Part shown: in pieces, positions 1 through 64,000 of the stretch
Layout: every line of letters starts with the position of its first letter
Numbering within the stretch: the first letter of the stretch is position 1
Assembly: GCA_022823505.1 (NCBI GenBank)
Contig: JAJEIA010000008.1
Coordinates: forward strand, 1 to 64,000
Source of the DNA: Dehalococcoidia bacterium
GTDB lineage: Bacteria; Chloroflexota; Dehalococcoidia; Lucifugimonadales; UBA3495
Direction: 5' to 3'
Length of the DNA: 64,000 nt
Position numbers and translations under genes: made by a program
Notes under the pieces: model-generated
What the model was told of the DNA's origin: nothing
What the model saw: the letters and a program-made list of their open reading frames with translations, nothing else
The model's database searches: none

Positions 1-856
1 TTCCGCGCCACCAGATCTTGTCGCGCATGAGGGCGCGGCCGGGGCAGCGGTTCACGCAGACCTGGCACACCTGGCAGAAGGCGTGGATGCCGTAGTCGAC
101 GGGCTCGTCATAGGTGACGTTGGCGTCGGTGGTGACCATCATCAGCCGCATGCGGTTGCCGGTGTGCGGGGACAGCAGGTACCCGCAGGCGCCCAGCTGG
201 CCGAGGCCGGCTGCGACGAACATCGGGATCACCGGGCCGGTGGCATCGCTGGAGTGGATGACGTGGGCGCGATAGCCGAGGCTGCGGATGAAGTTGCCCA
301 GTTCGAGACCGGCAGCAGCCTGGGTCCGATAGGTGCTGGAGTGCACGATCTCGGCGTCGACGCTGGGGATGGTCTGGGTTGGCTCGAAGTCCTGCTCATA
401 GGCCAGGCAGATGGCGTGGGGCAGCACGGTGAAGCCGCGCTTGCTCTTGTAGTCATAGCGCGGGTCGTAGGACGTGATACCTACTTCGAGGTAACCGAGC
501 TGGCGGGCCTTGTCCTTGACCAGCTGGGAGATGTCCTCGCCGGTGGCCTCAGCAGTGGGATCCATCTCAGCCGTCGAGCGGGCGGCCATGATGAGGTTGC
601 TGTTGAGCTTGTCGTGCTCCTTCCGGATCTCACGCATCTCGGCGTGGAGGTCGCGGAGGGTGTTGGACCAGTCGCGGGAAGCCCGCTCAGTGATGTTCAT
701 GGTTTCCAGCGGATATTCGCGGGCGTACCAGTCAACCTCACGGCCGGTCATCGGGATACCAGGAGTGGTTTCCAGTTCTTCCGGAACCGGAATCGTGATT
801 TCGGCGTCCCCCCAGTGCCTTCCGGGACGGACTACCTCGTGCCCAATGGTAAGCAT
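1..856 (-). CDS. Reductive dehalogenase-like / QueG-like 4Fe-4S protein (C-terminus cut by window edge)
   Basis: The reading frame is open from an ATG at 856 to the window edge, giving 285 visible residues. GAGGAG lies just upstream of the ATG. The C-terminal part has a ferredoxin-like cysteine cluster (CxxCxxCxxxCP, within bases about 41-76) and, before it, the stretch GLGQLGACGYLLSPHTGNR. That stretch matches the cobalamin-binding region of epoxyqueuosine reductases and reductive dehalogenases (family knowledge). No twin-arginine signal is seen at the N-terminus, so the protein is predicted to be cytosolic, unlike respiratory RdhA. The end of the protein and the second cluster lie outside the window. 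The substrate is unknown, and real dehalogenase activity cannot be claimed. Confidence 0.75.
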   Translation of the reverse strand, partial: MLTIGHEVVRPGRHWGDAEITIPVPEELETTPGIPMTGREVDWYAREYPLETMNITERASRDWSNTLRDLHAEMREIRKEHDKLNSNLIMAARSTAEMDPTAEATGEDISQLVKDKARQLGYLEVGITSYDPRYDYKSKRGFTVLPHAICLAYEQDFEPTQTIPSVDAEIVHSSTYRTQAAAGLELGNFIRSLGYRAHVIHSSDATGPVIPMFVAAGLGQLGACGYLLSPHTGNRMRLMMVTTDANVTYDEPVDYGIHAFCQVCQVCVNRCPGRALMRDKIWWRG

Positions 857-911
857 ATTTGCCTCCTCGCTGGTTGGCTTGACCGCATGATTGCGGCGGC
901 ATTTGGGGCAA

Positions 912-941
912 TTTATACCCTTGTTACCCCTTTGTCAACAA
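912..941 (-). promoter_or_regulatory. Sigma-70-type promoter for the Fe-S protein gene
   Basis: On the minus strand TATAAA (912-917) is preceded by TTGTTG at 18 bp (936-941) or by TTGACA at 15 bp (933-938). It sits 56 bp upstream of the ATG at 856 in an A/T-richer patch. The rest of the gap up to 1091 shows nothing recognisable. Confidence 0.5.
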
Positions 942-1091
942 CCGGTGTCAAGTTCCTGCCGGAATTCGCCTGTGATGGCGAAACGCGCTACGCGGCAGGG
1001 TTTCAGCGGCGTTTTGCGAAGAGGGAAACCGGCCATTCCGGTCGTCTCCCCGGAACGCCCCGCGCAATCCGAAGATGCCCCGGAATCCGGC

Positions 1092-1274
1092 CTAACGACT
1101 CTTCCACCAGGTCCACGCTCCGAGCGCTGCCAGCCCGACGCCCACTACCACCAGTGTCCAGCCCACTCCTTTTAACAGGAACACTGCCAGCGGAGTGAGC
1201 AGGAACAGTCCCAGGCATAAAATTGCCAATCCACAGCCCATCGCGCCGGCGGCGCCAGTAGCACGGTAAAGCAT
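1092..1274 (-). CDS. Small two-helix membrane protein, hypothetical
   Basis: This 60-residue frame contains two hydrophobic stretches (roughly residues 12-35 and 38-53) and ends in WWKSR. It would be a small inner-membrane hairpin protein. It begins 24 bp after the stop of the metallo-beta-lactamase gene on the same strand, so it could be the last gene of that operon. No clear Shine-Dalgarno is visible. The hydrophobic pattern is the main support; function is unknown. Confidence 0.4.
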   Translation of the reverse strand: MLYRATGAAGAMGCGLAILCLGLFLLTPLAVFLLKGVGWTLVVVGVGLAALGAWTWWKSR

Positions 1275-1298
1275 CGTGGCGGGATGCTGCGGCGACCG

Positions 1299-2129
1299 CT
1301 AGTCGGGCAGCACGTAGGTGGCTTCGCGCTCGATGACGCGATTTTCCTGGCGCAGTTTTTCCAGGTGGGTGCGCACGTTGCGTCCGGCGGCAGCGCGCAG
1401 GGATCGGCGCAGGTTGCGCGGGTACACGGCGGTGACGATCTCGTCGACGGTCGACGCGCCGGAATCCAGCGCGGCCAGAACCTGGTCCTCACGGCTGAGG
1501 CGGTGGGCGATCTGCTGCTGGATGCGTTGTTGACCCCGGATGATCGTGTTGCCGTGGCCGGGGCACACCACCAATGGACGGGTGCGGGCCATCCGCCCCA
1601 GCGAGTTCATGTACTGCTTCAGGTTGCGCACGCTGGACGACGAGTTCCCAAGAAGGTTGTCGCCGCTGAATAGGACCCGGTCGGGGCGCAGGAAATAGCA
1701 GACGTGGTCATCCTCGTGACCGGGGGTAAACAGCGGCCGCAGGGTGACGTCGCCGCCCGAGGCTACGGTCTCGTTGGCGCGCAAGGCGTGCACAGAGTCG
1801 CCGCCCAGGGTGTGCTGCAGACGCGGCGCGAGCTTCGGGTGACACCGTACTAGGCAGTCGAACTCCTCCTGCAGGCGATCCAGGCCGCCGATGTGGTCGC
1901 CGTGGCCGTGGGTGATCAGGATGGCGTCGATGCGGGGACTGCCCAACTCATTCCAGTAGTCCAGGATCTGGCGGGTCCAGAAACGGTAGGGCTCGCCCGA
2001 GTCGATCATGACCATGCTCTGCGACGGGTCCCCCACGAAGTAGATCTGGGTACCCCCGGGATGCATGGCCCCAAAGGTGCTGGGGTCTTCCTGGATGTGC
2101 GTGCTGTAAACGTGGTCGGTGATCTGCAT
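1299..2129 (-). CDS. Metallo-beta-lactamase-fold hydrolase (glyoxalase II / LACTB2-like)
   Basis: This 276-residue protein carries the zinc signature THGHGDHIGG at residues 73-82 (His74, His76, Asp78, His79). Further metal-site features are PGHEDDH and SGD, and PGHGN towards the C-terminal third. These are the core motifs of MBL hydrolases of the LACTB2/glyoxalase II group. A C-terminal region of about 70 residues looks like the winged-helix tail common in LACTB2-type proteins. It follows the thioredoxin-reductase-like gene by 9 bp, so the two are probably co-transcribed. The substrate cannot be read from the sequence; thioester or nuclease activity are both possible. Confidence 0.85.
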   Translation of the reverse strand: MQITDHVYSTHIQEDPSTFGAMHPGGTQIYFVGDPSQSMVMIDSGEPYRFWTRQILDYWNELGSPRIDAILITHGHGDHIGGLDRLQEEFDCLVRCHPKLAPRLQHTLGGDSVHALRANETVASGGDVTLRPLFTPGHEDDHVCYFLRPDRVLFSGDNLLGNSSSSVRNLKQYMNSLGRMARTRPLVVCPGHGNTIIRGQQRIQQQIAHRLSREDQVLAALDSGASTVDEIVTAVYPRNLRRSLRAAAGRNVRTHLEKLRQENRVIEREATYVLPD

Positions 2130-2138
2130 GGCGGGACC

Positions 2139-3065
2139 TCACCACTCGCGGGAGCGGATATAGCGGTGCGCGGCGATAGCGGCGGTGGCGCCATCGCCGG
2201 CGGATGCGACCAGCTGGGCGGCGGACTGCTGGCGGATGTCCCCGGCCGCGAACAGCCCGGCCTGCGGGGTGTCCATGGCAAGTCCGACCGGTATATGTCC
2301 GGCATTGTCCAGCGGTACGAGGTCGGAAACCGGAGCGGAGTTGGGCTCCAGTCCGACGTAGACGAAAAGGCCGGCCACGGGTTCGACGTTCTCGCCGTCG
2401 GCGCTGCGGACGCGCACCCCGGTGACGGTGTCCTCGCCGACCACCTCCACCACCTCGGAGTTGAAGCGAACCTCGATCTTGGGCTCGGCGGTTATGCGGT
2501 CCTGCAGGACCTGCTGCGCGTCCAGATCGTCGCCCCGGTGGAACAGGATGACGCGGTCGGTGTACTCGGTCAGGGTGAGGGCCTCGTCGGCGGCGGAGTC
2601 GCCTCCGCCCACCACGGCAACGGTCTGTCCCATGTACAGCGGGCCGTCACAGGAGGCGCAGTGGGATACGCCGCGGCCCAGGAACTCCTCCTCGCCCGGG
2701 ATGCCCAGGGTGCGCAGGGTGGAGCCGGCGGCCATAATCACGGCCTTGCCAACGTAAGAACCGCCGCCCTCGCCGGCGACGCGGAGGTAATCGCCGTCGG
2801 CGCTTATGCTGGCCACGGTGTCCATCAGCACTTCGACGCCGGCGTTCATCGCCTGTTCCTGGGTCGCCGGGCCCAGTTCGTAGCCGGCGATGCCCTGGGG
2901 GAATCCGGGGAAGTTCTCGATGCGCTCCAGGTTGATGATCTGGGCGCCGGCCATCATCTGCTCGACGATGGCGGTGTTGAGGCCGTGGCGGGCGGCGTAG
3001 ATGCCGGCGGTCAGGCCGGCCATGCCGCCGCCGATGATAATGACGTCGAAGTTCTGGTCGGGCAC
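2139..3065 (-). CDS. Thioredoxin reductase-like FAD/NAD(P)H disulfide oxidoreductase
   Basis: The protein has 308 residues, the usual size for TrxB. An FAD-binding motif GGGMAGL lies at residues 12-18, the redox pair CASC at 136-139, and a second Rossmann motif GGGDSAADE near 153-161. The C-terminal FAD motif FAAGDIR is also present. It should pass electrons from NADPH through FAD and the Cys136/Cys139 pair to a thioredoxin or glutaredoxin-like partner in the cytosol. The start is a GTG at 3065 preceded by AGAGAGG. The gene is the first of a probable operon with the MBL hydrolase. No thioredoxin gene is adjacent, so the partner is not known. Confidence 0.88.
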   Translation of the reverse strand: MPDQNFDVIIIGGGMAGLTAGIYAARHGLNTAIVEQMMAGAQIINLERIENFPGFPQGIAGYELGPATQEQAMNAGVEVLMDTVASISADGDYLRVAGEGGGSYVGKAVIMAAGSTLRTLGIPGEEEFLGRGVSHCASCDGPLYMGQTVAVVGGGDSAADEALTLTEYTDRVILFHRGDDLDAQQVLQDRITAEPKIEVRFNSEVVEVVGEDTVTGVRVRSADGENVEPVAGLFVYVGLEPNSAPVSDLVPLDNAGHIPVGLAMDTPQAGLFAAGDIRQQSAAQLVASAGDGATAAIAAHRYIRSREW

Positions 3066-3316
3066 GGGGTTACCTCTCTAATCGCAGATGAATTGGATGT
3101 AAATCAGCGGGCGGCGATCCAGGGGTCAGGCGGGGATGTCCGCCGCCCAAAGACCAAACCGGTATGTGAAGGTCGATTGTACCATTCAGTCGATTCACCG
3201 CAGAGCGCCGGTTGGTGGAGCCGCCGATGGGCCGCAGGACGAAGCAATTCCGCTGGGATGAACCGGCGGCATGGCCGGATCCCGGGCGATCGAATCGCAG
3301 CCTCGCACGTTCTCGG

Positions 3317-3345
3317 TTGACACATCCCGGCGGGATACAGAAAAT
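3317..3345 (+). promoter_or_regulatory. Possible promoter for the first LigB-like dioxygenase
   Basis: TTGACA at 3317-3322 is followed after 17 bp by GAAAAT, about 50 bp before the ATG at 3393, which has GGAAGGTGAAG as ribosome site. The -10 match is weak. The rest of the 327-bp divergent gap (3066-3392) shows no other gene or repeat I can support. Confidence 0.35.
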
Positions 3346-3392
3346 GGCGCCAACACAATCGCCGACGCCACTCTTAAACGGAAGGTGAAGAA

Positions 3393-4427
3393 ATGGCAGA
3401 GATCCTGGGCCTGGGCATGACACACTACCCGGGGTTGATGGCTCCCGACGAAGACCGAGCCTATCCTTTGACGCGCACCCTGAAGGGAAACAAGAACATC
3501 CCGGATGAACTGAAGAACCCCACCAGCTGGCCCGAGCCCATGCGCATCGAGTACGGCGAGGATGAGGGCTACACGTCCTCTCTGGAGCACCGCGCCCGCC
3601 TGGTGGCCGGCTTCCGCCGGATCCGTGAGGAGCTGGACGCCTTCAACCCCGACTTCGTGGTCATCTGGGGCGACGACCAGTACGAGAACTTCCGCGAGGA
3701 CATCATCCCGCCCTTCTGCGTGCTGGCGTACGACGACTTCGAGTGCCAGCCCTTCGCCCACCGGCAGCGCAACTTCTGGGATGAGCCCAAGGACAAGGTC
3801 TTCAAATACAAGGGCAACCGGGAAGCGGCGCGGACGCTGGTGTCCGGCATGATCGACCGGGGCGTGGACATGGCCTACGCCTACCAGCCGCTGCACGAGC
3901 CGGGTTTGGGTCACGCCATCCTGAACACCCTGCTGTACCTGGACTACGACCGGAAGGGCTTCGACTACCCCGTGGTGCCCATGCTGGTCAACTGCTACGG
4001 CAGTCGGGTGATCCGCAACCGGGGCGGCGCGGTGGAGTACCTGCCGGATCCCGATCCGCCCGGCCCGTCGCCCAAGCGGTGCCTGCAGGTTGGCGCGGCT
4101 GCGGCGGAGGCGCTCAAGGACTCGCCATATCGGGTGGCGCTGATCGCATCGTCGTCCTGGTCTCACGCCTTCCTGGTGGAGAAGAACCACTGGCTGTGGC
4201 CCGACACCGAATCGGACCGCGCGCGCTTCGAGGAGCTGAAGGCCGGTGACTACCAGGCCTGGGCCCGCATCTCCACCGAGCAGGTCGAAGATGCCGGTCA
4301 GCAGGAGATGTTGAACTGGATGTGCCTGGCCGGCGCGATGGACACCCTGGGGCACCAGCCTGAAATCCTCGATTACGTCGAGAGTTACGTTTTCAACTCC
4401 AACAAGTGCCTGGCGATCTTCAAGTAA
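3393..4427 (+). CDS. Class III extradiol dioxygenase, LigB-like (paralogue 1)
   Basis: This 344-residue protein begins MAEILGLGMTHYPGL, matching the N-terminal iron-ligand His region of LigB-type (protocatechuate 4,5-dioxygenase beta) enzymes (His11). Further family landmarks are WSHAFL and the region QQEMLNWM, where a Glu iron ligand is expected. At the usual second-ligand position, LigB has NDH followed by F and P (family knowledge). Here the equivalent reads GDDQYENF, so the His is replaced, probably by Gln. The role is probably oxygen-dependent cleavage of a catecholic ring, but the altered site leaves the reaction open. It is followed 77 bp later by a close paralogue on the same strand. 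Confidence 0.8.
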   Translation: MAEILGLGMTHYPGLMAPDEDRAYPLTRTLKGNKNIPDELKNPTSWPEPMRIEYGEDEGYTSSLEHRARLVAGFRRIREELDAFNPDFVVIWGDDQYENFREDIIPPFCVLAYDDFECQPFAHRQRNFWDEPKDKVFKYKGNREAARTLVSGMIDRGVDMAYAYQPLHEPGLGHAILNTLLYLDYDRKGFDYPVVPMLVNCYGSRVIRNRGGAVEYLPDPDPPGPSPKRCLQVGAAAAEALKDSPYRVALIASSSWSHAFLVEKNHWLWPDTESDRARFEELKAGDYQAWARISTEQVEDAGQQEMLNWMCLAGAMDTLGHQPEILDYVESYVFNSNKCLAIFK

Positions 4428-4449
4428 TTCGCGGGCTGGTACGTCGTGT

Positions 4450-4477
4450 GCCGGGGCGGATGATCATTCGCCCCGGC
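4450..4477. repeat. Interspersed palindrome (GGGGCGA family)
   Basis: GCCGGGGCG and CGCCCCGGC form a 9-bp stem around GATGATCATT between the two dioxygenase genes. The same GGGGCG...CGCCCC core recurs at 5576, 6511, 10326 and 47060. It could act as a processing or termination hairpin, but there is no T-tract. Confidence 0.6.
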
Positions 4478-4504
4478 AATAATATTCGGAACAGGGAGGC
4501 ACTC

Positions 4505-5551
4505 ATGGCAGAAATACTGGGGCTCGGACTGACCCATTCGCCGTCGTTCATCAGGCCCGACGAGGACGGCGAGTCTTCTTTGAAGCGTACCCTCCGCACC
4601 AACGACCGGATCCCCACCGAGATGAAGAATCCGCTGAACTGGCCGGAGCCCATGCGCGTGGAATTCGGTGAGGACGAGGGCTACGCGTCGGCGGTGCGGC
4701 TGCGGGACCGCATGGTTGCCGGTTTCCGCGAACTGCGGAAGGAGTTGGACGCCTTCAACCCTGACTTCGTGGTGATCTGGGGCGATGACCAGTACGAGAA
4801 CTTCAAAGAGGACATCATCCCGCCGTTCTGCGTGCTGGCCTATGACGAGTTCAACTGTCAACCCTTCGCGGGCGCCAATGGGTCGACGCGCCGGAACGTC
4901 TGGGACGAAGGCGCGGACACGGTGTTCAACTACAAGGGGCACAAGGAGGGCGCGCGGGCGCTGGTGTCCGGCATGATCGACCGCGGCGTGGACATGTCCT
5001 ACGCCTACCAGCCGCTGCACGAGCCGGGGCTGGGCCATGCCATCCTGAACACCATCCTGTACCTCGATTACGACCGCAAGGGCTTTGACTATCCGGTGGT
5101 CCCCATGCTGGTGAACTGCTACGGCAGCCGGGTCATCCGGAACCAGGGCGGAAGCGAAGAACGTTCACCGGAGCCCGACCCGCCCGGGCCATCGCCCAAG
5201 CGCTGCATGCAGATTGGAGCCGCGGCGGCGCAGACGCTGAAGGACTCACCGTGGCGCGTGGCGCTGATCGCGTCTTCGTCGTGGTCCCACGCGTTCCTCA
5301 CGGAGAAGAACTGGTGGCTTTACCCCGACATCGAATCTGACCGCGCGCGGTTCGAGGAGATGAAGACGGGCGACTACCAGGCGTGGGCGGGCATCTCAAC
5401 AGCGCAGATCGAGGACGCCGGCCAGCAGGAGCTGCTCAACTGGGCCTGCCTGGTGGGAGCGGTGGACGAACTGGACTACAAGGCGGAGATCGTGGACTGG
5501 TACGAGACGTACATCTTCAACTCCACCAAGTGCCTGGCGGTGTTCAGATAG
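4505..5551 (+). CDS. Class III extradiol dioxygenase, LigB-like (paralogue 2)
   Basis: This 348-residue paralogue is very similar along its length to the preceding gene, including THSPSF, GDDQYENF, the long shared block around YQPLHEPGLGHAILNT, WSHAFL and QQELLNW. The ATG at 4505 is chosen because AGGGAGG lies directly upstream; an in-frame extension to 4406 would run through the palindromic repeat. As in paralogue 1, the conserved LigB NDH motif is GDDQ. The tandem arrangement suggests a duplication with either two substrates or a heteromeric enzyme. Its stop overlaps the stop of the convergent PIN gene by 8 bp. Confidence 0.8.
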   Translation: MAEILGLGLTHSPSFIRPDEDGESSLKRTLRTNDRIPTEMKNPLNWPEPMRVEFGEDEGYASAVRLRDRMVAGFRELRKELDAFNPDFVVIWGDDQYENFKEDIIPPFCVLAYDEFNCQPFAGANGSTRRNVWDEGADTVFNYKGHKEGARALVSGMIDRGVDMSYAYQPLHEPGLGHAILNTILYLDYDRKGFDYPVVPMLVNCYGSRVIRNQGGSEERSPEPDPPGPSPKRCMQIGAAAAQTLKDSPWRVALIASSSWSHAFLTEKNWWLYPDIESDRARFEEMKTGDYQAWAGISTAQIEDAGQQELLNWACLVGAVDELDYKAEIVDWYETYIFNSTKCLAVFR

Positions 5552-6011
5552 AACTCGAACCACACGCCGGTAAATGCGCAGGGGCGAATGACCATCCGCC
5601 CCGGCGCGGTTTGCAGGTGGGGAATCCCAGTCCGGCGGCCACTTCGCGCTGGTTGTTGTCCAACGTTACGAACGCCAGCTCAATGCCACTAGTTCGGACG
5701 TGATACAGTGCGGTGGCTATATGAAGCAAATCCCCGCTGCGCAGATAGCGGACTTGCAACGCGTCGGCGATTTCGGGGCCCAGCGGGCGGGTGGGCAAAA
5801 CCCACTCTACGCCGTACAACCATTGCGGATCAAATTCGCGCCGCTCCCTGTTGTAGGCCGCGCGCAGTTCCGCCTCGAGCAAATTTGATGAATAAAGGGC
5901 GGTGAATTCGCTCAGCCGTCGGGCGACGCCCGGTCCAGACGGTTCTCCAAAAGCGACTGCAAGCAGAGCGGAACCGTCAACGTAGGCAGCCGGCCGCGAT
6001 GGATATGTCAT
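5544..6011 (-). CDS. PIN-domain ribonuclease, VapC-like toxin
   Basis: The 155-residue protein starts YVDGSALLAVAF with the first catalytic Asp at residue 12. Other acidic PIN residues are present: LLEAE near 44-48, LRSGDLLHIATAL in the middle and VTLDNNQ near the end. PIN toxins use these to bind Mg and cut RNA (family knowledge). The upstream gene, 6 bp away on the same strand, looks like its antitoxin. The natural PIN fold ends near VAAGLGF. The last 25 or so residues are encoded by the interspersed palindrome at 5576-5607, so the C-terminus is probably an accident of repeat insertion. Confidence 0.75.
   Translation of the reverse strand: MTYPSRPAAYVDGSALLAVAFGEPSGPGVARRLSEFTALYSSNLLEAELRAAYNRERREFDPQWLYGVEWVLPTRPLGPEIADALQVRYLRSGDLLHIATALYHVRTSGIELAFVTLDNNQREVAAGLGFPTCKPRRGGWSFAPAHLPACGSSSI
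5576..5607. repeat. Interspersed palindrome (GGGGCGA family), inside the PIN gene 3' end
   Basis: GCGC-A-GGGGCG and CGCCCC-G-GCGC flank ATGACCATC, giving a stem with one mismatch. It shares its core with the copy at 4450-4477 on the other side of the second dioxygenase gene. Confidence 0.55.
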
Positions 6012-6017
6012 TTAATA

Positions 6018-6461
6018 TCAGCCGCGCTCTTTAAGAAAACGTTCCAGCGCGCCGGTTGGCACTGGAGGACTGACCGGTTTGAACGGCTCGGCTGGTGGAG
6101 GGCCATCCCAAGCCGGCTGCAGGATACCGCGAGCCCGCAACTCGTCAAGCCGCTCTTCGATGGTGAGTTCCTCGACCTCGCGCAGTTCGTCAACCGTCAG
6201 ATGCTGGTACGGGCGTTGCCGTTGCGCCGCCGCCATGACGTCCTTCTCCTGCGCCCAGGCGACTGCTTCGGGGGGAACGGCTTGAACCGGTGTCAACACG
6301 ATGCGGCCCTCATCGTCGCACTCCACCTCAAACCATTCAGCATCCGGCAAGTTGGCCTTGGCCCAGTTGAAAATGGCTATTTGATTGCCGTCGGTCAAGC
6401 GGGCGAGAATCGAGGTGCTGCAGGATGGTTGGGATGCGTCGGATTTGAGCGGTGCGGCCAT
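6018..6461 (-). CDS. Probable antitoxin with AbrB/MazE-like N-terminal region
   Basis: This 147-residue protein starts at the ATG at 6461, which has CCAGGAGG upstream; a longer in-frame extension lacks such a site. Residues about 17-55 (SILARLTDGNQIAIFNW ... FEVECDDEGRIVLTPV) follow the strand pattern of AbrB/SpoVT antitoxins, which bind DNA as dimers. A helical, charged middle (LTVDELREVEELTIEERLDE) and a proline-rich tail follow and could bind the PIN toxin. The gene precedes the PIN gene by 6 bp, the normal antitoxin-first order. It probably represses its own operon and neutralises the toxin. The AbrB assignment is by pattern only. Confidence 0.6.
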   Translation of the reverse strand: MAAPLKSDASQPSCSTSILARLTDGNQIAIFNWAKANLPDAEWFEVECDDEGRIVLTPVQAVPPEAVAWAQEKDVMAAAQRQRPYQHLTVDELREVEELTIEERLDELRARGILQPAWDGPPPAEPFKPVSPPVPTGALERFLKERG

Positions 6462-6510
6462 TCTCGTACCTCCTGGCAGGGAAGTGCATTTATTGTACCG
6501 CAAAGGGCGA

Positions 6511-6538
6511 GGGCGAACCCGCAGCTGCGGATTCGCCC
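6511..6538. repeat. Interspersed palindrome (GGGGCGA family)
   Basis: GGGCGAA and TTCGCCC surround CCCGCAGCTGCGGA, itself containing CGCAGCTGCG. It lies between the antitoxin gene and the end of thiC. Confidence 0.5.
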
Positions 6539-6562
6539 CTGCTAATCTACCGATGCCGCCGC

Positions 6563-8530
<1,968 letters not shown>

Positions 8531-10030
8531 TCAGTCGTCTGCCGGCGAGGGCTCGTCGATGAGCTCCACGTCTGCATTGAGGATGGCGAAGTCGTACTCG
8601 CTGTCGGGGGCCACCAGGCGCTGGCCCAGGACCACCACGGCCGAAATGACGGACGAGATCACCAGCGCCGATGCGAAGGCCCAGAACATCTGGCCCCCGG
8701 CGGGTGCGGTGAGCGCCCACGGGGAGAGCAGATCGGGCTTGGGGTAGTACAGGGCTCCGATGACGATGCCCACCGCTCCGGCCAGCAGCACGCCCCAGCC
8801 GGGCATGCGGCTGGAATACAGGCCCACCAGCATGGGAACCGCGATGGCCGCACCCAGCAGGTCGGCGATCAGGAACACGTAGAGCACGCTGTGGCCCTGG
8901 GAGGCGACGATGATCGCGGGGATGGCCACGATCACCGTAACGGCGCGGGCCAAGCGCAAAAGCATGCCCCGTTCCAGTCCGACCCCGGCGAGGTCGGCGG
9001 CCATGCCACTGGCCAGGCCGTTCATCAGGGTGTCCAACGTGCTCATTGCCAGCATTAGGGCGCAGATGAGAATCAGGAAGTGCATCCACAGCGGGAACAC
9101 GTCGGCGGCGAGAGTGAAGAGAGCGGCCGCGACCTCCGGGTACTGGAACGGTCCCACCGATCCGTTGCCGACCGCGGCGATGCCGGCCATGCCCATGAGA
9201 AAAGTCAGCGGGATGGCGATGGCGGCGGCGCCCCAGAGGCTCCGATTGAGGGCAGCCTGACTCTCCACCGTGTAGACCCGCTGCCACATGCCGGGGTGGA
9301 ACGCGTTTGACGCCACTATGCCGATGATCAGCACGATGCCGAAGAAGTAGCTGCCGGACGATGTCGCGGAAAGCAAGCCGGCCTGTCTGGCCGCGCCCCA
9401 GGCGCCGGAGCCGCCCACCAGCACGGCGGCAACGATAACTAGCAGCAGCAATACCGGCATAAGGATCCAGAACTGGATCCGGTCGGTGTATATGGAAACC
9501 CGCAGGCCGCCGTAGGCCGTGTACGCGATAACGACGATCCCGACCGCTACAGCAGTGGCCCACGCCGGAGAGCCGGTGAGGATGCTCACCGCGGCGGTGA
9601 TGGCCGTCATCTCGGCGGTGATGAAGATGCCGATGACGAAGATGATGACGACGAAAATCGCGACGAACGGCACCATCCCGAACCGGTGCCGGACATATTC
9701 CGTAACCGAGTGGCCATTGGGCATCAGCTGGCGGATCCGGGGACCGACAAACATGAACATGACCGGGATGCCCGCCATGCCCAGGGCGTAGCCCACCAGG
9801 GAGATGATGCCGAAATTGGCGCCCGATTCGCCGGGGCTGAGGAGCACCCAGGTCCCAAACATCGACGCGACCAGGGTGGCAACACCGACGTTGACGGGGG
9901 CGTGGTTGCGGGAGATGGTGTAATCCTCCACGCTCTGCCGACGACGTCGCCAAGCGTAGGTCAGGCCGAGCACGAGAAACACGGCGCAAGCGATTACCAG
10001 GGTAATGATTCCCACGGTGGCATCCAGCAT
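8531..10030 (-). CDS. Sodium:solute symporter, predicted thiamin-precursor (HMP-type) transporter
   Basis: The 499-residue protein has about 13 hydrophobic segments and the SSS-family arrangement (PanF/PutP type), including GYALGMAGIPVMFMFVGPRIRQLM and AYTAYGGLRVSIYTDRIQFW. The ATG at 10030 is chosen because GGGAGG sits just upstream; a longer frame lacks a site. It is the first gene after the TPP riboswitch and precedes thiC. SSS permeases under TPP riboswitches have been proposed as pyrimidine-precursor importers (ThiV type). The context suggests sodium-driven uptake of HMP or a related thiamin precursor. The substrate is inferred only from regulation and neighbour. Confidence 0.85.
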   Translation of the reverse strand: MLDATVGIITLVIACAVFLVLGLTYAWRRRRQSVEDYTISRNHAPVNVGVATLVASMFGTWVLLSPGESGANFGIISLVGYALGMAGIPVMFMFVGPRIRQLMPNGHSVTEYVRHRFGMVPFVAIFVVIIFVIGIFITAEMTAITAAVSILTGSPAWATAVAVGIVVIAYTAYGGLRVSIYTDRIQFWILMPVLLLLVIVAAVLVGGSGAWGAARQAGLLSATSSGSYFFGIVLIIGIVASNAFHPGMWQRVYTVESQAALNRSLWGAAAIAIPLTFLMGMAGIAAVGNGSVGPFQYPEVAAALFTLAADVFPLWMHFLILICALMLAMSTLDTLMNGLASGMAADLAGVGLERGMLLRLARAVTVIVAIPAIIVASQGHSVLYVFLIADLLGAAIAVPMLVGLYSSRMPGWGVLLAGAVGIVIGALYYPKPDLLSPWALTAPAGGQMFWAFASALVISSVISAVVVLGQRLVAPDSEYDFAILNADVELIDEPSPADD

Positions 10031-10079
10031 AAGCAACCTCCCGATGGTTTCGAACGGCTGAACCACGGCGGCAATCGCA

Positions 10080-10113
10080 AAAAGAAAAACCGCCAGGCTC
10101 TAATCTCTGGCGG
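10080..10113 (-). terminator. Rho-independent attenuator of the TPP riboswitch
   Basis: On the minus strand CCGCCAG and CTGGCGG form a perfect 7-bp stem with a 10-nt loop, followed by TTTTTCTTTTT. It lies between the aptamer and the symporter start. Its 5' arm CCGCCAGA is exactly complementary to TCTGGCGG in the aptamer (10218-10225), giving a mutually exclusive antiterminator. Confidence 0.88.
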
Positions 10114-10130
10114 CAAGTAAAACGCGATTC

Positions 10131-10230
10131 CAACTTCCTACGCCGGCATTACCCGGATCAGGTGCTACGGTCGGCGGCTGTTTACGGCCGCCCTCTCAGC
10201 CTGGCATAACCAAGCTCCCGCCAGAAACCT
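10131..10230 (-). promoter_or_regulatory. TPP riboswitch (THI element)
   Basis: The minus strand carries the conserved THI-box segments in order: CTGAGA (10194-10199), ACCTGATCCGGGTAATGCC and GCGTAGGAA. An extra hairpin GGCGGC...GCCGCC follows CTGAGA, as in many P3a-containing aptamers. P1 can form from TTTCT (10223-10227) and AGGAA (10135-10139). TPP binding should lock P1/P2, hide TCTGGCGG and let the downstream terminator form, switching off the symporter and thiC. The design is transcription attenuation rather than start-codon masking. Confidence 0.95.
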
Positions 10231-10248
10231 ATTCGATTTTGTAGCGCG

Positions 10249-10277
10249 AGAATATCACGGTGGGCGCGGGTGGTCAA
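10249..10277 (-). promoter_or_regulatory. Promoter of the thiamin operon
   Basis: TTGACC (10272-10277) and TATTCT (10249-10254) are separated by 17 bp on the minus strand. Transcription would begin about 15 bases before the riboswitch aptamer. Confidence 0.75.
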
Positions 10278-10325
10278 CCCGTCGTGCCGTCACGCCGCCG
10301 AGCGCTGGTCGTTGGGAGGAAAGGA

Positions 10326-10351
10326 CAGGGGCGACCGATTGGTCGCCCCTG
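10326..10351. repeat. Interspersed palindrome (GGGGCGA family), perfect copy
   Basis: CAGGGGCGACC and GGTCGCCCCTG form a perfect 11-bp stem with loop GATT, 29 bp beyond the end of the last methyltransferase gene. It could serve as its terminator, although no T-tract follows on the minus strand. Confidence 0.65.
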
Positions 10352-10380
10352 CATGTAGCCGCAATTGTGACGCTGTCGAC

Positions 10381-11025
10381 TCAGTTCACGCGGTAGACCC
10401 AGATCTGGTGCATCACGTCAGGCTCACCCTTGGGCAGAGGGTGGAACGGCTCGGTGACGCCGACCAGGGACCAGGCGCCGCTGGCGACCAGGGCGTCCTG
10501 CTGGTCCTTGAAGCCGAGTTCCACGTGGGTGTCCGGACGCATGCTGAAGACAATGTGACCGCCGGGCCTGGTGACGCGGCACAGTTCCACGAAGGAATTG
10601 GGCGGGGCGTGACCCGGGGTGAAGACGCCGATGCTGATGACGGCGTCATAGGCGTCGGTGTCGAAGTCGAGGTGGTCGCCCAGGGCCATCTGGCGGAAGT
10701 CGTTGTAGCAGCCCTTGGAGCGGGCTTCTTCCAGCATCCCCTCGGAGAGGTCCATGGCGCAGATGTCGCCGTACCCCAACCGTTGGAGTTCGACGCCGAC
10801 CAGGCCGGTCCCGGCGCCGGCGTCCAGTATCTTGGCGTCCCTGGCGACGTGCTCAGCGAGTGTCTCGGCGCCCCGTAGCGGCGCGAGCCAGACGAAGGTA
10901 TTTTCCAGGTCGTCGTCGTATTCCCGGGCCCACTGGTCGTAACGCTCAGCCAACTCGTCGTTGGTGGTGGACGAGTAGACCCATTGGACTCTCTCGTCCG
11001 GGTTGATGCTTCCCGATTCTGGCAT
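10381..11025 (-). CDS. Class I SAM-dependent methyltransferase (METTL27-like), MT1
   Basis: The 214-residue protein has the SAM-binding motif ILDAGAGTGLVGVELQ, an acidic second-strand end in CAMDLSEGMLEEAR, and post-motif features (YDAVISIGVFTPGH, RVTRPGGHIVFSMR). The N-terminal ERYDQWAREYDDDLE resembles the Williams-Beuren/METTL27 group, whose substrates are largely unknown. It is the last gene in the panD-methyltransferase unit, 28 bp after MT2. Context suggests it acts on the same small molecule as MT2 and MT3, or on their product, but the substrate is not shown by the sequence. Confidence 0.8.
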   Translation of the reverse strand: MPESGSINPDERVQWVYSSTTNDELAERYDQWAREYDDDLENTFVWLAPLRGAETLAEHVARDAKILDAGAGTGLVGVELQRLGYGDICAMDLSEGMLEEARSKGCYNDFRQMALGDHLDFDTDAYDAVISIGVFTPGHAPPNSFVELCRVTRPGGHIVFSMRPDTHVELGFKDQQDALVASGAWSLVGVTEPFHPLPKGEPDVMHQIWVYRVN

Positions 11026-11053
11026 GGATTTCAGCTCCGCTTTTGATATGGGA

Positions 11054-11905
11054 TCAGGCCGGCTTGACGCACAGATACTGCGCCCAACCGAGCTCGCCGT
11101 TGTTGATGGCGTCCACCGTCTTCATGTAGGCGTCCGTCAGGTAATCGAACCGGTCCTGGTAACCTTCCGGGCCCTCGGCAATGGACGCCAGCTTGGAAAG
11201 GTAGGTGTAGCTACGGGCCAGGTGTTCTGACAGGTCGCGGGCCTGCAACACCTGGAAGCCTGCTTCGACCAGCGAGTCCATGTAGGAGTAGAAGCTGAAG
11301 TCGGTGTCGAACAGCAGGCGATCGTAGACGAACTTGCGCGCTGACTCGCTGATGTTCGGGGTCGGCTTGGTCAGATCGTCGAAGATGAACTGTCCGCCCG
11401 GCTCGAGGACGCGGTAGGCCTCCTCCAGAACCTTGACCTTATCCGGCACATGGTAGATGGTGGCCTGGCTCCAGACGTGGGTGAACGTACCCTCGGCGAA
11501 GGGGAGATCGGTGGCCGACGCCTTCTCAAAAGCGATCTTGCCAGTGAGGTCCGGAGCATTCTCCATGGAAGCAACGGCGTTGGCGATGCGAACTCCGCTG
11601 AGGTCGATCCCCGTCGCCCTGGCGCCGGTGTTTCGGGACACCCAGATTACGTTGGTGCCGTTGCCGCAGCCCACGTCGAGCACGTGGGAAGTGGCTTTGA
11701 TACCGGAGTATTCCACCATCAACTCGTTGAGGCGGATGCCGGCGGAAAGGAATTCTTCACGGATGTGGTCCTGGCCCTTCGCTTCTCCGTCGAAGACGCC
11801 CCAATGAACGCTGCCGTCGGCGTCCCAGATGGAACGATAGATCACATCTTCGGCGTCGTAGTACTCCTCCGTCTCCTGCTCCGAAAACCGGTGCCCGGTT
11901 ACCAT
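11054..11905 (-). CDS. SAM-dependent methyltransferase, small-molecule type, MT2
   Basis: The 283-residue protein starts at the ATG at 11905, which has AAAGGAG upstream. SAM motif I is VLDVGCGNGTNVIW, followed by GIDLSGVRIANAV; the WSQATIYHVPDK block resembles glycine/sarcosine/dimethylglycine and sugar O-methyltransferases. It is a clear paralogue of MT3, sharing stretches such as VYDRLLFDTDFSFYSYMD and the ends GELGWAQYLCVK / EELGWAQYLCVK. It lies 35 bp downstream of MT3 and 28 bp upstream of MT1. In the setting of panD, an amino group of beta-alanine or a derivative is a reasonable guess for the acceptor. This remains inference. Confidence 0.82.
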   Translation of the reverse strand: MVTGHRFSEQETEEYYDAEDVIYRSIWDADGSVHWGVFDGEAKGQDHIREEFLSAGIRLNELMVEYSGIKATSHVLDVGCGNGTNVIWVSRNTGARATGIDLSGVRIANAVASMENAPDLTGKIAFEKASATDLPFAEGTFTHVWSQATIYHVPDKVKVLEEAYRVLEPGGQFIFDDLTKPTPNISESARKFVYDRLLFDTDFSFYSYMDSLVEAGFQVLQARDLSEHLARSYTYLSKLASIAEGPEGYQDRFDYLTDAYMKTVDAINNGELGWAQYLCVKPA

Positions 11906-11940
11906 ATACAGCTCCTTTGGTGATTTTGATGGTGTTGCGT

Positions 11941-12801
11941 CTACTTGACGCAGAGGTATTGGGCCCAGCCCAGTTCTTCGTTGTGCACGGCCCTGACCAT
12001 TTTCAGGTAGGCGTCGGATAGCGCCGCGAACCGTTCCCGGCGTTCCGGGTCGCTGCCGGCGGCCGCCATTTGCGAGAGGCACGAGTAGCTGCGGGCCAGG
12101 TGTGCGGACAGATCCCGGGCTTCAAGCACCCTGAATCCGGTCTCGCGCAGGGCGTCCATGTACGAGTAGAAGCTGAAGTCCGTGTCGAACAGCAGCCGGT
12201 CGTAAACGAACGTGCGCGCCTCTTCGCTGATATCGGGTTTGGGCTTGGTCAGGTCGTCAAAGACCATGACCCCGCCTGGTTGCAGCACCCGGTAGGCTTC
12301 CGCCAGCGTTTTGATCTTGTCCGGAATGTGATAGATGGTGGCCTGGCTCCATACGTGGGAGAACACGCCATCCGCGAACGGAAGCTCGGTGGCCGAAGCC
12401 TTATGAAACTCCATGCGTGGCGCCAAATCGGGAACGCCGCCCAGGGACTCGATAGCGTTGGCGATGCGCACGCCGCTCAAGTCGATACCGGTGACGTGGG
12501 CCCCGGTGGCGCGACACAACCAGGTGGCAGTGTTGCCGTTGCCGCAACCCAGATCAAGGACCCGTGCCGAAGAATCAATGCCGGAGTTTTCCAGCATGAT
12601 GTCATTCAGCCGGGAACAGGCGGCCAGGAAGTCCTCGCGGACAGCTGGGCCAGAGCCCGGTTCTTCCGGGGAGTTGAACACTCCCCAGTGCAGGGAGCCC
12701 TCCGCGTCCCAGAAGGAACGGTAGAGGGCGTCCTCGGCGTCGTAATATTCTTCGGTCTCGCGCTCAGAAAAGCGCGACGGGTTCCGGCTGGGGTTCGGCA
12801 T
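11941..12801 (-). CDS. SAM-dependent methyltransferase, small-molecule type, MT3
   Basis: The 286-residue paralogue of MT2 has motif I VLDLGCGNGNTATW, GIDLSGVRIANAI and WSQATIYHIPDK. I place the start at the ATG at 12801 (MPNPSRN) so that the N-terminus lines up with MT2. This start overlaps the last 38 bases of panD in another frame, which suggests translational coupling. The N-terminal block YYDAEDALYRSFWDAEGSLH is shared with MT2 and may form the acceptor lid. Two closely related enzymes plus MT1 would suit successive methylations of one substrate. No methylated product can be assigned from the sequence. Confidence 0.82.
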   Translation of the reverse strand: MPNPSRNPSRFSERETEEYYDAEDALYRSFWDAEGSLHWGVFNSPEEPGSGPAVREDFLAACSRLNDIMLENSGIDSSARVLDLGCGNGNTATWLCRATGAHVTGIDLSGVRIANAIESLGGVPDLAPRMEFHKASATELPFADGVFSHVWSQATIYHIPDKIKTLAEAYRVLQPGGVMVFDDLTKPKPDISEEARTFVYDRLLFDTDFSFYSYMDALRETGFRVLEARDLSAHLARSYSCLSQMAAAGSDPERRERFAALSDAYLKMVRAVHNEELGWAQYLCVK

Positions 12802-13153
12802 ACATTGAACCTTCGATCCACTCCAGGAATTTATTGTTCTCGTCGACCAGGACCATGCGGGGGTCCACCGGTTCGTCGGTGACCTCAAAAGCGAGGATTA
12901 TGAGGCAGTCGCGCTCCTGACACAGCCGGGCGGCCGCGCCCTGAACGGCGATGGTTCCGCTGCCGCGCTCTGCCGGCAGGGCATAGGTTTCCCACCGAGC
13001 GCCGTTGTTGATATTCAGCACCTGAACCTTCTCGAAGGCGATGATGTCGGTCTGTTCCATCAGGTCGCGGTCGATGAGGATGCTGCCCACGTAACCCAGG
13101 TTGGCGCTGGATACCCAACAGCGATGGATCTTGGACCTTAGAACTTCTCTCAT
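12764..13153 (-). CDS. panD: Aspartate 1-decarboxylase (pyruvoyl type)
   Basis: The 129-residue protein matches PanD in length and sequence: MREVLRSKIHRCWVSSANL, the self-cleavage pair Gly23-Ser24 in YVGSI, NINNGARWETYALPAERGSG and VQGAAARL. Ser24 should become the pyruvoyl group after cleavage. The enzyme decarboxylates L-aspartate to beta-alanine in the cytosol. Residues after about 110 form a short extra tail. GAGGAG precedes the ATG at 13153. No panB or panC is nearby; instead three methyltransferases follow in the same direction. The beta-alanine may therefore be destined for something other than pantothenate. Confidence 0.93.
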   Translation of the reverse strand: MREVLRSKIHRCWVSSANLGYVGSILIDRDLMEQTDIIAFEKVQVLNINNGARWETYALPAERGSGTIAVQGAAARLCQERDCLIILAFEVTDEPVDPRMVLVDENNKFLEWIEGSMYAEPQPEPVALF

Positions 13154-13380
13154 ATTTGCTCCTCGTTTTGCGATGGCCAAACTTGGTTGGCGGTGGTGGA
13201 TTTTCGGCCAATTGGTCGGCCCGGTTTGCCGTCGCGGCCGCGTCGGGCAACAAAAGCCCTCGTACACGAGCGGGCGTGTTTAGGCACACGCCAACCCGTT
13301 ATCGGCGTTGCGGCAAAAACCCATGGGGAAGGGCTTGTGGCGGAACGCTACTTCCGCCGCCCGTTTTGGCCTGTGAGCAG
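13154..13380 (-). other. Structured leader between small ORF and panD
   Basis: This 227-bp stretch on the transcribed minus strand has several hairpins: GGCGGAA-GTAGCG-TTCCGCC and GGCGTGT-GCCTAA-ACACGCC are the clearest. No ORF with a good start is present. A pantothenate-linked RNA (pan motif) or a SAM-responsive element is conceivable, but I do not see a consensus for any known class. Confidence 0.35.
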
Positions 13381-13551
13381 CTAAGGCTCGCAGGGAAGCT
13401 GGTGCTTGGCGCGGCCCCGGATGGTGTCAACCCCGGTCGATGCGCCGCATCCAGAATGCAGAATGCCCATAGACGAGTCCCGCATATTGCGGGACTGCGT
13501 AGAGTCCGGTTCCGACGATTGTCGGTGCGCTGAAAGCGCGGCTGCACTCAT
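13381..13551 (-). CDS. Possible 56-residue leader peptide, hypothetical
   Basis: An ATG at 13551 is preceded by AAGGAGG at ideal spacing and lies about 55 bp after a strong promoter. The frame (MSAAALSAHRQSSEPDSTQS..., ending QLPCEP) has no recognisable domain and two cysteines. All three frames are open over part of this stretch, so the coding case rests on the ribosome site and promoter. It could be a regulatory upstream ORF for panD and the methyltransferases. Confidence 0.35.
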   Translation of the reverse strand: MSAAALSAHRQSSEPDSTQSRNMRDSSMGILHSGCGASTGVDTIRGRAKHQLPCEP

Positions 13552-13610
13552 ATGGCCTCCTTGTTTAAGGGCAGGTTGATGGGCGTGCAGACCTGCGTTT
13601 AACTGCCCGC

Positions 13611-13639
13611 AGTGTAGCCGCGTCGGCTCCGCATGTCAA
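13611..13639 (-). promoter_or_regulatory. Strong promoter for the panD-methyltransferase unit
   Basis: TTGACA (13634-13639) and TACACT (13611-13616) are 17 bp apart on the minus strand. The leader before panD would be about 450 nt, long enough for RNA-based control. Confidence 0.75.
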
Positions 13640-13767
13640 ATCGGAGACCAATTTTGAGGAATTTTCGCAAAAACTCGCAAAAAAGCACGTTTTGGGGCGC
13701 ACCAACGTTTGAATTAACATAGACGGGTTGTGCTGAAACGGAAGCCCGCCGAAATCCGGGAACCGCA

Positions 13768-14211
13768 TCACGGCCCTGTTGCCGGCGCCGGTGGCCAGGT
13801 GTCAAAGAGGGCAAGTTGTTGCGGGCCCAAGCGGCGCACCTCGCCGAAAGCCGAGCACCACCTCGGGATACCTCGAGCCGAGGCGTGGCCTTCGAATACC
13901 GGGCCGTGTCCCTGGTAGCGGTGCCGCGACCAAAGCCACGCGTGCAGCAACTCGTGCGCCAGTATGCCCTCGATTCCGTGTCGCCCCGAGCGTTGCAATC
14001 GGGGATGCGACAACCCAATGAGCCACGAGCCGTCGGGGTAGCAGAAGCACCGGCCACCGGTGGCGGAGATGCGTTCCAGCACCACCGAGCCGGCCGGGAT
14101 TTCCAAGCCGTCCAGCTGATACTTTGCGGCGATGTCCTGGACCCACTCCAGGTCGCTCAGCAGAACGCCCTTGGGAGCGGGCCACGATGAGGGTGATTGC
14201 GTGGGGAGCAT
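13768..14211 (-). CDS. SprT-like zinc metalloprotease-fold protein
   Basis: The 147-residue protein has the zincin motif HELLHAW (HExxH) near residue 89, followed by RYQGHGPVFEGHASARGIP, where a third His ligand (GHGPVF) fits the SprT pattern. Upstream strands such as GRCFCYPDGSWLIGLSHPR match the SprT-like core. SprT proteins are small intracellular metalloproteases related to Spartan; bacterial roles are poorly known. The catalytic residues look intact. The first in-frame ATG at 14211 is used, but an upstream start could add a few residues. The gene stands alone downstream of the quinone oxidoreductase gene, 38 bp away. Confidence 0.65.
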   Translation of the reverse strand: MLPTQSPSSWPAPKGVLLSDLEWVQDIAAKYQLDGLEIPAGSVVLERISATGGRCFCYPDGSWLIGLSHPRLQRSGRHGIEGILAHELLHAWLWSRHRYQGHGPVFEGHASARGIPRWCSAFGEVRRLGPQQLALFDTWPPAPATGP

Positions 14212-14249
14212 CGCTAAATTCGGTGTGCAAGCGCTCGGGCGGGAAAGGG

Positions 14250-15215
14250 CTACGGCGTGAGGATGATCTTGCCCGTGGTTGCGCGGCCGGCCAGCTGCCG
14301 GTGAGCCTCCGGGGCGTCTGACAGCGGGAAGAGATGCTCCACCCGCAGGTTCAGTTCACCGGACTGGACCCATCCGAGGACGGCGCCGGCGCGCTTTTCC
14401 AGTTCGTCGCGATTGGCAGTGTAGTCACCCAACCCGGGCCGGGTCAGGAACTTGGAGCCGTTGCCCAGGATGCGGGGATCCATGGCTTCGACGGGACCGC
14501 TGGCCTGGCCATAGAGCACCATGTACCCACGAGGTGCGAGGCAGGCGATGCTGCGATCAAAGGTGTCCTTGCCAACCGCGTCGTACACCACCTGTAGGCC
14601 GGCGCCGTCGGTAGCGTCCGCTATCTCTGCGGCAAAATCGGTTTGGGTGTAGAGGATGACGTGGTCGGCCCCGGCTCCCCTGGCAAGCTCCGCCTTGGCC
14701 TCGGTGGAGACCGTCGAGTAGACGTAGGCGCCCAGAGCCTTGCACATCTGGATCAGCAGGAGGCCAACGCCGCCGGCCCCGGAATGGACCAGCACCCGGT
14801 CCCCCTTCTGCACGCGGTAGGTGTCGTAGCACAGGTAGTGGGCGGTCATTCCCTGGAGCATGGCGGCCGCGCCGTCCCGCGCGGACAGACCCTCGGGCAT
14901 CTTGATGAGCCGCCAGGCCGGAACCAGCGCCTGCTCCGCATACGAGCCGGGGTGACTGCAATAGGCGACGGTATCCCCGGCAGCGACGTTGGTGACTCCG
15001 GGACCGACCTCACGCACCACGCCCGCTCCCTCAACGCCAGCGACCCAGGGAAGCCCGGGCGGGTTCACGCCCATGCGACTGTAGATGTCGGTGAAGTTGA
15101 CGCCCACCGCCTGGATGTCGACCACGGCCTGGTCAGGCCCTGGGCTTGGGTCCGGCAGGTCGACGTATTGCATCACCTCGGGTCCGCCGTATTCGGTGAT
15201 CTGGATGGCTTTCAT
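14250..15215 (-). CDS. NADPH:quinone oxidoreductase family (zeta-crystallin-like MDR)
   Basis: The 321-residue protein has the MDR layout: N-terminal GroES-like domain (MKAIQITEYGGPEVMQYVDLP) and a Rossmann domain with HSGAGGVGLLLIQMCKALG. It lacks the cysteine/histidine set of zinc alcohol dehydrogenases, which places it with quinone oxidoreductases (QOR). It should transfer hydride from NADPH to a quinone or another unsaturated carbonyl. An AT-rich upstream segment at 15240-15265 could hold its promoter. The physiological substrate is unknown; detoxification of reactive enones is typical. Confidence 0.9.
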   Translation of the reverse strand: MKAIQITEYGGPEVMQYVDLPDPSPGPDQAVVDIQAVGVNFTDIYSRMGVNPPGLPWVAGVEGAGVVREVGPGVTNVAAGDTVAYCSHPGSYAEQALVPAWRLIKMPEGLSARDGAAAMLQGMTAHYLCYDTYRVQKGDRVLVHSGAGGVGLLLIQMCKALGAYVYSTVSTEAKAELARGAGADHVILYTQTDFAAEIADATDGAGLQVVYDAVGKDTFDRSIACLAPRGYMVLYGQASGPVEAMDPRILGNGSKFLTRPGLGDYTANRDELEKRAGAVLGWVQSGELNLRVEHLFPLSDAPEAHRQLAGRATTGKIILTP

Positions 15216-15386
15216 GGCAGCAGCCTCCGTGTTTGCTGGAGTTCAGTTTCGGTAGCATAGCATAGGGCTGCCGGGCACCCGCAACGGTACGTTGTCATCG
15301 GTTGCCTGCCGCCGCGAATGGCGGTCTGACCGTATCCCCGTTTCACGACGACGGCGCGCTGGCCGAAAGTTGAGCCGGCGGCGCGG

Positions 15387-15992
15387 CTAGATGATCTGGA
15401 AGTGCGCTTCCGTGGGCACGCAGTCGGCGCCGTTGATGGGAACCATATCCTGGGGACACGCTGAGAACGCGATGACGCAATCCATTTCGGCCCGCAGGGT
15501 CAGGTGGTCGCCCGGCCTGGATACCGGCGGTTCGAAACTGACCGTGCCATCCGGGCCCACCGGGATGTTCATGAACAGGTTCCACGGGCTGGGCGTTTCC
15601 GGGGGAATCAGACCAAGCTCCGCCAGGGCCGCGGCCAGGTTGTCGGTGCAGTTGTCGTGGTAATCCTTGCAGCCCAGCAGTTCATAGCGATAGCGGTCGC
15701 ACGCAGCGAGCAACGTGTCGTGGATTCCGCCCGACGTGTCTTCGACGAGCGTCAGGATTGGCCGGCGCCGGTTGGTGACCATGGACTGACCGACCTGCGG
15801 CATGATGCGCGCCAGGGCGGTGCGGGAATGTTCCATGGACATGAACTCGGTTAGCTCATGGCGGGCAAATGCCCAGGTGTCGATCACCTGTTGACCGTGG
15901 GTGTTGATCACCCGGACGCTCTGGCCCTGGTTCATGAAGGCGGCCTTGCCGCGCCGCGCGGGGATGGTGGTGAGCGATGGCGTGGTTGTCAT
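15387..15992 (-). CDS. DUF1989 (urea carboxylase-associated) family protein
   Basis: With the ATG at 15992 the protein is 201 residues and begins just before the family's usual opening, TIPARRGKAAFMNQGQSVRVINTHGQQVIDTWAF. Family landmarks follow: MSMEHSRTALARIMPQVGQ, CDRYRYELLGCKDYHDNCTDNL and SPWNLFMNIPVGPDGTVSFEPP. The family often occurs near urea carboxylase or in guanidine and nitrogen metabolism, but none of those genes is here. A longer start at 16043 adds 17 residues; neither has a clear ribosome site. Cys and His residues in CKDYHDNC may bind a metal. Exact activity is unknown. Confidence 0.8.
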   Translation of the reverse strand: MTTTPSLTTIPARRGKAAFMNQGQSVRVINTHGQQVIDTWAFARHELTEFMSMEHSRTALARIMPQVGQSMVTNRRRPILTLVEDTSGGIHDTLLAACDRYRYELLGCKDYHDNCTDNLAAALAELGLIPPETPSPWNLFMNIPVGPDGTVSFEPPVSRPGDHLTLRAEMDCVIAFSACPQDMVPINGADCVPTEAHFQII

Positions 15993-16269
15993 TAGCAGCA
16001 CCTGCAGCGCACTGCGGACGGTATCCGGCTGGGAGGCCGCCATGCGCGGAGTTTCGCCATGATAAGCCCGAACGGACACTCCGACAATCGTCGGCACGCG
16101 GTGACCGCGGCGGCATTGCCGGCGACGATGATGGCTCGATACCACGCCTGTCATGGTGAGGTCTGATGCGTCGCGGGAATGAACCGGAGCACTTCGCATT
16201 CAATAAACGTGTAAACCGGAGCAAGAGTGATGCACACGAGGCGGGCTGGGCCGCCGGCCTGCGGGTCGT

Positions 16270-16298
16270 TTGCCCTACCACCTGCCAAATGCTATATT
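16270..16298 (+). promoter_or_regulatory. Promoter of the GreA-fusion gene
   Basis: TTGCCC (16270-16275) and TATATT (16293-16298) are 17 bp apart, 49 bp before the TTG start at 16348. Confidence 0.55.
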
Positions 16299-16347
16299 GA
16301 CCGGAGTTTGCAGCCTGAGCCTGCGCCAAAACCGGAGGGATAAACAG

Positions 16348-17166
16348 TTGACCAACGACCAGCACCTCTCGATTTCGGAAGGGATCAGTAGGTTTGTAGA
16401 ACACCTAAAAGATAGCAAGCAGGCGATGCAGGGCCAGCAGGAACTGTTGCGTTTCCAGGCCAGGATCGGGAAAGACAAGGCGCTTGCCACGCTTCATGCA
16501 ATAGAGGTCGGCGAATACGCCAAATGGACCACCGAGAACGTGGAAGACCCCGCGTCAAGGCTCGATCCTGTAAAGAAATTCTTGACCTTTGCCAACAAGC
16601 GCGGCTGGACTGAGATCAGCCTGGCACGCTATGCGGCGGCTCCCCGGCGCAACCGCCGGCGGTTCGCGGCCGGGGATGCGGGCGCACGGGCGGCGGGAAC
16701 CCCCAGCGCGCGGTTGAGCCAGGAGCGTCACACCGAGCTGCAGGCTGAATTGCAGCGCCTGCGCGAAGAGGTTCCTCAGATACGCGAAGCAATCCGGTTG
16801 GCGCGCAGCGACGGAGACGTGCGGGAAAATGCCCCGCTGGACGCGGCCCGCGAGCAACAGCAGTTGACCGAACGGCGCATCCGGCAGTTGGAGAATGACC
16901 TGGCCAACGTCGAAATCGTGGACGCGGCAAACGCTGACACGGAAAAGGTGGCCATTGGGTCCCGGGTCACGCTGCACGATGTGGCTTCGCAGCAGCAGCG
17001 GGTATTTACGCTGGTGGACGTGCGCGAGGCGGACGTGTCGGCCGGGAAGATCTCGACGGTGTCGCCCATCGGGCAGGCCCTGATGGGACGGAGCGCGGGT
17101 GAAGAAGTGACGATCACGACGCCCCGGGGCGCCGTGGAGTACCGGATCGAGGGTATCGGAGGATAG
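16348..17166 (+). CDS. GreA/GreB-type elongation factor with N-terminal recombinase-like SAM domain
   Basis: The 272-residue protein starts at TTG 16348 with GGAGGGA 8 bp upstream. Residues about 5-95 are helical (EGISRFVEHLKDSKQ ... DPVKKFLTFANKRGWTEISLARY) and resemble the core-binding domain of tyrosine recombinases. A basic linker (RRNRRRF) follows. The C-terminal 150 residues are a full GreA: coiled coil with acidic tip SDGDVRENAPLDAAREQQ, then the FKBP-like domain VAIGSRVTLHD ... SPIGQALMGRSAGEEV. GreA enters the RNA polymerase secondary channel and triggers cleavage of backtracked RNA. The fusion may add DNA contact. Similar fusions occur, as I recall, in other Chloroflexota. Confidence 0.82.
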   Translation: MTNDQHLSISEGISRFVEHLKDSKQAMQGQQELLRFQARIGKDKALATLHAIEVGEYAKWTTENVEDPASRLDPVKKFLTFANKRGWTEISLARYAAAPRRNRRRFAAGDAGARAAGTPSARLSQERHTELQAELQRLREEVPQIREAIRLARSDGDVRENAPLDAAREQQQLTERRIRQLENDLANVEIVDAANADTEKVAIGSRVTLHDVASQQQRVFTLVDVREADVSAGKISTVSPIGQALMGRSAGEEVTITTPRGAVEYRIEGIGG

Positions 17167-17199
17167 CGTCCCCCTGTATTTTGAACCGGGCAAAGATCA

Positions 17200-17227
17200 G
17201 GGCGGGTTTTGCGACCCGCCCCTTTCG
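17200..17227. terminator. Terminator hairpin between GreA-fusion and peroxiredoxin genes
   Basis: GGGCGGGT and ACCCGCCC form an 8-bp stem with loop TTTGCG, followed on the plus strand by CTTTCGTTT. It lies between convergent genes, 34 bp after the GreA stop and 3 bp after the peroxiredoxin stop. Confidence 0.65.
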
Positions 17228-17229
17228 TT

Positions 17230-17697
17230 TCAGCCGTTGATTTCGGCCACTGCCTGCAGGATCGTTTCCGGATCCGGAAGCGTCCCCGGCTGGTACGTCT
17301 CTCGGTACCGGATCACCCCCTGCGGATCGACTATGATCACGGCTCGGGTCCCGGCCCCCCGCTCCTCGTTCCAGAGGTCGTAGGCGGTGGTTACCTGGCC
17401 CTTGGGATGCCAGTCGGAGAGTTCGGGATAGGGCAACCCACCCATGGTGGTGGTCCAGGCCCGGTGGGCGGCTACGTGGTCACAACTGATGCCCAGCACC
17501 TGGGCATTCAACTCCTGGAACCGCGGGTGCAAGCGGCGGAAGGAGGTGGCCTGGTCCGTTCAACCGCTGGTGAAGTCCAGGACGTGGAAGGACAGGACCA
17601 CGGTGTTGGTGCCGCGGTAGTTGCTCAGTGAGATGTCTCCGTCGTGGGGAGACGGGAGAGTGAAGTCCGGCGCGTTGTCGCCGATTTGACCTGGCAT
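17230..17697 (-). CDS. Peroxiredoxin (BCP/AhpC-type) with in-frame UGA at the peroxidatic position: putative selenoprotein
   Basis: From the ATG at 17697 (GAGGAG upstream) the frame reads MPGQIGDNAPDFTLPSPHDG, then VLSFHVLDFTSG, a TGA at 17560-17562 (codon 46), then TDQATSFRRLHPRFQ, and continues without a shift to the stop at 17230. BCP-type peroxiredoxins have DFTPGC-T at this place, with the peroxidatic Cys near 45. The UGA sits exactly where that Cys belongs, and homology runs across it: later landmarks are VLGISCDHVAAHRAW and VIIVDPQGVIRY. Total length with Sec is 155 residues, normal for BCP. The best reading is Sec insertion, giving a peroxide-reducing selenoenzyme. A Cys-to-stop mutation is the alternative. 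No clear bacterial SECIS stem was found by eye. Confidence 0.82.
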
Positions 17698-17764
17698 CTA
17701 GCTTCTCCTCGGTTGAGCCGGGCGGGCAGTATGCGTCGGCTGCCTCCCGGCGGGGTTGGGAGCG

Positions 17765-17770
17765 ATTATA
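17765..17770 (-). promoter_or_regulatory. -10 element upstream of the peroxiredoxin gene
   Basis: A perfect TATAAT lies on the minus strand 68 bp upstream of the ATG. The only -35 candidate, TTGCCC, is 19 bp away, so the promoter is plausible but not ideal. Confidence 0.4.
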
Positions 17771-17890
17771 CCGCACGCCGGCAACGACCGGGCAAGGAGC
17801 GAAACGCCGGCGCCGCGGGGTCCGTGGGGAGCCGGGCGATGGTCGCGTGCTATACTCCGCCCCGCCGCAGCCGGCGGCCAGGACGCCTGA

Positions 17891-18904
17891 TTGGACGTGG
17901 TATTTGACCGGGGGGTGTATCTCCCGGAAGTGGGATTGTGGCTGGATGCCCTGCGCAAGCAGGACACGTCGGTAATCTCCCACGCGCACTCCGACCACAC
18001 CGCGAGACATCGCCGGCCGGTGCTCACTCCCGGGACCCGGCTGTTGCTGGGCGAGTACCTGGATCGATCCGAGCCGGTGGAGCTGGATTTCGGGCAGACG
18101 CTGGATTTCCCGGACTGCACAATCACTCTCTATCCCGCCGGTCATTGCCTGGGATCCGCGCAAACCCTGGTCGAAATCAAGGCCACGGGAGAACGTCTGC
18201 TGTACACGGGCGATCTGAGGGTGCAGCCGTCGCCAATCAACGAGGGACACCAGCCGGTCCCCTGCGATGTGTTGGTAATCGAGAGCACCTACGGTCGCCC
18301 GGATTACGTTTTCCCGCCGCAGGAAGAGGCCATCGGCACGGCCGTCCGCGTGGTGGCGCAATGGATCGAGCAGGGAGCCGTGCCCGTCGTCATGGGCTGG
18401 AGATTGGGCAAGGCCCAGGAGGCTTTGTATCACCTGCTGTCGGCCGGTTTCCGCGTGGCCTGTGAGGACAGCGTGTACGAGATAGCGCAGAGATACGAGC
18501 AGGCCGGCGTGGTCTTTCCGGGCGAATACCGCCCTGGCAACGGGGAGTGCCGCGAGGGGGAGGCAATGCTCTTCCCGCCGGGCAGGAAATCACGAGAAAT
18601 GGTCAACCGGATCAAGCCGGAGCGTCGGCCGGTGCGTTACCTGGAGCTGACGGGATGGGCGGCGGGACCCGGTGTCAAGCCGTGGGGTCGCGGCCGGCCC
18701 GGCGACGCCAGCCTGCCGTACAGCGATCACGCGGACTTCAACGACCTGGTGGCTTACGTGGACACGGTGCGCCCCAGGCAGGTATACACCGTGTTCGGGT
18801 TCCCGGACCTGGCGGATCATCTGAGGCGGAAGGGCTACTCGGCAATCCACCTGGGGAAGAATGCCACGGAAGCGGACCGCGCGTTCCAGATGCCGCTGCT
18901 CTAG
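17891..18904 (+). CDS. MBL/beta-CASP-like exonuclease (mRNA 3'-end processing / ligase-associated type)
   Basis: The 337-residue protein starts at TTG 17891 (DVVFDRGVYLPEVGLWLDA). It has the metal motif SHAHSDH, AGHCLGSAQ, LYTGD and the late motif PYSDHADFNDL, which are conserved in the CPSF73-like and DNA-ligase-associated exonuclease group (COG1236 type). A beta-CASP-like insertion (VIESTYGRPDYVFPPQEEA...VMGWRLGKAQE) lies between motifs. It probably hydrolyses RNA or DNA in the cytosol using two zinc ions. No ligase or helicase gene is adjacent, so the ligase-associated repair role is not supported by context. The upstream peroxiredoxin gene is divergent. Confidence 0.78.
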   Translation: MDVVFDRGVYLPEVGLWLDALRKQDTSVISHAHSDHTARHRRPVLTPGTRLLLGEYLDRSEPVELDFGQTLDFPDCTITLYPAGHCLGSAQTLVEIKATGERLLYTGDLRVQPSPINEGHQPVPCDVLVIESTYGRPDYVFPPQEEAIGTAVRVVAQWIEQGAVPVVMGWRLGKAQEALYHLLSAGFRVACEDSVYEIAQRYEQAGVVFPGEYRPGNGECREGEAMLFPPGRKSREMVNRIKPERRPVRYLELTGWAAGPGVKPWGRGRPGDASLPYSDHADFNDLVAYVDTVRPRQVYTVFGFPDLADHLRRKGYSAIHLGKNATEADRAFQMPLL

Positions 18905-18944
18905 TCCCGGATAACCCGATCGACGCGGCTTCCGCCTGCCGGGT

Positions 18945-20132
18945 TTATTCGCCCGGTCCGCGCAGCAGGTCGAGGTACTTGTAGCCCGACCCGGTGTTCA
19001 GCAGCACCACCTCTTCGTCTGACCCGATGCTGCCGTCGGCCAGTAGACGCTGCAGGCCCACCAGCGTTGCCGCGCCCTCGGGGCAGGCGATGACTCCCTC
19101 AGTGGCGGCCAGCGTGTACATTGCCTCGATCATGTCGTCATCACTGACGGCCAGCGCTCCGCCGCCGGTTTCGCGCAGGGCCTGCAGGATCAGGTAGTCG
19201 GCAAAGGGCCCGGGAACGCGCAAACCGTCGGCTTTGGTGGCGGCGTTGGGCCACGGGTCGGCAGTCTCGGTCCCGTCGTTCCAGGCCTTGACGATGGGTT
19301 GGCAGCCGTCGGCCTGCACGGCGTAGAACCGCGGGAGCTTGCCTTCGATCCATCCCAGTTCCAGCAGTTCCTGGAAGCCCTTGTGCATGCCGATGATGCC
19401 GGTTCCGCCCCCGGTGGGATAGACGATGGCGTCGGGCATCCGCCAGCCGAGTTGGTGGGCGATTTCCAGGCCCATGGTCTTCTTGCCCTCAGCTCGGCAG
19501 GGTTCCTTGAGGGTCGACAGGTCAAACAGTCCCTGCTCGGCGGCCACGGAAACGGCGATACGGCCGGCGTCGCTGATCAGGCCGTCGACGAGATTGAGCT
19601 CGGACCCGGCGACAATGGATTCCTTCTTGTTGGACGAGGGCGCGTCCTGGGGCATGAAGACCTTGACCGGAGTTCCGGCGCGGGCGCAGTAGGCGGCGGC
19701 TGCTCCGGCAGCGTTGCCTGCGGAGGGCATGGTGAACCCGCGCGCGCCTACCTCGACGGCCTTGGACACGGCGGCCGCGATGCCCCGGGCTTTGAACGTG
19801 CCGGTAGGGTTCAAGCCCTCCTCCTTGATGAGGAGGCGCCGTATGCCAACCTGTCGGGCGAGGGTGGTGGCCTCGAGGAGAGGAGTGCCACCTTCGCCCA
19901 GGGTGATGATTTCGTCCGGGTCGGTTACCGGCAGCAGTTCGTTGTATCGCCACATATTCGCCGGGCGGCCATCGAACACCGAGCGCTGCACCTCCCGGCG
20001 CAGGCGGGGCAGGTCGTATCGAACGAACAGGACTTTGCCGCAGCAGTCGCTGATGGTGGCGAGCCCGTCGTACGGATACTCGTTGCCGCAGATGGTGCAC
20101 TCGAGGTGGTCGATATAGCTGAAGGAGGTCAT
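18945..20132 (-). CDS. thrC: Threonine synthase family PLP enzyme
   Basis: The 395-residue protein has an N-terminal zinc-ribbon-like segment (ECTICGNEY ... DCCGK), typical of one class of threonine synthases. The PLP lysine is Lys114 in NPTGTFKARG, with the phosphate-binding region SAGNAAGAAAAYCARAG downstream. The enzyme converts O-phosphohomoserine to threonine. Related threonine-synthase-like enzymes act on other substrates, and no other threonine-pathway gene is in the window, so the symbol is probable rather than certain. It begins 4 bp after the stop of the NYN-domain gene, so the two are likely co-transcribed. Confidence 0.83.
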   Translation of the reverse strand: MTSFSYIDHLECTICGNEYPYDGLATISDCCGKVLFVRYDLPRLRREVQRSVFDGRPANMWRYNELLPVTDPDEIITLGEGGTPLLEATTLARQVGIRRLLIKEEGLNPTGTFKARGIAAAVSKAVEVGARGFTMPSAGNAAGAAAAYCARAGTPVKVFMPQDAPSSNKKESIVAGSELNLVDGLISDAGRIAVSVAAEQGLFDLSTLKEPCRAEGKKTMGLEIAHQLGWRMPDAIVYPTGGGTGIIGMHKGFQELLELGWIEGKLPRFYAVQADGCQPIVKAWNDGTETADPWPNAATKADGLRVPGPFADYLILQALRETGGGALAVSDDDMIEAMYTLAATEGVIACPEGAATLVGLQRLLADGSIGSDEEVVLLNTGSGYKYLDLLRGPGE

Positions 20133-20136
20133 CCGT

Positions 20137-21036
20137 TTACTCCGGGTTTTGATAGTGCTGGTCGCCGACGGAGGAGACCACCGGGTTGGAGATGGCCGGC
20201 CGGTTCAATCCCAACCCATCGCGAACCAGTTCGTTGGTTCGGACCAGTCTCACCGCCGAGGTGGGGTACTGGGGATTATTGGGATTGGGGACGTCGTGCC
20301 GCTCAATGATACCTTCATATAGCCAATCTTCCACCAGCCGGCGGCATTCGAATTCGTTCCAGGCGATCCCCCAATCGAGCATCCACTGGTTGCACAACAT
20401 ACTGTATCCGACAAAGTTCATGCGAGATTCCAGCTTGTTCATTTCGCGGACGAAGATCTGGAGCACGTCCTGGGCCGCTTCCGCCTGCTCCTCGGCGGTG
20501 GGCAATTGGATATCCACGTCGCCGTGTTCGGCCAACTGGATTCCCAGTTCGGCTTCCAGCGGGAATAGTGGGGCGACGGCCAGCATATCGCGGGCGACGG
20601 ACTGGCTGAAGGCGCAGAGGATCACGCGACGACCCATTCCGCGCGCGCGGTCAACCAGCACCTGGTAGTCGGAATCCCCCGACCCAAGAATAACCACGCT
20701 ACAGTCTGCACGATCTCGGAGCCAGTCGTACACTTCCAACAAAATTGATGGGTCGCTGCGGTCCTTGCCGGCCATGGTCCTTGGGGCGTGATAAAGAGTT
20801 ATGCCTGCTTGTGTGAACGCGGTACCGTCATCGGGCCGTAGACTCCAGTCTCCAAATGCCTTGCCACCCAACACTTCCCCGAATACCTGTCCCACATTAG
20901 TCATGGCTTCGTACAACGCTTGAGGAGTTATGCTTTTCTGATGGAGCTGCGCTCCGCGACGTATGTTTTCCCAATCGATGGCGATTAATACTCCGTGAGA
21001 CGATTCTTCCAACTGAGCACCTCCATGTGAAGTCAT
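20137..21036 (-). CDS. NYN (LabA/DUF88) domain nuclease-like protein
   Basis: With the ATG at 21036 the protein has 299 residues. The first 170 form a NYN domain: VLIAIDWENIRRG with the catalytic-type Asp, DPSILLEVYDWLRD, VVILGSGDSDYQVLVDRARGMGRRVILCAF. NYN proteins belong to the PIN-like nuclease superfamily and often act on RNA (family knowledge). The C-terminal 110 residues include a helical region (FECRRLVEDWLYEGIIERHD) that looks like a winged-helix/LOTUS-type module, a common NYN partner. It is the first gene of a pair with thrC, but a functional link is doubtful. No clear ribosome site is visible. Confidence 0.75.
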   Translation of the reverse strand: MTSHGGAQLEESSHGVLIAIDWENIRRGAQLHQKSITPQALYEAMTNVGQVFGEVLGGKAFGDWSLRPDDGTAFTQAGITLYHAPRTMAGKDRSDPSILLEVYDWLRDRADCSVVILGSGDSDYQVLVDRARGMGRRVILCAFSQSVARDMLAVAPLFPLEAELGIQLAEHGDVDIQLPTAEEQAEAAQDVLQIFVREMNKLESRMNFVGYSMLCNQWMLDWGIAWNEFECRRLVEDWLYEGIIERHDVPNPNNPQYPTSAVRLVRTNELVRDGLGLNRPAISNPVVSSVGDQHYQNPE

Positions 21037-21450
21037 TGGTCGGATTATACATATCACTCGAAAGTCTGCGAGTGACGGCTGGTTTGGCTATTGGAATGTA
21101 ACGGGTGAGGACACTCAGGTTGACCGTGGTGCAGGTTGCCTGAACATTGTTGACGATCATTCCTTAGAAGGGTCGGCGTGTCTTGGACGAGGATTTGCGT
21201 TGTGCCGGGCCGTATCGTTTGCGTTGGTATCGATCCCCGCCTACCGTTGCCGTAACCGTCGGGCAGTCAACGGTGGGCGGAAGCCGTGTATCCACGGGAA
21301 GACGAATATCATTCGTGCTCCGGCTATTATCGAAGCGGTATGCAGTCCAAGTAAGCGAAAGTTGTCGGCATTATAGCGGAAACTGGCACGAATGGAATCA
21401 GCGGCTACCCGTGCTAAAATTAATCGTTTGACATTGGAGGAAACGATTTC
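21037..21450. other. 414-bp gap without a convincing gene
   Basis: Short frames exist on both strands but have no ribosome site or recognisable domain. A plus-strand GGAGG at 21436 belongs to the next gene. TAAAAT near 21414 may be part of its promoter. Nothing else is supported here. Confidence 0.5.
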
Positions 21451-22275
21451 ATGCCCGACTACGAACTCATTCTCTACGAAGCAGACCGGCACAGCAGCAT
21501 CACCCGAATCACGCTGAACCGGCCGGACCGGCTCAATGCCCTCAACGACCAGATGCAGGTGGAAATCGCCGACGCCGTGGCGAAAGCCGATGCTGACCCC
21601 GACACGCGGGTGGTGATCATCACCGGCGCAGGCCGAGCGTTTTGCGCTGGCGGCGACATGAACCAACTGGGAGGCTCGTCCAACGGAAACGGCAGCGGGT
21701 GGACGTCGGGCAACGCGGACCAGGTGCGACGGAGTTTCAAGCTGGCCCAGGACATGATCCTCGGAGTGCAGCGGTGCGAAAAGCCGGTGATTGCGATGGT
21801 CAATGGCGTTGCCACCGGAGCTGGCCTGGATCTGGCCTGTGCCTGCGATATTCGTACCGGTACGCCCCGGTCGCGGTTCATGTCTGCGTACGTTCGGATC
21901 GGTCTGTTCCCGGGGTTTGGCGGGACCTGGCTGTACCCGCGGACCCTGGGGAGCCTGGGTCGGGCGGCGGAGATGCTGTTCACGGGTGACTTTCTGGAGG
22001 CCGAAGAGGCGCACCGTCTCGGGTTTTTGAACCGTCTGGTCGACGAGGATGAGCTGGAGGAAACCACCATGGAGTTGGCCGGGCGGATCGCCGCCGGACC
22101 GCCCATTGCGATCCGGCTGTCCAAGCTCATGCTGTACAAGGGGCTGGAGTTCGACCTGGAAACCGCGATGAAGATGGCGGCGGCCGGCGAGACCATCACG
22201 CTGACGTCCCAGGACCACGTGGAAGGGGTGTCCGCGTTCCGCCAGAAACGGGCCGCAGAATACCGCGACAGCTAA
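21451..22275 (+). CDS. Enoyl-CoA hydratase/isomerase family protein
   Basis: The 274-residue crotonase-fold protein opens ITRITLNRPDRLNALND and has the first oxyanion-hole block AGRAFCAGGDMNQLGG and the second block VNGVATGAGLDLACACDIR. The next block, MSAYVRIGLFPGFGGTWLYPR, and EAEEAHRLGFLNRLV are also typical. It should hydrate or isomerise an enoyl-CoA thioester in the cytosol. GGAGG lies 10 bp upstream of the ATG. The following genes include a MaoC-like hydratase, and an acyl-CoA dehydrogenase lies 14 kb on, all consistent with CoA-linked catabolism. The acyl chain is not known. Confidence 0.92.
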   Translation: MPDYELILYEADRHSSITRITLNRPDRLNALNDQMQVEIADAVAKADADPDTRVVIITGAGRAFCAGGDMNQLGGSSNGNGSGWTSGNADQVRRSFKLAQDMILGVQRCEKPVIAMVNGVATGAGLDLACACDIRTGTPRSRFMSAYVRIGLFPGFGGTWLYPRTLGSLGRAAEMLFTGDFLEAEEAHRLGFLNRLVDEDELEETTMELAGRIAAGPPIAIRLSKLMLYKGLEFDLETAMKMAAAGETITLTSQDHVEGVSAFRQKRAAEYRDS

Positions 22276-22423
22276 CCCCGGGGCGTCCACAGCGTCGCCC
22301 GATTCGTTCGCCGGCCGGCGAGCGGGTTCACTTGGCCAGCCCGGCAGATCGCCGGACCGGATCGCTGTGGTCTTGCCATCGGCGACCCGCTGTGATCTGG
22401 GCGATGATAGAATTTCGGATGTG

Positions 22424-23665
22424 ATGACTGTTCAAGTTGACAACAGCCTTTCTCCTCACGGTGGGGCGCTCGTTGAGCGGGTACGCCCCCTGACCGATGC
22501 CTCGGTTATCGCCGGCCTGCCGGCCATTGCGGTGCGCGAGCAGATCGTTCACGAGTGCGTGAACATCGCCTATGGTTTCTTCTCGCCGCTGACGGGGTTC
22601 ATGGGCAGCGCGGACGTGGCGTCGGTGTCCGCAAACATGCGGCTGACCACCGGATATGTGTGGCCCATTCCAATTGTCCTGGACGTCAGTCAGGCGGAGT
22701 TGGAAACCGCCGGCGTGTCCGTGGGAGACACGGCACTGCTGACCCACGGGGGCAATCCGCTGGCGACCATCGACGTATCAGAAATATTCGCGGTCGACCT
22801 GAACGAGATGGCGCGACAGGTGTACACCACCACCGATCCGGAGCATCCCGGCGTGCAGCGCACGCTGGGCTACGCAAATCGTTTCGTGGCTGGGGACATC
22901 ACACTGGTGTGCGAGCCCGTGATAAATCCACCCTTTGATCGGTTCTGGCGCACGCCGGCGCAACTGCGCGCGGAATTGGAGACCGTGGGATGGCAGCGCG
23001 CCGTGGCCCACCAGACCCGCAACGTGCCCCACTCCGGCCACGAGTACCTGATGAAGGGCGCGTTCATGGAGGCTCAGGCCGACGGCGTCCTGGTGAGCGC
23101 GGTGATCGGAGAGAAAAAAGAGGGCGATTACATCGACGAGGCCATCGTGCTGGCCCACGAGAACCTGCGCACCCACGGCTTTTTCCGCGACGACATTCAC
23201 CGCACCACCGCGCTCCTGTGGGATATGCGCTACGCCGGGCCGCGCGAGGCGGTGTTCCACGCCCTGGTGCGCAAGAACCTGGGCTGCACCCACCACATGT
23301 TCGGCCGTGACCATGCCGGCGTGGGTGACTACTACGGCCGGTACGCGGCGCACGAGATCTTTGACGAACTGCCCGACCTGGGCATTCGTTCCGTGCTGAC
23401 GCTGGAGTGGTGGTACTGCCCCACCTGCGGCGGCGTGGCCTACGAGGGTATCTGCGGGCACCCTGACACCAAGCAGGACCTGGCCGGCCGCTTGATCCGA
23501 AGCATCATCTCGGGCGGTACGGAACCGGCGCCGCAGACGCTGCGGGCAGAGACCCTGGCACTGGTCCGTGAGTGCGCTGAACAATACGGCTTCGGTTCGC
23601 CCTTCGTTACCGAGCAGTACCTGAACGAACGGACGCCGGTGCTGACGGTGCCCGAGGCTCGGTAG
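22424..23665 (+). CDS. sat: Sulfate adenylyltransferase (ATP sulfurylase)
   Basis: The 413-residue protein is a monofunctional ATP sulfurylase. It makes adenosine 5'-phosphosulfate from sulfate and ATP, or the reverse. The ATP-binding motif QTRNVPHSGH is at residues 197-206, with GRDHAGVGDYYG downstream, and an N-terminal PUA-like domain (IAYGFFSPLTGFM) precedes. A CPTCGG...GICGHP segment near the C-terminus may bind zinc, as in some thermophile homologues. I use the ATG at 22424; a GTG at 22421 is also possible. No APS kinase or reductase is next to it, so assimilatory or dissimilatory use cannot be decided. Confidence 0.94.
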   Translation: MTVQVDNSLSPHGGALVERVRPLTDASVIAGLPAIAVREQIVHECVNIAYGFFSPLTGFMGSADVASVSANMRLTTGYVWPIPIVLDVSQAELETAGVSVGDTALLTHGGNPLATIDVSEIFAVDLNEMARQVYTTTDPEHPGVQRTLGYANRFVAGDITLVCEPVINPPFDRFWRTPAQLRAELETVGWQRAVAHQTRNVPHSGHEYLMKGAFMEAQADGVLVSAVIGEKKEGDYIDEAIVLAHENLRTHGFFRDDIHRTTALLWDMRYAGPREAVFHALVRKNLGCTHHMFGRDHAGVGDYYGRYAAHEIFDELPDLGIRSVLTLEWWYCPTCGGVAYEGICGHPDTKQDLAGRLIRSIISGGTEPAPQTLRAETLALVRECAEQYGFGSPFVTEQYLNERTPVLTVPEAR

Positions 23666-23715
23666 CTCTCTGAGCGCCCGGCGACTCCGCAAGCAACACC
23701 TGGAGGAAATTCCAC

Positions 23716-24849
23716 ATGGTTCTGGAATCGGGACGGATCACGGAAGAAGGAATGGAACGGTTGCGGGGCCGTCTGGGCACGTTCAACCGTCCACGGCAGT
23801 ACGGTGTGGGGCTGTTCAACGAGGACGCGTCCCGCAGCGCCATCCGCCATTTCTGCCAGGGCATCGGGGATACCAACCCGCTGTACTGGGACCGTTCCTA
23901 CGCCCAGACGAGCAAATACGGAACCATCGTCGCGCCTCCGTGCTTCCTGTACAGCGTCTACTGGTGCTCCGGCCGCACCGGCGGCCTGCCCGGCGTGCAT
24001 GGATTCCATGCCGGCAATGACTGGGAATGGTACCGGCCAATCTATCTGGGCGACGAGATCAGCGTCCAGGAGCAGTTCACCGGCCTGGAGGAGAAGGAAA
24101 GCGAGTTCGCGGGGCGGATCGTCATCCAGTCCAGCGTCACCGACTACTTCAATCAGCGCGGGGAGATCATCGCCAAGACCAAGGGCTGGCAGGTGCGCGC
24201 CGAACGCAGCGCGGCCCGCGAGCGGCAAAAGTACAGTTTCGAGCCCTACCAGTACTCACGTGAAGAGCTGGAGACCATCCACAACGCCGTGCTCAACGAG
24301 GAGATCCGCGGCAACAACCCGCGCTGGTTCGAGGACGTGCAGATCGGCGACGAGTTGACGCCGGTGGTGAAGGGGCCGCTCAGCCACGGTGACATCACCG
24401 CGTTCGTGGCCGGCTGCATCGGCGGCATCAGCCACGGCATCCAGCTTCGTGAGATGCTGCGGCATCCTTCGTGGGGGTTCACCGACCCGAACACGGGGGC
24501 GCAGGAAGCCATCATCCGCGTCCACGACATCCAGGAGGCGGCGGAGTCTGCCGGGCTGCCCGGAGCCTACGACTACGGCTGCCAGCGCTGCTGCTGGATG
24601 GGCAACCTGCTCACCCACTGGATGGGCGATGACGGGTTCCTGAAGCGGATGCACGTGGAACTGCGACGGTTCAACGTGGTCGGCGACACCACCTGGTGCA
24701 AGGGGAAGGTGACGGGCAAGCGGGTCGAGGACGGCGAGCACCTGGTGGACATGGACATCTGGGGAGAGAACCAGCGCCAGCAGGTGACGACCCGGGGCAA
24801 CGCCACGGTGCGGCTGCCGTCGCGGGAGGCCAACGGCGGCTGGCCATAA
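23716..24849 (+). CDS. MaoC-like / FAS1-type dehydratase (double hot-dog)
   Basis: The 377-residue protein appears to contain two hot-dog domains. The first carries FCQGIGDTNPLYWDRSYAQTSKYGTIVAPPCFLYSVYW, the MaoC/FAS1 dehydratase hallmark with Asp-x-x-Pro-x-His replaced by DTNPLYWD. The second (ITAFVAGCIGGISHGIQLREM ... YDYGCQRCCWMGNLLTHWMGDDGFL) is degenerate. Such proteins hydrate or dehydrate acyl-CoA intermediates in bile-acid, steroid or branched-chain breakdown. The missing His in the first motif makes hydratase activity uncertain. GGAGG precedes the ATG, and the gene follows sat by 50 bp. Function is assigned at family level only. Confidence 0.75.
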   Translation: MVLESGRITEEGMERLRGRLGTFNRPRQYGVGLFNEDASRSAIRHFCQGIGDTNPLYWDRSYAQTSKYGTIVAPPCFLYSVYWCSGRTGGLPGVHGFHAGNDWEWYRPIYLGDEISVQEQFTGLEEKESEFAGRIVIQSSVTDYFNQRGEIIAKTKGWQVRAERSAARERQKYSFEPYQYSREELETIHNAVLNEEIRGNNPRWFEDVQIGDELTPVVKGPLSHGDITAFVAGCIGGISHGIQLREMLRHPSWGFTDPNTGAQEAIIRVHDIQEAAESAGLPGAYDYGCQRCCWMGNLLTHWMGDDGFLKRMHVELRRFNVVGDTTWCKGKVTGKRVEDGEHLVDMDIWGENQRQQVTTRGNATVRLPSREANGGWP

Positions 24850-24941
24850 TCACCAGCTGGGCGGGCGAACGTCTGCTCCTGCGTTCGCGATCCGAGGGCG
24901 ACTGAAATCGGGAAGATCGGCCGCCGTAATCGTTTACCGTT

Positions 24942-25172
24942 TCATCGGTACGCCGATTTCACGTCTACATATTTTGCGAGCTTGCGGCCTTTGCGGATCT
25001 CGATTTCGTAGCCGAGCGGCATTTGCGCTCGTTCCAAAATCTGTTCGATGTTCAAGCCGTCGAGTTCGCGGTCGTACCTGATGCCAAACAGGTGGATCCG
25101 AGCGTCTCGGTCTTCGTTTGGAGCCGTCGCGTACATGTGCTTCAAAATCTGCGCGGCCTCGTTTATGGTCAT
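24942..25172 (-). CDS. Small HTH-like protein, hypothetical
   Basis: The 76-residue protein starts at the ATG at 25172 (TINEAAQILKHMYATAPNEDRDARIHLFGIRYD). It continues with LNIEQILERAQMPLGYEIEIRKGRKLAKYVDVK. The helical spacing of the second part looks like a helix-turn-helix, and proteins of this pattern are, from memory, common as stand-alone HTH-like genes. It stands alone between two enzyme genes, with GGGGCGA weakly serving as ribosome site. DNA binding is inferred from shape only. Confidence 0.6.
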   Translation of the reverse strand: MTINEAAQILKHMYATAPNEDRDARIHLFGIRYDRELDGLNIEQILERAQMPLGYEIEIRKGRKLAKYVDVKSAYR

Positions 25173-25234
25173 TTTAGATCGCCCCTGATGTCGAAATCCG
25201 TTTTGAATTGTCACCGCCGTTGCAGTCGAGGCGG

Positions 25235-26419
25235 CTAGCGCAGGTATTGCTCGGCGGCCCGGGCGAAGCCGTCCATGGCGCCTTCCAGGACGCGGTCCTC
25301 TAGGCAGTAGGAGATACGGAAGTGGCCCGGCGTGCCGAAGCCTTTGCCGGGAACCACGAGCACGTTGTACTCCTGCAGGGCGGCGACAAACGCCTCATCG
25401 TCGGCGAGGGGTGAGCGGGGGAACAGGTAGAACGCGCCCTGCGGTTTGACGACCGAATAACCCATGCCGGTGAGCCGGTCGTGCAGGAAGTCGCGCTTGC
25501 GCTGGTATTCGCCCACGTCAACCGAGGCGTCCTGCACCGCGCGGACGACGTGCTGCATCAGGGCCGGCGCGTTGACGAAACCCAGCACCCGGTTGCAGAA
25601 CACCAAGCCGTCGAAAAGTTCCGCTTTCCCGGAATAACCAGGATGGATGGCGATATGTCCGATGCGCTCGCCGGGCAGGCCCAGGTCCTTGGCGTGGGAG
25701 TTGACGACGATGGTCCGCTCGTAATGGGGAAAGACCTGAGGGTAGACCATGTCATCGTAAATGATGCGGCGGTAGGGCTCGTCGCTGATGATGAAAATCT
25801 CCGAGCCGTAGCGACTCTCCGCCCGGGTGATCGCATCGGCCAGGCCGGCGATGTCTGCTGCGGGATAGACCACGCCTGAGGGGTTGTTGGGGGAGTTGAG
25901 CATCACGGCGCGGGTTCGCGGGGTGATGGCGGCGTCAATTGCGGCCACGTCCAGGCCGAACTCAGCCGTGGTGGGCACGATGATGGGAACGCCGTTATGG
26001 TTCTGGATGTAGTAGACGTACTCGCCGAAGAAGGGCGAGAGGATGATCACCTCGTCCCCGGGGTTGAGGATGGCGCGAAGTACCACGTTCGCGGCGCCGG
26101 CCGCTCCGCAGGTCATGAGGATGTCAGCCGCGCTGAAGGGCAGGCCGGTCTCGGATGCCAGGGTGTCGGCAACGGCCTGGCGCGTCTCGGGGTAGCCGGC
26201 GTTGGGCATGTACCGGTGCATCCCCGGCGACGGGGCTTGGGCGATGCGCAGGAGCTCGGCGTGGAACTCCTCCGGCGGTTCCATGATCGGGTTGCCCAGG
26301 GACAGGTCGAAGACGTTGTCGTCGCCGTACTGCGCCTTCAGGGCGATGCCCACCTCGAACATGCGGCGGATCCAGCCGCCCTCTTCCATGGAACGGCTGA
26401 CGTATTCTGAAATGGGCAT
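25235..26419 (-). CDS. PLP-dependent aminotransferase class I/II (aspartate aminotransferase-like)
   Basis: The 394-residue protein has the fold type I features: VFDLSLGNPIMEPP, MTCGAAGAANVVLRAILNPGDEVI, LNSPNNPSGVVYP, the PLP lysine in NSHAKDLGLPGERIG and a C-terminal HFRISYCL. It transfers an amino group between an amino acid and a 2-oxoacid. GGAGA lies upstream of the ATG at 26419, which is preferred over an in-frame GTG at 26431. The donor cannot be named from sequence; aspartate, alanine or aromatic amino acids are all possible. It is the only gene in its unit. Confidence 0.9.
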   Translation of the reverse strand: MPISEYVSRSMEEGGWIRRMFEVGIALKAQYGDDNVFDLSLGNPIMEPPEEFHAELLRIAQAPSPGMHRYMPNAGYPETRQAVADTLASETGLPFSAADILMTCGAAGAANVVLRAILNPGDEVIILSPFFGEYVYYIQNHNGVPIIVPTTAEFGLDVAAIDAAITPRTRAVMLNSPNNPSGVVYPAADIAGLADAITRAESRYGSEIFIISDEPYRRIIYDDMVYPQVFPHYERTIVVNSHAKDLGLPGERIGHIAIHPGYSGKAELFDGLVFCNRVLGFVNAPALMQHVVRAVQDASVDVGEYQRKRDFLHDRLTGMGYSVVKPQGAFYLFPRSPLADDEAFVAALQEYNVLVVPGKGFGTPGHFRISYCLEDRVLEGAMDGFARAAEQYLR

Positions 26420-26469
26420 GGCGGTCTCCACGTAGGCAGTGTCGGGACGGGAACAATTATAGCGAGCGG

Positions 26470-28029
26470 CTATGCGTTAGCCCTGCCGATCCATTCGGCG
26501 GCCCGCTCGGCGATCATGATCGCGGTTGCGTTGGTGTTGGCCCGCACCACGTTGGGGCATATCGAGAGGTCGACAACGCGCAGGTTTTCAATGCCGTGGA
26601 CCCGGCAGTACTGGTCGACTACGGCCATCGGGTCGTCGGCGGGCCCCATGCGGCACGACCCCGAGGTGTGGAAGGTGGTGAACACGTTGCGCAACAGCCA
26701 GTCGTCGAGCGCAGTGTCCGAGGTGATTTCATCCGCGGTGGGCGACACCGGGCCACCGGCAATTGATGCGAACGGGGGCTGGTTCAGGATGTGCCGGCAA
26801 AGGCGAACGGCTTCGCGCAGCCGCCGGCGGTCCGGCTCGCTGCGGAGGTAACGGTAGTCAATCAGCGGCTTGTCGTCAGGATCGGACGAGGCCAGACGGA
26901 GTACGCCCGCGCTCTCTGCCGATTGCAGGATGCAGGTCATGCGCAACGTGGGCCGATCCGTACCGGGCCCGCTGCCCAGGGGACTGGGACCCGACGCCAC
27001 GTTGTTCACGTAAACGTGCATGTCGTTCCGCGAACTCGATCCGGGCGTGGTGTAGCGCAGCAGCGTCTGGATGCGCGAACCGGTGAATTCGGACGGGACG
27101 TAATCGGGGTGCAGCGCGCTGTCCACGTAAACCAACGGGTGATCCCTCAGGTTCTCGCCCACGCCGGCGAGTTCCTGTACCACCGGTATGCCCAGCTCAG
27201 CCAGGTGGTCCGCCGGACCGACGCCGGACAGCATCAGCAGTTGCGGCGATGCGATCCCGCTGGCGCAAACGACTATCTCCCGGCCGTACGCGGCAAACAC
27301 CTCCCCACCGCTCTCGGCCTCGACACCGACGGCGGTTCGGCCGTCGAACAGGATGCGCCGGACGGCGACGTTTCCACGCACCGTCAGGTTCAGGCGGTGG
27401 CGGGCCGCTGACAGGTAGGCGAGGGCGCAGCTCATGCGAATGCCGGCCGGGTTGTTCATGGGCGCCGGGCCGATACCTGCCGACGACGGATGGTTCATGT
27501 CCGCGTCTTCGGGATAGCCCAGACCCGTGCAGGCCTGCACGAACGCGTGTTGGAAGGGATGCCAGGCGTCGCGGGGAGCGCGCACCACCGGAATCGGGCC
27601 ATCGCTGCCGTGGAAGTCGTCCCGGACGTCGGCGTCCGATTCCAGCTTGCGGAAGAAGGGCAGGACGTGCTGATAGGCCCACTGATCATTGCCCTGGGCG
27701 GCCCAGCCGTCGTAGTCCTCGGGGAGGCCGCGCAGAAACACCTGGCCGTTGACGGCCCCGGACCCGCCCATGACGCGCCCGCGGGCGATCTGGATCGGGC
27801 TGGCCTGACTATCGGTGGCCGTCGCCTGGTATGACCAGTTGAACACCGCGCCCGGCGTGGATGCTTCCTGGCTCGTGCCGTCCCGGAGTTCGGCTGGCCA
27901 CTGATCGAAGCCGATGTAGTCGGGGCCGGCCTCCAGCAGCAGCACGGAGCGGCCCGGGTCTTCGGACAGGCGGGCGGCCAGCGTGCAACCGGCTGAACCC
28001 CCGCCGATGATTATCACGTCGTACTGCAT
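26470..28029 (-). CDS. GMC-family FAD oxidoreductase (choline/alcohol dehydrogenase-like), copy 1
   Basis: The 519-residue protein begins MQYDVIIIGGGSAGCTLAARLSED, the GMC FAD-binding motif, and has GRVMGGSGAVNGQVFLRG and SSGIASPQLLMLSGVGP-like PROSITE blocks (here CASGIASPQLLMLSGVGP). The C-terminal HTSGSCRMGPADDPMAVVDQ holds the active-site His region. Long in-frame sequence upstream of 28029 is antisense to the next gene, so the ATG at 28029 is used. It oxidises a primary or secondary alcohol, passing electrons to a quinone or carrier. It is divergent from the FAD reductase gene at 28252, and a related GMC enzyme lies at 47098. Confidence 0.9.
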   Translation of the reverse strand: MQYDVIIIGGGSAGCTLAARLSEDPGRSVLLLEAGPDYIGFDQWPAELRDGTSQEASTPGAVFNWSYQATATDSQASPIQIARGRVMGGSGAVNGQVFLRGLPEDYDGWAAQGNDQWAYQHVLPFFRKLESDADVRDDFHGSDGPIPVVRAPRDAWHPFQHAFVQACTGLGYPEDADMNHPSSAGIGPAPMNNPAGIRMSCALAYLSAARHRLNLTVRGNVAVRRILFDGRTAVGVEAESGGEVFAAYGREIVVCASGIASPQLLMLSGVGPADHLAELGIPVVQELAGVGENLRDHPLVYVDSALHPDYVPSEFTGSRIQTLLRYTTPGSSSRNDMHVYVNNVASGPSPLGSGPGTDRPTLRMTCILQSAESAGVLRLASSDPDDKPLIDYRYLRSEPDRRRLREAVRLCRHILNQPPFASIAGGPVSPTADEITSDTALDDWLLRNVFTTFHTSGSCRMGPADDPMAVVDQYCRVHGIENLRVVDLSICPNVVRANTNATAIMIAERAAEWIGRANA

Positions 28030-28251
28030 GTCGTCACCAAATCGCTCATCCGCCCGTGGCTCCGCGCCACCTGCAGTGGTCCCAGGCTGGCCCGCCCGGG
28101 ACTGAGGTCCGGGCAGCGCAAGGGGTGTCAAGAGTACATCAGCAGGTGTCGCGTCACCAAGCGTTGCCCTGACGAAAAGAGGCGCTGTGGTATCATCGGG
28201 TACGGAAATTTGCCTGCCGGGCACGGTCCGGCCGGCCTCTGAGGTGCGGTT

Positions 28252-29757
28252 TTGCCTGCTAATGACACTGTTTATGACGTAATCGTGGTTGGAGCCGGCA
28301 ACGCCGCTCTGTCCGCCGCCATCGCGGCCCGCGAGCAGACCCAGTCGGTGCTTGTGGTCGAGAAGGCTCCCGAGTATTTTCGCGGCGGCAACACCTACTT
28401 CACCGGCGGCATCATACGCTTTGCCTACAACGGCCTGGACGACATCAAGGGGCTGATCCCTGACATGTCCGAGACCGAGGCCAACTCCATCGAGGTGGGG
28501 CAGTACACCGAGAACCAGTTCTACGACGACATGATGCGGGTCACCCACGGCCTGTCCGACCCTGAGCTGGCCGAGATCCTGGTGAGCCAGTCCTATCCCA
28601 CCATGAAGTGGCTCCAGGAACACGGGGTGCGCTTCGTCCTGTCCTTCGGGCGCCAGGCATTCCGGGACGGCGACAAGTTCCGGTTCTGGGGCGGCCTGGT
28701 GGTCGAGGCCGTGGGCGCCGGCAAGGGCCTGTCGGACCAGCAGTTCGACGTATGCCAGCGCCTGGGCGTCGAGGTGCGGTACTCCACCGAGGGCGTGTCG
28801 TTGATCCAGGACCAGAAGGGCAACGTCTCCGGCCTGCGGGTCAAGGGCCCCGACGGGTTCGAGGACATCGCCGGCCGGGCGGTGGTGCTCGCCGCCGGCG
28901 GGTTCGAAGCCAACGCGGAGATGCGCTGCCGTTACCTGGGCCCCGGCTGGGAGACCGTCAAGGTTCGCGGCATCCCCTACAACACCGGCGACGGGATCAA
29001 GATGGCGCTGGACGTTGGCGCCCAGTCCTACGGCCACTGGTCGTCGTGTCACGCGGTGGCCTGGGACATGAACGCGCCGACCTTCGGCGACCGCACCGTC
29101 ACCGAGCTGTTCCAGAAGCACTCTTATCCCTTCGGCCTGATGGTCAACATCAATGGCCAACGGTTCCTGGACGAGGGCGCGGACTTCCGCAACTACACCT
29201 ATGTAACCTACGGGCGCGCGCTGATGGAGCAGCCCCAGGGCCTGTGCTTCCAGATCTTCGACGAGAAGGTGAAGCACCTGCTCCGCGACGAGTACTGGAT
29301 CCCCCAGGCGACCACCGCCGAAGCCAACTCCATCGAGGAACTGGCGCGGATGCTGGACATCGACCCGGCCGGCCTGGTCCAGGAGGTGGAGGAGTACAAC
29401 GCCGCCGTGCGCCAGGACATCGAGTACAACCCGACCGTGAAGGACGGACGCTGCACCGAGGGATTGGCGGTCAACAAGACCAACTGGGCGCAGACGCTGG
29501 ACACGCCTCCCTATCGCGGTTGGGCCGTGACCACCGGCATCACCTTCACCTTCGGCGGCGTCAAGGTGAACAACCGCGGCCAGGTGGTGACCAACGCCCA
29601 GGACCCGATCCCCGGCCTGTACGCCGCCGGCGAGATGGTCGGCGGGCTGTTCTACCACAACTACCCCGGCGGCAGCGGCCTCAGCGCGGGCATGGTCTTC
29701 GGCCGCCTGGCCGGCAACAGCGCCGGTGAGGACGCGCTGGCGCTGAAGGACGTTTAG
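28252..29757 (+). CDS. FAD-dependent fumarate reductase/tricarballylate dehydrogenase-like flavoprotein
   Basis: The 501-residue protein starts at TTG 28252 and opens TVYDVIVVGAGNAALSAAIAAREQ, followed by KAPEYFRGGNTYFTGGIIRFAYNG, a block shared with tricarballylate dehydrogenase TcuA. The C-terminal GGVKVNNRGQVVTNAQ and GLYAAGEMVGGLFYHNYPGGSGLSAGMVFGR are typical of the FAD_binding_2 superfamily. It would oxidise or reduce a C-C bond next to carboxylates or a ring ketone. No TcuB or TcuC partner is adjacent, so the electron partner and substrate remain open. Confidence 0.85.
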   Translation: MPANDTVYDVIVVGAGNAALSAAIAAREQTQSVLVVEKAPEYFRGGNTYFTGGIIRFAYNGLDDIKGLIPDMSETEANSIEVGQYTENQFYDDMMRVTHGLSDPELAEILVSQSYPTMKWLQEHGVRFVLSFGRQAFRDGDKFRFWGGLVVEAVGAGKGLSDQQFDVCQRLGVEVRYSTEGVSLIQDQKGNVSGLRVKGPDGFEDIAGRAVVLAAGGFEANAEMRCRYLGPGWETVKVRGIPYNTGDGIKMALDVGAQSYGHWSSCHAVAWDMNAPTFGDRTVTELFQKHSYPFGLMVNINGQRFLDEGADFRNYTYVTYGRALMEQPQGLCFQIFDEKVKHLLRDEYWIPQATTAEANSIEELARMLDIDPAGLVQEVEEYNAAVRQDIEYNPTVKDGRCTEGLAVNKTNWAQTLDTPPYRGWAVTTGITFTFGGVKVNNRGQVVTNAQDPIPGLYAAGEMVGGLFYHNYPGGSGLSAGMVFGRLAGNSAGEDALALKDV

Positions 29758-29811
29758 GGTCGGGGGTTACCGTCCCCCCTTTGGTATCATGGGGTTAGTG
29801 ATGGGCCTCCA

Positions 29812-30474
29812 ATGACCACGTTTACCACGGTCGAAGAACTCATGCAGGTGCTGGATGCAAATCCGCACCTGCTTGAGGGTTTGCGCTCCCGGCTGCTGAC
29901 GCGAGAGTTGCTGGAATTGCCGGAAACCGTGGTGAGGCTTACCGACCGGGTTGAGCAGGTTGAAGAACAACTAGCCCGGCTCACGGATCAAGTTGCCCAA
30001 CTCGCGGAGCGGATGGATGGCCGCTTCAATCGCCTCGCGGACGATCTGACCTGGCTTAAAGACGTGGGAACCGTCACCATTGCCGACAAGCAGGCAATGT
30101 TCATCGCAGAGGATTTGGGGCTGGAATACGAGAAGCAACTCAGCCAGATCGAAGTCAGGGATTTAGTCCGCGATCATGACACTGCGGACATTGCGCCCGG
30201 CGACCTGCGCAGTTTTCGCACGGCTGACATGATTATTGAGGCCACCGACGCCTCTGGTCAGTTGCAATACATAGCGGTGGAAGTGTATTTCACTGCCGAC
30301 CAGCGCGACATTGACCGCCCCATACGCAACGCCGGCTACCTGACCCGCTTCACCGGGAGACTGGCCCATGCCGTAGTGGCCTCGGTACGCACGGACCGCC
30401 GTATCGACGACGTTATCAACTCGGGTCAAATTCACTGGCACCAACTTCGTGAGCGGTCAACACAGCGGGAGTAG
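29812..30474 (+). CDS. Coiled-coil protein with PD-(D/E)XK-like C-terminal domain, hypothetical
   Basis: The 220-residue protein has a short helical head (TTVEELMQVLDANPHLLEGLRSRLL), a coiled coil (about residues 40-80, with heptads in VRLTDRVEQVEEQLARLTDQVAQL), and a C-terminal alpha/beta domain. There ADMIIEATDASGQLQYIAVEVYFT has the D...E-x-V layout of PD-(D/E)XK folds, though the usual catalytic Lys is not obvious. Similar proteins are, from memory, multi-copy in filamentous and environmental bacteria. It lies 54 bp after the flavoprotein gene, with no clear operon partner. Nuclease activity is not established. Confidence 0.65.
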   Translation: MTTFTTVEELMQVLDANPHLLEGLRSRLLTRELLELPETVVRLTDRVEQVEEQLARLTDQVAQLAERMDGRFNRLADDLTWLKDVGTVTIADKQAMFIAEDLGLEYEKQLSQIEVRDLVRDHDTADIAPGDLRSFRTADMIIEATDASGQLQYIAVEVYFTADQRDIDRPIRNAGYLTRFTGRLAHAVVASVRTDRRIDDVINSGQIHWHQLRERSTQRE

Positions 30475-30491
30475 CAGTTTCGGCAACCTGC

Positions 30492-30608
30492 ATGAAGCAG
30501 CGAAAGTATGAACTCAAACACTCGCCGCGAAGCTGCAACTGCCCATTGTGCCCGATGCACGAATTTGCCTGTATCAGTTGCGGTCGTTTCATCTGCGATA
30601 ACGCCTGA
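30492..30608 (+). CDS. Possible 38-residue Cys-rich zinc-ribbon-like peptide
   Basis: ATG at 30492 opens a frame with CNCPLC and CISCGRFIC, six cysteines in the last 24 residues. The pattern would fit one zinc-knuckle fold. No strong ribosome site is seen, and it lies in a 250-bp gap. The cysteine spacing is the only support. Confidence 0.3.
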   Translation: MKQRKYELKHSPRSCNCPLCPMHEFACISCGRFICDNA

Positions 30609-30724
30609 CAAGCTTTTCAGGGGACGATTGCGACGTCATTGACTGCGTTGACCGGCATATTGCAAACAGCCACCCACCAGAGGCAGTCGCATGATGACCG
30701 ACGATACTGCTGCCCCAAGAAGGC

Positions 30725-30943
30725 TTGCGTCATATCGAGAGCGCGATCCTGGCACTGTTGGAGGCCCATCCCGCCGGGCTGCGCAACTCCCAAATTGCAG
30801 ATTTGTTGGGTTTGCGCTCGTCAATCCGTGACGGTCAGCGAAATTACCTGACCTATTCAGTGCTGGGCGGCTTGATGGCGCGCGGGGATGTCGTGCAGAA
30901 TCGGGAAACCAAGGTTTTTGGCAAAGCGGAGTCCACCTCATGA
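30725..30943 (+). CDS. Small winged-helix DNA-binding protein upstream of Uma2 nuclease
   Basis: The 72-residue protein starts at TTG 30725: RHIESAILALLEAHPAGLRNSQIADLLGLRSSIRDGQRNYLTYSVLGGLMARGDVVQNRETK. The helix-turn-helix (AGLRNSQIADLLGLRSS) and the following beta-wing give a compact wHTH. Its stop overlaps the ATG of the Uma2 gene (ATGA), so the two should be translationally coupled. It may repress the pair or serve as the DNA-targeting or antidote partner of Uma2. No experimental precedent is known to me. Confidence 0.6.
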   Translation: MRHIESAILALLEAHPAGLRNSQIADLLGLRSSIRDGQRNYLTYSVLGGLMARGDVVQNRETKVFGKAESTS

Positions 30944-31524
30944 CCACCACCGCAACCCGAACTCTAGCGCAGCGGCGGTTGTTCACCGTCACCGAATATG
31001 TCGCCATGGGAGAAGCCGGGATCCTGAAACAGGATGAGCGGATCGAACTAATGTCGGGAGAAATTGTCCACATGGCTCCCATTGGTGACCCGCACCTGTT
31101 TTGTACGGATGCTCTCAACATGTGGCTGGCTCCGGCCCTGGCAGGACGCGTTGTGGTGCGAGTGCAGGGTTCAATCCAGCTTGACGAATTCGGCGCGCCG
31201 CAGCCCGACGTGGTTCTGCTCCGGCCTCGTCCGGGGTATCACTCAGACTCGGCGAAACCGGAGGACGTGTTCCTGGTTATTGAGGTGGCAGACACTTCAT
31301 TGGAGTACGACAGCGGGCCGAAAGCCGCTGCCTATGCCGCCGCTGGCATTCCGGAATTATGGATAGCCAACCTCCGAACCGGTGAGGTCGAAGTCCGAAC
31401 CGAGCCCTCTGCAGCCGGATATGACATGGTCCGGATAGTTCGAAATGACGGCAGAATCAGCCCACGGGCTTTCCCTGATGTCATCGTGGAACTGCGCGAA
31501 TTTATGCCCCCGGCGACGCAATAG
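30940..31524 (+). CDS. Uma2-family (DUF820) putative restriction endonuclease-fold protein
   Basis: The 194-residue protein has the Uma2 core: FTVTEYVAMGEAGIL, ERIELMSGEIVHMAPIGDPH, APQPDVVLLRPRPG, VFLVIEVADTSLEYDSGPKAAAYAAAGIPELWIANL. The PD, IEV and downstream Lys form a PD-(D/E)XK-type site. Uma2 genes are abundant in cyanobacteria and Chloroflexota, and their biological role is unclear. The gene overlaps the small wHTH gene by 4 bp. It could be a mobile nuclease or part of a toxin-like module; catalytic residues look intact. Confidence 0.8.
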   Translation: MTTTATRTLAQRRLFTVTEYVAMGEAGILKQDERIELMSGEIVHMAPIGDPHLFCTDALNMWLAPALAGRVVVRVQGSIQLDEFGAPQPDVVLLRPRPGYHSDSAKPEDVFLVIEVADTSLEYDSGPKAAAYAAAGIPELWIANLRTGEVEVRTEPSAAGYDMVRIVRNDGRISPRAFPDVIVELREFMPPATQ

Positions 31525-31612
31525 CCACCTCGGTGGTTGAGACCTGCCTTGCGTCCTAGCCGCCGCAGGCATACAATCCGGCGCAAGTGTTTGATCGGGG
31601 CCTGGGGGCACT

Positions 31613-32941
31613 ATGGCGGTGAGTAATCCGGCGCGCCAGGGGATGTTTTACGGGTGGTTCGTCGTGGCCACCTGCATGTTCATCGCGTTCCTGACCATGG
31701 GCACGCGAAACGCTTTCGGCGCCTTCGTCGTCCCCATGGAAGCGGAATTCGAGTGGAATCGCACCGTGGTGTCCTGGGCGGCCGCGCTGGGGGCGTTGCT
31801 GAACGGTGTGTCGCAGCCGTTCATGGGGTACCTGTTCGACCGGGTGGGCGTCCGCATCGTGGTGATGGCGGGGATCCTCATTGTCGGGGCTTCCACGCTG
31901 CTGATGGCGCTGACGGGAAGCATCTGGTACCTGATCGGCATGTTCGGCGTGGTAGCCGCAGTGGGCCAAAGCGGCACGTCGTTGACCAATACCGGGGCGA
32001 TGCTCAGCAAGTGGTTCCGACGCCGGCGCGGACTGGTGATTGGACTGAACGCTTCCGGGATGTCCCTGGGCGGTTTTCTCCTGGTGCCCTTCGCCGCCTT
32101 CCTGATTTCCCTGATAGACTGGCGGCTTTCCTGGGTCATCATGGGCCTGATGATCCTGTGCCTGGGCATCCCGCTGGCGTTCATCTTCCTGCACGACGAC
32201 CCGGCCCGCAAGGGCCTGTACCCGGACGGGGACCCGGCTCCCGCCGATGGTCCGGCCGGTTCGCCGGGGACACCAGCGCCGCCGCAACCGTTGTTCGCGG
32301 AGAACTGGCGGCAGGCGTTCAAGTCCTTTCCCATCTGGCAGATGAGTTTCTCCTACTTCATCTGCGGCTCCACCACCTTCATGCTGTCGGTCCACTTCGT
32401 GCCCATGGCCATCGAGGAGGGTATCGACCCCTGGGTGGCAGCCTGGATATTCGGGTGGATGTCGCTTCTCAACGCCATCGGAGCCACCGGCGCCGGCTGG
32501 ATATCCGACCGCATCGGCCGGCGCAAGAACTGGCTTTCGCTGGTGTACTTCTGTCGCGGAACGGGCTACGTGATCCTGGTCGCGTCCTTGGTCGTGCCCG
32601 GAATACCGGTGATCGCCGGGTTGTTGATCTTCTCCGTGGTCGCAGGTCTGTCCTGGATCGCCACCGCGCCGTTGACCACTTCGCTGACCGCCGAGGTGTA
32701 CGGGTTGAAGTCGCTGGCGACGATCTCCGGCGTGGCCTTCCTGTTCCACCAGCTGGGCGGGTTCACCAGCGTGCTGATGGCCGGCTATCTGCGCGAGATC
32801 ACCGGCGATTACGTAGTTGCCTTCTCCATCGCTGCCGTGATGCTGTATCCCGCCGCAATCAGCGCGTTCACCATCCGGGAGCGCAGGTACTCGGTGCGCT
32901 ACCAGGTCGCGCCGTCTCCCGCTGGCGCTGTCGCCGATTAG
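31613..32941 (+). CDS. MFS transporter, monocarboxylate/OFA type, copy 1
   Basis: The 442-residue protein has 12 predicted membrane helices, with FYGWFVVATCMFIAF and the MFS loop RVGVRIVVMAG (D-R-x-G-x-R variant) between helices 2 and 3. A central cytoplasmic loop (HDDPARKGLYPDGDPAPADGPAGSP) separates the two halves. It most resembles oxalate/formate antiporter-like and monocarboxylate carriers. A close relative lies 218 bp downstream; both share FxGWFVVAT/YxGWYIVAT openings and the NWRQxFKS segment. The substrate is probably an organic acid, but this is family-level inference. Confidence 0.88.
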   Translation: MAVSNPARQGMFYGWFVVATCMFIAFLTMGTRNAFGAFVVPMEAEFEWNRTVVSWAAALGALLNGVSQPFMGYLFDRVGVRIVVMAGILIVGASTLLMALTGSIWYLIGMFGVVAAVGQSGTSLTNTGAMLSKWFRRRRGLVIGLNASGMSLGGFLLVPFAAFLISLIDWRLSWVIMGLMILCLGIPLAFIFLHDDPARKGLYPDGDPAPADGPAGSPGTPAPPQPLFAENWRQAFKSFPIWQMSFSYFICGSTTFMLSVHFVPMAIEEGIDPWVAAWIFGWMSLLNAIGATGAGWISDRIGRRKNWLSLVYFCRGTGYVILVASLVVPGIPVIAGLLIFSVVAGLSWIATAPLTTSLTAEVYGLKSLATISGVAFLFHQLGGFTSVLMAGYLREITGDYVVAFSIAAVMLYPAAISAFTIRERRYSVRYQVAPSPAGAVAD

Positions 32942-33159
32942 CCGCATCAGATCCGCCCATTAGGACTGCCACCCAAGCCTGAGCTGACCGGGGCTGCGAC
33001 GCGGGTATCAGTTTGGCCGCCGGGGCGCTCAGTATGTTGTGCGGTCCGCGTTCGGCTGGTGTGACCGTACTGGCGCCCCATCTACCCGCCTGATATGATG
33101 GCAGGATATTTGGCGGTGTCCGGTCATCGCCTCACGGAACCTGCGACCCCAGGGGGCGT

Positions 33160-34626
33160 ATGACTACCAAATCCGCAGCGCCGGTGACCGCGCCGATGTA
33201 TTTTGGCTGGTACATCGTCGCGACCTGCTTCTTCGTCTCCTTCCTGTCCATGCCTGGCCGTCAGGGATTCGGCCTGTTCGTCACCGAGATGGAACCCACC
33301 TTCGGGTGGGACCGCTCTGACATCTCCTGGGTGGGGTCGGTCGGTTTCCTCATCAACGGGGCCATGCAGCCCATCATGGGCGCGTTGTTCGATAAGTATG
33401 GGCCACGCCGGGTCTTCGGCTTCGGCCTGGCGGTCATGGGCCTGGCGATCATGAGCCTTGCCTTCATGCAGGACATGAACCATGTCCTGGACCTGGGAGT
33501 GGTCAGCATACCGCTGGACCTGCTGTGGTTCATCGCGGTGTTCTCTATCGTGGTCAACGTCTGTCTGAGCGCGGCGTCAATAACCAACATGCTGGCGCTG
33601 GTGGTGCGATGGTTCCGGCGCAAGCGCAGCAAAGCGACTGGATTGGCCGCAGCAGGGACCTCCATCGGAGGCCTGCTGATGATCCCGTTCGCGGCGTACC
33701 TGATGGGTGTGATTGACGGCGCCAGTTTGACCGTAGCGGGCGTGGAGTTGGTGGGCTGGCGCACAGTGTGGTTCCTTTTGGGAGCCATGGTGATATTCCT
33801 CTCGGCACCGCTGGCGGTGTTCTTCTTGCGGCCCAGTCCGCAATCGATGGGCCTCAATCCGGACGGCGACCCGGATCCGGAGAATGCGCCTGCCGGCAGC
33901 GGTGCCAGGCAGCAACTCTCCGGCCTGTACGAGGTGCAGAACTGGCGGCAATGCTTCAAGTCTCCTCCCATGTGGCAATTGTCGGGTGCATACGTGGTCT
34001 GCGGCATCACCACCGGGTTGCTGAGCATTCACTTCATTCCCTACGCCGAGGATGTGCTGCCAGAGCAGGTCAATCTGCTTTGGATGACTTGGGATCAAAA
34101 GGTTTTTGCCGGTACCATCTTCGGGGTCATGACCGGCCTCAACGCCGCCGGAGTGATCATCACCGGGTTCATGGGCGATCGGATGCGTCGCAAGAACGTC
34201 CTTTCGTTGGTCTACGCCACCCGAGGCGTGGCGTTCATGTGCCTGGTGTTCCTCCCGCTTTTCGGCTACGGCATGTTGGGGCTGGTGGCGTTCGCCCTGC
34301 TGTCCGGGATGTCGTGGGTGGCGAGCGTACCGCTTACGTCCACTCTGACCGCGGACGTGTACGGGTTCCGGGCCCTGGGAACCATCAGCGGCTGGGTGTT
34401 CTTCGCCCACCAGATAGGCTCTTTCTTCAGCATCCTGTTGGCCGGGTATCTGTATGACCATTTGGGGAGCTACTTCTGGCCGTTCCTGATCGCGGGTCTG
34501 ACCCTCATCCCGGCGGCGATAATGGCCTACAGCATCAAGGAGTATCACTACTCCAGCCGGTACAACTCACGTCCGGCGGAAGCCGGCCCGCAGTTGGCGA
34601 CGGCCGGCGCTGGCGGGCGATATTAG
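33160..34626 (+). CDS. MFS transporter, monocarboxylate/OFA type, copy 2
   Basis: The 488-residue protein is a paralogue of the preceding transporter with 12 predicted helices. It opens MYFGWYIVATCFFVSFLSMPGRQGFG, has a DKYGPRRVFGFGLAVMG loop, and a longer central insertion near residues 225-265. An extra segment of about 30 residues between helices 3 and 4 (MNHVLDLGVVSIPLDLL) distinguishes it from copy 1. AGGGGG precedes the ATG. Two tandem carriers of one family suggest uptake of related organic acids or export of catabolic products. Confidence 0.87.
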   Translation: MTTKSAAPVTAPMYFGWYIVATCFFVSFLSMPGRQGFGLFVTEMEPTFGWDRSDISWVGSVGFLINGAMQPIMGALFDKYGPRRVFGFGLAVMGLAIMSLAFMQDMNHVLDLGVVSIPLDLLWFIAVFSIVVNVCLSAASITNMLALVVRWFRRKRSKATGLAAAGTSIGGLLMIPFAAYLMGVIDGASLTVAGVELVGWRTVWFLLGAMVIFLSAPLAVFFLRPSPQSMGLNPDGDPDPENAPAGSGARQQLSGLYEVQNWRQCFKSPPMWQLSGAYVVCGITTGLLSIHFIPYAEDVLPEQVNLLWMTWDQKVFAGTIFGVMTGLNAAGVIITGFMGDRMRRKNVLSLVYATRGVAFMCLVFLPLFGYGMLGLVAFALLSGMSWVASVPLTSTLTADVYGFRALGTISGWVFFAHQIGSFFSILLAGYLYDHLGSYFWPFLIAGLTLIPAAIMAYSIKEYHYSSRYNSRPAEAGPQLATAGAGGRY

Positions 34627-34653
34627 GATCCGGGCAGATCGGCGCGACCCGCG

Positions 34654-34929
34654 GTGACCGCAATGGGCGGAACAACGTTTGTTGCCATATTGGCGTCCAT
34701 CGGGCGCCACCACGGCGAGGCGGACCCGACCTTGCTCCAGTGGATCATGGCGGCGCTGAGCCACATTCTGCTGGGCAAGCTGGGTTTCACCGAGCTAACC
34801 GTGGTCATCATCATCGGGATAATCATACTCGCAATGCCGGCGATGATCGTGATCGCCTACCTGGCAAGCACACGCCGAGCGCCCTCCCGGCAAGTGGAAA
34901 CCACCGAACGCCTGTCGAGCCCGGAGTAG
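34654..34929 (+). CDS. Small single-pass membrane protein, hypothetical
   Basis: The frame encodes 91 residues from a GTG at 34654, or 88 from the ATG at 34663. One strongly hydrophobic helix (ELTVVIIIGIIILAMPAMIVIAYLAS) is followed by a basic, Ser/Thr-rich tail, suggesting N-out/C-in or an anchor. It begins 27 bp after the second MFS gene, so it may be an accessory to that transporter. No family is recognised and no ribosome site is clear. Confidence 0.4.
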   Translation: MTAMGGTTFVAILASIGRHHGEADPTLLQWIMAALSHILLGKLGFTELTVVIIIGIIILAMPAMIVIAYLASTRRAPSRQVETTERLSSPE

Positions 34930-35031
34930 CCAGCCTTCCTGCTGCGGATTCGCCGGCCGGTGCTCGGCCGCCGCGTGTTTGACGCCGGAGTTTTGCGGCT
35001 GAACCATAGCGGCGTGCTATGATTGATTGTC

Positions 35032-35904
35032 ATGAGCGCAGCGATCCGTAAAGCAGTGATACCGGCCGCCGGCCTGGGGACCAGGTTCCTGCCAATAACC
35101 CGGTCCGTGCCCAAGGAATTGTTGCCGATACTCGACCGGCCCATGCTGCAGTACGTCGTGGAAGAGGCGGCGGAGGCGGGAATTACCGACGTTATCGTCG
35201 TCACGTCCCCCGGCAAGGAAGGGATCGCCGAATACTTTCAGCCGAGGCCGGACCTCGAGGCGCGATTGGCTGAAGATGCTCAGCTCCTGGAGAAGGTGCG
35301 GTCCGGAGCGAATCTGGCCAACGTGTCGTTCGTAATCCAGGAGCAGCCGCTGGGATTGGGCCACGCGGTGCTCACGGCGCGAGAAGCAGTCGGAGATGAG
35401 CCTTTCGCCGTGATTTTGCCGGACGACATCGTGGACCACTCACCGGGCGTGTTGTCCCAGATGCAGGCCGCAGTCGAGGACGAAGATGCCGCCGCGGCGG
35501 TGGCCGTGGAGCGCGTTCCGTGGGAACTGGTGCACAACTACGGCGTGGTTGATTCGGAACCGTCGGGTGAGGGTCGGCACCGGGTGCGCGGGTTAGTGGA
35601 AAAGCCCCCGCCCGGGACTGCGCCCTCGAATCTGTCCATAGTTGGTCGGTACCTGCTGCCGGCGCAGGTTTTCGACTGTCTCGAGCGTACGCCACCGGGC
35701 GCTCGCGGTGAGATCCAGTTGACCGATGGGTTGGCGCTGCTGATGGAAGACGTGGCCGTGTATGCCTGCGAGTTCAAAGGCGTACGATACGACGGGGGCA
35801 ACCCGCTGGGATTGTTGCGGGCCTCCCTGGAGCACGCCCTCAAGCGCGAGGACACCCGTGAGGCGGCGGAAGGTTTGGTACGACGGCTGGCTGCCGAATT
35901 GTAG
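35032..35904 (+). CDS. galU: UTP-glucose-1-phosphate uridylyltransferase
   Basis: The 290-residue protein has the nucleotidyltransferase signature IPAAGLGTRFLPITRSVPKELLPILDRP, the GalU block QEQPLGLGHAVLTAREAVGDEPFAVILPDD, and VEKPPPGTAPSNLSIVGRYLLP. It makes UDP-glucose from UTP and glucose-1-phosphate for polysaccharide and glycolipid synthesis. The ATG at 35032 (MSAAIRKAVIPAAG) is the family-typical start. TATGAT near 35019 could be its -10 element. The C-terminus (YACEFKGVRYDGGNPLGLLRASL) is also canonical. The epimerase at 57278 could use its product. Confidence 0.95.
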   Translation: MSAAIRKAVIPAAGLGTRFLPITRSVPKELLPILDRPMLQYVVEEAAEAGITDVIVVTSPGKEGIAEYFQPRPDLEARLAEDAQLLEKVRSGANLANVSFVIQEQPLGLGHAVLTAREAVGDEPFAVILPDDIVDHSPGVLSQMQAAVEDEDAAAAVAVERVPWELVHNYGVVDSEPSGEGRHRVRGLVEKPPPGTAPSNLSIVGRYLLPAQVFDCLERTPPGARGEIQLTDGLALLMEDVAVYACEFKGVRYDGGNPLGLLRASLEHALKREDTREAAEGLVRRLAAEL

Positions 35905-36025
35905 GTACGACCCGGCTCAATTGACTCTCCCGATCGGGCCACCGTAGAATTGCCCGGCGCGTTCAGGCAGGGCTTCGTCCTGCTCATTTGTCCCATTGCA
36001 CCCTTGAAACAGGAGATGCCAAACC

Positions 36026-36262
36026 ATGGCAACGAAAGCCTTTTTGCTGGTCGAAACCGCCGTTGGGCGTACCCGGGACGTAGCCACCACTTTGCGTGAC
36101 TTGGACGGCATCGAATCGGTGGATGTGGTCACCGGGCCTTACGACATAATCGCGGTGATCTCGGGTGAGGATATGTCGGTGGTCGGAGGCCTGGTCACCG
36201 AAAAGATTCACACGGTAGTGGGAGTGGTGCGAACCGTGACCTGCGTGGCGGTTGATGCTTGA
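36026..36262 (+). CDS. Stand-alone Lrp/AsnC ligand-binding (RAM) domain protein
   Basis: The 78-residue protein is just the RAM domain: KAFLLVETAVGRTRDVATTLRDLDGIESVDVVTGPYDIIAVISGEDM ... VRTVTCVAV. The DNA-binding half of Lrp-type regulators is absent. Stand-alone RAM proteins form oligomers that bind amino acids and may modulate full-length Lrp proteins. CAGGAGATG precedes the ATG. It sits alone between galU and the acyl-CoA dehydrogenase gene. Confidence 0.85.
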   Translation: MATKAFLLVETAVGRTRDVATTLRDLDGIESVDVVTGPYDIIAVISGEDMSVVGGLVTEKIHTVVGVVRTVTCVAVDA

Positions 36263-36314
36263 TGCCGATCTGGAGTTGATCGAGACGGTTACCTGAATTC
36301 ACGGGAGGCATGGT

Positions 36315-37490
<1,176 letters not shown>

Positions 37491-37495
37491 TCGGG

Positions 37496-37921
37496 CTACT
37501 CGTCGTCGCCAGCGAGCCTTCGGGCGAGTTCCGGGGTGAGTTCCACGCCCTGCTCTTGCAGGATTTGACCGATCCGCTTGCGCTCCTCCCGGATCCCTTC
37601 TTCTCGGGCTTTGCGCTGGCGTTCCCGGGCCTTGCGTTCGGCGGCTTCTTTGGCTGCGAAGAACATTTTGAAAACTCCATAGAGCGCTGTGGTGGTGGGG
37701 AACAGCAGCAGCGTTGCCGTTATTATAATCCCGTCTTCCCGATTGGTCAGCGCCGCGAAGTAGCTTAACAGTGGGAAACCATGGCAGAAGGCGCAGGTGT
37801 TGACGGCGACGGATAGCAGCATGCTGGCGCTGACTGATGCCGCACCATCGAAGAACCGCCACAATGCGGTGTTGGGTCTGTCTTCGGTCATGCGTTGGCT
37901 CACTTCGTTACGAACGCTCAT
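37496..37921 (-). CDS. Two-helix membrane protein with cytoplasmic charged helix, hypothetical
   Basis: The 141-residue protein has two hydrophobic helices (about 31-60 around SVSASMLLSVAVNTCAF, and 70-90 around GIIITATLLLFPTTTALYGV). Then comes a long basic, coiled-coil-prone helix (AAKEAAERKARERQRKAREEGIREERKRI) and a short acidic C-terminus. It overlaps the stop of the upstream HTH gene as ATGA, so both are made from one transcript. That transcript starts at a promoter with an SOS-like operator. The helical tail might bind nucleic acid or a partner protein at the membrane. No family is recognised. Confidence 0.6.
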   Translation of the reverse strand: MSVRNEVSQRMTEDRPNTALWRFFDGAASVSASMLLSVAVNTCAFCHGFPLLSYFAALTNREDGIIITATLLLFPTTTALYGVFKMFFAAKEAAERKARERQRKAREEGIREERKRIGQILQEQGVELTPELARRLAGDDE

Positions 37922-38259
37922 AGCGCCAGGCTGGCGAACACGGCGGCTTCCGCTGGCGTCAGTTCCCGCATGGCATCACGGCAACGGCGCAAAACTCGAA
38001 ACACGGTTCGCTGAGTGACGGAGAAGCGCTCCGCCGCTTCCGAGATGGACAGGCCCTCGTTGTGGATGACGGATGCCATGTGCAGATAACGCCCCAGGCG
38101 ACGGTATTTGTAGAACCATTCCATGTCGTCGAACTTGCAGCGGGGTAGCGGGCAATCAAAGCAGGTGGAGGCGACCTCGCACCCGGTATCCTCGTAGTGT
38201 TCGAATCTCGGCTCGGCGATTTGACGCTGCTTGGGTGCCACGGCGTTCATGGCGAACAT
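37918..38259 (-). CDS. HTH protein with N-terminal CxxC-type cysteine cluster
   Basis: Starting at the ATG at 38259 (GAGGTG upstream) the protein has 113 residues. A four-cysteine block (CEVASTCFDCPLPRCKFDD) lies near residue 28 and may bind zinc or an Fe-S cluster. The C-terminal half has a sigma-region-4-like HTH (LSISEAAERFSVTQRTVFRVLRRCRDAM). The gene follows the promoter/operator at 38271-38325 by 11 bp and is coupled to the membrane-protein gene. It could be a transcription factor that senses redox or metal state and may repress its own operon. No exact homologue is recalled. Confidence 0.68.
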   Translation of the reverse strand: MFAMNAVAPKQRQIAEPRFEHYEDTGCEVASTCFDCPLPRCKFDDMEWFYKYRRLGRYLHMASVIHNEGLSISEAAERFSVTQRTVFRVLRRCRDAMRELTPAEAAVFASLAL

Positions 38260-38270
38260 AATCCACCTCG

Positions 38271-38325
38271 AAACGGACGTTCTAAACACCGTGGCATTAT
38301 AGAACGGCCGTTCGCCACACGTCAA
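38271..38325 (-). promoter_or_regulatory. Promoter with two LexA-like (SOS box) operators
   Basis: TTGACG (38320-38325) and TATAAT (38296-38301) are 18 bp apart on the minus strand. The spacer holds the perfect palindrome GAACGGCCGTTC (38302-38313), fitting the GAAC-N4-GTTC LexA box of Gram-positive bacteria. A second copy, GAACGTCCGTTT (38271-38282), lies downstream of the start point. LexA would block the polymerase; autorepression by the HTH protein is the alternative. Confidence 0.72.
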
Positions 38326-38390
38326 GCGCGCAGGCAGCAGGCTTCCGGAGCGCTTCCGAAAGAGATAGTCCGATGAGAAGGGATCGTCGC

Positions 38391-38843
38391 TTACGAACCC
38401 AGGAAACGGCGCAGGATCGCCGCTGCGGCGGCAGCGTCCACGGCGCCGGGGTCGCGGCTCGGGCTCTGGCCGGACTGCAGCAGGTCGTTGGCGGCAGCGT
38501 TGGAGCTGAAGGATTCGTCGACGGTCAGCACGGGTATGTCGGCGGCCCGTTGCAGCGCGCGAACCAGCGTTTCGGTTTTCCGGGCCTGCTCCCCGGCGCG
38601 GCCCTGCGCGTCGTAGGGCATGCCCACGATGATCGCCACCGAGTCCCGCTGCGTTGCCTGTTCCAGGACCGCGGCGACGTCGGAGCGCCGGTTGCGACGC
38701 AGTAGGTAACCGGCGGGCAGGATCAGCTCTCCCGGAGGAATGCTTACCGCGAGGCCGATGCGCCGGTCACCCACATCCAGACCCAACAGACGGCCGGCGC
38801 GCGCAAGGTTGGCCGGATCAGGGGTAGGCGACGGCGTTACCAA
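38391..38843 (-). CDS. ruvX: Holliday junction resolvase-like / pre-16S rRNA nuclease YqgF
   Basis: The 150-residue protein has the RNase H-like YqgF pattern: RLLGLDVGDRRIGLAVS with the first catalytic Asp, IIVGMPYDAQGRAGEQA, and PVLTVDESFSSNAAANDLL with a second acidic residue. The late Asp (PGAVDAAAAAAILRRFL) completes the site. YqgF matures the 5' end of 16S rRNA; the Holliday-junction role is older and disputed. It lies 27 bp after alaS on the same strand, the usual alaS-ruvX neighbour order. The N-terminal 12 residues are a Pro-rich extension. Confidence 0.93.
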   Translation of the reverse strand: MVTPSPTPDPANLARAGRLLGLDVGDRRIGLAVSIPPGELILPAGYLLRRNRRSDVAAVLEQATQRDSVAIIVGMPYDAQGRAGEQARKTETLVRALQRAADIPVLTVDESFSSNAAANDLLQSGQSPSRDPGAVDAAAAAAILRRFLGS

Positions 38844-38870
38844 GTCGCCATCTCCCGCGAGAGCGTCCCG

Positions 38871-41612
38871 CTAATTGCCCAAGCCTGCCCTGACGAGGTT
38901 GGCCACACTGTCCAGGGCGGCGCCCAGGCGCTCCGGCTGGCGGCCGCCGGCCTGAGCGGTCTCCGGACGGCCACCGCCGCCGCCTCCCATGAGCTTGGCC
39001 GCGTCCCGGGCGATGTTGCCGGCGTGCAGCCCCCGGCTCACCAGGTCCGGCGTGATCATGGTCACGATCATTGGGGATCCATCGATCACCGCGCCTAGGG
39101 CGATGACTACGTTCTCCAGCTTTTGCTTGAGGAAGTCTCCCATCTCCCGCATGGCTTCGACGTTGTGGGCGGATGTCACGCCGGCGACCAGTTTCACGCC
39201 GTCCACATCGTGAGCGCACCCAAGCAGGGACTCGGCTTCCGAGCGCAGGCTGGCCCGCTCGGCGTCGGCGAGACGCCGCCGTAAAACGTCGGTGTCGGCC
39301 ATGTAGGCGTCCAACCGGGCTTCAAGCTCGGCCACGGGTGCCTGGAGCTTCCGAGAGATGGCTTCGAGGGTGGCGGACTGCTGCACGAACAGTTCCTCGG
39401 CGGCCCGGCCAGTCATGGCTTCGATACGACGCATGCCGCCACCGATGCTGGATTCGCCCAGCACGACCAGCGTGCCGACCTCGCCGGTGGCGTGAACGTG
39501 GGTGCCGCCGCAGACCTCGAAGCTGAAGGGCTCGTCGTGATCGTCGTGGTCGCCCATTCGCACGACGCGCACCACGTCGCCGTAGCGGTCGCCGAAGAAG
39601 GCCAGCGCACCGTCCCGCACCGCGTCGGTATAGGTGGTTTCGCGAGCCGTAACCGACAAATTCTCGCGTATTTTCCGGTTGGCCAGGCTCTGGACGTTCA
39701 ACTGCTCGTCCTGGGTCATCGCGCCGACGTGGTTGAAGTCGAAGCGCAGCCGGCCGGGTGCGCACAGCGAACCGGCCTGGCGAACGTGGGGCCCCAGTAC
39801 GGATCGCAGTGCAGCGTGGAGCAGGTGGGTGCCGCTGTGGTTGCGGGATGCGTCGAGGCGTCGCTCGGTTTCCACGTGCGCGGTCACCGCTTCGCCCAGG
39901 GCAATGTCTCCTTCGGAGACCAGTCCCCGGTGCACGATGAGGCCAGCCACCGGGCTTTGGGTGTCTTCGACGCGGACGCAGCCGTTGGGGCCGGTGATCA
40001 CGCCCTGGTCGCCCACCTGTCCGCCGCCCTCGGCATAGAAGCAGGTCTCCGCCAGCACGATTTCGACCTGCTGGCCCCGGGTGGCGTGTCCCACCGCCTC
40101 TCCGTCGCGCAGGATGCCCAGGACGCGCGTGTCGATGTCGGTGCGTTGATAACCGTCGAAAGGGATCCTGCCGGCGCCGAGGTTCTCGTAGGCAGTGACG
40201 ATTTCCATGCTGCCGGTGACCTGGTGGCCCGCGCGGTCGCGCTCCCGCTTGGCCTCCATCTCGGAGTTGAACCCGTCCATATCGACGGCCAGGCCGTACT
40301 CCCGGCGACCGATCTCGTCGACCAACTCAGGCGGGAATCCATAGGTGTCGTAGAGTTCGAATACTACTGCCCCGGCAATGACGCCATCCGATTTTGATGA
40401 CGTCAGCACCTCTTCCAGCAAAGGCATACCCTGGCGGATGTTTTCAAGGAACTGGGTTTCTTCAAGACCGACGACGCGGCGTATGAAGCCTTCGTTTTCC
40501 GAGAGGGCGGGATATGCGGCAGCGAAGCGCATAGCCACAGCGTCGGACACTTCGGTCATGAACGGACGGTCGAGTCCCAGTTGGCGTCCATACCGGATGG
40601 CCCGCCGGATGATGCGGCGGAGGACATAGCCACGGTCGCTGTTGGACGGCACCACGCCGTCGCTGATGAGGAACGAGGCGGCGCGGGCGTGCTCGGCGAC
40701 CACGCGGATGGCGTAGTCAGTGTCCGTGTCCGCACCGTACTCGTAGCCGGTCAGCCCACAGACCGCGTCGATGATGGGCCGGAACAGGTCGGTTTCGTAG
40801 ACGTTGGGTTTGCCCTGCAGCACGGCGGCCGCGCGCTCCAGGCCCATGCCCGTGTCGACGCTGGGGGCGGGGAGCGGAGTGCGGACGCCGTCGAGGTCCT
40901 GGTAGTACTGCATGAAGACCAGGTTCCACAGCTCCACGAACCTCTCACAGTCGCAGTTGGGATGGCAGCCGCCCGGGTCGGCGGCGGGACCGCCCTCGGC
41001 TTCGATCCGGAGCATGGCGGTGAGCTCGTCGGGCGTCATCATCTCGTCGGTGACGCGATGCTGGCCTCGACCCTTTTCGGCGCCGCCGTCGTAATGAAGC
41101 TCGGAGCAGGGGCCGGTAGGTCCTTCCAGGCCGGCGGGGCCCCACCAGTTGTCGGCGTTGCCGTAGCGGTAGATGCGCTCCGGCGGCACTCCGATGTCGT
41201 TCAGCCACAGATCATAGGCCTCGTCGTCGTCCAGGTGGACGGTGACGTACAAACGCTCCGGTTCCAGTCCGAACACACCCGTGCACAAGTCCCACGCGAA
41301 GGCGACGGCGTCCTTCTTGAAGTAGTCGCCGATGCTGAAATTGCCCAGCATCTCGAAAAACGTGAGGTGCTTGTGGTCGCCCACCTCGTCGATATCGGTG
41401 GTGCGGAAGGACTTCTGGCAGCTGGTGAGGCGGCGACGCGGCGGGGTCTGCTCGCCCATGAAGAAAGGCTTGAAGGGCACCATTCCGGCCGAAGTGAAAA
41501 GCAGCGTAGGGTCTCCCGCTGGGATGAGGGAAGCGGAGGGCATGTACTGGTGGCCCCGCTCCTCGAAGAATTGCGCGAAGGATCTGCGAATGCTGTCGCC
41601 GTCCGTGTTCAT
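38871..41612 (-). CDS. alaS: Alanyl-tRNA synthetase
   Basis: The 913-residue protein is a full-length AlaRS. The catalytic domain opens IRRSFAQFFEERGHQYMPSASLIPAGDPTLLFTSAGMVPFKPFF. The editing domain has the zinc motif NHSGTHLLHAALRSVLG and SFEVCGGTHVHATGEVG. The C-terminal oligomerisation/C-Ala segment has the usual MGGGGGGRPETAQAGG motif. It charges tRNA-Ala in the cytosol. A Cys-rich insertion (CHPNCDCERFVELWNL), as in many bacterial AlaRS, is present. It is the first gene of a unit with ruvX, driven from 41671-41700. Confidence 0.98.
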   Translation of the reverse strand: MNTDGDSIRRSFAQFFEERGHQYMPSASLIPAGDPTLLFTSAGMVPFKPFFMGEQTPPRRRLTSCQKSFRTTDIDEVGDHKHLTFFEMLGNFSIGDYFKKDAVAFAWDLCTGVFGLEPERLYVTVHLDDDEAYDLWLNDIGVPPERIYRYGNADNWWGPAGLEGPTGPCSELHYDGGAEKGRGQHRVTDEMMTPDELTAMLRIEAEGGPAADPGGCHPNCDCERFVELWNLVFMQYYQDLDGVRTPLPAPSVDTGMGLERAAAVLQGKPNVYETDLFRPIIDAVCGLTGYEYGADTDTDYAIRVVAEHARAASFLISDGVVPSNSDRGYVLRRIIRRAIRYGRQLGLDRPFMTEVSDAVAMRFAAAYPALSENEGFIRRVVGLEETQFLENIRQGMPLLEEVLTSSKSDGVIAGAVVFELYDTYGFPPELVDEIGRREYGLAVDMDGFNSEMEAKRERDRAGHQVTGSMEIVTAYENLGAGRIPFDGYQRTDIDTRVLGILRDGEAVGHATRGQQVEIVLAETCFYAEGGGQVGDQGVITGPNGCVRVEDTQSPVAGLIVHRGLVSEGDIALGEAVTAHVETERRLDASRNHSGTHLLHAALRSVLGPHVRQAGSLCAPGRLRFDFNHVGAMTQDEQLNVQSLANRKIRENLSVTARETTYTDAVRDGALAFFGDRYGDVVRVVRMGDHDDHDEPFSFEVCGGTHVHATGEVGTLVVLGESSIGGGMRRIEAMTGRAAEELFVQQSATLEAISRKLQAPVAELEARLDAYMADTDVLRRRLADAERASLRSEAESLLGCAHDVDGVKLVAGVTSAHNVEAMREMGDFLKQKLENVVIALGAVIDGSPMIVTMITPDLVSRGLHAGNIARDAAKLMGGGGGGRPETAQAGGRQPERLGAALDSVANLVRAGLGN

Positions 41613-41670
41613 ACGAGGTTACGACTCCCGTAGGTTTGGTTACGAAATTCGGCTATGGATTCTATCGGCG

Positions 41671-41700
41671 ATTTTAGGTTAGACGCGTGACGAGCGTCAA
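41671..41700 (-). promoter_or_regulatory. Promoter of alaS-ruvX
   Basis: TTGACG (41695-41700) and TAAAAT (41671-41676) are 18 bp apart on the minus strand, 59 bp upstream of the alaS ATG. No T-box or other leader motif is seen. Confidence 0.6.
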
Positions 41701-41740
41701 CGATTGAACCCGTTTAGCGTGTGCCCGGTTTCACACGAAC

Positions 41741-41833
41741 TGTCGTTGCGACCGCAGCGCGGCAATCTCGTTAGGGCGCCGAACACCGCCACCGGAACGC
41801 GATCGCCACGTCGCGGCGCTCCTCGCGATGACA
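41741..41833. repeat. 93-bp imperfect inverted repeat
   Basis: The left arm TGTCGTTGCGA...GGCAATCTC is mirrored by the right arm GATCGCCACGTCGCG...TCGCGATGACA (TGTCATCGCGA in reverse). The arms resemble a widespread intergenic repeat with TGTCATTGCGAG ends. It occupies the middle of the 288-bp gap between alaS and the CMD gene. No transposase is present, so a MITE- or REP-like element is likely. Confidence 0.55.
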
Positions 41834-41921
41834 AATTGGGTACGCGCGAGTTGAACCCGTAGATTGCGGTCCACACCGCTTTGCGGCGTCGGTCGAACAT
41901 CCCGAAAACGTAGGTGGCTCG

Positions 41922-42296
41922 TCAGTACTCAAACCCCGTCTCCGCCGCCCAGGCCTGCACGCCGCGGCGGAAGGCCAGGGCGCCCATGGGGGCGATGACG
42001 GCCTGCATGGCCTCGAGGATCTCGCGCGGTGTGGCGCCCTCGTTGAGGGCGACGCGGATGTGCGCCTGGATCTGTTCCTGGTCGGCGCGGAGGGCGGTCT
42101 CGACGCAGATCTGGAGCAGTTCCTTGGTCTTGCGGTCGAGGAGACGCTGGCCCGTGTAGGTGGCCTCGATGAACTCCCCGTATTTCTGCGTCCACTCGGG
42201 GTCGGCCAGGGCGTTGATGCGGTGCATCTCCAGGGTGTACCCCCGGGTCTGGGCGGCTTCCTCGATCAAGCGCTGGGCGTCTGGGTTGTCCGGCAT
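41922..42296 (-). CDS. Carboxymuconolactone decarboxylase (CMD/AhpD-like) family protein
   Basis: The 124-residue protein starts at the ATG at 42296 with CCAGGAGG upstream. The CMD helical core is clear: LLDRKTKELLQICVETALRADQEQIQAHIRVALNEGATPREILEAMQAVIAPMG. The AhpD-type CxxC pair is absent (only one Cys in LLQICVE), so peroxidase function is unlikely. CMD proteins act in aromatic catabolism or as hexameric binding proteins. It lies 26 bp after the SIS gene on the same strand, so they form a pair. A role with the ring-cleavage enzymes in this region is plausible. Confidence 0.82.
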   Translation of the reverse strand: MPDNPDAQRLIEEAAQTRGYTLEMHRINALADPEWTQKYGEFIEATYTGQRLLDRKTKELLQICVETALRADQEQIQAHIRVALNEGATPREILEAMQAVIAPMGALAFRRGVQAWAAETGFEY

Positions 42297-42322
42297 GGTG
42301 GCCTCCTGGGAAGGGTCTGGGT

Positions 42323-43396
42323 TCAGAGGTCGTAGTGGGTGCGGGCCGCAGCCTGGAGCGGATCGTCCTGCTGGAACAGGTCGGGATGCGTCCCGCGGGC
42401 CAGGGCCAGGTGGTAGGTGAAAAGCTGCAGCGGGACCACGCTGGCGATGGGCATGAGATAGGCGGGGCAATCCGGCAAGGGGAAGGTGACGGCTCCAGCG
42501 TCGGCGAGCGCGGTGTCGACCCGGTTGGTCAGAGCCCACACGGGCGCGCCCAGCTCGCGGGCGGCGTTGGCCAGGTCGGCGGACCGGCCGCGATCCTCAC
42601 CGGTGGGAGCGATGAGCGTCAGGAGACACTCCGCATCCAGTGAGCAGAAGGGCCCGTGAAGCAACTGCTCTGATTGGAATCCCTCGCAATCGGCGCGGCT
42701 CGTCTCCTTGATCTTTAGAGCCACCTCGTAGGCGTTGGCACGATTTGCGCCCCAACCGGCGGAGATGAACCGGCGCCGACCTTGGTTTTCGGCGACCACC
42801 TGGCGTACTCGATCCTCGTTGGAAAGAATGTCGGCGATCTGTTGCGGAAACGCGTCCAAACCGTTGGCCGGATCATCCAGACGACGGGCCATGCCCAGGT
42901 TGAGCAGGGCAAGGACGGTGAGCGCGGTGGTGTAGCTGATGGTAAACGCCGCCGATTTCTCCTGATCCACGGTGCGGATGCCGTCATCGGCAACGAGGAT
43001 GCGTGGACCCGGGTCGGTTGAGGTGACGGCGACGGTATACGCTCCGAGACTGTTCGCGACGTCCAGCGCGTCATAGGAAGACCGCTTGGTGCCGCGGTGG
43101 CTGATCACGATGACAGCGTCGTCAGGGGTGACGTGGGGCGGAGATACGCAGAACTCGAAGGAGTTGCACGCGAAGGCCTCGGGCCCGGCGTCGATGATGG
43201 ATGCTCCAACCAGCGCTGCGTGCCAGGAAGTGCCGATGCCGACGAGGTATATGCGGCGTTTGCGCGATAAAACCTCGGCAACCTCGGCGCAACGCCCCTT
43301 TTGGTTCGAAATCACAGAGCGGATGGCGTCCGGCTGCCCGACGATGGCGTCGTACATGAAGTACGGGTGCTGGGCGCGCGGAGTGGGCGTAGTCAT
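42323..43396 (-). CDS. SIS-domain sugar isomerase, GlmS C-terminal-like
   Basis: The 357-residue protein matches the isomerase half of glucosamine-6-phosphate synthase with two SIS domains. The first has IYLVGIGTSWHAALVGASII and DDAVIVISHRGTKRSSYDAL. The second has RRRFISAGWGANRANAYEVALKIKETSRADCEGFQSEQLLHGPFCSLD. The glutaminase domain of GlmS is missing. Such stand-alone proteins deaminate or isomerise sugar phosphates, or sense them. The C-terminal EGFQSEQLLHGP corresponds to the ExxLHGP-like catalytic segment of GlmS. It is co-directional with the CMD gene but a functional link is not obvious. Confidence 0.85.
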   Translation of the reverse strand: MTTPTPRAQHPYFMYDAIVGQPDAIRSVISNQKGRCAEVAEVLSRKRRIYLVGIGTSWHAALVGASIIDAGPEAFACNSFEFCVSPPHVTPDDAVIVISHRGTKRSSYDALDVANSLGAYTVAVTSTDPGPRILVADDGIRTVDQEKSAAFTISYTTALTVLALLNLGMARRLDDPANGLDAFPQQIADILSNEDRVRQVVAENQGRRRFISAGWGANRANAYEVALKIKETSRADCEGFQSEQLLHGPFCSLDAECLLTLIAPTGEDRGRSADLANAARELGAPVWALTNRVDTALADAGAVTFPLPDCPAYLMPIASVVPLQLFTYHLALARGTHPDLFQQDDPLQAAARTHYDL

Positions 43397-43497
43397 GCGA
43401 GCAAAGTCCGGGGCGGTGAATTGCCAACGCAGTCTCGATGGCGAAAATATGATAACAGGGGTTGGATTTGGTGTCCCGATGGTCAGACGCAGGTCGC

Positions 43498-43526
43498 CTG
43501 ACGAAAGAAAGCAAAGCGGCTATAAT
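43498..43526 (+). promoter_or_regulatory. Promoter of the ACMSD-like amidohydrolase gene
   Basis: CTGACG (43498-43503) and TATAAT (43521-43526) are 17 bp apart, 70 bp before the ATG at 43597. Confidence 0.6.
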
Positions 43527-43596
43527 TCACGGCAACGTCCGTCGTGTGGCAGCCCCCCGGCTGAGCCGACTGCGACCATACAGGAGCGAACCGATA

Positions 43597-44568
43597 ATGG
43601 CAGTACGCGTTCTCGATGTCCACGCGCACATCACGCCGGCCAGCGCGTTGCGGGCGATGCAGAGCGGCGAAAACTGGTTCGGAGTCACCGCACCGCAGCT
43701 TTATAACCAGCACCGTTACAACCCGCGCACCTTCTGGACACCGGAGCAGCGCATCGCCGACATGAACTCGCTGGGCGTGGACGTCCACGTGCTGTCCACC
43801 AACGCCAACATGTACTTCTACGATCTGTCCGTGGACCAGACCATGGCCATGCACCGGGAGTGCAATGACTACGTCGCGCAATTAACTGAGGAGTATCCGG
43901 ACCGCTTTGCTGGCCTGGCTCATTTGCCAATGCAGGACGTGGGCGCGGCTATCGAGGAACTTACCCGGGCGGTGGAGGAGCTGGGCCTCAAGGGGGCCAT
44001 GATCGGAGACCACGTGAACGGGCGCACCTTTGATGATCCGGTGTTCCAACCGCTTTGGGCCACCGCGGAGCGGCTGGGGGCAATGTTCCTGATCCACCAG
44101 GGCGGCGACACGGTGGTCTCTGACCGGCTCAATCGCTACCACGTGCCCAACACCATCGGGAACCTGGCCGACCGCGCCATCACCTACGCGTCCTTCGTTT
44201 TCGGCGGGGTGATGGACCGTTACCCCGGGCTGCGGGTGTGTCTGTGCCACGGCGGCGGCTACGCCTGCTACGGCATTGGGCGCATGGATCGCGGCTGGCA
44301 GGTGCGGCCGGAGGCGCGCGCCAACATCGACCAGCCGCCCAGCGCGTATCTGAGCCGTTTCTACTACGACTGCCTGACCCACAGCGAGGACGGGTTGCGG
44401 ATGCTCATCGATATGGTGGGCATTGAGCAGGTCGTCTTCGGCACCGACTGGCCCTTCGACATGTGCGCCGACTGGCCGGTATCGTGGCTGCTGGGTCTGG
44501 ATAGTCTGACCCGTGACGAAAAGGACGCCATCCTCTTCGCCAACCTGGAGAGGCTGCTGGAGATCTGA
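43597..44568 (+). CDS. Amidohydrolase family 2 (ACMSD-like decarboxylase/hydrolase)
   Basis: The 323-residue protein starts at the ATG at 43597 with CAGGAG upstream. It has the metal-binding HxH in VLDVHAHITP, the middle block FLIHQGGDTVVSDRLNRYH, LCHGGGYACYGIGRMDRGW and the terminal GTDWPFDM with the catalytic Asp. These mark the ACMSD/5-carboxyvanillate decarboxylase/gamma-resorcylate decarboxylase group, which decarboxylate or hydrolyse aromatic acids and ring-cleavage products. It is followed by a VOC gene 43 bp on. It may act after an extradiol dioxygenase, but the substrate is not known. Confidence 0.88.
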   Translation: MAVRVLDVHAHITPASALRAMQSGENWFGVTAPQLYNQHRYNPRTFWTPEQRIADMNSLGVDVHVLSTNANMYFYDLSVDQTMAMHRECNDYVAQLTEEYPDRFAGLAHLPMQDVGAAIEELTRAVEELGLKGAMIGDHVNGRTFDDPVFQPLWATAERLGAMFLIHQGGDTVVSDRLNRYHVPNTIGNLADRAITYASFVFGGVMDRYPGLRVCLCHGGGYACYGIGRMDRGWQVRPEARANIDQPPSAYLSRFYYDCLTHSEDGLRMLIDMVGIEQVVFGTDWPFDMCADWPVSWLLGLDSLTRDEKDAILFANLERLLEI

Positions 44569-44611
44569 CGTAAACCAACCACACAATCCTGACAATCCGG
44601 AGGGAAACCTT

Positions 44612-45007
44612 ATGGGACTCAACGCTGACAACATCCGCCTCAAGGCGATCAACCACATCACCTACAATGTTCGGGACAAGGACATCGCCCTGAAGTGGTA
44701 CGAAGAAGTCCTGGGCGTGAAGCAGATACCCAAGATGGTGGACAGCGACAACCTGTACTGGCTGCAGTTGCCCAGCGGAGCAATGGTCCACATTATCGAG
44801 AACCCCGATGCGCCGTCCGCGCCCTCGCATCACACCGCCTTCGAGGTGGACGACATCTCCGCCGCCCGCGACGAGTTGCAGAACATCGGCGTGGAGTGCA
44901 CCGACATCCAGACCCGCCACGACGGCCAGCAGGCCTTCTACTTCCACGACCCGGACCACAACCGCTTGGAGATCTGCACCAAGTCGGGGTTTGGCGTGCT
45001 GGTGTAA
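44612..45007 (+). CDS. VOC (glyoxalase/bleomycin resistance/dioxygenase) family protein
   Basis: The 131-residue protein starts at the ATG at 44612 with CCGGAGGG upstream. VOC landmarks are INHITYNVRDKDIALKWYEEVLGVK, with the first metal His, and HHTAFEVDDISAARDELQNIGVEC. FYFHDPDHNRLEICT carries the metal-ligand Glu. The single-module length suggests a dimer with a metal-bound active site. VOC proteins include isomerases, ring-cleavage dioxygenases and glyoxalases. It is probably co-transcribed with the amidohydrolase gene and may act on the same compound. Confidence 0.88.
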   Translation: MGLNADNIRLKAINHITYNVRDKDIALKWYEEVLGVKQIPKMVDSDNLYWLQLPSGAMVHIIENPDAPSAPSHHTAFEVDDISAARDELQNIGVECTDIQTRHDGQQAFYFHDPDHNRLEICTKSGFGVLV

Positions 45008-45035
45008 TCCGGGTGCCGGGATAAGCATCTTCTCT

Positions 45036-45545
45036 ATGGCTACGGACGCACTGTTGGCTGATGCAGACCGCGAGGAAGCCTTATCACGCGCCTATGTCAG
45101 AGCCGTCGCAGGATTCGCTGGTTATACCATCTCGGAAGAGGATTTTGACAGGGACGGCATTGATCTGCGGATCCATGCAGGCGGCGTTCTAAGCCCTTCG
45201 ATAGGGTTACAGTTGAAGGCCACGGTTAATCTAGGCAGCGTTCATCCGGATGGTTGCTACCGCTACGATCTGCCGGTCAAAAATTATGATCGCTTGGTTG
45301 GGCCATTTCAGGTTCCGAGGTATTTGGTAGTCCTAGCGTTGCCTACTGGAGAAGCCGACTGGCTGACCGTTTCGGACTCCGAGTCAATCATGCGTCGCTG
45401 CGCTTTTTGGCTTTCTCTATCGGGGATGTCGGAAAGCCGCAACCGAGCCAGTGTCAGGGTCAGCATTCCGGCGATCAATCGATTCGACCCTAGCAGCTTG
45501 CGTCAGCTACTGGACCAGTCCAGAGGTCTGACGCAACGGGCATAG
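45036..45545 (+). CDS. DUF4365 nuclease-like protein
   Basis: The 169-residue protein has the DUF4365 core: FAGYTISEEDFDRDGIDLRIHAGG followed by IGLQLKATVNLG. The DGID and QLK elements fit a PD-(D/E)XK-like site (D ... QxK). In the family they suggest DNA cleavage. The C-terminal half (YDLPVKNYDRLVGP ... RYLVVLALP) is also typical. It starts 28 bp after the VOC gene and is followed by an unknown protein 11 bp on. Codon use is less GC-rich than in flanking genes, suggesting acquisition. DUF4365 domains occur in candidate defence systems. Confidence 0.75.
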   Translation: MATDALLADADREEALSRAYVRAVAGFAGYTISEEDFDRDGIDLRIHAGGVLSPSIGLQLKATVNLGSVHPDGCYRYDLPVKNYDRLVGPFQVPRYLVVLALPTGEADWLTVSDSESIMRRCAFWLSLSGMSESRNRASVRVSIPAINRFDPSSLRQLLDQSRGLTQRA

Positions 45546-45556
45546 AAGACTTGGCC

Positions 45557-46723
45557 ATGGCAACGTTAAGTTTTAATGACCGCTATCCGCTGCGTGCTAT
45601 AACGCCCGTTGCGCTATCGTCCTATGCTCGCTCCGAAGGCTGGGACAAGGTGGGCACTTATTGGGAATACTCGGACGTCTATGCTGGCGAAGGGCGCCCA
45701 GAAATTGTCGTGCCTCGTACGGACATAATCGACGACTACGTTATGGCGGTTTCGGACTTGATCGCCGTTTTCGCTAGGATCTTAGATCGAGATGAGATTA
45801 CAATTTATCGGGATCTGACCGTCGCCGACCGGGACGTAGTGCGGGTTCGTGCCCTAGGGAACTACCCTGATGGCCTGCCGTTCGAGAGTAGCTATGGCCT
45901 GATAGGTCATAGCAGAGAAATGCTTGCGGCAGCGGCTAGTTCCCTTGACGATAACCGGCTGGTATATCGCTCTGGCGCCACTAGCAGAGCCGCCAACTAC
46001 CTGCAAAGCATACGTCTAAACCAGATTGAAGGCGGCAGTTTCTCGTTGGTTTTGGTATCTCCAGCGTTAGCGCCACGCCTTTTCTCACACAGTGATTCTG
46101 ATGAAGCGTCATTGGAGCGCCGGATAGCGCAAAGATTGTCCGAGTCTTTGTTCGCGACGCGTTCTGCATCCGAGCGGGCAGTAGGCGGAGACGTCAATGC
46201 TTTTAATGAGGTCATCGAATCAGGTGTTAGTGCCAATCTTTGCGAGGCAGTAGCCGGACTAGCGGAGAGTGTAGACCGATTTGATGTTTCATTTAGTTGG
46301 GCATTGGCCCGTGCCTCCGAAGGACGTAGAGGGCCCGTAACGTTTTCCAGGATAGATGGCCCGTTGCTGCGGGAAGTAGCGCGAAACTTCCGGAGTCTCG
46401 AACCCGAGTACGACCAGCGTCTACAAGGTTTTATTTATGCACTGGCTCGTCCGCAAGAAGATGAAGAAGGTACAGTGCGTTTGCGAACTCGTGTGGGCGG
46501 TACGCAACGTTCGGTCGCTGCTGTTCTCAATCGGTTTGATTACCCACGGGCGATTGAAGCGCATGCGACAGGCGCTATGGTTTCCTTATCGGGAGACTTG
46601 GTACAAGTTGGACAAAACTGGCGCCTGCGTGACGCTAGGTTAGTTGAGGTACTCGCTCCTCCCCCAGAAATCCAACGGCCTTTGTTTGTGGATTTTGCCG
46701 AGACCGACATATCGCAAATTTAA
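45557..46723 (+). CDS. Unknown protein coupled to DUF4365 gene
   Basis: The 388-residue protein (ATG at 45557; a TTG lies 6 bp before) shows no recognised domain. It opens TLSFNDRYPLRAITPVALSSYARSEGWDKVG. Segments such as GLIGHSREMLAAAASSLDD suggest an alpha/beta N-terminus, a helical middle (SLERRIAQRLSESLF) and a beta-rich C-terminus (GTVRLRTRVGGTQRSVAAVLNRFDYPRAIEAHATGAMVSLSGDLVQVGQNWRLRDARLVEV). The C-terminal sheet might be an OB- or Sm-like module. The base composition is noticeably lower in GC than that of the catabolic genes around it. The 11-bp spacing from the DUF4365 gene indicates a two-gene operon. Confidence 0.7.
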   Translation: MATLSFNDRYPLRAITPVALSSYARSEGWDKVGTYWEYSDVYAGEGRPEIVVPRTDIIDDYVMAVSDLIAVFARILDRDEITIYRDLTVADRDVVRVRALGNYPDGLPFESSYGLIGHSREMLAAAASSLDDNRLVYRSGATSRAANYLQSIRLNQIEGGSFSLVLVSPALAPRLFSHSDSDEASLERRIAQRLSESLFATRSASERAVGGDVNAFNEVIESGVSANLCEAVAGLAESVDRFDVSFSWALARASEGRRGPVTFSRIDGPLLREVARNFRSLEPEYDQRLQGFIYALARPQEDEEGTVRLRTRVGGTQRSVAAVLNRFDYPRAIEAHATGAMVSLSGDLVQVGQNWRLRDARLVEVLAPPPEIQRPLFVDFAETDISQI

Positions 46724-46731
46724 GCCCTCTA

Positions 46732-47046
46732 TCACGGCCGACCCATCGAATACCGGTTGAGGATGCCCAGGTACGCCCGCTGCCCTTCCACAGCGATGGC
46801 CGTGCGGTCCGCGAGATATTCCGCCCAGACAGACCGGGTGAGCGCCGTGGCCTTGGCGGACGGCGAGTACGGGTTGGCCGGATCCAAGCCCGCGAAGGCC
46901 TGGATCCGGGTGCCGATGGACTTGGGGCTGCGCTCCAGGGCTGCCGCAAGGGCAGCAACCTCGCGGCTATCGAGGGCCACCTTGCCGCGATAGAGATGCA
47001 GCACCGCAAGGTCCTCGATGCGGGTCCATTTTCGCGCCGGAGGCAT
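46732..47046 (-). CDS. Small basic HTH-like protein, hypothetical
   Basis: The 104-residue protein opens PPARKWTRIEDLAVLHLYRGK and continues SREVAALAAALERSPKSIGTRIQAFAGLDP. The first 50 residues have the spacing of a Myb/SANT- or HTH-like DNA-binding unit (W at 7; helix LAALERSPKSIGTRI). It is convergent with the unknown gene and separated from it by 8 bp. It lies downstream of the GMC gene unit on the opposite side of a strong palindrome. A DNA-binding role is only suggested by the pattern. Confidence 0.5.
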   Translation of the reverse strand: MPPARKWTRIEDLAVLHLYRGKVALDSREVAALAAALERSPKSIGTRIQAFAGLDPANPYSPSAKATALTRSVWAEYLADRTAIAVEGQRAYLGILNRYSMGRP

Positions 47047-47059
47047 GGTCTGGCCTGTG

Positions 47060-47087
47060 CGTAGGGGCGAAGCGATTCGCCCCTACG
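47060..47087. repeat. Interspersed palindrome (GGGGCGA family), perfect copy
   Basis: CGTAGGGGCGAA and TTCGCCCCTACG form a perfect 12-bp stem with loop GCGA, followed on the plus strand by ATGTTTT. It lies just beyond the stop of the GMC gene and could terminate its transcript. Confidence 0.65.
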
Positions 47088-47097
47088 ATGTTTTACC

Positions 47098-48648
47098 TTA
47101 CCGTCCTTCCTTGATGAACTCGGCGACGCGCTCGCCGATGGTCATCGAGGTGACGTTGGTGTTGGCGCGGATGCAGTCGGGCATGACGCTGGCGTCGGCG
47201 ACGCGCAGGTTGGTGACGCCCTTAACCTTGCCGAACTGGTCGACCACGGCCATGGGGTCGCTGTCCGGGCCCATCTTGCAGGTGCCGGAGATGTGCTGGG
47301 ACGTGGTGACCTCACGGTTGATCCAGGCGTCCAGGATGGAGTCGTCGGTTTCCGAATCTGCCGGCGGCTCGATCCGTTCCTGGATCAGAGCCTGGAATTC
47401 CGGATGCTCTGCCAGCTGCAAACACAGGCGTACGGAATCCCGCAGCCGGACCAAGTCGAACTCCTCCTGGAGGTAGTTGTAGTCGAGGAAGGGCTGCTCG
47501 TAGGGGTCGGTGGACTGCAGGCGCATGTGCCCCGCGCCGGCGGCCAGCTGGATGCCGGTACTCATGCGCACGCCCAGGGGCACCATGCGGTCGCCGCCAC
47601 GATTGATGCGCTCCGTGGCGAAGGACTGCATGCTGATTTTCATGTCGTTGCGCAGGTCGGAATTGGGCGCGGTGTAGCGCAGGCACAGCTGGGAGCGAGG
47701 CGCCAGGCCGTCGAGCTCGACCTCGGGCTTGGTTCGCCAGGTGCACCAGACGGTGGGATGGTCGCGCAGGTTCTGGCCGACGCCGGGAGAGTCATGGACC
47801 ACCGGAATCCCGATCTCGCGCAGGTGGTCGGCCGGGCCGATGCCGGAGAGCATCAGGATGTGGGGCGACCCGATGGCGCCGCTGCTGAGGACGATCTCGT
47901 CGGCCTCGGCCACGAAGGTCTCGCCGCCCGATTCCAGCTGGACGCCGGTGGCCTTGTTGCCGTCAAACAGGATGCGATGGACGTGGCAGTTGGCCTTGAT
48001 GGTCAGGTTCAGCCGGTGGCGGGACTCCGAAAGGTAGCCCAGGTTGGTGCTCATCCGGATGCCGTTGGGGTTGTTGAAGGGAGTGGGGCCAACGCCGTAG
48101 GAATCGGGATGATTGTGGTCCCACGTCTCCGGGAAGCCGGCGGACACGCAGGCGGCGGAAAACGCGTTTTGCGCCGGCAGCCAGGTCTCACGGGCGAAGC
48201 GGTGCATGACGATGGGGCCGTCGCCGCCGTGGAAGTCGTCGTTGCCGTAGTCGGTGTCGGTTTCGATGCGGCGGAAAATGGGCAGCAGCTTGGTGTAGGC
48301 CCACTCGTCGTTGCCCTCGGACGCCCAACCGTCGTAGTCTTCCGGCACGCCGCGCAGGAACACCTGGCCGTTGATGGCGCTGGATCCGCCGGTCACCTTG
48401 CCACGAGGGACCATCATCTCCGGCGAGGTGTCGGTTCCCTTGCCGACGAACTGCCAGTTGTGGTCGCTGACCATGATGTCGATTTCGGTGTTGTAACCGA
48501 ACTTGACCTCTTCCGGCAGGTGCTCAAACTCGGGATAGTCGGGGCCCGCCTCGATCAGCAGCACGTGCTTGCTGTGGTCTTCGGTCAGACGGCTGGCGAT
48601 AATCGAGCCAGCGGAGCCGGCCCCAATCACAATGTAATCGTACTTCAT
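47098..48648 (-). CDS. GMC-family FAD oxidoreductase, copy 2
   Basis: The 516-residue protein opens MKYDYIVIGAGSAGSIIASRLTED and has the GMC blocks GKVTGGSSAINGQVFLRG, SSGAIGSPHILMLSGIGP and HISGTCKMGPDSDPMAVVDQFGKVKGVTNL. It is homologous to the GMC protein at 26470 along the whole length. It should oxidise an alcohol group using FAD. The promoter at 48740-48768 is upstream. The neighbouring LigB-like gene is divergent. The substrate is not known. Confidence 0.9.
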   Translation of the reverse strand: MKYDYIVIGAGSAGSIIASRLTEDHSKHVLLIEAGPDYPEFEHLPEEVKFGYNTEIDIMVSDHNWQFVGKGTDTSPEMMVPRGKVTGGSSAINGQVFLRGVPEDYDGWASEGNDEWAYTKLLPIFRRIETDTDYGNDDFHGGDGPIVMHRFARETWLPAQNAFSAACVSAGFPETWDHNHPDSYGVGPTPFNNPNGIRMSTNLGYLSESRHRLNLTIKANCHVHRILFDGNKATGVQLESGGETFVAEADEIVLSSGAIGSPHILMLSGIGPADHLREIGIPVVHDSPGVGQNLRDHPTVWCTWRTKPEVELDGLAPRSQLCLRYTAPNSDLRNDMKISMQSFATERINRGGDRMVPLGVRMSTGIQLAAGAGHMRLQSTDPYEQPFLDYNYLQEEFDLVRLRDSVRLCLQLAEHPEFQALIQERIEPPADSETDDSILDAWINREVTTSQHISGTCKMGPDSDPMAVVDQFGKVKGVTNLRVADASVMPDCIRANTNVTSMTIGERVAEFIKEGR

Positions 48649-48739
48649 ACCAGTCTCGCTCCTTTCGTCACGGTAGTTGCCTCACCACCGCGTGGCTATG
48701 CGCCGCCGGCGTTGCGGCAGTGGATTCCGTACTGCCGCA

Positions 48740-48768
48740 ATGATATACACGGGCCAACACAGGCGCAA
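48740..48768 (-). promoter_or_regulatory. Promoter of the second GMC gene
   Basis: TTGCGC (48763-48768) and TATCAT (48740-48745) are 17 bp apart on the minus strand, 92 bp upstream of the ATG at 48648. Confidence 0.5.
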
Positions 48769-48922
48769 GCAAAGGGCCCACATCCGTCAGAGTATTATGG
48801 CGGCCCGGTTCAGCGCGCCCGATGCGGTAGAATAGGCCAAAAATCGGGCACGTTGGCGCGTCCCAGGGTACGCGGTCCCCTACCGCTGAACGCTGGCAAC
48901 GACCAATCTAAGGAGACACAAA

Positions 48923-49918
48923 ATGGCAGAACTGGTACTGGGATTGGCCTCCTCACACAGTCCGCAACTGAGCACCCCGCCCGAGGGCTGGGCCGGCCGC
49001 GGTGAGCGCGACAAGGGACATCTTGAGCTGATCGGGACCGACGGCATCGTTTCCAACTTCGAAGACCTGCTGGCTCGCACCGACACCGAGCGCATTGCCA
49101 AAGAGATCACGCCGGAAAAGTTTGCGAAGCGGCACGATCAGAACCAGAAGGCCATCGCCCACCTGTCCAGGAAGCTGTACGACGCCAACCTGGACGTGCT
49201 GGTGATGGTCGGCGACGACCAGCACGAGTACCTGCTGGACGACAACATGCCGGCCTTCTGCGTCTACTGGGGTGACGAGGTGAAGGTGTCCGGCCACGAG
49301 GCTGGCCCGTCCACCGGCGGCCTGAATCTCATCGGCTACAACACGGAGGACGTCCAGGTTCCCACCGACTCGGACCTGGGATTGCACATCATCGACAGCC
49401 TGATGGACGCCGAGTTCGACGTGGGCACCTCCAGGTTCCTCGACCCCACCCGCGGACGGGGAGAGCGAGGCGGCATCGGGCACGCCTTCGGCTACGTGTA
49501 CAACCGCCTGATGACCGACGGGATCATTCCCACCGTGCCGGTGATGCTCAACACCTATTACCCGCCCAACCAGCCGACGCCCAAGCGGTGCTTCAACCTG
49601 GGCCAGGCGCTGCGCTCCGCGATCGAGTCGTGGCACAAGGACATCCGGGTAGGCATCCTGGCGTCCGGCGGGCTAAGCCACTTCGTCGTCGACGAGGAAC
49701 TGGATCAGCAAGCCCTGGCCGGTATGCAGGCCAAGAGCGTCGACCAGCTGATGGCGCTGCCCCGGGAGAAGATCAACTCGGGCAGCTCCGAGATCCGCAA
49801 CTGGATCGTGGTCACCGGCGCAACCGAGCACCTGGACATGGACGTGGTGGACTACGTGCCCTGCTACCGCTCGCCGGCCGGCACGGGGTGCGCGATGGGG
49901 TTTGCGACCTGGGGTTAG
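48923..49918 (+). CDS. Class III extradiol dioxygenase, LigB-like (paralogue 3)
   Basis: The 331-residue protein opens MAELVLGLASSHSPQLSTPP, with the LigB N-terminal His in SHSP. It has ASGGLSHFVVDEELD and SGSSEIRNWIVVTGAT, where the Glu ligand is expected. It is more distant from the two tandem copies but shares GDDQ in place of the LigB NDH (VLVMVGDDQHEYLLDDNMPAF). AAGGAG precedes the ATG. The downstream HpaB-type hydroxylase is convergent; hydroxylation followed by ring cleavage is a natural order for these two enzyme types. No small (LigA) subunit is present in the window. Confidence 0.8.
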   Translation: MAELVLGLASSHSPQLSTPPEGWAGRGERDKGHLELIGTDGIVSNFEDLLARTDTERIAKEITPEKFAKRHDQNQKAIAHLSRKLYDANLDVLVMVGDDQHEYLLDDNMPAFCVYWGDEVKVSGHEAGPSTGGLNLIGYNTEDVQVPTDSDLGLHIIDSLMDAEFDVGTSRFLDPTRGRGERGGIGHAFGYVYNRLMTDGIIPTVPVMLNTYYPPNQPTPKRCFNLGQALRSAIESWHKDIRVGILASGGLSHFVVDEELDQQALAGMQAKSVDQLMALPREKINSGSSEIRNWIVVTGATEHLDMDVVDYVPCYRSPAGTGCAMGFATWG

Positions 49919-49929
49919 GGAGATTGTCC

Positions 49930-50010
49930 GAATCAGGATTTCCAGGATTTTGAGATTTACGGGATTGGTCTCCAATCCAGTCAATCCAGCAATTTTGGAA
50001 ATCCTGATTC
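49930..50010. repeat. 81-bp inverted repeat with GAATCAGGATTTCC ends
   Basis: GAATCAGGATTTCC (49930-49943) is matched in inverted orientation by GGAAATCCTGATTC (49997-50010). The interior repeats CAGGATT/CCAATCC motifs. It lies between convergent genes and resembles an intergenic repeat seen in many bacteria. Confidence 0.6.
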
Positions 50011-50035
50011 TGACAGAGACAGAAGCGCTGCCCGC

Positions 50036-51523
50036 CTACGACCGCAGCGGATCGGCGACCAGCGCCTTGATGCGCTCCGTGACGTCGGTTTGGTCGTAAT
50101 TGCGGAGAAGATTGATCCGGTTGCGGTTGGGGTCGCCGCCGTGCCAGTACTCGTAGATCTCCTGGCGCATGCCGAAGGATGACGTCGCCAGGTCGTGGGC
50201 CAGGCGGAACAGGCGGGACTTGTACTCCACGCCGACGCCCTTGCCGGGCATGTAGCGGTCCAGGTAGGGCCGGAACTCGGCGTTGGCCAGGTCGGCCTCG
50301 CTGGGCTGCATGATCATGCCGGAGCCGGAGATTTCCCGCAGCAACTCCACCATCCGCTGCGAGGTCTGGGCAAAGTAGATGTTCATGCCGGAGGTCGACC
50401 CCAGTGACATGAGCCCGTTGTCGGCGGGATAAGCGTTGTGCTCCACGCCGTCCATGGCGTGTCGCCACATCTCGGTGTGCATGGCCATCTCGCCCAGCTT
50501 GGCGGACACTTCGCGGTACTCGATCACGCCGATGGCCTCGGCGATCAACGTGGCGACGGCGGTCATGACCTTCATGCGCTGGTGGATGCGGCAAAGGTTG
50601 CCCCAGCCCCGGAAGTTGGCCTCTGAACCAAGCCGTTGCAAGAGCGGTGTCGAGTCATACAGCATGAAGATGCGGTCCCAGGGCACCAGGACGTGGTCGA
50701 AGAACAGCATGGCGTCCTGCTCGTCGTACACCGCGCCCAGGGGGTGGCCGTAGCTACCGATCCACTGGGACACCGGTTCCCGGCACAGCATCTTTAGTCC
50801 CGGCGTGTCCGTGGGAATGGAGAACGAGAGGATGAACCTGGGATCGGAGCGGCGCATGAACGTTGCCGACAGCGAGACGTAGGTCTCGTTGCTGATGGGG
50901 GCGGCCGTGGCCAGCTGCTTCGCGCCGTGGACGATCACGCCCTCGTTGGTCTCTTCGACGACGTGCAACGCGACTTCGGTTTCGCTTTCGGTGCGGGTTT
51001 CGTTCTGGGGCTGCGAGCTGCGGTCCACCTGCGGGTCGCCCAACGCGTGGGTGAGGAACAGGTCGTTCTCCATGCAGTAGCGGTGGTAGTTGACCACGTT
51101 CTCGGCGAAGTTGCACCTGGGGTGTTTCACCTGTTCCAGCGCGTCGCTGATGGCGACCAGGCCGGTGATAAACGGAGCAAGGATATCGGGGCTGCGGCCC
51201 AACTGACCCCAGGACTCCTCGTTCCAGATTTCGCTGTTGCGCCGCTGCCGTTTCAGGTCCTCACGGCTGCGGGGCAGCAGCCATGAGAGGCTGCAGCGCT
51301 GGCCCGTCTCCGGGGACACGAAGGTCATCTCGTCGCGGTACTTGTCCGAGTGTTGCAGGTCGTAGATCCGGGCCAACTCATGGACCATTCCGGTCGTGGC
51401 CGGGTGACTGGTGACGTCGGCGACTTTTTCGCCGTCCAGCCAGACCTCGCGTCCGTCCCGCAGGCTCTCGACGTAGCGGGCGCCGGTCATGGCGCCCTGG
51501 GCGGTTTCAAGTTCCAGTACCAT
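50036..51523 (-). CDS. HpaB-type FADH2-dependent aromatic monooxygenase (4-hydroxyphenylacetate 3-hydroxylase family)
   Basis: The 495-residue protein opens AMTGARYVESLRDGREVWLDGEKVADVTSHPA, the HpaB family start. It has the family's acyl-CoA-dehydrogenase-like fold, with VVEETNEGVIVHGAKQLATAAPISNE and FDHVLVPWDRIFMLYD. It should add a hydroxyl group to a phenolic ring using FADH2 supplied by a separate reductase (HpaC). None is seen in the window. Its best-known relatives act on 4-hydroxyphenylacetate, chlorophenols or pyrrole-2-carboxylate. GAGGAAAA precedes the ATG. A catechol product would be a substrate type for LigB-like enzymes. Confidence 0.88.
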   Translation of the reverse strand: MVLELETAQGAMTGARYVESLRDGREVWLDGEKVADVTSHPATTGMVHELARIYDLQHSDKYRDEMTFVSPETGQRCSLSWLLPRSREDLKRQRRNSEIWNEESWGQLGRSPDILAPFITGLVAISDALEQVKHPRCNFAENVVNYHRYCMENDLFLTHALGDPQVDRSSQPQNETRTESETEVALHVVEETNEGVIVHGAKQLATAAPISNETYVSLSATFMRRSDPRFILSFSIPTDTPGLKMLCREPVSQWIGSYGHPLGAVYDEQDAMLFFDHVLVPWDRIFMLYDSTPLLQRLGSEANFRGWGNLCRIHQRMKVMTAVATLIAEAIGVIEYREVSAKLGEMAMHTEMWRHAMDGVEHNAYPADNGLMSLGSTSGMNIYFAQTSQRMVELLREISGSGMIMQPSEADLANAEFRPYLDRYMPGKGVGVEYKSRLFRLAHDLATSSFGMRQEIYEYWHGGDPNRNRINLLRNYDQTDVTERIKALVADPLRS

Positions 51524-51532
51524 TTTTCCTCG

Positions 51533-51793
51533 CTACTCGGCGATCCTGCCGGGATGTTCGCCGCGCTGCGCCCTTTCCCATGCCGCCAGCAAATCACGCC
51601 GACGGCTTTTCGTCCAAGCCTGAACGAGCCGACGCTGCCTACCTCTCAGATCGCCCGCGATTATGCGGCCGTCGCCTATGGATACCTTGCACCAGACATC
51701 CCCATGTCTGACGTGGATATGTGGCGCTCCGTGGTCATTGCCGCAGATGTACACCCTGATACTGCCGTTACCGATGAGGGATACCAGTGGCAT
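51533..51793 (-). CDS. DUF4160 small protein
   Basis: The 86-residue protein has the DUF4160 core SIRVYICGNDHGAPHIHVRHGDVWCKVSIGDGRIIAGDLRGRQRRLVQAWTKSRRRDLLAAWERAQRGE. The GAPHIHV segment is the family hallmark. DUF4160 genes are usually next to DUF2442 genes in toxin-antitoxin-like pairs (family knowledge). Here the upstream neighbour, 18 bp away, carries a DUF2442 domain, in keeping with that. It is 9 bp upstream of the HpaB gene's start on the same strand. A toxin role is inferred from context only. Confidence 0.8.
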   Translation of the reverse strand: MPLVSLIGNGSIRVYICGNDHGAPHIHVRHGDVWCKVSIGDGRIIAGDLRGRQRRLVQAWTKSRRRDLLAAWERAQRGEHPGRIAE

Positions 51794-51811
51794 CGTCCGT
51801 AGGGTCGTTGG

Positions 51812-52435
51812 CTAAACAGCTTGGCCTGTCAGCTGTAGATACAGCGAGTCGCCGCACAGAGCAACATCGTTATTCCACTCCACTGCGCCGCCTGTGCCGA
51901 TGCCCACAGCCTCAAAAAATCGGCGGTCTTCCCAACGACTGAATGCCGGAGTTCCGGCCAAGTGGGACAAGTCCACCTCGCCAGCAACACCATCTTCGTA
52001 GCGCAACCAAATGCGATAACCCTCCAGCGGAGCCACGGAAGTTGGCCTGGCAAACTCGCTGCCGCGGCTGTCATCTGCTTTGCCCAGAGACAACGGCTCG
52101 GCAGCCACCAACTTACCGGCCTCAAAATCCTCCATGAGGTTGAATGTCAGCATCGCGGAAGTGCCCAGGCGACAATCGTCGTCTGGGCTGAACAGCACCG
52201 GGCAAGGCCATTGCTGTTGGCCTATCGACAGCAATGCTATGCCATATCCCCAGTCGGCTTCACGGCCATCGGACAGCCGGACCTTCTGGTTGCAATCAAC
52301 CGCGATACCCAGTTCATTCAGCACTGACGCAGGGAAGACGGAATGGTCCGCCCACGAATCCACTACGGCATGGGTGGTGCAAAAATCGACGCCCCCGATC
52401 TTCCCAATACCGACCGTTACGTGTATGTCAGCCAT
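51812..52435 (-). CDS. Retropepsin-like domain fused to DUF2442
   Basis: The 207-residue protein has two parts. Residues 1-120 have the clan AA retropepsin layout: VTVGIGKIGGVDFCTTHAVVDSWADHSVFPASVLNELGI, then LSDGREADWGYGIALLSI and LGTSAMLTFNLMEDF. The normal catalytic DTGA is replaced by DSWA. The C-terminal 75 residues are a DUF2442 domain (YRIWLRYEDGVAGEVDLSHLAGTPAFSRWEDRRFFEAVGIG). AGGAGG precedes the ATG. The neighbour is DUF4160, the usual DUF2442 partner. It may be an antitoxin-type module with an altered protease scaffold. Confidence 0.75.
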   Translation of the reverse strand: MADIHVTVGIGKIGGVDFCTTHAVVDSWADHSVFPASVLNELGIAVDCNQKVRLSDGREADWGYGIALLSIGQQQWPCPVLFSPDDDCRLGTSAMLTFNLMEDFEAGKLVAAEPLSLGKADDSRGSEFARPTSVAPLEGYRIWLRYEDGVAGEVDLSHLAGTPAFSRWEDRRFFEAVGIGTGGAVEWNNDVALCGDSLYLQLTGQAV

Positions 52436-52507
52436 TGCGCCCTATCCTCCTGATACGCGACCGTAAGCCCATTATCCCATCGTGACTGCGGTCGTCAACG
52501 GCGGCGA

Positions 52508-54043
52508 TCAGGTTCTGCCGTTGTAGACGTAGTGCGGCGTGCCCATGGCCGGCGGACGGCTGCGGTAGAACTGCTCGACGTAGGGCGCGAGACGGCCAGC
52601 CATCCGCCGAGTGGCCAGCGTTTCGGGTTCCAGCGGGCGCGCCAGTTGTTCGCGGAGTTCCCGGGCGACGTCAGCCTTGTTGGCGCGGGTGTGGACCCCG
52701 TCCCGCAGCAGGACCTCGCCGTCGACTACCACCGCCGCGATGTCGCTGGACTTGGCGCGACCCAGCACGAGCTCCACCGGAGGCAGACCCTCCTCGAGGT
52801 AGGGGTCTTCCAGCCGGTCAAGCCGCACCAGCACCATGTCGGCGCGGCGGCCCACTTCCAGGGCGCCGATTTCATCGCCGAATCCGGTTGGAGCGGCGGC
52901 ATTGGCGGATGCCATGGTCAGGACCTGATCCATGGTGATGGCCGGCTGCTCCAGGCCTGGCTGGCGGTGCAGCTTGCTGACCAGCCGCATCTCCTGGAGG
53001 AAATCGTCGTCGTCGTTGATGGCGGTGCTGTCCGTGCCCATGGCCACGTTGACGCCGCGGGCCAGCATGGGATTCACCGGAGCGATGCCGTTCTTCAGGC
53101 GCAGGTTGGAGCTGGCGTTGTGGGCGACGGTGGCGCCGGAATCGGCCAACAGGTCGATGTCCCGCTCGGTGAGCCACACGGCGTGAGCGAATGACACTTC
53201 CGGCCCCAGGAACTCCAAATCCTGTAGGTGCTCCACCGGCGTCTTGCCCCAGGTGCGGATGCCGTAGTCCTTCTGGTATGGGCTCTCCACCAGGTGCATG
53301 TGGATGCCCGTCCGGTGGCGGGCCGCCTGCTCCTTGCAGCGCACCAGGAACTCGTCGGAATTCCACTGGGCGTTGGCGGGACTGAACAACACCCGCACCT
53401 TGCCGGACGGATGGTTGTGGTACTCCGCGACCATGGTGTCGCAGAAGGAGAAATAGTCGTCGTCGCTCATGTGAGCGACGGACAGGTAGCGACGCACGTC
53501 GTCGGCGAGATCGGCGGGCAGGCCGCCCAGGAAATCATCGTCGCCGGTGTAGACCACCCGGTTCTGGTTACGCAGGTAGCTGGAAAAGGCGACGCGCATA
53601 CCCGCATCGAGAAAGCCGCGCAGGACCGCGTCCACGTCCTCTTTGAGGGTTGCGGCGGCCGTCTGCGGGTGGTTGTACATTACCGTGGTCTGCCCCGACT
53701 CCAGCATGTTCAGGGCGGTGTACAGGGTCATCAGGTAGTGGTCGTAGGGGCGGCGACCCCAGCCGGCAAGGATCCACACTTCGAGGCAGTCGTCGCAGGT
53801 GCCCATCTGCAGGGTTGTCACGCCGCGCCCGTGGTGGTGGGTGTTCACGAGCCCGGGAATGATGGCGACGTTGGGGCCGCCCAATTCCTGGTCCGGTTGG
53901 TAGCGTTGACGCAGTTCCTGGTAGGGGCCGGTATCTTTGATGACGCCGTCCTCCTGGTAGATCGCGCCGTCGGCGATGACCCCCACGCCACCGTCGCTCT
54001 GTGGGCTGATGATGTGCTTGCCGCGTATCAGTGAGGAGGCCAT
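52508..54043 (-). CDS. Cyclic amidohydrolase (TrzA/AtzA/8-oxoguanine deaminase-like)
   Basis: The 511-residue protein has the HxH metal motif in GLVNTHHHGRG, the second His region in HMHLVESPYQKDY, SFAHAVWLTERDI and the Asp ligand in MGTDSTAINDDDD. These define the AtzA/TrzA/cytosine-deaminase-like group. The N-terminal beta-sandwich (RGKHIISPQSDGG) and C-terminal sheet (GRRADMVLVRLDR) are present. It would deaminate or dechlorinate a nitrogen heterocycle. The gene ends a five-gene operon whose other members are deacetylases and a sulfotransferase-like protein. Substrate inference from context is weak. Confidence 0.87.
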   Translation of the reverse strand: MASSLIRGKHIISPQSDGGVGVIADGAIYQEDGVIKDTGPYQELRQRYQPDQELGGPNVAIIPGLVNTHHHGRGVTTLQMGTCDDCLEVWILAGWGRRPYDHYLMTLYTALNMLESGQTTVMYNHPQTAAATLKEDVDAVLRGFLDAGMRVAFSSYLRNQNRVVYTGDDDFLGGLPADLADDVRRYLSVAHMSDDDYFSFCDTMVAEYHNHPSGKVRVLFSPANAQWNSDEFLVRCKEQAARHRTGIHMHLVESPYQKDYGIRTWGKTPVEHLQDLEFLGPEVSFAHAVWLTERDIDLLADSGATVAHNASSNLRLKNGIAPVNPMLARGVNVAMGTDSTAINDDDDFLQEMRLVSKLHRQPGLEQPAITMDQVLTMASANAAAPTGFGDEIGALEVGRRADMVLVRLDRLEDPYLEEGLPPVELVLGRAKSSDIAAVVVDGEVLLRDGVHTRANKADVARELREQLARPLEPETLATRRMAGRLAPYVEQFYRSRPPAMGTPHYVYNGRT

Positions 54044-54054
54044 GGTTCACCCCG

Positions 54055-54966
54055 TCAATCGGTTTGGGACTGGTACCAGTCGATGATTTCGGACCCCGTG
54101 GCGGCCCAGACGCCGCCCTGCCGCATTATGTAGCCCAGCGCTTCGTCCGCCGCGCCGACGCGGAAGGGCTGGCCGACCAGCCAGGGATGCCAGTTGATGG
54201 CCATGAGGCGACCGTGGGTGGCGCCGTCAGCGTTCAGCACGTCGAAGCTCTCGGTGAGCCGGCGCCGGTAGTCGGCCACGGTGACCTTGCGCTGGGCCAG
54301 TGACGCCACGTCGTCCAGTTCGTACATCAGGGGCAGCGAGAAGAAAGGGTTGTCGCCCGTGGTCATCGGGTAGGGCTGCTCGTCGTTGGTCCAATCGCAG
54401 ACGTAGCGCAGGCCGGCCTCGGCCAGCAGTTGCGGTGTGCGCTCAGACTCCCCGTACTCGGGGCCGAGCCAGCCCTGGGGCGCCTTTCCCGTCGCCCGGG
54501 TCAGGGCGTCAACGGACGAGCGGATGTACGCGCGCTCTTCGTCCTCGGTCATGTTGCTGGTGATCATGCGGCTGACCGACTGGCCATGGCCGATGATCTC
54601 GCAGCCCCGGTCCAGGCAGTGCTGTACCAGGAACGGGTAGTTCTCGGCGGTGATGGCATCCATGGCGATCGTCGCGGTGATGCCGTGCTTTTCCAGCGTG
54701 TCCAGGAGGCGGAAGATGCCGATGCGGTGGCCATACTCCCGGTGCGACAGCCGGGCGTAGTCGGGAAACGCCCGGGGGGCGGAGCCGCCGGACAGGTTAA
54801 CCACCTGGTAGCTGCCCTCCGGCGCCTGCCATTCCATGTGTTCCAGCACCAGGATGACGCACAGGGCGACCCTGGCGTCGTTGGGCCAGCGCAGCGCCGG
54901 CCGGCTGATGATGGGCGACCACTCGTGATGGGGATGGTCCGTGCCGAAGGTGCGTTGGGCGGGCAT
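54055..54966 (-). CDS. Polysaccharide deacetylase (NodB/PuuE-like), copy 1
   Basis: The 303-residue protein starts at the ATG at 54966 with AGGAGATAT upstream. It has RPALRWPNDARVALCVILVLEHMEWQAPEG, EYGHRIGIFRLLDTLEKHGITATIAMD, CEIIGHGQSVSR and GWLGPEYGESERTPQLLAEAGLRYVCDW. These are the PuuE/allantoinase-like deacetylase pattern, with ALRWPNDARVAL shared with copy 2. The metal site residues in GHG and NWHPWLVGQPFR fit. It hydrolyses a C-N bond of a ureide or acetamido sugar. The amidohydrolase gene follows by 11 bp; the arylsulfotransferase-like gene precedes it by 80 bp. Confidence 0.85.
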   Translation of the reverse strand: MPAQRTFGTDHPHHEWSPIISRPALRWPNDARVALCVILVLEHMEWQAPEGSYQVVNLSGGSAPRAFPDYARLSHREYGHRIGIFRLLDTLEKHGITATIAMDAITAENYPFLVQHCLDRGCEIIGHGQSVSRMITSNMTEDEERAYIRSSVDALTRATGKAPQGWLGPEYGESERTPQLLAEAGLRYVCDWTNDEQPYPMTTGDNPFFSLPLMYELDDVASLAQRKVTVADYRRRLTESFDVLNADGATHGRLMAINWHPWLVGQPFRVGAADEALGYIMRQGGVWAATGSEIIDWYQSQTD

Positions 54967-55046
54967 ACGAGAATATCTCCTGACTATTTGGGACGTGTCG
55001 CGGCGGTCGTTGAGGGAGCGGGCGGCTCCAGGCGTGCGCCCGAGAT

Positions 55047-56201
55047 CTACGGATACAAACGGTTCAGGTTGGCGTACCGGTCGGGGTCGAGGTTTCTGCC
55101 GACCAGGGCGGGATGGTCGGGACCGTACCGGTGGGCACGAAATACCGAGTTGGCCTGACCCGTGATGGAACCGCCCACGCCGAAACCGCTCCGCCCCAGG
55201 AAGGGATTGATGTACTCCCATACGATTTCTTTGGCCGGTGTCACCTCGAAGATGCGGCCAGGGGCGCCCTCGCAGATCAGCGTGTTGCCGTTGGGCAGCC
55301 GTTCCGCCCCGCTGATGTGGTAGCTGTAGAAGGATATGGGCGGGTCGCCCCGGTATTCCCAGGCAATCTCATTCGTATCGGGGTCCACCTCAATCACCCG
55401 CGAGTGGGTGAAGTCTCGCTTGTGTGGCCCGTTGTCGAAGAGAAGCACGTTCCCGTTGGCCTGCATCGTCGGATGATGCTGGCGGGAGATATTGCCGGGC
55501 CCCCACTTCCAGCGGAATTCGCCAGTGGCCTTGTCGACAATGCCCACCGTATCGGTCTGTCGGAAACTGACCAGCAAGTCCCCTTCGGGGGTAACGTTGA
55601 GGGCGTTCTGATGTGTCCATTCGGTGCGCCCTTCCGGGAAGCCGATCCGGTCCTCCTCCGGATCCAAGTGTTCCCATGATATCCATTCGTATACCATGTC
55701 GCCCTCCGGCGTGATCTCGCGGACGACGTCGCCCAGCATACCTTGGGCCTCGCCGTCATCATGCCCGCCTTTCACCCGCTGCGAGACATCCTCGGGGATA
55801 ACTTCCCACGCCAGCACGAGGGTGTTGCCGTTGGGCAGACGTTCGAAATCGTGGTGCAGCAACGGGTACCGGTACTCCCAGACCACGTTGCTGTCCCAGT
55901 CCAGCTCCAGGATGGCCCCGGACGCCGTTCGACCGCCCCGGGGCAGCAATTCCAGAGCCGGATGCTCCTGGAACGAGACTTCCTGCCCGGCCGGGCCGGT
56001 GCGCAGCAGCAGGTTGCCGTTGGGCAGCAGATAGGAGTAGCTGATGCCCTGGTCGCAATCCCATCGGTGGCAGATGCGGCCCTCCATATCGATGAGACGC
56101 GATTCTTGGCTGTTGAGGTTGGTCACCAGGGTGTAGCCCCGGTACGCCTGACGGGGCGCGTAGTGAATTAGACCGTTCGGATGGTTGTTGGACCAGCCCA
56201 T
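55047..56201 (-). CDS. Arylsulfotransferase-like (ASST) beta-propeller protein
   Basis: The 384-residue protein has repeated WD-like blades with GNTLV-, GNLLL-, GNVLLF- and GNTLICEG-type loops and HHDFERLPNGNTLVLAWEVIPED. These match bacterial ASST/arylsulfotransferase_2. ASST transfers sulfate from one phenol to another and is usually periplasmic. Here no signal peptide is visible, so a cytosolic or non-catalytic role is possible. GGGAGAA precedes the ATG. The operon with two deacetylases and a cyclic amidohydrolase suggests modification of one complex organic molecule. Catalytic His residues in HQNALN and THSRVIEV are candidates. Confidence 0.8.
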   Translation of the reverse strand: MGWSNNHPNGLIHYAPRQAYRGYTLVTNLNSQESRLIDMEGRICHRWDCDQGISYSYLLPNGNLLLRTGPAGQEVSFQEHPALELLPRGGRTASGAILELDWDSNVVWEYRYPLLHHDFERLPNGNTLVLAWEVIPEDVSQRVKGGHDDGEAQGMLGDVVREITPEGDMVYEWISWEHLDPEEDRIGFPEGRTEWTHQNALNVTPEGDLLVSFRQTDTVGIVDKATGEFRWKWGPGNISRQHHPTMQANGNVLLFDNGPHKRDFTHSRVIEVDPDTNEIAWEYRGDPPISFYSYHISGAERLPNGNTLICEGAPGRIFEVTPAKEIVWEYINPFLGRSGFGVGGSITGQANSVFRAHRYGPDHPALVGRNLDPDRYANLNRLYP

Positions 56202-56316
56202 GGAATTCTCCCGTCACTACAATCGGCGCGGATAGTGCACGCCCTACTGCTTTTCGTCCCGGGGCGGAGCGCGTTATCCCGGCCGGATTGCTGCGCTGCG
56301 CTCGCTACGACAATTT

Positions 56317-57231
56317 CTATGTCGTGAAGCGTTGCGCGTGCTCCACTGCCTGGTCGTAGTAATGGGCGATGTAGTACTCGGCGATCTCGTCGGCGGTGGT
56401 CTGCCAGACGCCGTCGTGGGCCATGATGTGATCGAGGATGTTCTCGAGGTACTTTATGCGGTGCGGCTGGCCGATCAGGAAGGGGTGCAGCGCGATGCAC
56501 ATGACCCGCCCGCTCTCGGCGCCTTCCTCATACAGCCGGTCGAACTGGGCCTTGCAGATGTCGGCGAAGTACTCGGCGGTGTAGTGGTTGTCCCGCAGGA
56601 CGGACGAGTCGTTCAGCTCAATGGAGTAGGGAACCGACACCAGCTTGCCGCCGTTGTGAACCTTGATGGGCGTGGGCTGGTCGTCGTGGAACCAGTCGGT
56701 GTGGTAGATCAGCCCGGCCTCGGCCATCAGGTCGGGGGTGCTCACGCTGCCGGATATGGCCGGACCCAGCATGCCCTTGAGCTGCTTGCCGGTGTGCCGC
56801 TTCAGCGTGTCGATGGTGTCCCGGTAGAACTCACGCTCCTCGTCCTCGGTGCAGGTGTACAGGTACCGGGTGTTGTAGATGCCGTGGCTCATGTAGTCGT
56901 AATCGCGCTCGATCATTGCCTCGGCGATTTCCGGGAAATGCTCTAGCACCGCCATGTTCAGCGAGATGCAGCACTTGATGTTGTGCTTGTCCAGCGGCTC
57001 CAGCATCCGCCAGAAGCCAACGCGGTTGCCGTAGTCCCGGTAGGAATACTGCTGCACATCGGGGTAGGGGACGCGGGGCCAGGGATCGCGGACGCCCTCG
57101 TTCACCGGCGTGTACTCGTAGTGCTCGATGTTGGGCGAGATCCACAGCGCCACCCGGGCGTCGTTGGGCCACTTGATGATGGGCCGGTCAACGATGGGCA
57201 GGTAGTCGATGCGATCCGGAGGCAACGCCAT
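56317..57231 (-). CDS. Polysaccharide deacetylase (NodB/PuuE-like), copy 2
   Basis: The 304-residue protein starts at the ATG at 57231 with CAAGGAG upstream. It has IIKWPNDARVALWISPNIEHYEYTP, YGNRVGFWRMLEPLDKHNIKCCISLNMAVLEHFPEIAEAMIERDYDYMSHGI and GMLGPAISGSVSTPDLMAEAGLIYHTDWFHDDQP. It is a homologue of copy 1 with the same layout; MSHGI and LHPFLIGQPHRIKYL carry probable metal ligands. It is also close to PuuE/allantoinase-like deacetylases. It lies 115 bp upstream of the ASST-like gene and 46 bp downstream of the epimerase gene. Confidence 0.86.
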   Translation of the reverse strand: MALPPDRIDYLPIVDRPIIKWPNDARVALWISPNIEHYEYTPVNEGVRDPWPRVPYPDVQQYSYRDYGNRVGFWRMLEPLDKHNIKCCISLNMAVLEHFPEIAEAMIERDYDYMSHGIYNTRYLYTCTEDEEREFYRDTIDTLKRHTGKQLKGMLGPAISGSVSTPDLMAEAGLIYHTDWFHDDQPTPIKVHNGGKLVSVPYSIELNDSSVLRDNHYTAEYFADICKAQFDRLYEEGAESGRVMCIALHPFLIGQPHRIKYLENILDHIMAHDGVWQTTADEIAEYYIAHYYDQAVEHAQRFTT

Positions 57232-57277
57232 GATGTTTGCTCCTTGGTTGAACGGAACAGAGGGGAGAGACGGGCTG

Positions 57278-58258
57278 CTAGTCCAGGAAACCCGAGTCCC
57301 GGCGCCACTGGACATATTCGATGAGGCCGGCGGCAAGGTCGTACTGCGGGACCCAGCCCAGGTCGTGCCACAAACGGTATCCCGACAGCGGGCCACGGGT
57401 CGGTCCCAGTGAGGAACCCGGCGGCTCGGCAGGCTCAGCTTCGACGATTTGGGTCTCCGGGAACAGTTCGGCCAGGGTGCGCTGGATCTGCGCTCCGGTC
57501 ACGGAGACGCCGTTGGTGATGTTGTACAGGTCGTGGGGCAGTTGGGGCGCGTCAACCACGGCGGCAATGGCGGAGCCGGTATCCCGGACGTAGGTGTAGT
57601 CGCGGCCGTAGTCGCTGGTGTCCAGGGTGATCGGCTCACCCCGCAGCATCGCGCCGGTCCACTGGTAGGGCGTCGACATGTTGTCGCGGTGGCCGGTGAT
57701 CCGCTCCATGGGGCCATAGGGCGTGCTGACGCGAAGGCTGGCGGTGCTGAACCCGTGGAGCTCGCCGTAGCGACGGGTCAGCTGCTCGCTGGCCAGCTTG
57801 GTAATGCCGTAAAGGTTCTCCGGCTGCGGGTGGTCGTCCTCGTTATAGGTCTGGTCCGGGTCGCGGCACAGCCCGTAGGCGGCGCCGGAACTGACGTACA
57901 CGAAGCGCTGCACCCCGATCTCCCGAGCCAGTTCCAGCAGGTTGCCGGTTCCGGTGAGGTTGATGTCCAGTATGTCCTTGCTCCGTGCCGTCTCCCGATC
58001 GGTGCGATTAACGGTGAAAACGGCAGCGTGGACGATCCTGTTGAAGGAGTGGTTCTGCCGCAGGGCGTCGAGGCCGGCGGTGTCCAGGATGTCGCCGTTG
58101 ACGAAGGTGACCGTGCCGGCCAGGTCTCCGAGGAAATGGTCCATCAAAGCGTCGGGGGCCAGCACGTCGTAACTGACGACCTCGTGTCCGCGAGCGGCCA
58201 GCTCCCTGACGATGCTCGCCCCGACGAAGCCGACGCCTCCGGTTACCAGGGTTGTCAT
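57278..58258 (-). CDS. NAD-dependent epimerase/dehydratase (extended SDR)
   Basis: The 326-residue protein starts at the ATG at 58258 (MTTLVTGGVGFVGASIVRELAARGHEV), an NAD-binding GxxGxxG. It has VNRTDRETARSKDILDINLTGTGNLLELAREIGVQRFVYVSSGAAYG with the catalytic Ser and YGITKLASEQLTRRYGE with the YxxxK. These are the extended SDR features of UDP-sugar epimerases and dehydratases. It is the first gene of the five-gene operon. A sugar nucleotide, or a steroid-like alcohol, are both possible substrates. No other polysaccharide genes are adjacent. Confidence 0.88.
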   Translation of the reverse strand: MTTLVTGGVGFVGASIVRELAARGHEVVSYDVLAPDALMDHFLGDLAGTVTFVNGDILDTAGLDALRQNHSFNRIVHAAVFTVNRTDRETARSKDILDINLTGTGNLLELAREIGVQRFVYVSSGAAYGLCRDPDQTYNEDDHPQPENLYGITKLASEQLTRRYGELHGFSTASLRVSTPYGPMERITGHRDNMSTPYQWTGAMLRGEPITLDTSDYGRDYTYVRDTGSAIAAVVDAPQLPHDLYNITNGVSVTGAQIQRTLAELFPETQIVEAEPAEPPGSSLGPTRGPLSGYRLWHDLGWVPQYDLAAGLIEYVQWRRDSGFLD

Positions 58259-58656
58259 GGGCGAATTCTCCCTGAGTGGCGACGGTTCCCGCGATAAGGC
58301 GGCTCCGTTGCCAACCGTTGCCAGAATGAATGATGGCGCCAGTATGCCGATGACGGACGGTGAATTCAACCGGGAGAGCGGGTGGCAAATATCCGAAACT
58401 GCCGATGCTCCCTATCGAACTGACGCCTTTGCAGCGGAAGCGGGAAAGGAACACCCTTCGAGACATGATCATGGTCACGCCGTACATTTCCCGGACACCT
58501 GTCAGGCATTCTGTGCGAGGCCACGCCCTTTCCCGCCATCAGGGTTTGGCACGAAAAGAACATCTCAATTATGGACAGTCATGTCCTTCGCGCCATCTGT
58601 ATGGCAAGGTTTGGCAGGGATGTTATGATTCGCGGTACCTTGGGGGAAGGGTTGCC

Positions 58657-58977
58657 GTGAAGACATTACTACTCACTGTGATTATCGGCCTATCGCTTGT
58701 GCCGCTTTACGGGTGCGGAGGGGAGCCATCGGCGTTCGAAATCGCCCGCAAGGCCGACGAGGTGGTGCCGCGAGCGCGAGAGTTGATGCTGGAAGCCAGT
58801 TTCTCTCCAATGGAAGAATGTCGCGAAATGGCCGCCGAGTTCGCAGATGAGTATGAGGTCGCCCGGATGCCCTACGACGACGAGAACGCCAAGGGGCAAA
58901 TGTCCAAACTGGAAGATTTGGGAAAGGGTCTCGAGGATTTTGAAATGGATCTCGAAGAAGCGGATTGCCTGCTTTAG
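58657..58977 (+). CDS. Small lipoprotein, hypothetical
   Basis: The 106-residue protein starts at GTG 58657 with GGGGGAAGGG upstream. The signal KTLLLTVIIGLSLVPLYGC ends in a lipobox with Cys20, predicting membrane anchoring. The mature part is charged and helical (RKADEVVPRARELMLEASF; FADEYEVARM; LEDLGKGLEDFEMDLEEADC), with two more Cys. It would sit on the outer side of the cytoplasmic membrane. No family is recognised. It is convergent with the FN3 protein gene. Confidence 0.7.
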   Translation: MKTLLLTVIIGLSLVPLYGCGGEPSAFEIARKADEVVPRARELMLEASFSPMEECREMAAEFADEYEVARMPYDDENAKGQMSKLEDLGKGLEDFEMDLEEADCLL

Positions 58978-59072
58978 TTCCTGCGCTCTGATCGGCCTAA
59001 CCCGGGCGGGCTGACTTTATCCGGCCGATCGCTGCTTGCATTCGACCGATGATGTATTAGCCCGTTCAGTCC

Positions 59073-61889
59073 TTACTGCGACGTGCATGACAGCGGCGTG
59101 TGGTTCACGTGAAAGGCGGCATGTGCCGAGTTGCAGCTGCTGTCGTTACTGTGTTCCTTGTCCGAATAATTCGGGTGTTTGTGGTCACGCATCCGCGTTT
59201 TGGTCCACATCCTTCCGCGACCATCCGCGTCCGCCGGGTCTATCGAGTTGATCAGACTTTCCTGTAGACATCCGACCGTGCTGCCCCAGTAACCGCCGCC
59301 TTTGTCATGCGAATGCCCTTCCCACGTGCCGGCCCCGCACGTTCCGTACACTTCGATTTCGTAACAATCTCGGATGCTGTTCGGATCCGTGCAGTCCACG
59401 ACATCGTCGCTGCTGCCGCCAGCACCGTTCCCGTTGCTGTCGGACGGAGTTTCGCTGGGTGGGAGTTCAACACGTTGCTGCGATGTAGCGGGATCGGTCT
59501 GGACAGCCATGGCGGGTGACCAGGCGCTCATTCCCACCGCGTTGCACGCCGCCACCGCCACCGAGTAGCCGGTGTTAGCGTCCAGTCCGGTTAGCGAATG
59601 GCTCATTCCGGTCATCACCTTTACCGTGCCTTCCATACCTCCCGGAGGCGTGTGTAGGATGGCGTACATCTTGATCTCCGACTCGCCATGGTCCGACGGG
59701 GCGGACCATTGCACGGTGAGCGAGTACGGGCCGTCGACGGTGACGGTCGGCGCGCCGGGCGTACCGGGTGTTCCGGTGCTGCCAGCCTGTGCTACGCCGC
59801 ACCAGGCATTGTTGGTTTCGCCGATGATGTTGGTGCCTGGTGTGCCCGTCGTGTTTTGAGTCGTAATTGTCGCCCCTGGCGACCAATTGCCGAACCCTAC
59901 GTCATTGCAGGCCGAGACCCTGATCTCGTAGATGGTGTTGGCCGCCAGACCCTGTAGGATTTCGCTTGAACCACCAACGTCAACCAATTGGCGGGTCCCG
60001 TCGGTCGGCACATACATGATGGAGTAACCGAGGATCTCGGAGCCGTTATCGTTGGGTGCAGTCCACTCAACGCCGACCCGCGCGTTGTCCTGGGTCACGA
60101 TCAGGGTGGGAGCCGTCGGTCGGTCCGGCGTCCCGGTGCTGCCACGGTCAGCGTCGCCGCATTCGCTGGTACCGGTAACAGTGCTGCCGTCGTTGCCGTT
60201 ATTACCGTCGTTGCCGTTGGTGCCGCCGTTGCCGTTGGTGCCGCCGTTGCCGTTATTTCCCCCGTTATTGCTGGCCGGAGTGGACGCGGCAGACGACCAA
60301 TCGCCGTAGCCGGTGGCATTGCACGCGGCAACGCGCACGTGGTACTGCGTGTCGGCGGTCAGGCCCGTGAGCGTCGTGCTGGTGGCGGTGGAGTCGGTCC
60401 AACGGCCCGACCCGCCGTCCGGTTCGTAGTGGATCGCGTAACGAAGAATGGCCGACGAGCCCTGGCTGGGCGCGGTCCACGTGACGGTGATTGAGGTTGT
60501 GCTCACCACGGTCAGGATAGGCTGAGCCGGGGCTGAGGGAGTTCCGGTGCTGCCCGGCGCTGCGTCACCGCAAGTGGTGCTTCCGCCGTTGTTGCCGTTA
60601 TTCCCGTTGTTGGAAGAACTGACCGTGCCCGACAGCATAGTGCCCGGGGACCAGCCGCCCCAACCGGCGGCGTTGCACGCGGCCACCTGGACCAGGTATT
60701 CGGTGCCCGCGGTCAATCCGGTGATGATCTCGCTCACGCCGTTCCCGGATACTTCGGTGCCAGTCCCGCCCGATGGCGTGTACCGGATGGCGTAATCAAG
60801 AATGGGTGACCCTCCGTTATCCGGAACGGCCCATCCGACGAAGGCTTGCGTGTCAGACCTTCTCTCAACGGTGGGCTGGGTCGGTGCGGCCGGAGTTCCG
60901 TCAGTGCCCCGGCCGGCGATGCCGCAACCGGAGTTGGTGGTGCTGCCCACAGTCACGCCGGCGCCGCCGTCACCGGCGGAGCTGGAAGTGGTGATGGTCG
61001 CGCCGTCGGACCAGTTGCCAAATCCCACCGAGTTGCACGCCGCCACGCGGATTTCGTAAGTGGTTCCCAGGCTCAGCCCGGTCAGGATCTCGCTGATTCC
61101 ACCGGCGCTGACTTTGGTGCTGTCGCCGCCCTGCACTGTGTACATGATGGCGTAGTGCAGGATCGGGTTGCCATTATTCGCGGGAGCGGCCCACCCGACG
61201 CCGACTGACGTCGCCACCACAGTCCCGGTGAGAGTGGGCGCATCAGGAGCCCCGGGAGTTCCGGAGCTGCCCATGTTTGCATTCCCGCACCCGGGGTATT
61301 GCCCGGAGCCGTGCCAGTTGCCGCTGCCACCGCCCGTACCGCCGCTTCCGCTTTCTCCTGACCCGCCGCCGCTTCCGCCTGTTCCACCGCCGCTGCCGCC
61401 CGTGCCCGGCGTGCTGCGGCCGCCCGTTCCCGATGACCCGGAGTTGGCGGAATTGGAGATGTCAGGCTCGGATTCGTTGGGGAAATCGATTTGTGTGGGA
61501 GGGTCGCGGTCCTCGGTTTCCTCGGGACCCCGCACGATGAGATAGCAGACCTTGCTCGGTTGGTCGGTGACATAGCCAGCATCGTGTTCGTCCGATGCCG
61601 GATACGCGCGGACCAAAGAGTAGCCGTTGTCGTCGACGCTGCGGATGATGTACCACTCGACGCCATTGGCGTCGGTATGGAACCCCTCGAACGAGCCGCC
61701 CCCGTAGTCCGTTTCCAGGACGGTGTCGTCGTTCTCAACCACTGGCCAGTCGGCGGGGCACGCCGGAAGATTGGCACCGTGGCCGGTGTCAGTGGAGGCC
61801 AACACCGCCAGCGCGAGGGCCACCCCCACCGCGACTATCAGCGGGAGTTTGTACCTCTTGGATCTGATGACAGCCACTTCAGCATCCAC
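59073..61889 (-). CDS. Surface protein with five fibronectin type III domains
   Basis: The 938-residue protein starts at GTG 61889 with a signal-anchor-like segment (YKLPLIVAVGVALALAVLAS). A Gly/Ser-rich stretch follows at about 150-200. Then come five FN3 domains, each with W-x-(V/A)P near the start and a YEIRVAACN / YLVQVAACN-type end strand. Linkers hold repeats such as CG-x-A...GSTGTP, giving one linker Cys and one ACN Cys per repeat. One linker has several NGN/NDG copies encoded by a short DNA repeat near 60190-60270. The C-terminal 120 residues are Cys- and His-rich (SHDKGGGYWGSTVGC; HAAFHVNHTPLSC). It is likely a secreted adhesin or scaffold. Confidence 0.85.
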   Translation of the reverse strand: MDAEVAVIRSKRYKLPLIVAVGVALALAVLASTDTGHGANLPACPADWPVVENDDTVLETDYGGGSFEGFHTDANGVEWYIIRSVDDNGYSLVRAYPASDEHDAGYVTDQPSKVCYLIVRGPEETEDRDPPTQIDFPNESEPDISNSANSGSSGTGGRSTPGTGGSGGGTGGSGGGSGESGSGGTGGGSGNWHGSGQYPGCGNANMGSSGTPGAPDAPTLTGTVVATSVGVGWAAPANNGNPILHYAIMYTVQGGDSTKVSAGGISEILTGLSLGTTYEIRVAACNSVGFGNWSDGATITTSSSAGDGGAGVTVGSTTNSGCGIAGRGTDGTPAAPTQPTVERRSDTQAFVGWAVPDNGGSPILDYAIRYTPSGGTGTEVSGNGVSEIITGLTAGTEYLVQVAACNAAGWGGWSPGTMLSGTVSSSNNGNNGNNGGSTTCGDAAPGSTGTPSAPAQPILTVVSTTSITVTWTAPSQGSSAILRYAIHYEPDGGSGRWTDSTATSTTLTGLTADTQYHVRVAACNATGYGDWSSAASTPASNNGGNNGNGGTNGNGGTNGNDGNNGNDGSTVTGTSECGDADRGSTGTPDRPTAPTLIVTQDNARVGVEWTAPNDNGSEILGYSIMYVPTDGTRQLVDVGGSSEILQGLAANTIYEIRVSACNDVGFGNWSPGATITTQNTTGTPGTNIIGETNNAWCGVAQAGSTGTPGTPGAPTVTVDGPYSLTVQWSAPSDHGESEIKMYAILHTPPGGMEGTVKVMTGMSHSLTGLDANTGYSVAVAACNAVGMSAWSPAMAVQTDPATSQQRVELPPSETPSDSNGNGAGGSSDDVVDCTDPNSIRDCYEIEVYGTCGAGTWEGHSHDKGGGYWGSTVGCLQESLINSIDPADADGRGRMWTKTRMRDHKHPNYSDKEHSNDSSCNSAHAAFHVNHTPLSCTSQ

Positions 61890-62226
61890 ACAAGGGCGCG
61901 ATATTCGGCCCGGTTATGGTCCAATTCGTTGGCATTTCATTTGGTAACAACCGGCGCACAAGACATCACATATCGTGACGCTCATCATTATTTTACGTTT
62001 CTTGTATTTCGACCACACTCGGCGAACAGGACGTATTTGGCGAATATTTCGCTGACATGGGTTTGATCGTACGGAGCCATGAGGCCGCCGCGAGCGATAC
62101 CGCGGATGTTGCGAGAAAACTCGCGGTACCGATCCCAATGTCCTTGACACCGGAATCGACCCATCCCAACGATGGCGGTGTAAACCGAGCGCCGCACCGA
62201 TTGGACCTGTAAAGAGGCCGCCCGCC
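61890..62226. other. Gap with one weak minus-strand frame
   Basis: A frame at 61988-62197 on the minus strand would encode 69 residues with no recognised domain and no clear ribosome site. It may be the remains of an older gene. The stretch is AT-richer than average around 61930-62010 and may hold the promoter of the FN3 protein gene. Confidence 0.35.
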
Positions 62227-62229
62227 TTG

Positions 62230-62640
62230 AATATCACCGGGATCCGGTTGGCTATGCGGCGGTTACGGCCGCAGCCTGCCTGGCCGACGCCGCCCGCCCG
62301 GGGCTCCGCGTCAACACAGAAAGCGATCGCATTGCTCAACTGCCGTCCGGAACGCCCAGCGCCTGCGATCCTGAACCGATGGACATCCCCCGCCGGCATC
62401 CCCCGGCGTCGGTGCGACCGGTGGACAACACGCTGGCGGTTGCCAAACAGGCGCAGGCCCTCGTCCTGGTCTCGGAGTTGTCAGAGCTCGTTGACGCCAA
62501 CTGGCAGGACGTGGCCCGCTGCATGACCTCGCCCCGGTTCGTATTCGATGGGCGCAGCGCCCTGCACGGGGTGGAGATGTATCGGCTGGGGTTGCACTAC
62601 GTCGGCGTGGGGCGAAACGCCAGCGGCCCGGGACTTGACC
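62230..62640 (+). pseudogene. Remnant of UDP-glucose 6-dehydrogenase (C-terminal part)
   Basis: The plus-strand frame carries ACDPEPMDIPRRHPPASVRP, then AKQAQALVLVSELSELVDANWQDVARCMTSPRFVFDGR and YRLGLHYVGVGR. These line up with the UDP-binding C-terminal domain of UGDH (pattern ADALVLVTEW ... VFDGRN ... YYGIGR). The N-terminal Rossmann and catalytic parts are missing, and the frame runs on into the antisense of the next gene. Upstream codons (DPVGYAAVTAAACLADAARPG) do not match UGDH. It is a decayed fragment, probably left by a rearrangement. Confidence 0.7.
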
Positions 62641-62725
62641 CAGGCCGTCTAGAGAGCGCGTATCCGGCGGCCAGTTCCAGCGTAACGAGGAGTTTACGGA
62701 AACCGGACGCCGAAAACTCTGTTGA

Positions 62726-64000
62726 TCATCCGCCAGGTCCGTTGACCGTGGCCGTTGTGGTATTGGACAGCATCCTCCCGCCTGGGGTGCAAATCGCGCC
62801 GTTGGCATTGCAGTCCGTGGTGGCGGGCAAGGTGATGGTCACGTCGCCGTTGCCGTCCGGTCGGACGGTGATCTCCCAACGCATGTTATTGGGCGGGTCC
62901 AGGCGGCGGGCTTTGACCACGTTGCCGCCGGACACCGTGAACGCGGAATCCCGCAGGGTACGGTAGCTCAGACCAGCGATATTTTCGCTGAAGCGCAACT
63001 CGAAGGTGAAAGCACCGGCGCTGCGGCGGGACGTGGGCGTGTCCCTGAACTGGGACGTCAGCGACGACCGAACCGTGTCCGTAGCGTTGCTGGTCAGCGA
63101 TTCTTCGTAACCCGCGTCGTCGGTGAAATCCACCCGCACCTTGATGGTCTTGCCCACGTCGGCAGATTGAAGGGTGTATCCGTTGCCTGTGGCATTCCTG
63201 ATGTCGGTTTCAGAAGTTCCGTCAACTCGGATCCACTGGTAGGCGAACGTGGCTCCGTCCAGACCGTCCGCGTCGGAGATGCCCGATGTGGACACGGTAA
63301 GGGTCTGGTCTATCTCGGTAATGCCTCCAATGGTTGGCGCGCCGGTTGCCTCATCGTTGCGAATGGTGATAACCGCACCGGGGTCGGTGGTACGGAGCGT
63401 GGTGCCTCCGGCGCGCATGATGACGAGGTTGTCCTCCCGGTCGTGGATGATGTTGGAGTTGGTCATGACGCCGTTGAATTGGGAGTAGACCGCGGTGATC
63501 CGTTTTGGCGGGTCGATGTTGCTGCCCTCGTCGGGCGGGCTGAGCGCGACCTCAAACACCGGTATGTCATGGGGTTTGATGACCCCTCCGCCCAGGATCG
63601 CGAGCATCGACTGGTATAAATCACCGCGTGGGTTGAACTTCGGGTTTTCGCCGTCATCCAGGGGGAACTTCAGGGACCCCATGTAGGTTTCCACGTCGTT
63701 GGGATCCGTGATCCACATGCCGAACCATCGTCCGTCCGCATCGTTTTCGCTCCCATCGTGGGCGATGCGGACCGTGTAGTCGCCGACGCCCCAGTCGTAG
63801 GGCTTGCGGATGCTGATGAAGTCGCCCAGAATCGTTCCGGTCACGACCCACCCATCTTCAGTGGGGCGGGCCAGTGTCTTGTCGTGGGTCCCCCAGCGGT
63901 TGAATACGATACCCTTGCCTTCGGAGCCATCGGTGTCCGGATCGTCCAGGTCGGTGCGGATCCCAAACCCGACGCGGGTGTCGCCGATGCTGCTCCATCC
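62726..64000 (-). CDS. Surface protein with Ig-like/SwmB-type repeats (N-terminus outside window)
   Basis: The frame is open to the window edge, with 424 residues visible. The central part has PTIGGITEIDQTLTVSTSGISDADGLDGATFAYQWIRVDGT and SADVGKTIKVRVDFTDDAGYEESLTSNAT, the bacterial Ig-like repeat found in large surface proteins. The C-terminal block FTFELRFSENIAGLSYRTLRDSAFTVSGGNVVKARRLDPP ... TTDCNANGAICTPGGRMLSN is a recurrent surface module with two Cys. The preceding part (RIAHDGSENDADGRWFGMWITDPND) is unusual. It is likely secreted and interacts with the matrix or other cells; size and anchor are unknown. Confidence 0.8.
   Translation of the reverse strand, partial: GWSSIGDTRVGFGIRTDLDDPDTDGSEGKGIVFNRWGTHDKTLARPTEDGWVVTGTILGDFISIRKPYDWGVGDYTVRIAHDGSENDADGRWFGMWITDPNDVETYMGSLKFPLDDGENPKFNPRGDLYQSMLAILGGGVIKPHDIPVFEVALSPPDEGSNIDPPKRITAVYSQFNGVMTNSNIIHDREDNLVIMRAGGTTLRTTDPGAVITIRNDEATGAPTIGGITEIDQTLTVSTSGISDADGLDGATFAYQWIRVDGTSETDIRNATGNGYTLQSADVGKTIKVRVDFTDDAGYEESLTSNATDTVRSSLTSQFRDTPTSRRSAGAFTFELRFSENIAGLSYRTLRDSAFTVSGGNVVKARRLDPPNNMRWEITVRPDGNGDVTITLPATTDCNANGAICTPGGRMLSNTTTATVNGPGG

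Follow-up and report, generated by a model that had tools for sequence, protein, structure and literature searches.

Peroxiredoxins that carry selenocysteine (Sec) within a TxxU motif have been known since 2001, as cited in PMC13188914, and were also recovered in the Sargasso Sea and GOS selenoproteomes (PMC1088965, PMC2398784). They fall under PF00578/COG1225, with PrxU of Eubacterium acidaminophilum as an example, and their PxxxTxxU motif has been called highly conserved (PMC13188914). Two groups of peroxiredoxins are told apart by the position of the Prx6 histidine: in Prx6 this histidine governs reduction by sulfide, and AhpE has Tyr or Phe in its place (PMC12697902). For insertion of Sec in bacteria, the published SECIS model specifies a loop of 3-9 nt, a stem of 4-16 bp, a distance of 16-37 nt from the UGA and an MFE of at most -7.5 (PMC13188914). 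In the open-access literature on SAR202 selenoproteins and on selenocysteine in Dehalococcoidia, we found no report of the protein described here.

We analysed a 64,000-nucleotide stretch of a Dehalococcoidia genome (the window) containing a gene that almost certainly encodes a one-domain Sec-peroxiredoxin from the AhpE/Prx6 side of the family, in which UGA46 would be decoded as selenocysteine via SelB and a downstream hairpin and the product would run a peroxidase cycle. The gene and its signals are as follows:

17230-17697, minus strand: predicted selenoperoxiredoxin gene, 155 codons plus a TGA stop
17560-17562, minus strand: UGA codon 46 at the peroxidatic position (DFTSGU-T), almost certainly specifying selenocysteine; UGA in 46 of 46 nearest sequences
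17705-17710, minus strand: ribosome-binding site GAGGAG, 7 nt 5' of the ATG, seen in the sequence; relatives have a similar upstream site
17765-17770, minus strand: TATAAT, probable promoter -10 box; TATAAT lies upstream in 13 of 13 genes compared, this one included

The minus-strand frame (17697-17230) starts with ATG and encodes 155 amino acids with a single internal TGA, at codon 46, as a preliminary description of the locus had noted. That description had also claimed homology across the TGA without a shift, and indeed the Pfam AhpC-TSA domain spans residues 5-131 unbroken (E 4.3e-36, 124 bits against a cut-off of 26). A promoter scan upstream of the gene found no full consensus promoter. 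The gene stands alone on the minus strand, flanked on the plus strand by a GreA/GreB-like gene at 16270-17166 and by one for a metallo-hydrolase at 17891-18904; most of the same-genus relatives looked at retain this order. Within the 298-residue GreA/GreB-like ORF the named domains occupy residues 149-296 only, the N-terminal half having no Pfam match, and a terminator-like inverted repeat (17200-17221), possibly used by both, lies between the convergent GreA-like and peroxiredoxin genes. Elsewhere in the window (11054-12888, minus strand), two similar adjoining methyltransferase-like ORFs appear by eye to be a tandem duplication.

A search for the protein covered 99 genomes: its own and others from its genus, family and order. 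In 46 of them (own included) there is a sequence with 60% identity or more, in each case with TGA at the aligned codon and no further internal stop, a pattern well outside what chance would give; the orthologues are 60-95% identical and occur in members of its family or order. Two same-genus genomes (G005 and G009), both about 85% complete, gave no close match. Downstream of the UGA, within-genus dN is 0.012-0.094 against a dS of 0.45-2.1, indicating strong purifying selection on the part of the protein beyond the apparent stop. As just one stop breaks the frame, a decaying pseudogene or a one-base sequencing error might be considered, but such an accident would have to recur as the identical UGA in every nearest orthologue, across independent genomes, and would have to coexist with a low dN/dS 3' of the UGA and a conserved promoter box and ribosome-binding site. 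The probability that we assign to it is negligible, the UGA in all 46 nearest sequences excluding error or decay, and the preliminary argument that this is not a dying gene is thereby upheld.

A tree built with 180 relatives places the gene in a 78-row clade (SH-aLRT 97) that has UGA throughout, save for one genome (G072) with TGT; aligning homologues at codon 46, a check that had been proposed, thus returns UGA across the family and one Cys form in the wider clade. This sole Cys member of the UGA clade (L088, G072:C15:35483-35932) also lacks the motif proline and has the histidine discussed below, and since its genome retains selA, a change from Sec to Cys there is the simplest reading. The named relatives in the tree are Chloroflexi/Dehalococcoidia MAGs, the protein of G018 being equal to that of "Chloroflexi bacterium SAT91"; the organism may belong to a SAR202-type marine lineage. 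UGA forms are also met in MAGs of Bacillota, Acidobacteria, Deltaproteobacteria, Beta- and Gammaproteobacteria, and others.

The window was said to hold none of the Sec machinery, which is correct: the Sec genes sit on other contigs of the genome. A search for them, as had been suggested, shows selA (544 bits), selD (373.8 bits) and a tRNA-Sec, the selC product (contig C26, 66.4 bits, anticodon TCA), and a partial selB, represented by a 324-aa open frame covering the N-terminal part and cut off where contig C120 ends (the match reaches 47822 of 47837). The selD gene contains one UGA, within a CAGUAAK motif, the known Sec site of SelD. More widely, SelB scores over the cut-off in 31 of 31 genomes searched, and SelD is matched in 48 of 50, with one UGA in 48 of 48. 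The genome G065 has no relative of the Sec-peroxiredoxin and likewise has neither SelD nor selA over the cut-off. In the window's own genome, selD (L051, G000:C40:43713-44636) is itself a selenoprotein gene with a GG-loop hairpin 3' of its UGA.

Because the identity of residue 46 is deduced rather than read directly, the UGA might instead specify a different amino acid, through natural suppression or a reassigned code. We consider this very improbable. UGA remains a stop, including in the peroxiredoxin gene itself, whose terminal stop is also TGA; the aligned residue of homologues is the catalytic Cys, in agreement with the earlier placement of the UGA at the peroxidatic Cys of DFTxGC-T; and the Sec pathway is present, with SelD having a UGA at its own Sec site.

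A candidate signal for decoding as selenocysteine lies 3' of the UGA and is formed by the following elements:

17512-17545, minus strand: SECIS-like hairpin with an 8-nt loop, from its own fold, family covariation and a synonymous-codon control
17545-17541 paired with 17516-17512, minus strand: lower helix of the hairpin
17537-17533 paired with 17524-17520, minus strand: upper helix of the hairpin

Counting from the U of the UGA (position 0), a family structure of 16-20/44-48 and 23-26/38-41 is open to most orthologues, and the window's own sequence has a register-shifted hairpin (17-21/46-50 and 25-29/38-42, loop UUGCACCC) with a fold energy of -15.7 kcal/mol. Taken alone, this hairpin is not significant against dinucleotide shuffles (z -0.56). 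Across 45 distinct sequences, 87.2% of cells are paired against 79.9% in shuffles, 29 cells are changed on both sides, as compensatory changes, against 11.6 +/- 2.3, and covariation scores 0.247, with 0.124 +/- 0.012 in shuffles; 0 of 500 shuffles match these values, and slid structures are only 25-50% paired. The covariation comes mostly from alignment columns 18/48 and 27/39. As the segment is coding, we redrew synonymous codons as a control, under which the inner and outer helices, paired at 83% and 84% in the real sequences, fall to 60% and 59%, with no more than 67% in any of 500 draws. Along the gene, a folding excess is confined to windows whose start lies 0-36 nt from the UGA (mean z -2.04, -1.22, -1.26), and the folding z of the UGA family is -1.76 against -0.35 for Cys paralogues (Mann-Whitney p about 1e-7) and -0.27 for the other Cys homologues. 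RNAalifold, run on the 45-row alignment, did not return the hairpin and gave only a 4-bp helix that shows no covariation; support for the structure therefore comes from the named-pair counts and codon-level controls.

Set against the bacterial SECIS model (PMC13188914, Fig 2A), the hairpin agrees in its 8-nt loop, stem of 5, distance of 27 nt to the loop and energy (-16.4 in this comparison), but differs in that its loop has no G in the first two positions, and no structure of this sequence with a loop of 9 nt or fewer satisfies the loop-G rule. A scan with the published constraints (loop of at most 9 nt, G required) fails to discriminate, accepting 16/46 of the UGA family, 12/24 Cys sequences of the same order and 31/51 Cys sequences of other taxa. 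As a positive control, the same genomes have a stem with a GG-containing loop after the selD UGA, at nearly equal distance, unlike the peroxiredoxin hairpin, whose loop lacks the G. The preliminary description found no convincing SECIS by eye; the hairpin is weak in the single sequence and lacks the loop G, but in the family it is conserved with compensatory changes, and the CCGC/GCGG stem dismissed as weak belongs to its upper helix. With the conserved UGA and the Sec genes, this hairpin supports the original proposal of a putative selenoprotein.

The AF2 model of the protein (pLDDT 96) predicts a peroxiredoxin fold, its best solved match being Mycobacterium tuberculosis AhpE (1xxu, TM 0.94, 35% identity), which a profile search also ranks first (4.7e-45). 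The alignment shows no variation at Thr43 or Arg118. Peroxiredoxins of the BCP/PrxQ type have their resolving Cys at +5, a position that is Thr here and Cys in 0 of 72 clade rows, so the protein is not BCP/PrxQ, and its initial labelling as BCP-type has to be replaced, AhpE being nearest by profile and fold and the histidine being of Prx6 type. Three features set it apart from standard peroxiredoxins, located at two places:

17581-17586, minus strand: His38-Val39, a Prx6-like His at -8 and Val in place of the PxxxTxxC proline
17482-17484, minus strand: Cys72 codon (GISC), the protein's only Cys, +26 from Sec; candidate resolving residue

M. tuberculosis AhpE (MtAhpE), a one-Cys peroxiredoxin, shares with our protein the nearest fold and sequence profile and the lack of a +5 resolving Cys, but has Cys rather than Sec, a Pro, Phe at -8 and no +26 Cys. 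Where AhpE has Tyr or Phe, there is His38 here, eight residues before the peroxidatic residue as in Prx6-type peroxiredoxins (PMC12697902). We assume this to be the Prx6 His, from the Prx6 motif and the H39 mutants in that same study. Unlike Prx6, the protein is AhpE-like in sequence and length, lacks the Pro and has Sec. It also has no counterpart of the C-terminal extension of Prx6.

With described Sec-peroxiredoxins the protein shares the AhpC/TSA domain, a peroxidatic UGA and TxxU, here TSGU (PMC1088965, PMC2398784, PMC13188914), and the remark that Sec at such a site is known from other peroxiredoxin-like selenoproteins was well founded. It scores 71 bits against the NCBIfam PrxU model, far below the cut-off of 270, and Val replaces the Pro of PxxxTxxU (PMC13188914); lacking this proline, it is filed as a variant and not as a standard PxxxTxxU member. 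The replacement extends through the lineage, the position being Val, Ile or Leu in 72/72 UGA-clade rows examined, against Pro in 21/24 Cys paralogues of the order and in 51/51 Cys homologues of other taxa, a set gathered by patterns away from the active site and hence not selected for Pro. Of the 72 clade rows, 67 have His at -8 and 60 have Cys at +26. Overall the proline is absent in 81/105 Sec rows against 3/75 Cys rows, an association that stays an observation only, since just 1-2 independent pairs differ on the tree and a sign test gives no significance.

On the reading we favour, the ribosome would pause at UGA46. With Sec-tRNA(Sec) and the hairpin immediately 3' both bound, SelB would decode the codon as selenocysteine, and translation would then run on to the second TGA. 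By analogy with the family, the U46 selenolate would attack a peroxide held by Thr43 and the conserved Arg (R118), yielding a selenenic acid. There being no resolving Cys at +5, recycling would probably proceed via Cys72, as a selenenylsulfide, or via a small thiol or sulfide. In the predicted secondary structure, C72 terminates strand 65-71, which in this fold adjoins the strand that runs to the active site. The same selenoprotein could also follow a one-Cys, AhpE-like cycle, with Cys72 uninvolved and an external thiol reducing the selenenic acid, to which we give a little under an even chance: the nearest solved fold is that of the one-Cys MtAhpE and 12/72 clade members lack the +26 Cys, whereas Cys72 is the protein's only Cys and none of the near orthologues listed (L001 to L069) has lost it. 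A broader proposal, possible but in our judgement unlikely, is that this is a lineage-wide subfamily of distinct catalytic design in which Sec has replaced Cys so completely that the PxxxT proline, almost universal elsewhere, has been lost, a Prx6-type His gained and a new +26 Cys made resolving, served by a class of SECIS without the loop G.

The same genome also encodes a Cys peroxiredoxin paralogue (L108, G000:C88:54114-54572, FTGVCTTEMC), so the Sec enzyme is not the only peroxiredoxin there. The order also has another peroxiredoxin-like group, only distantly related (L101, L103, L105, L109, L110, L112), which has FYxEDxTPGU/C with UGA and Cys forms mixed and offers a further place for studying Sec/Cys exchange.

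What is new is a widespread variant, extending across the lineage, that has the His and Cys but not the motif proline; we found no report of it in the open-access literature searched. It represents a selenoprotein retained across a large set of uncultured Chloroflexi related to Dehalococcoidia, one that standard-code annotation would end at residue 45 or divide in two, and its hairpin provides a comparatively well-supported SECIS case outside the published loop-G rule. The Cys form in G072, with selA kept, together with the missing proline, makes a natural test of what Sec brings to a peroxiredoxin and of which active-site residues are dispensable.
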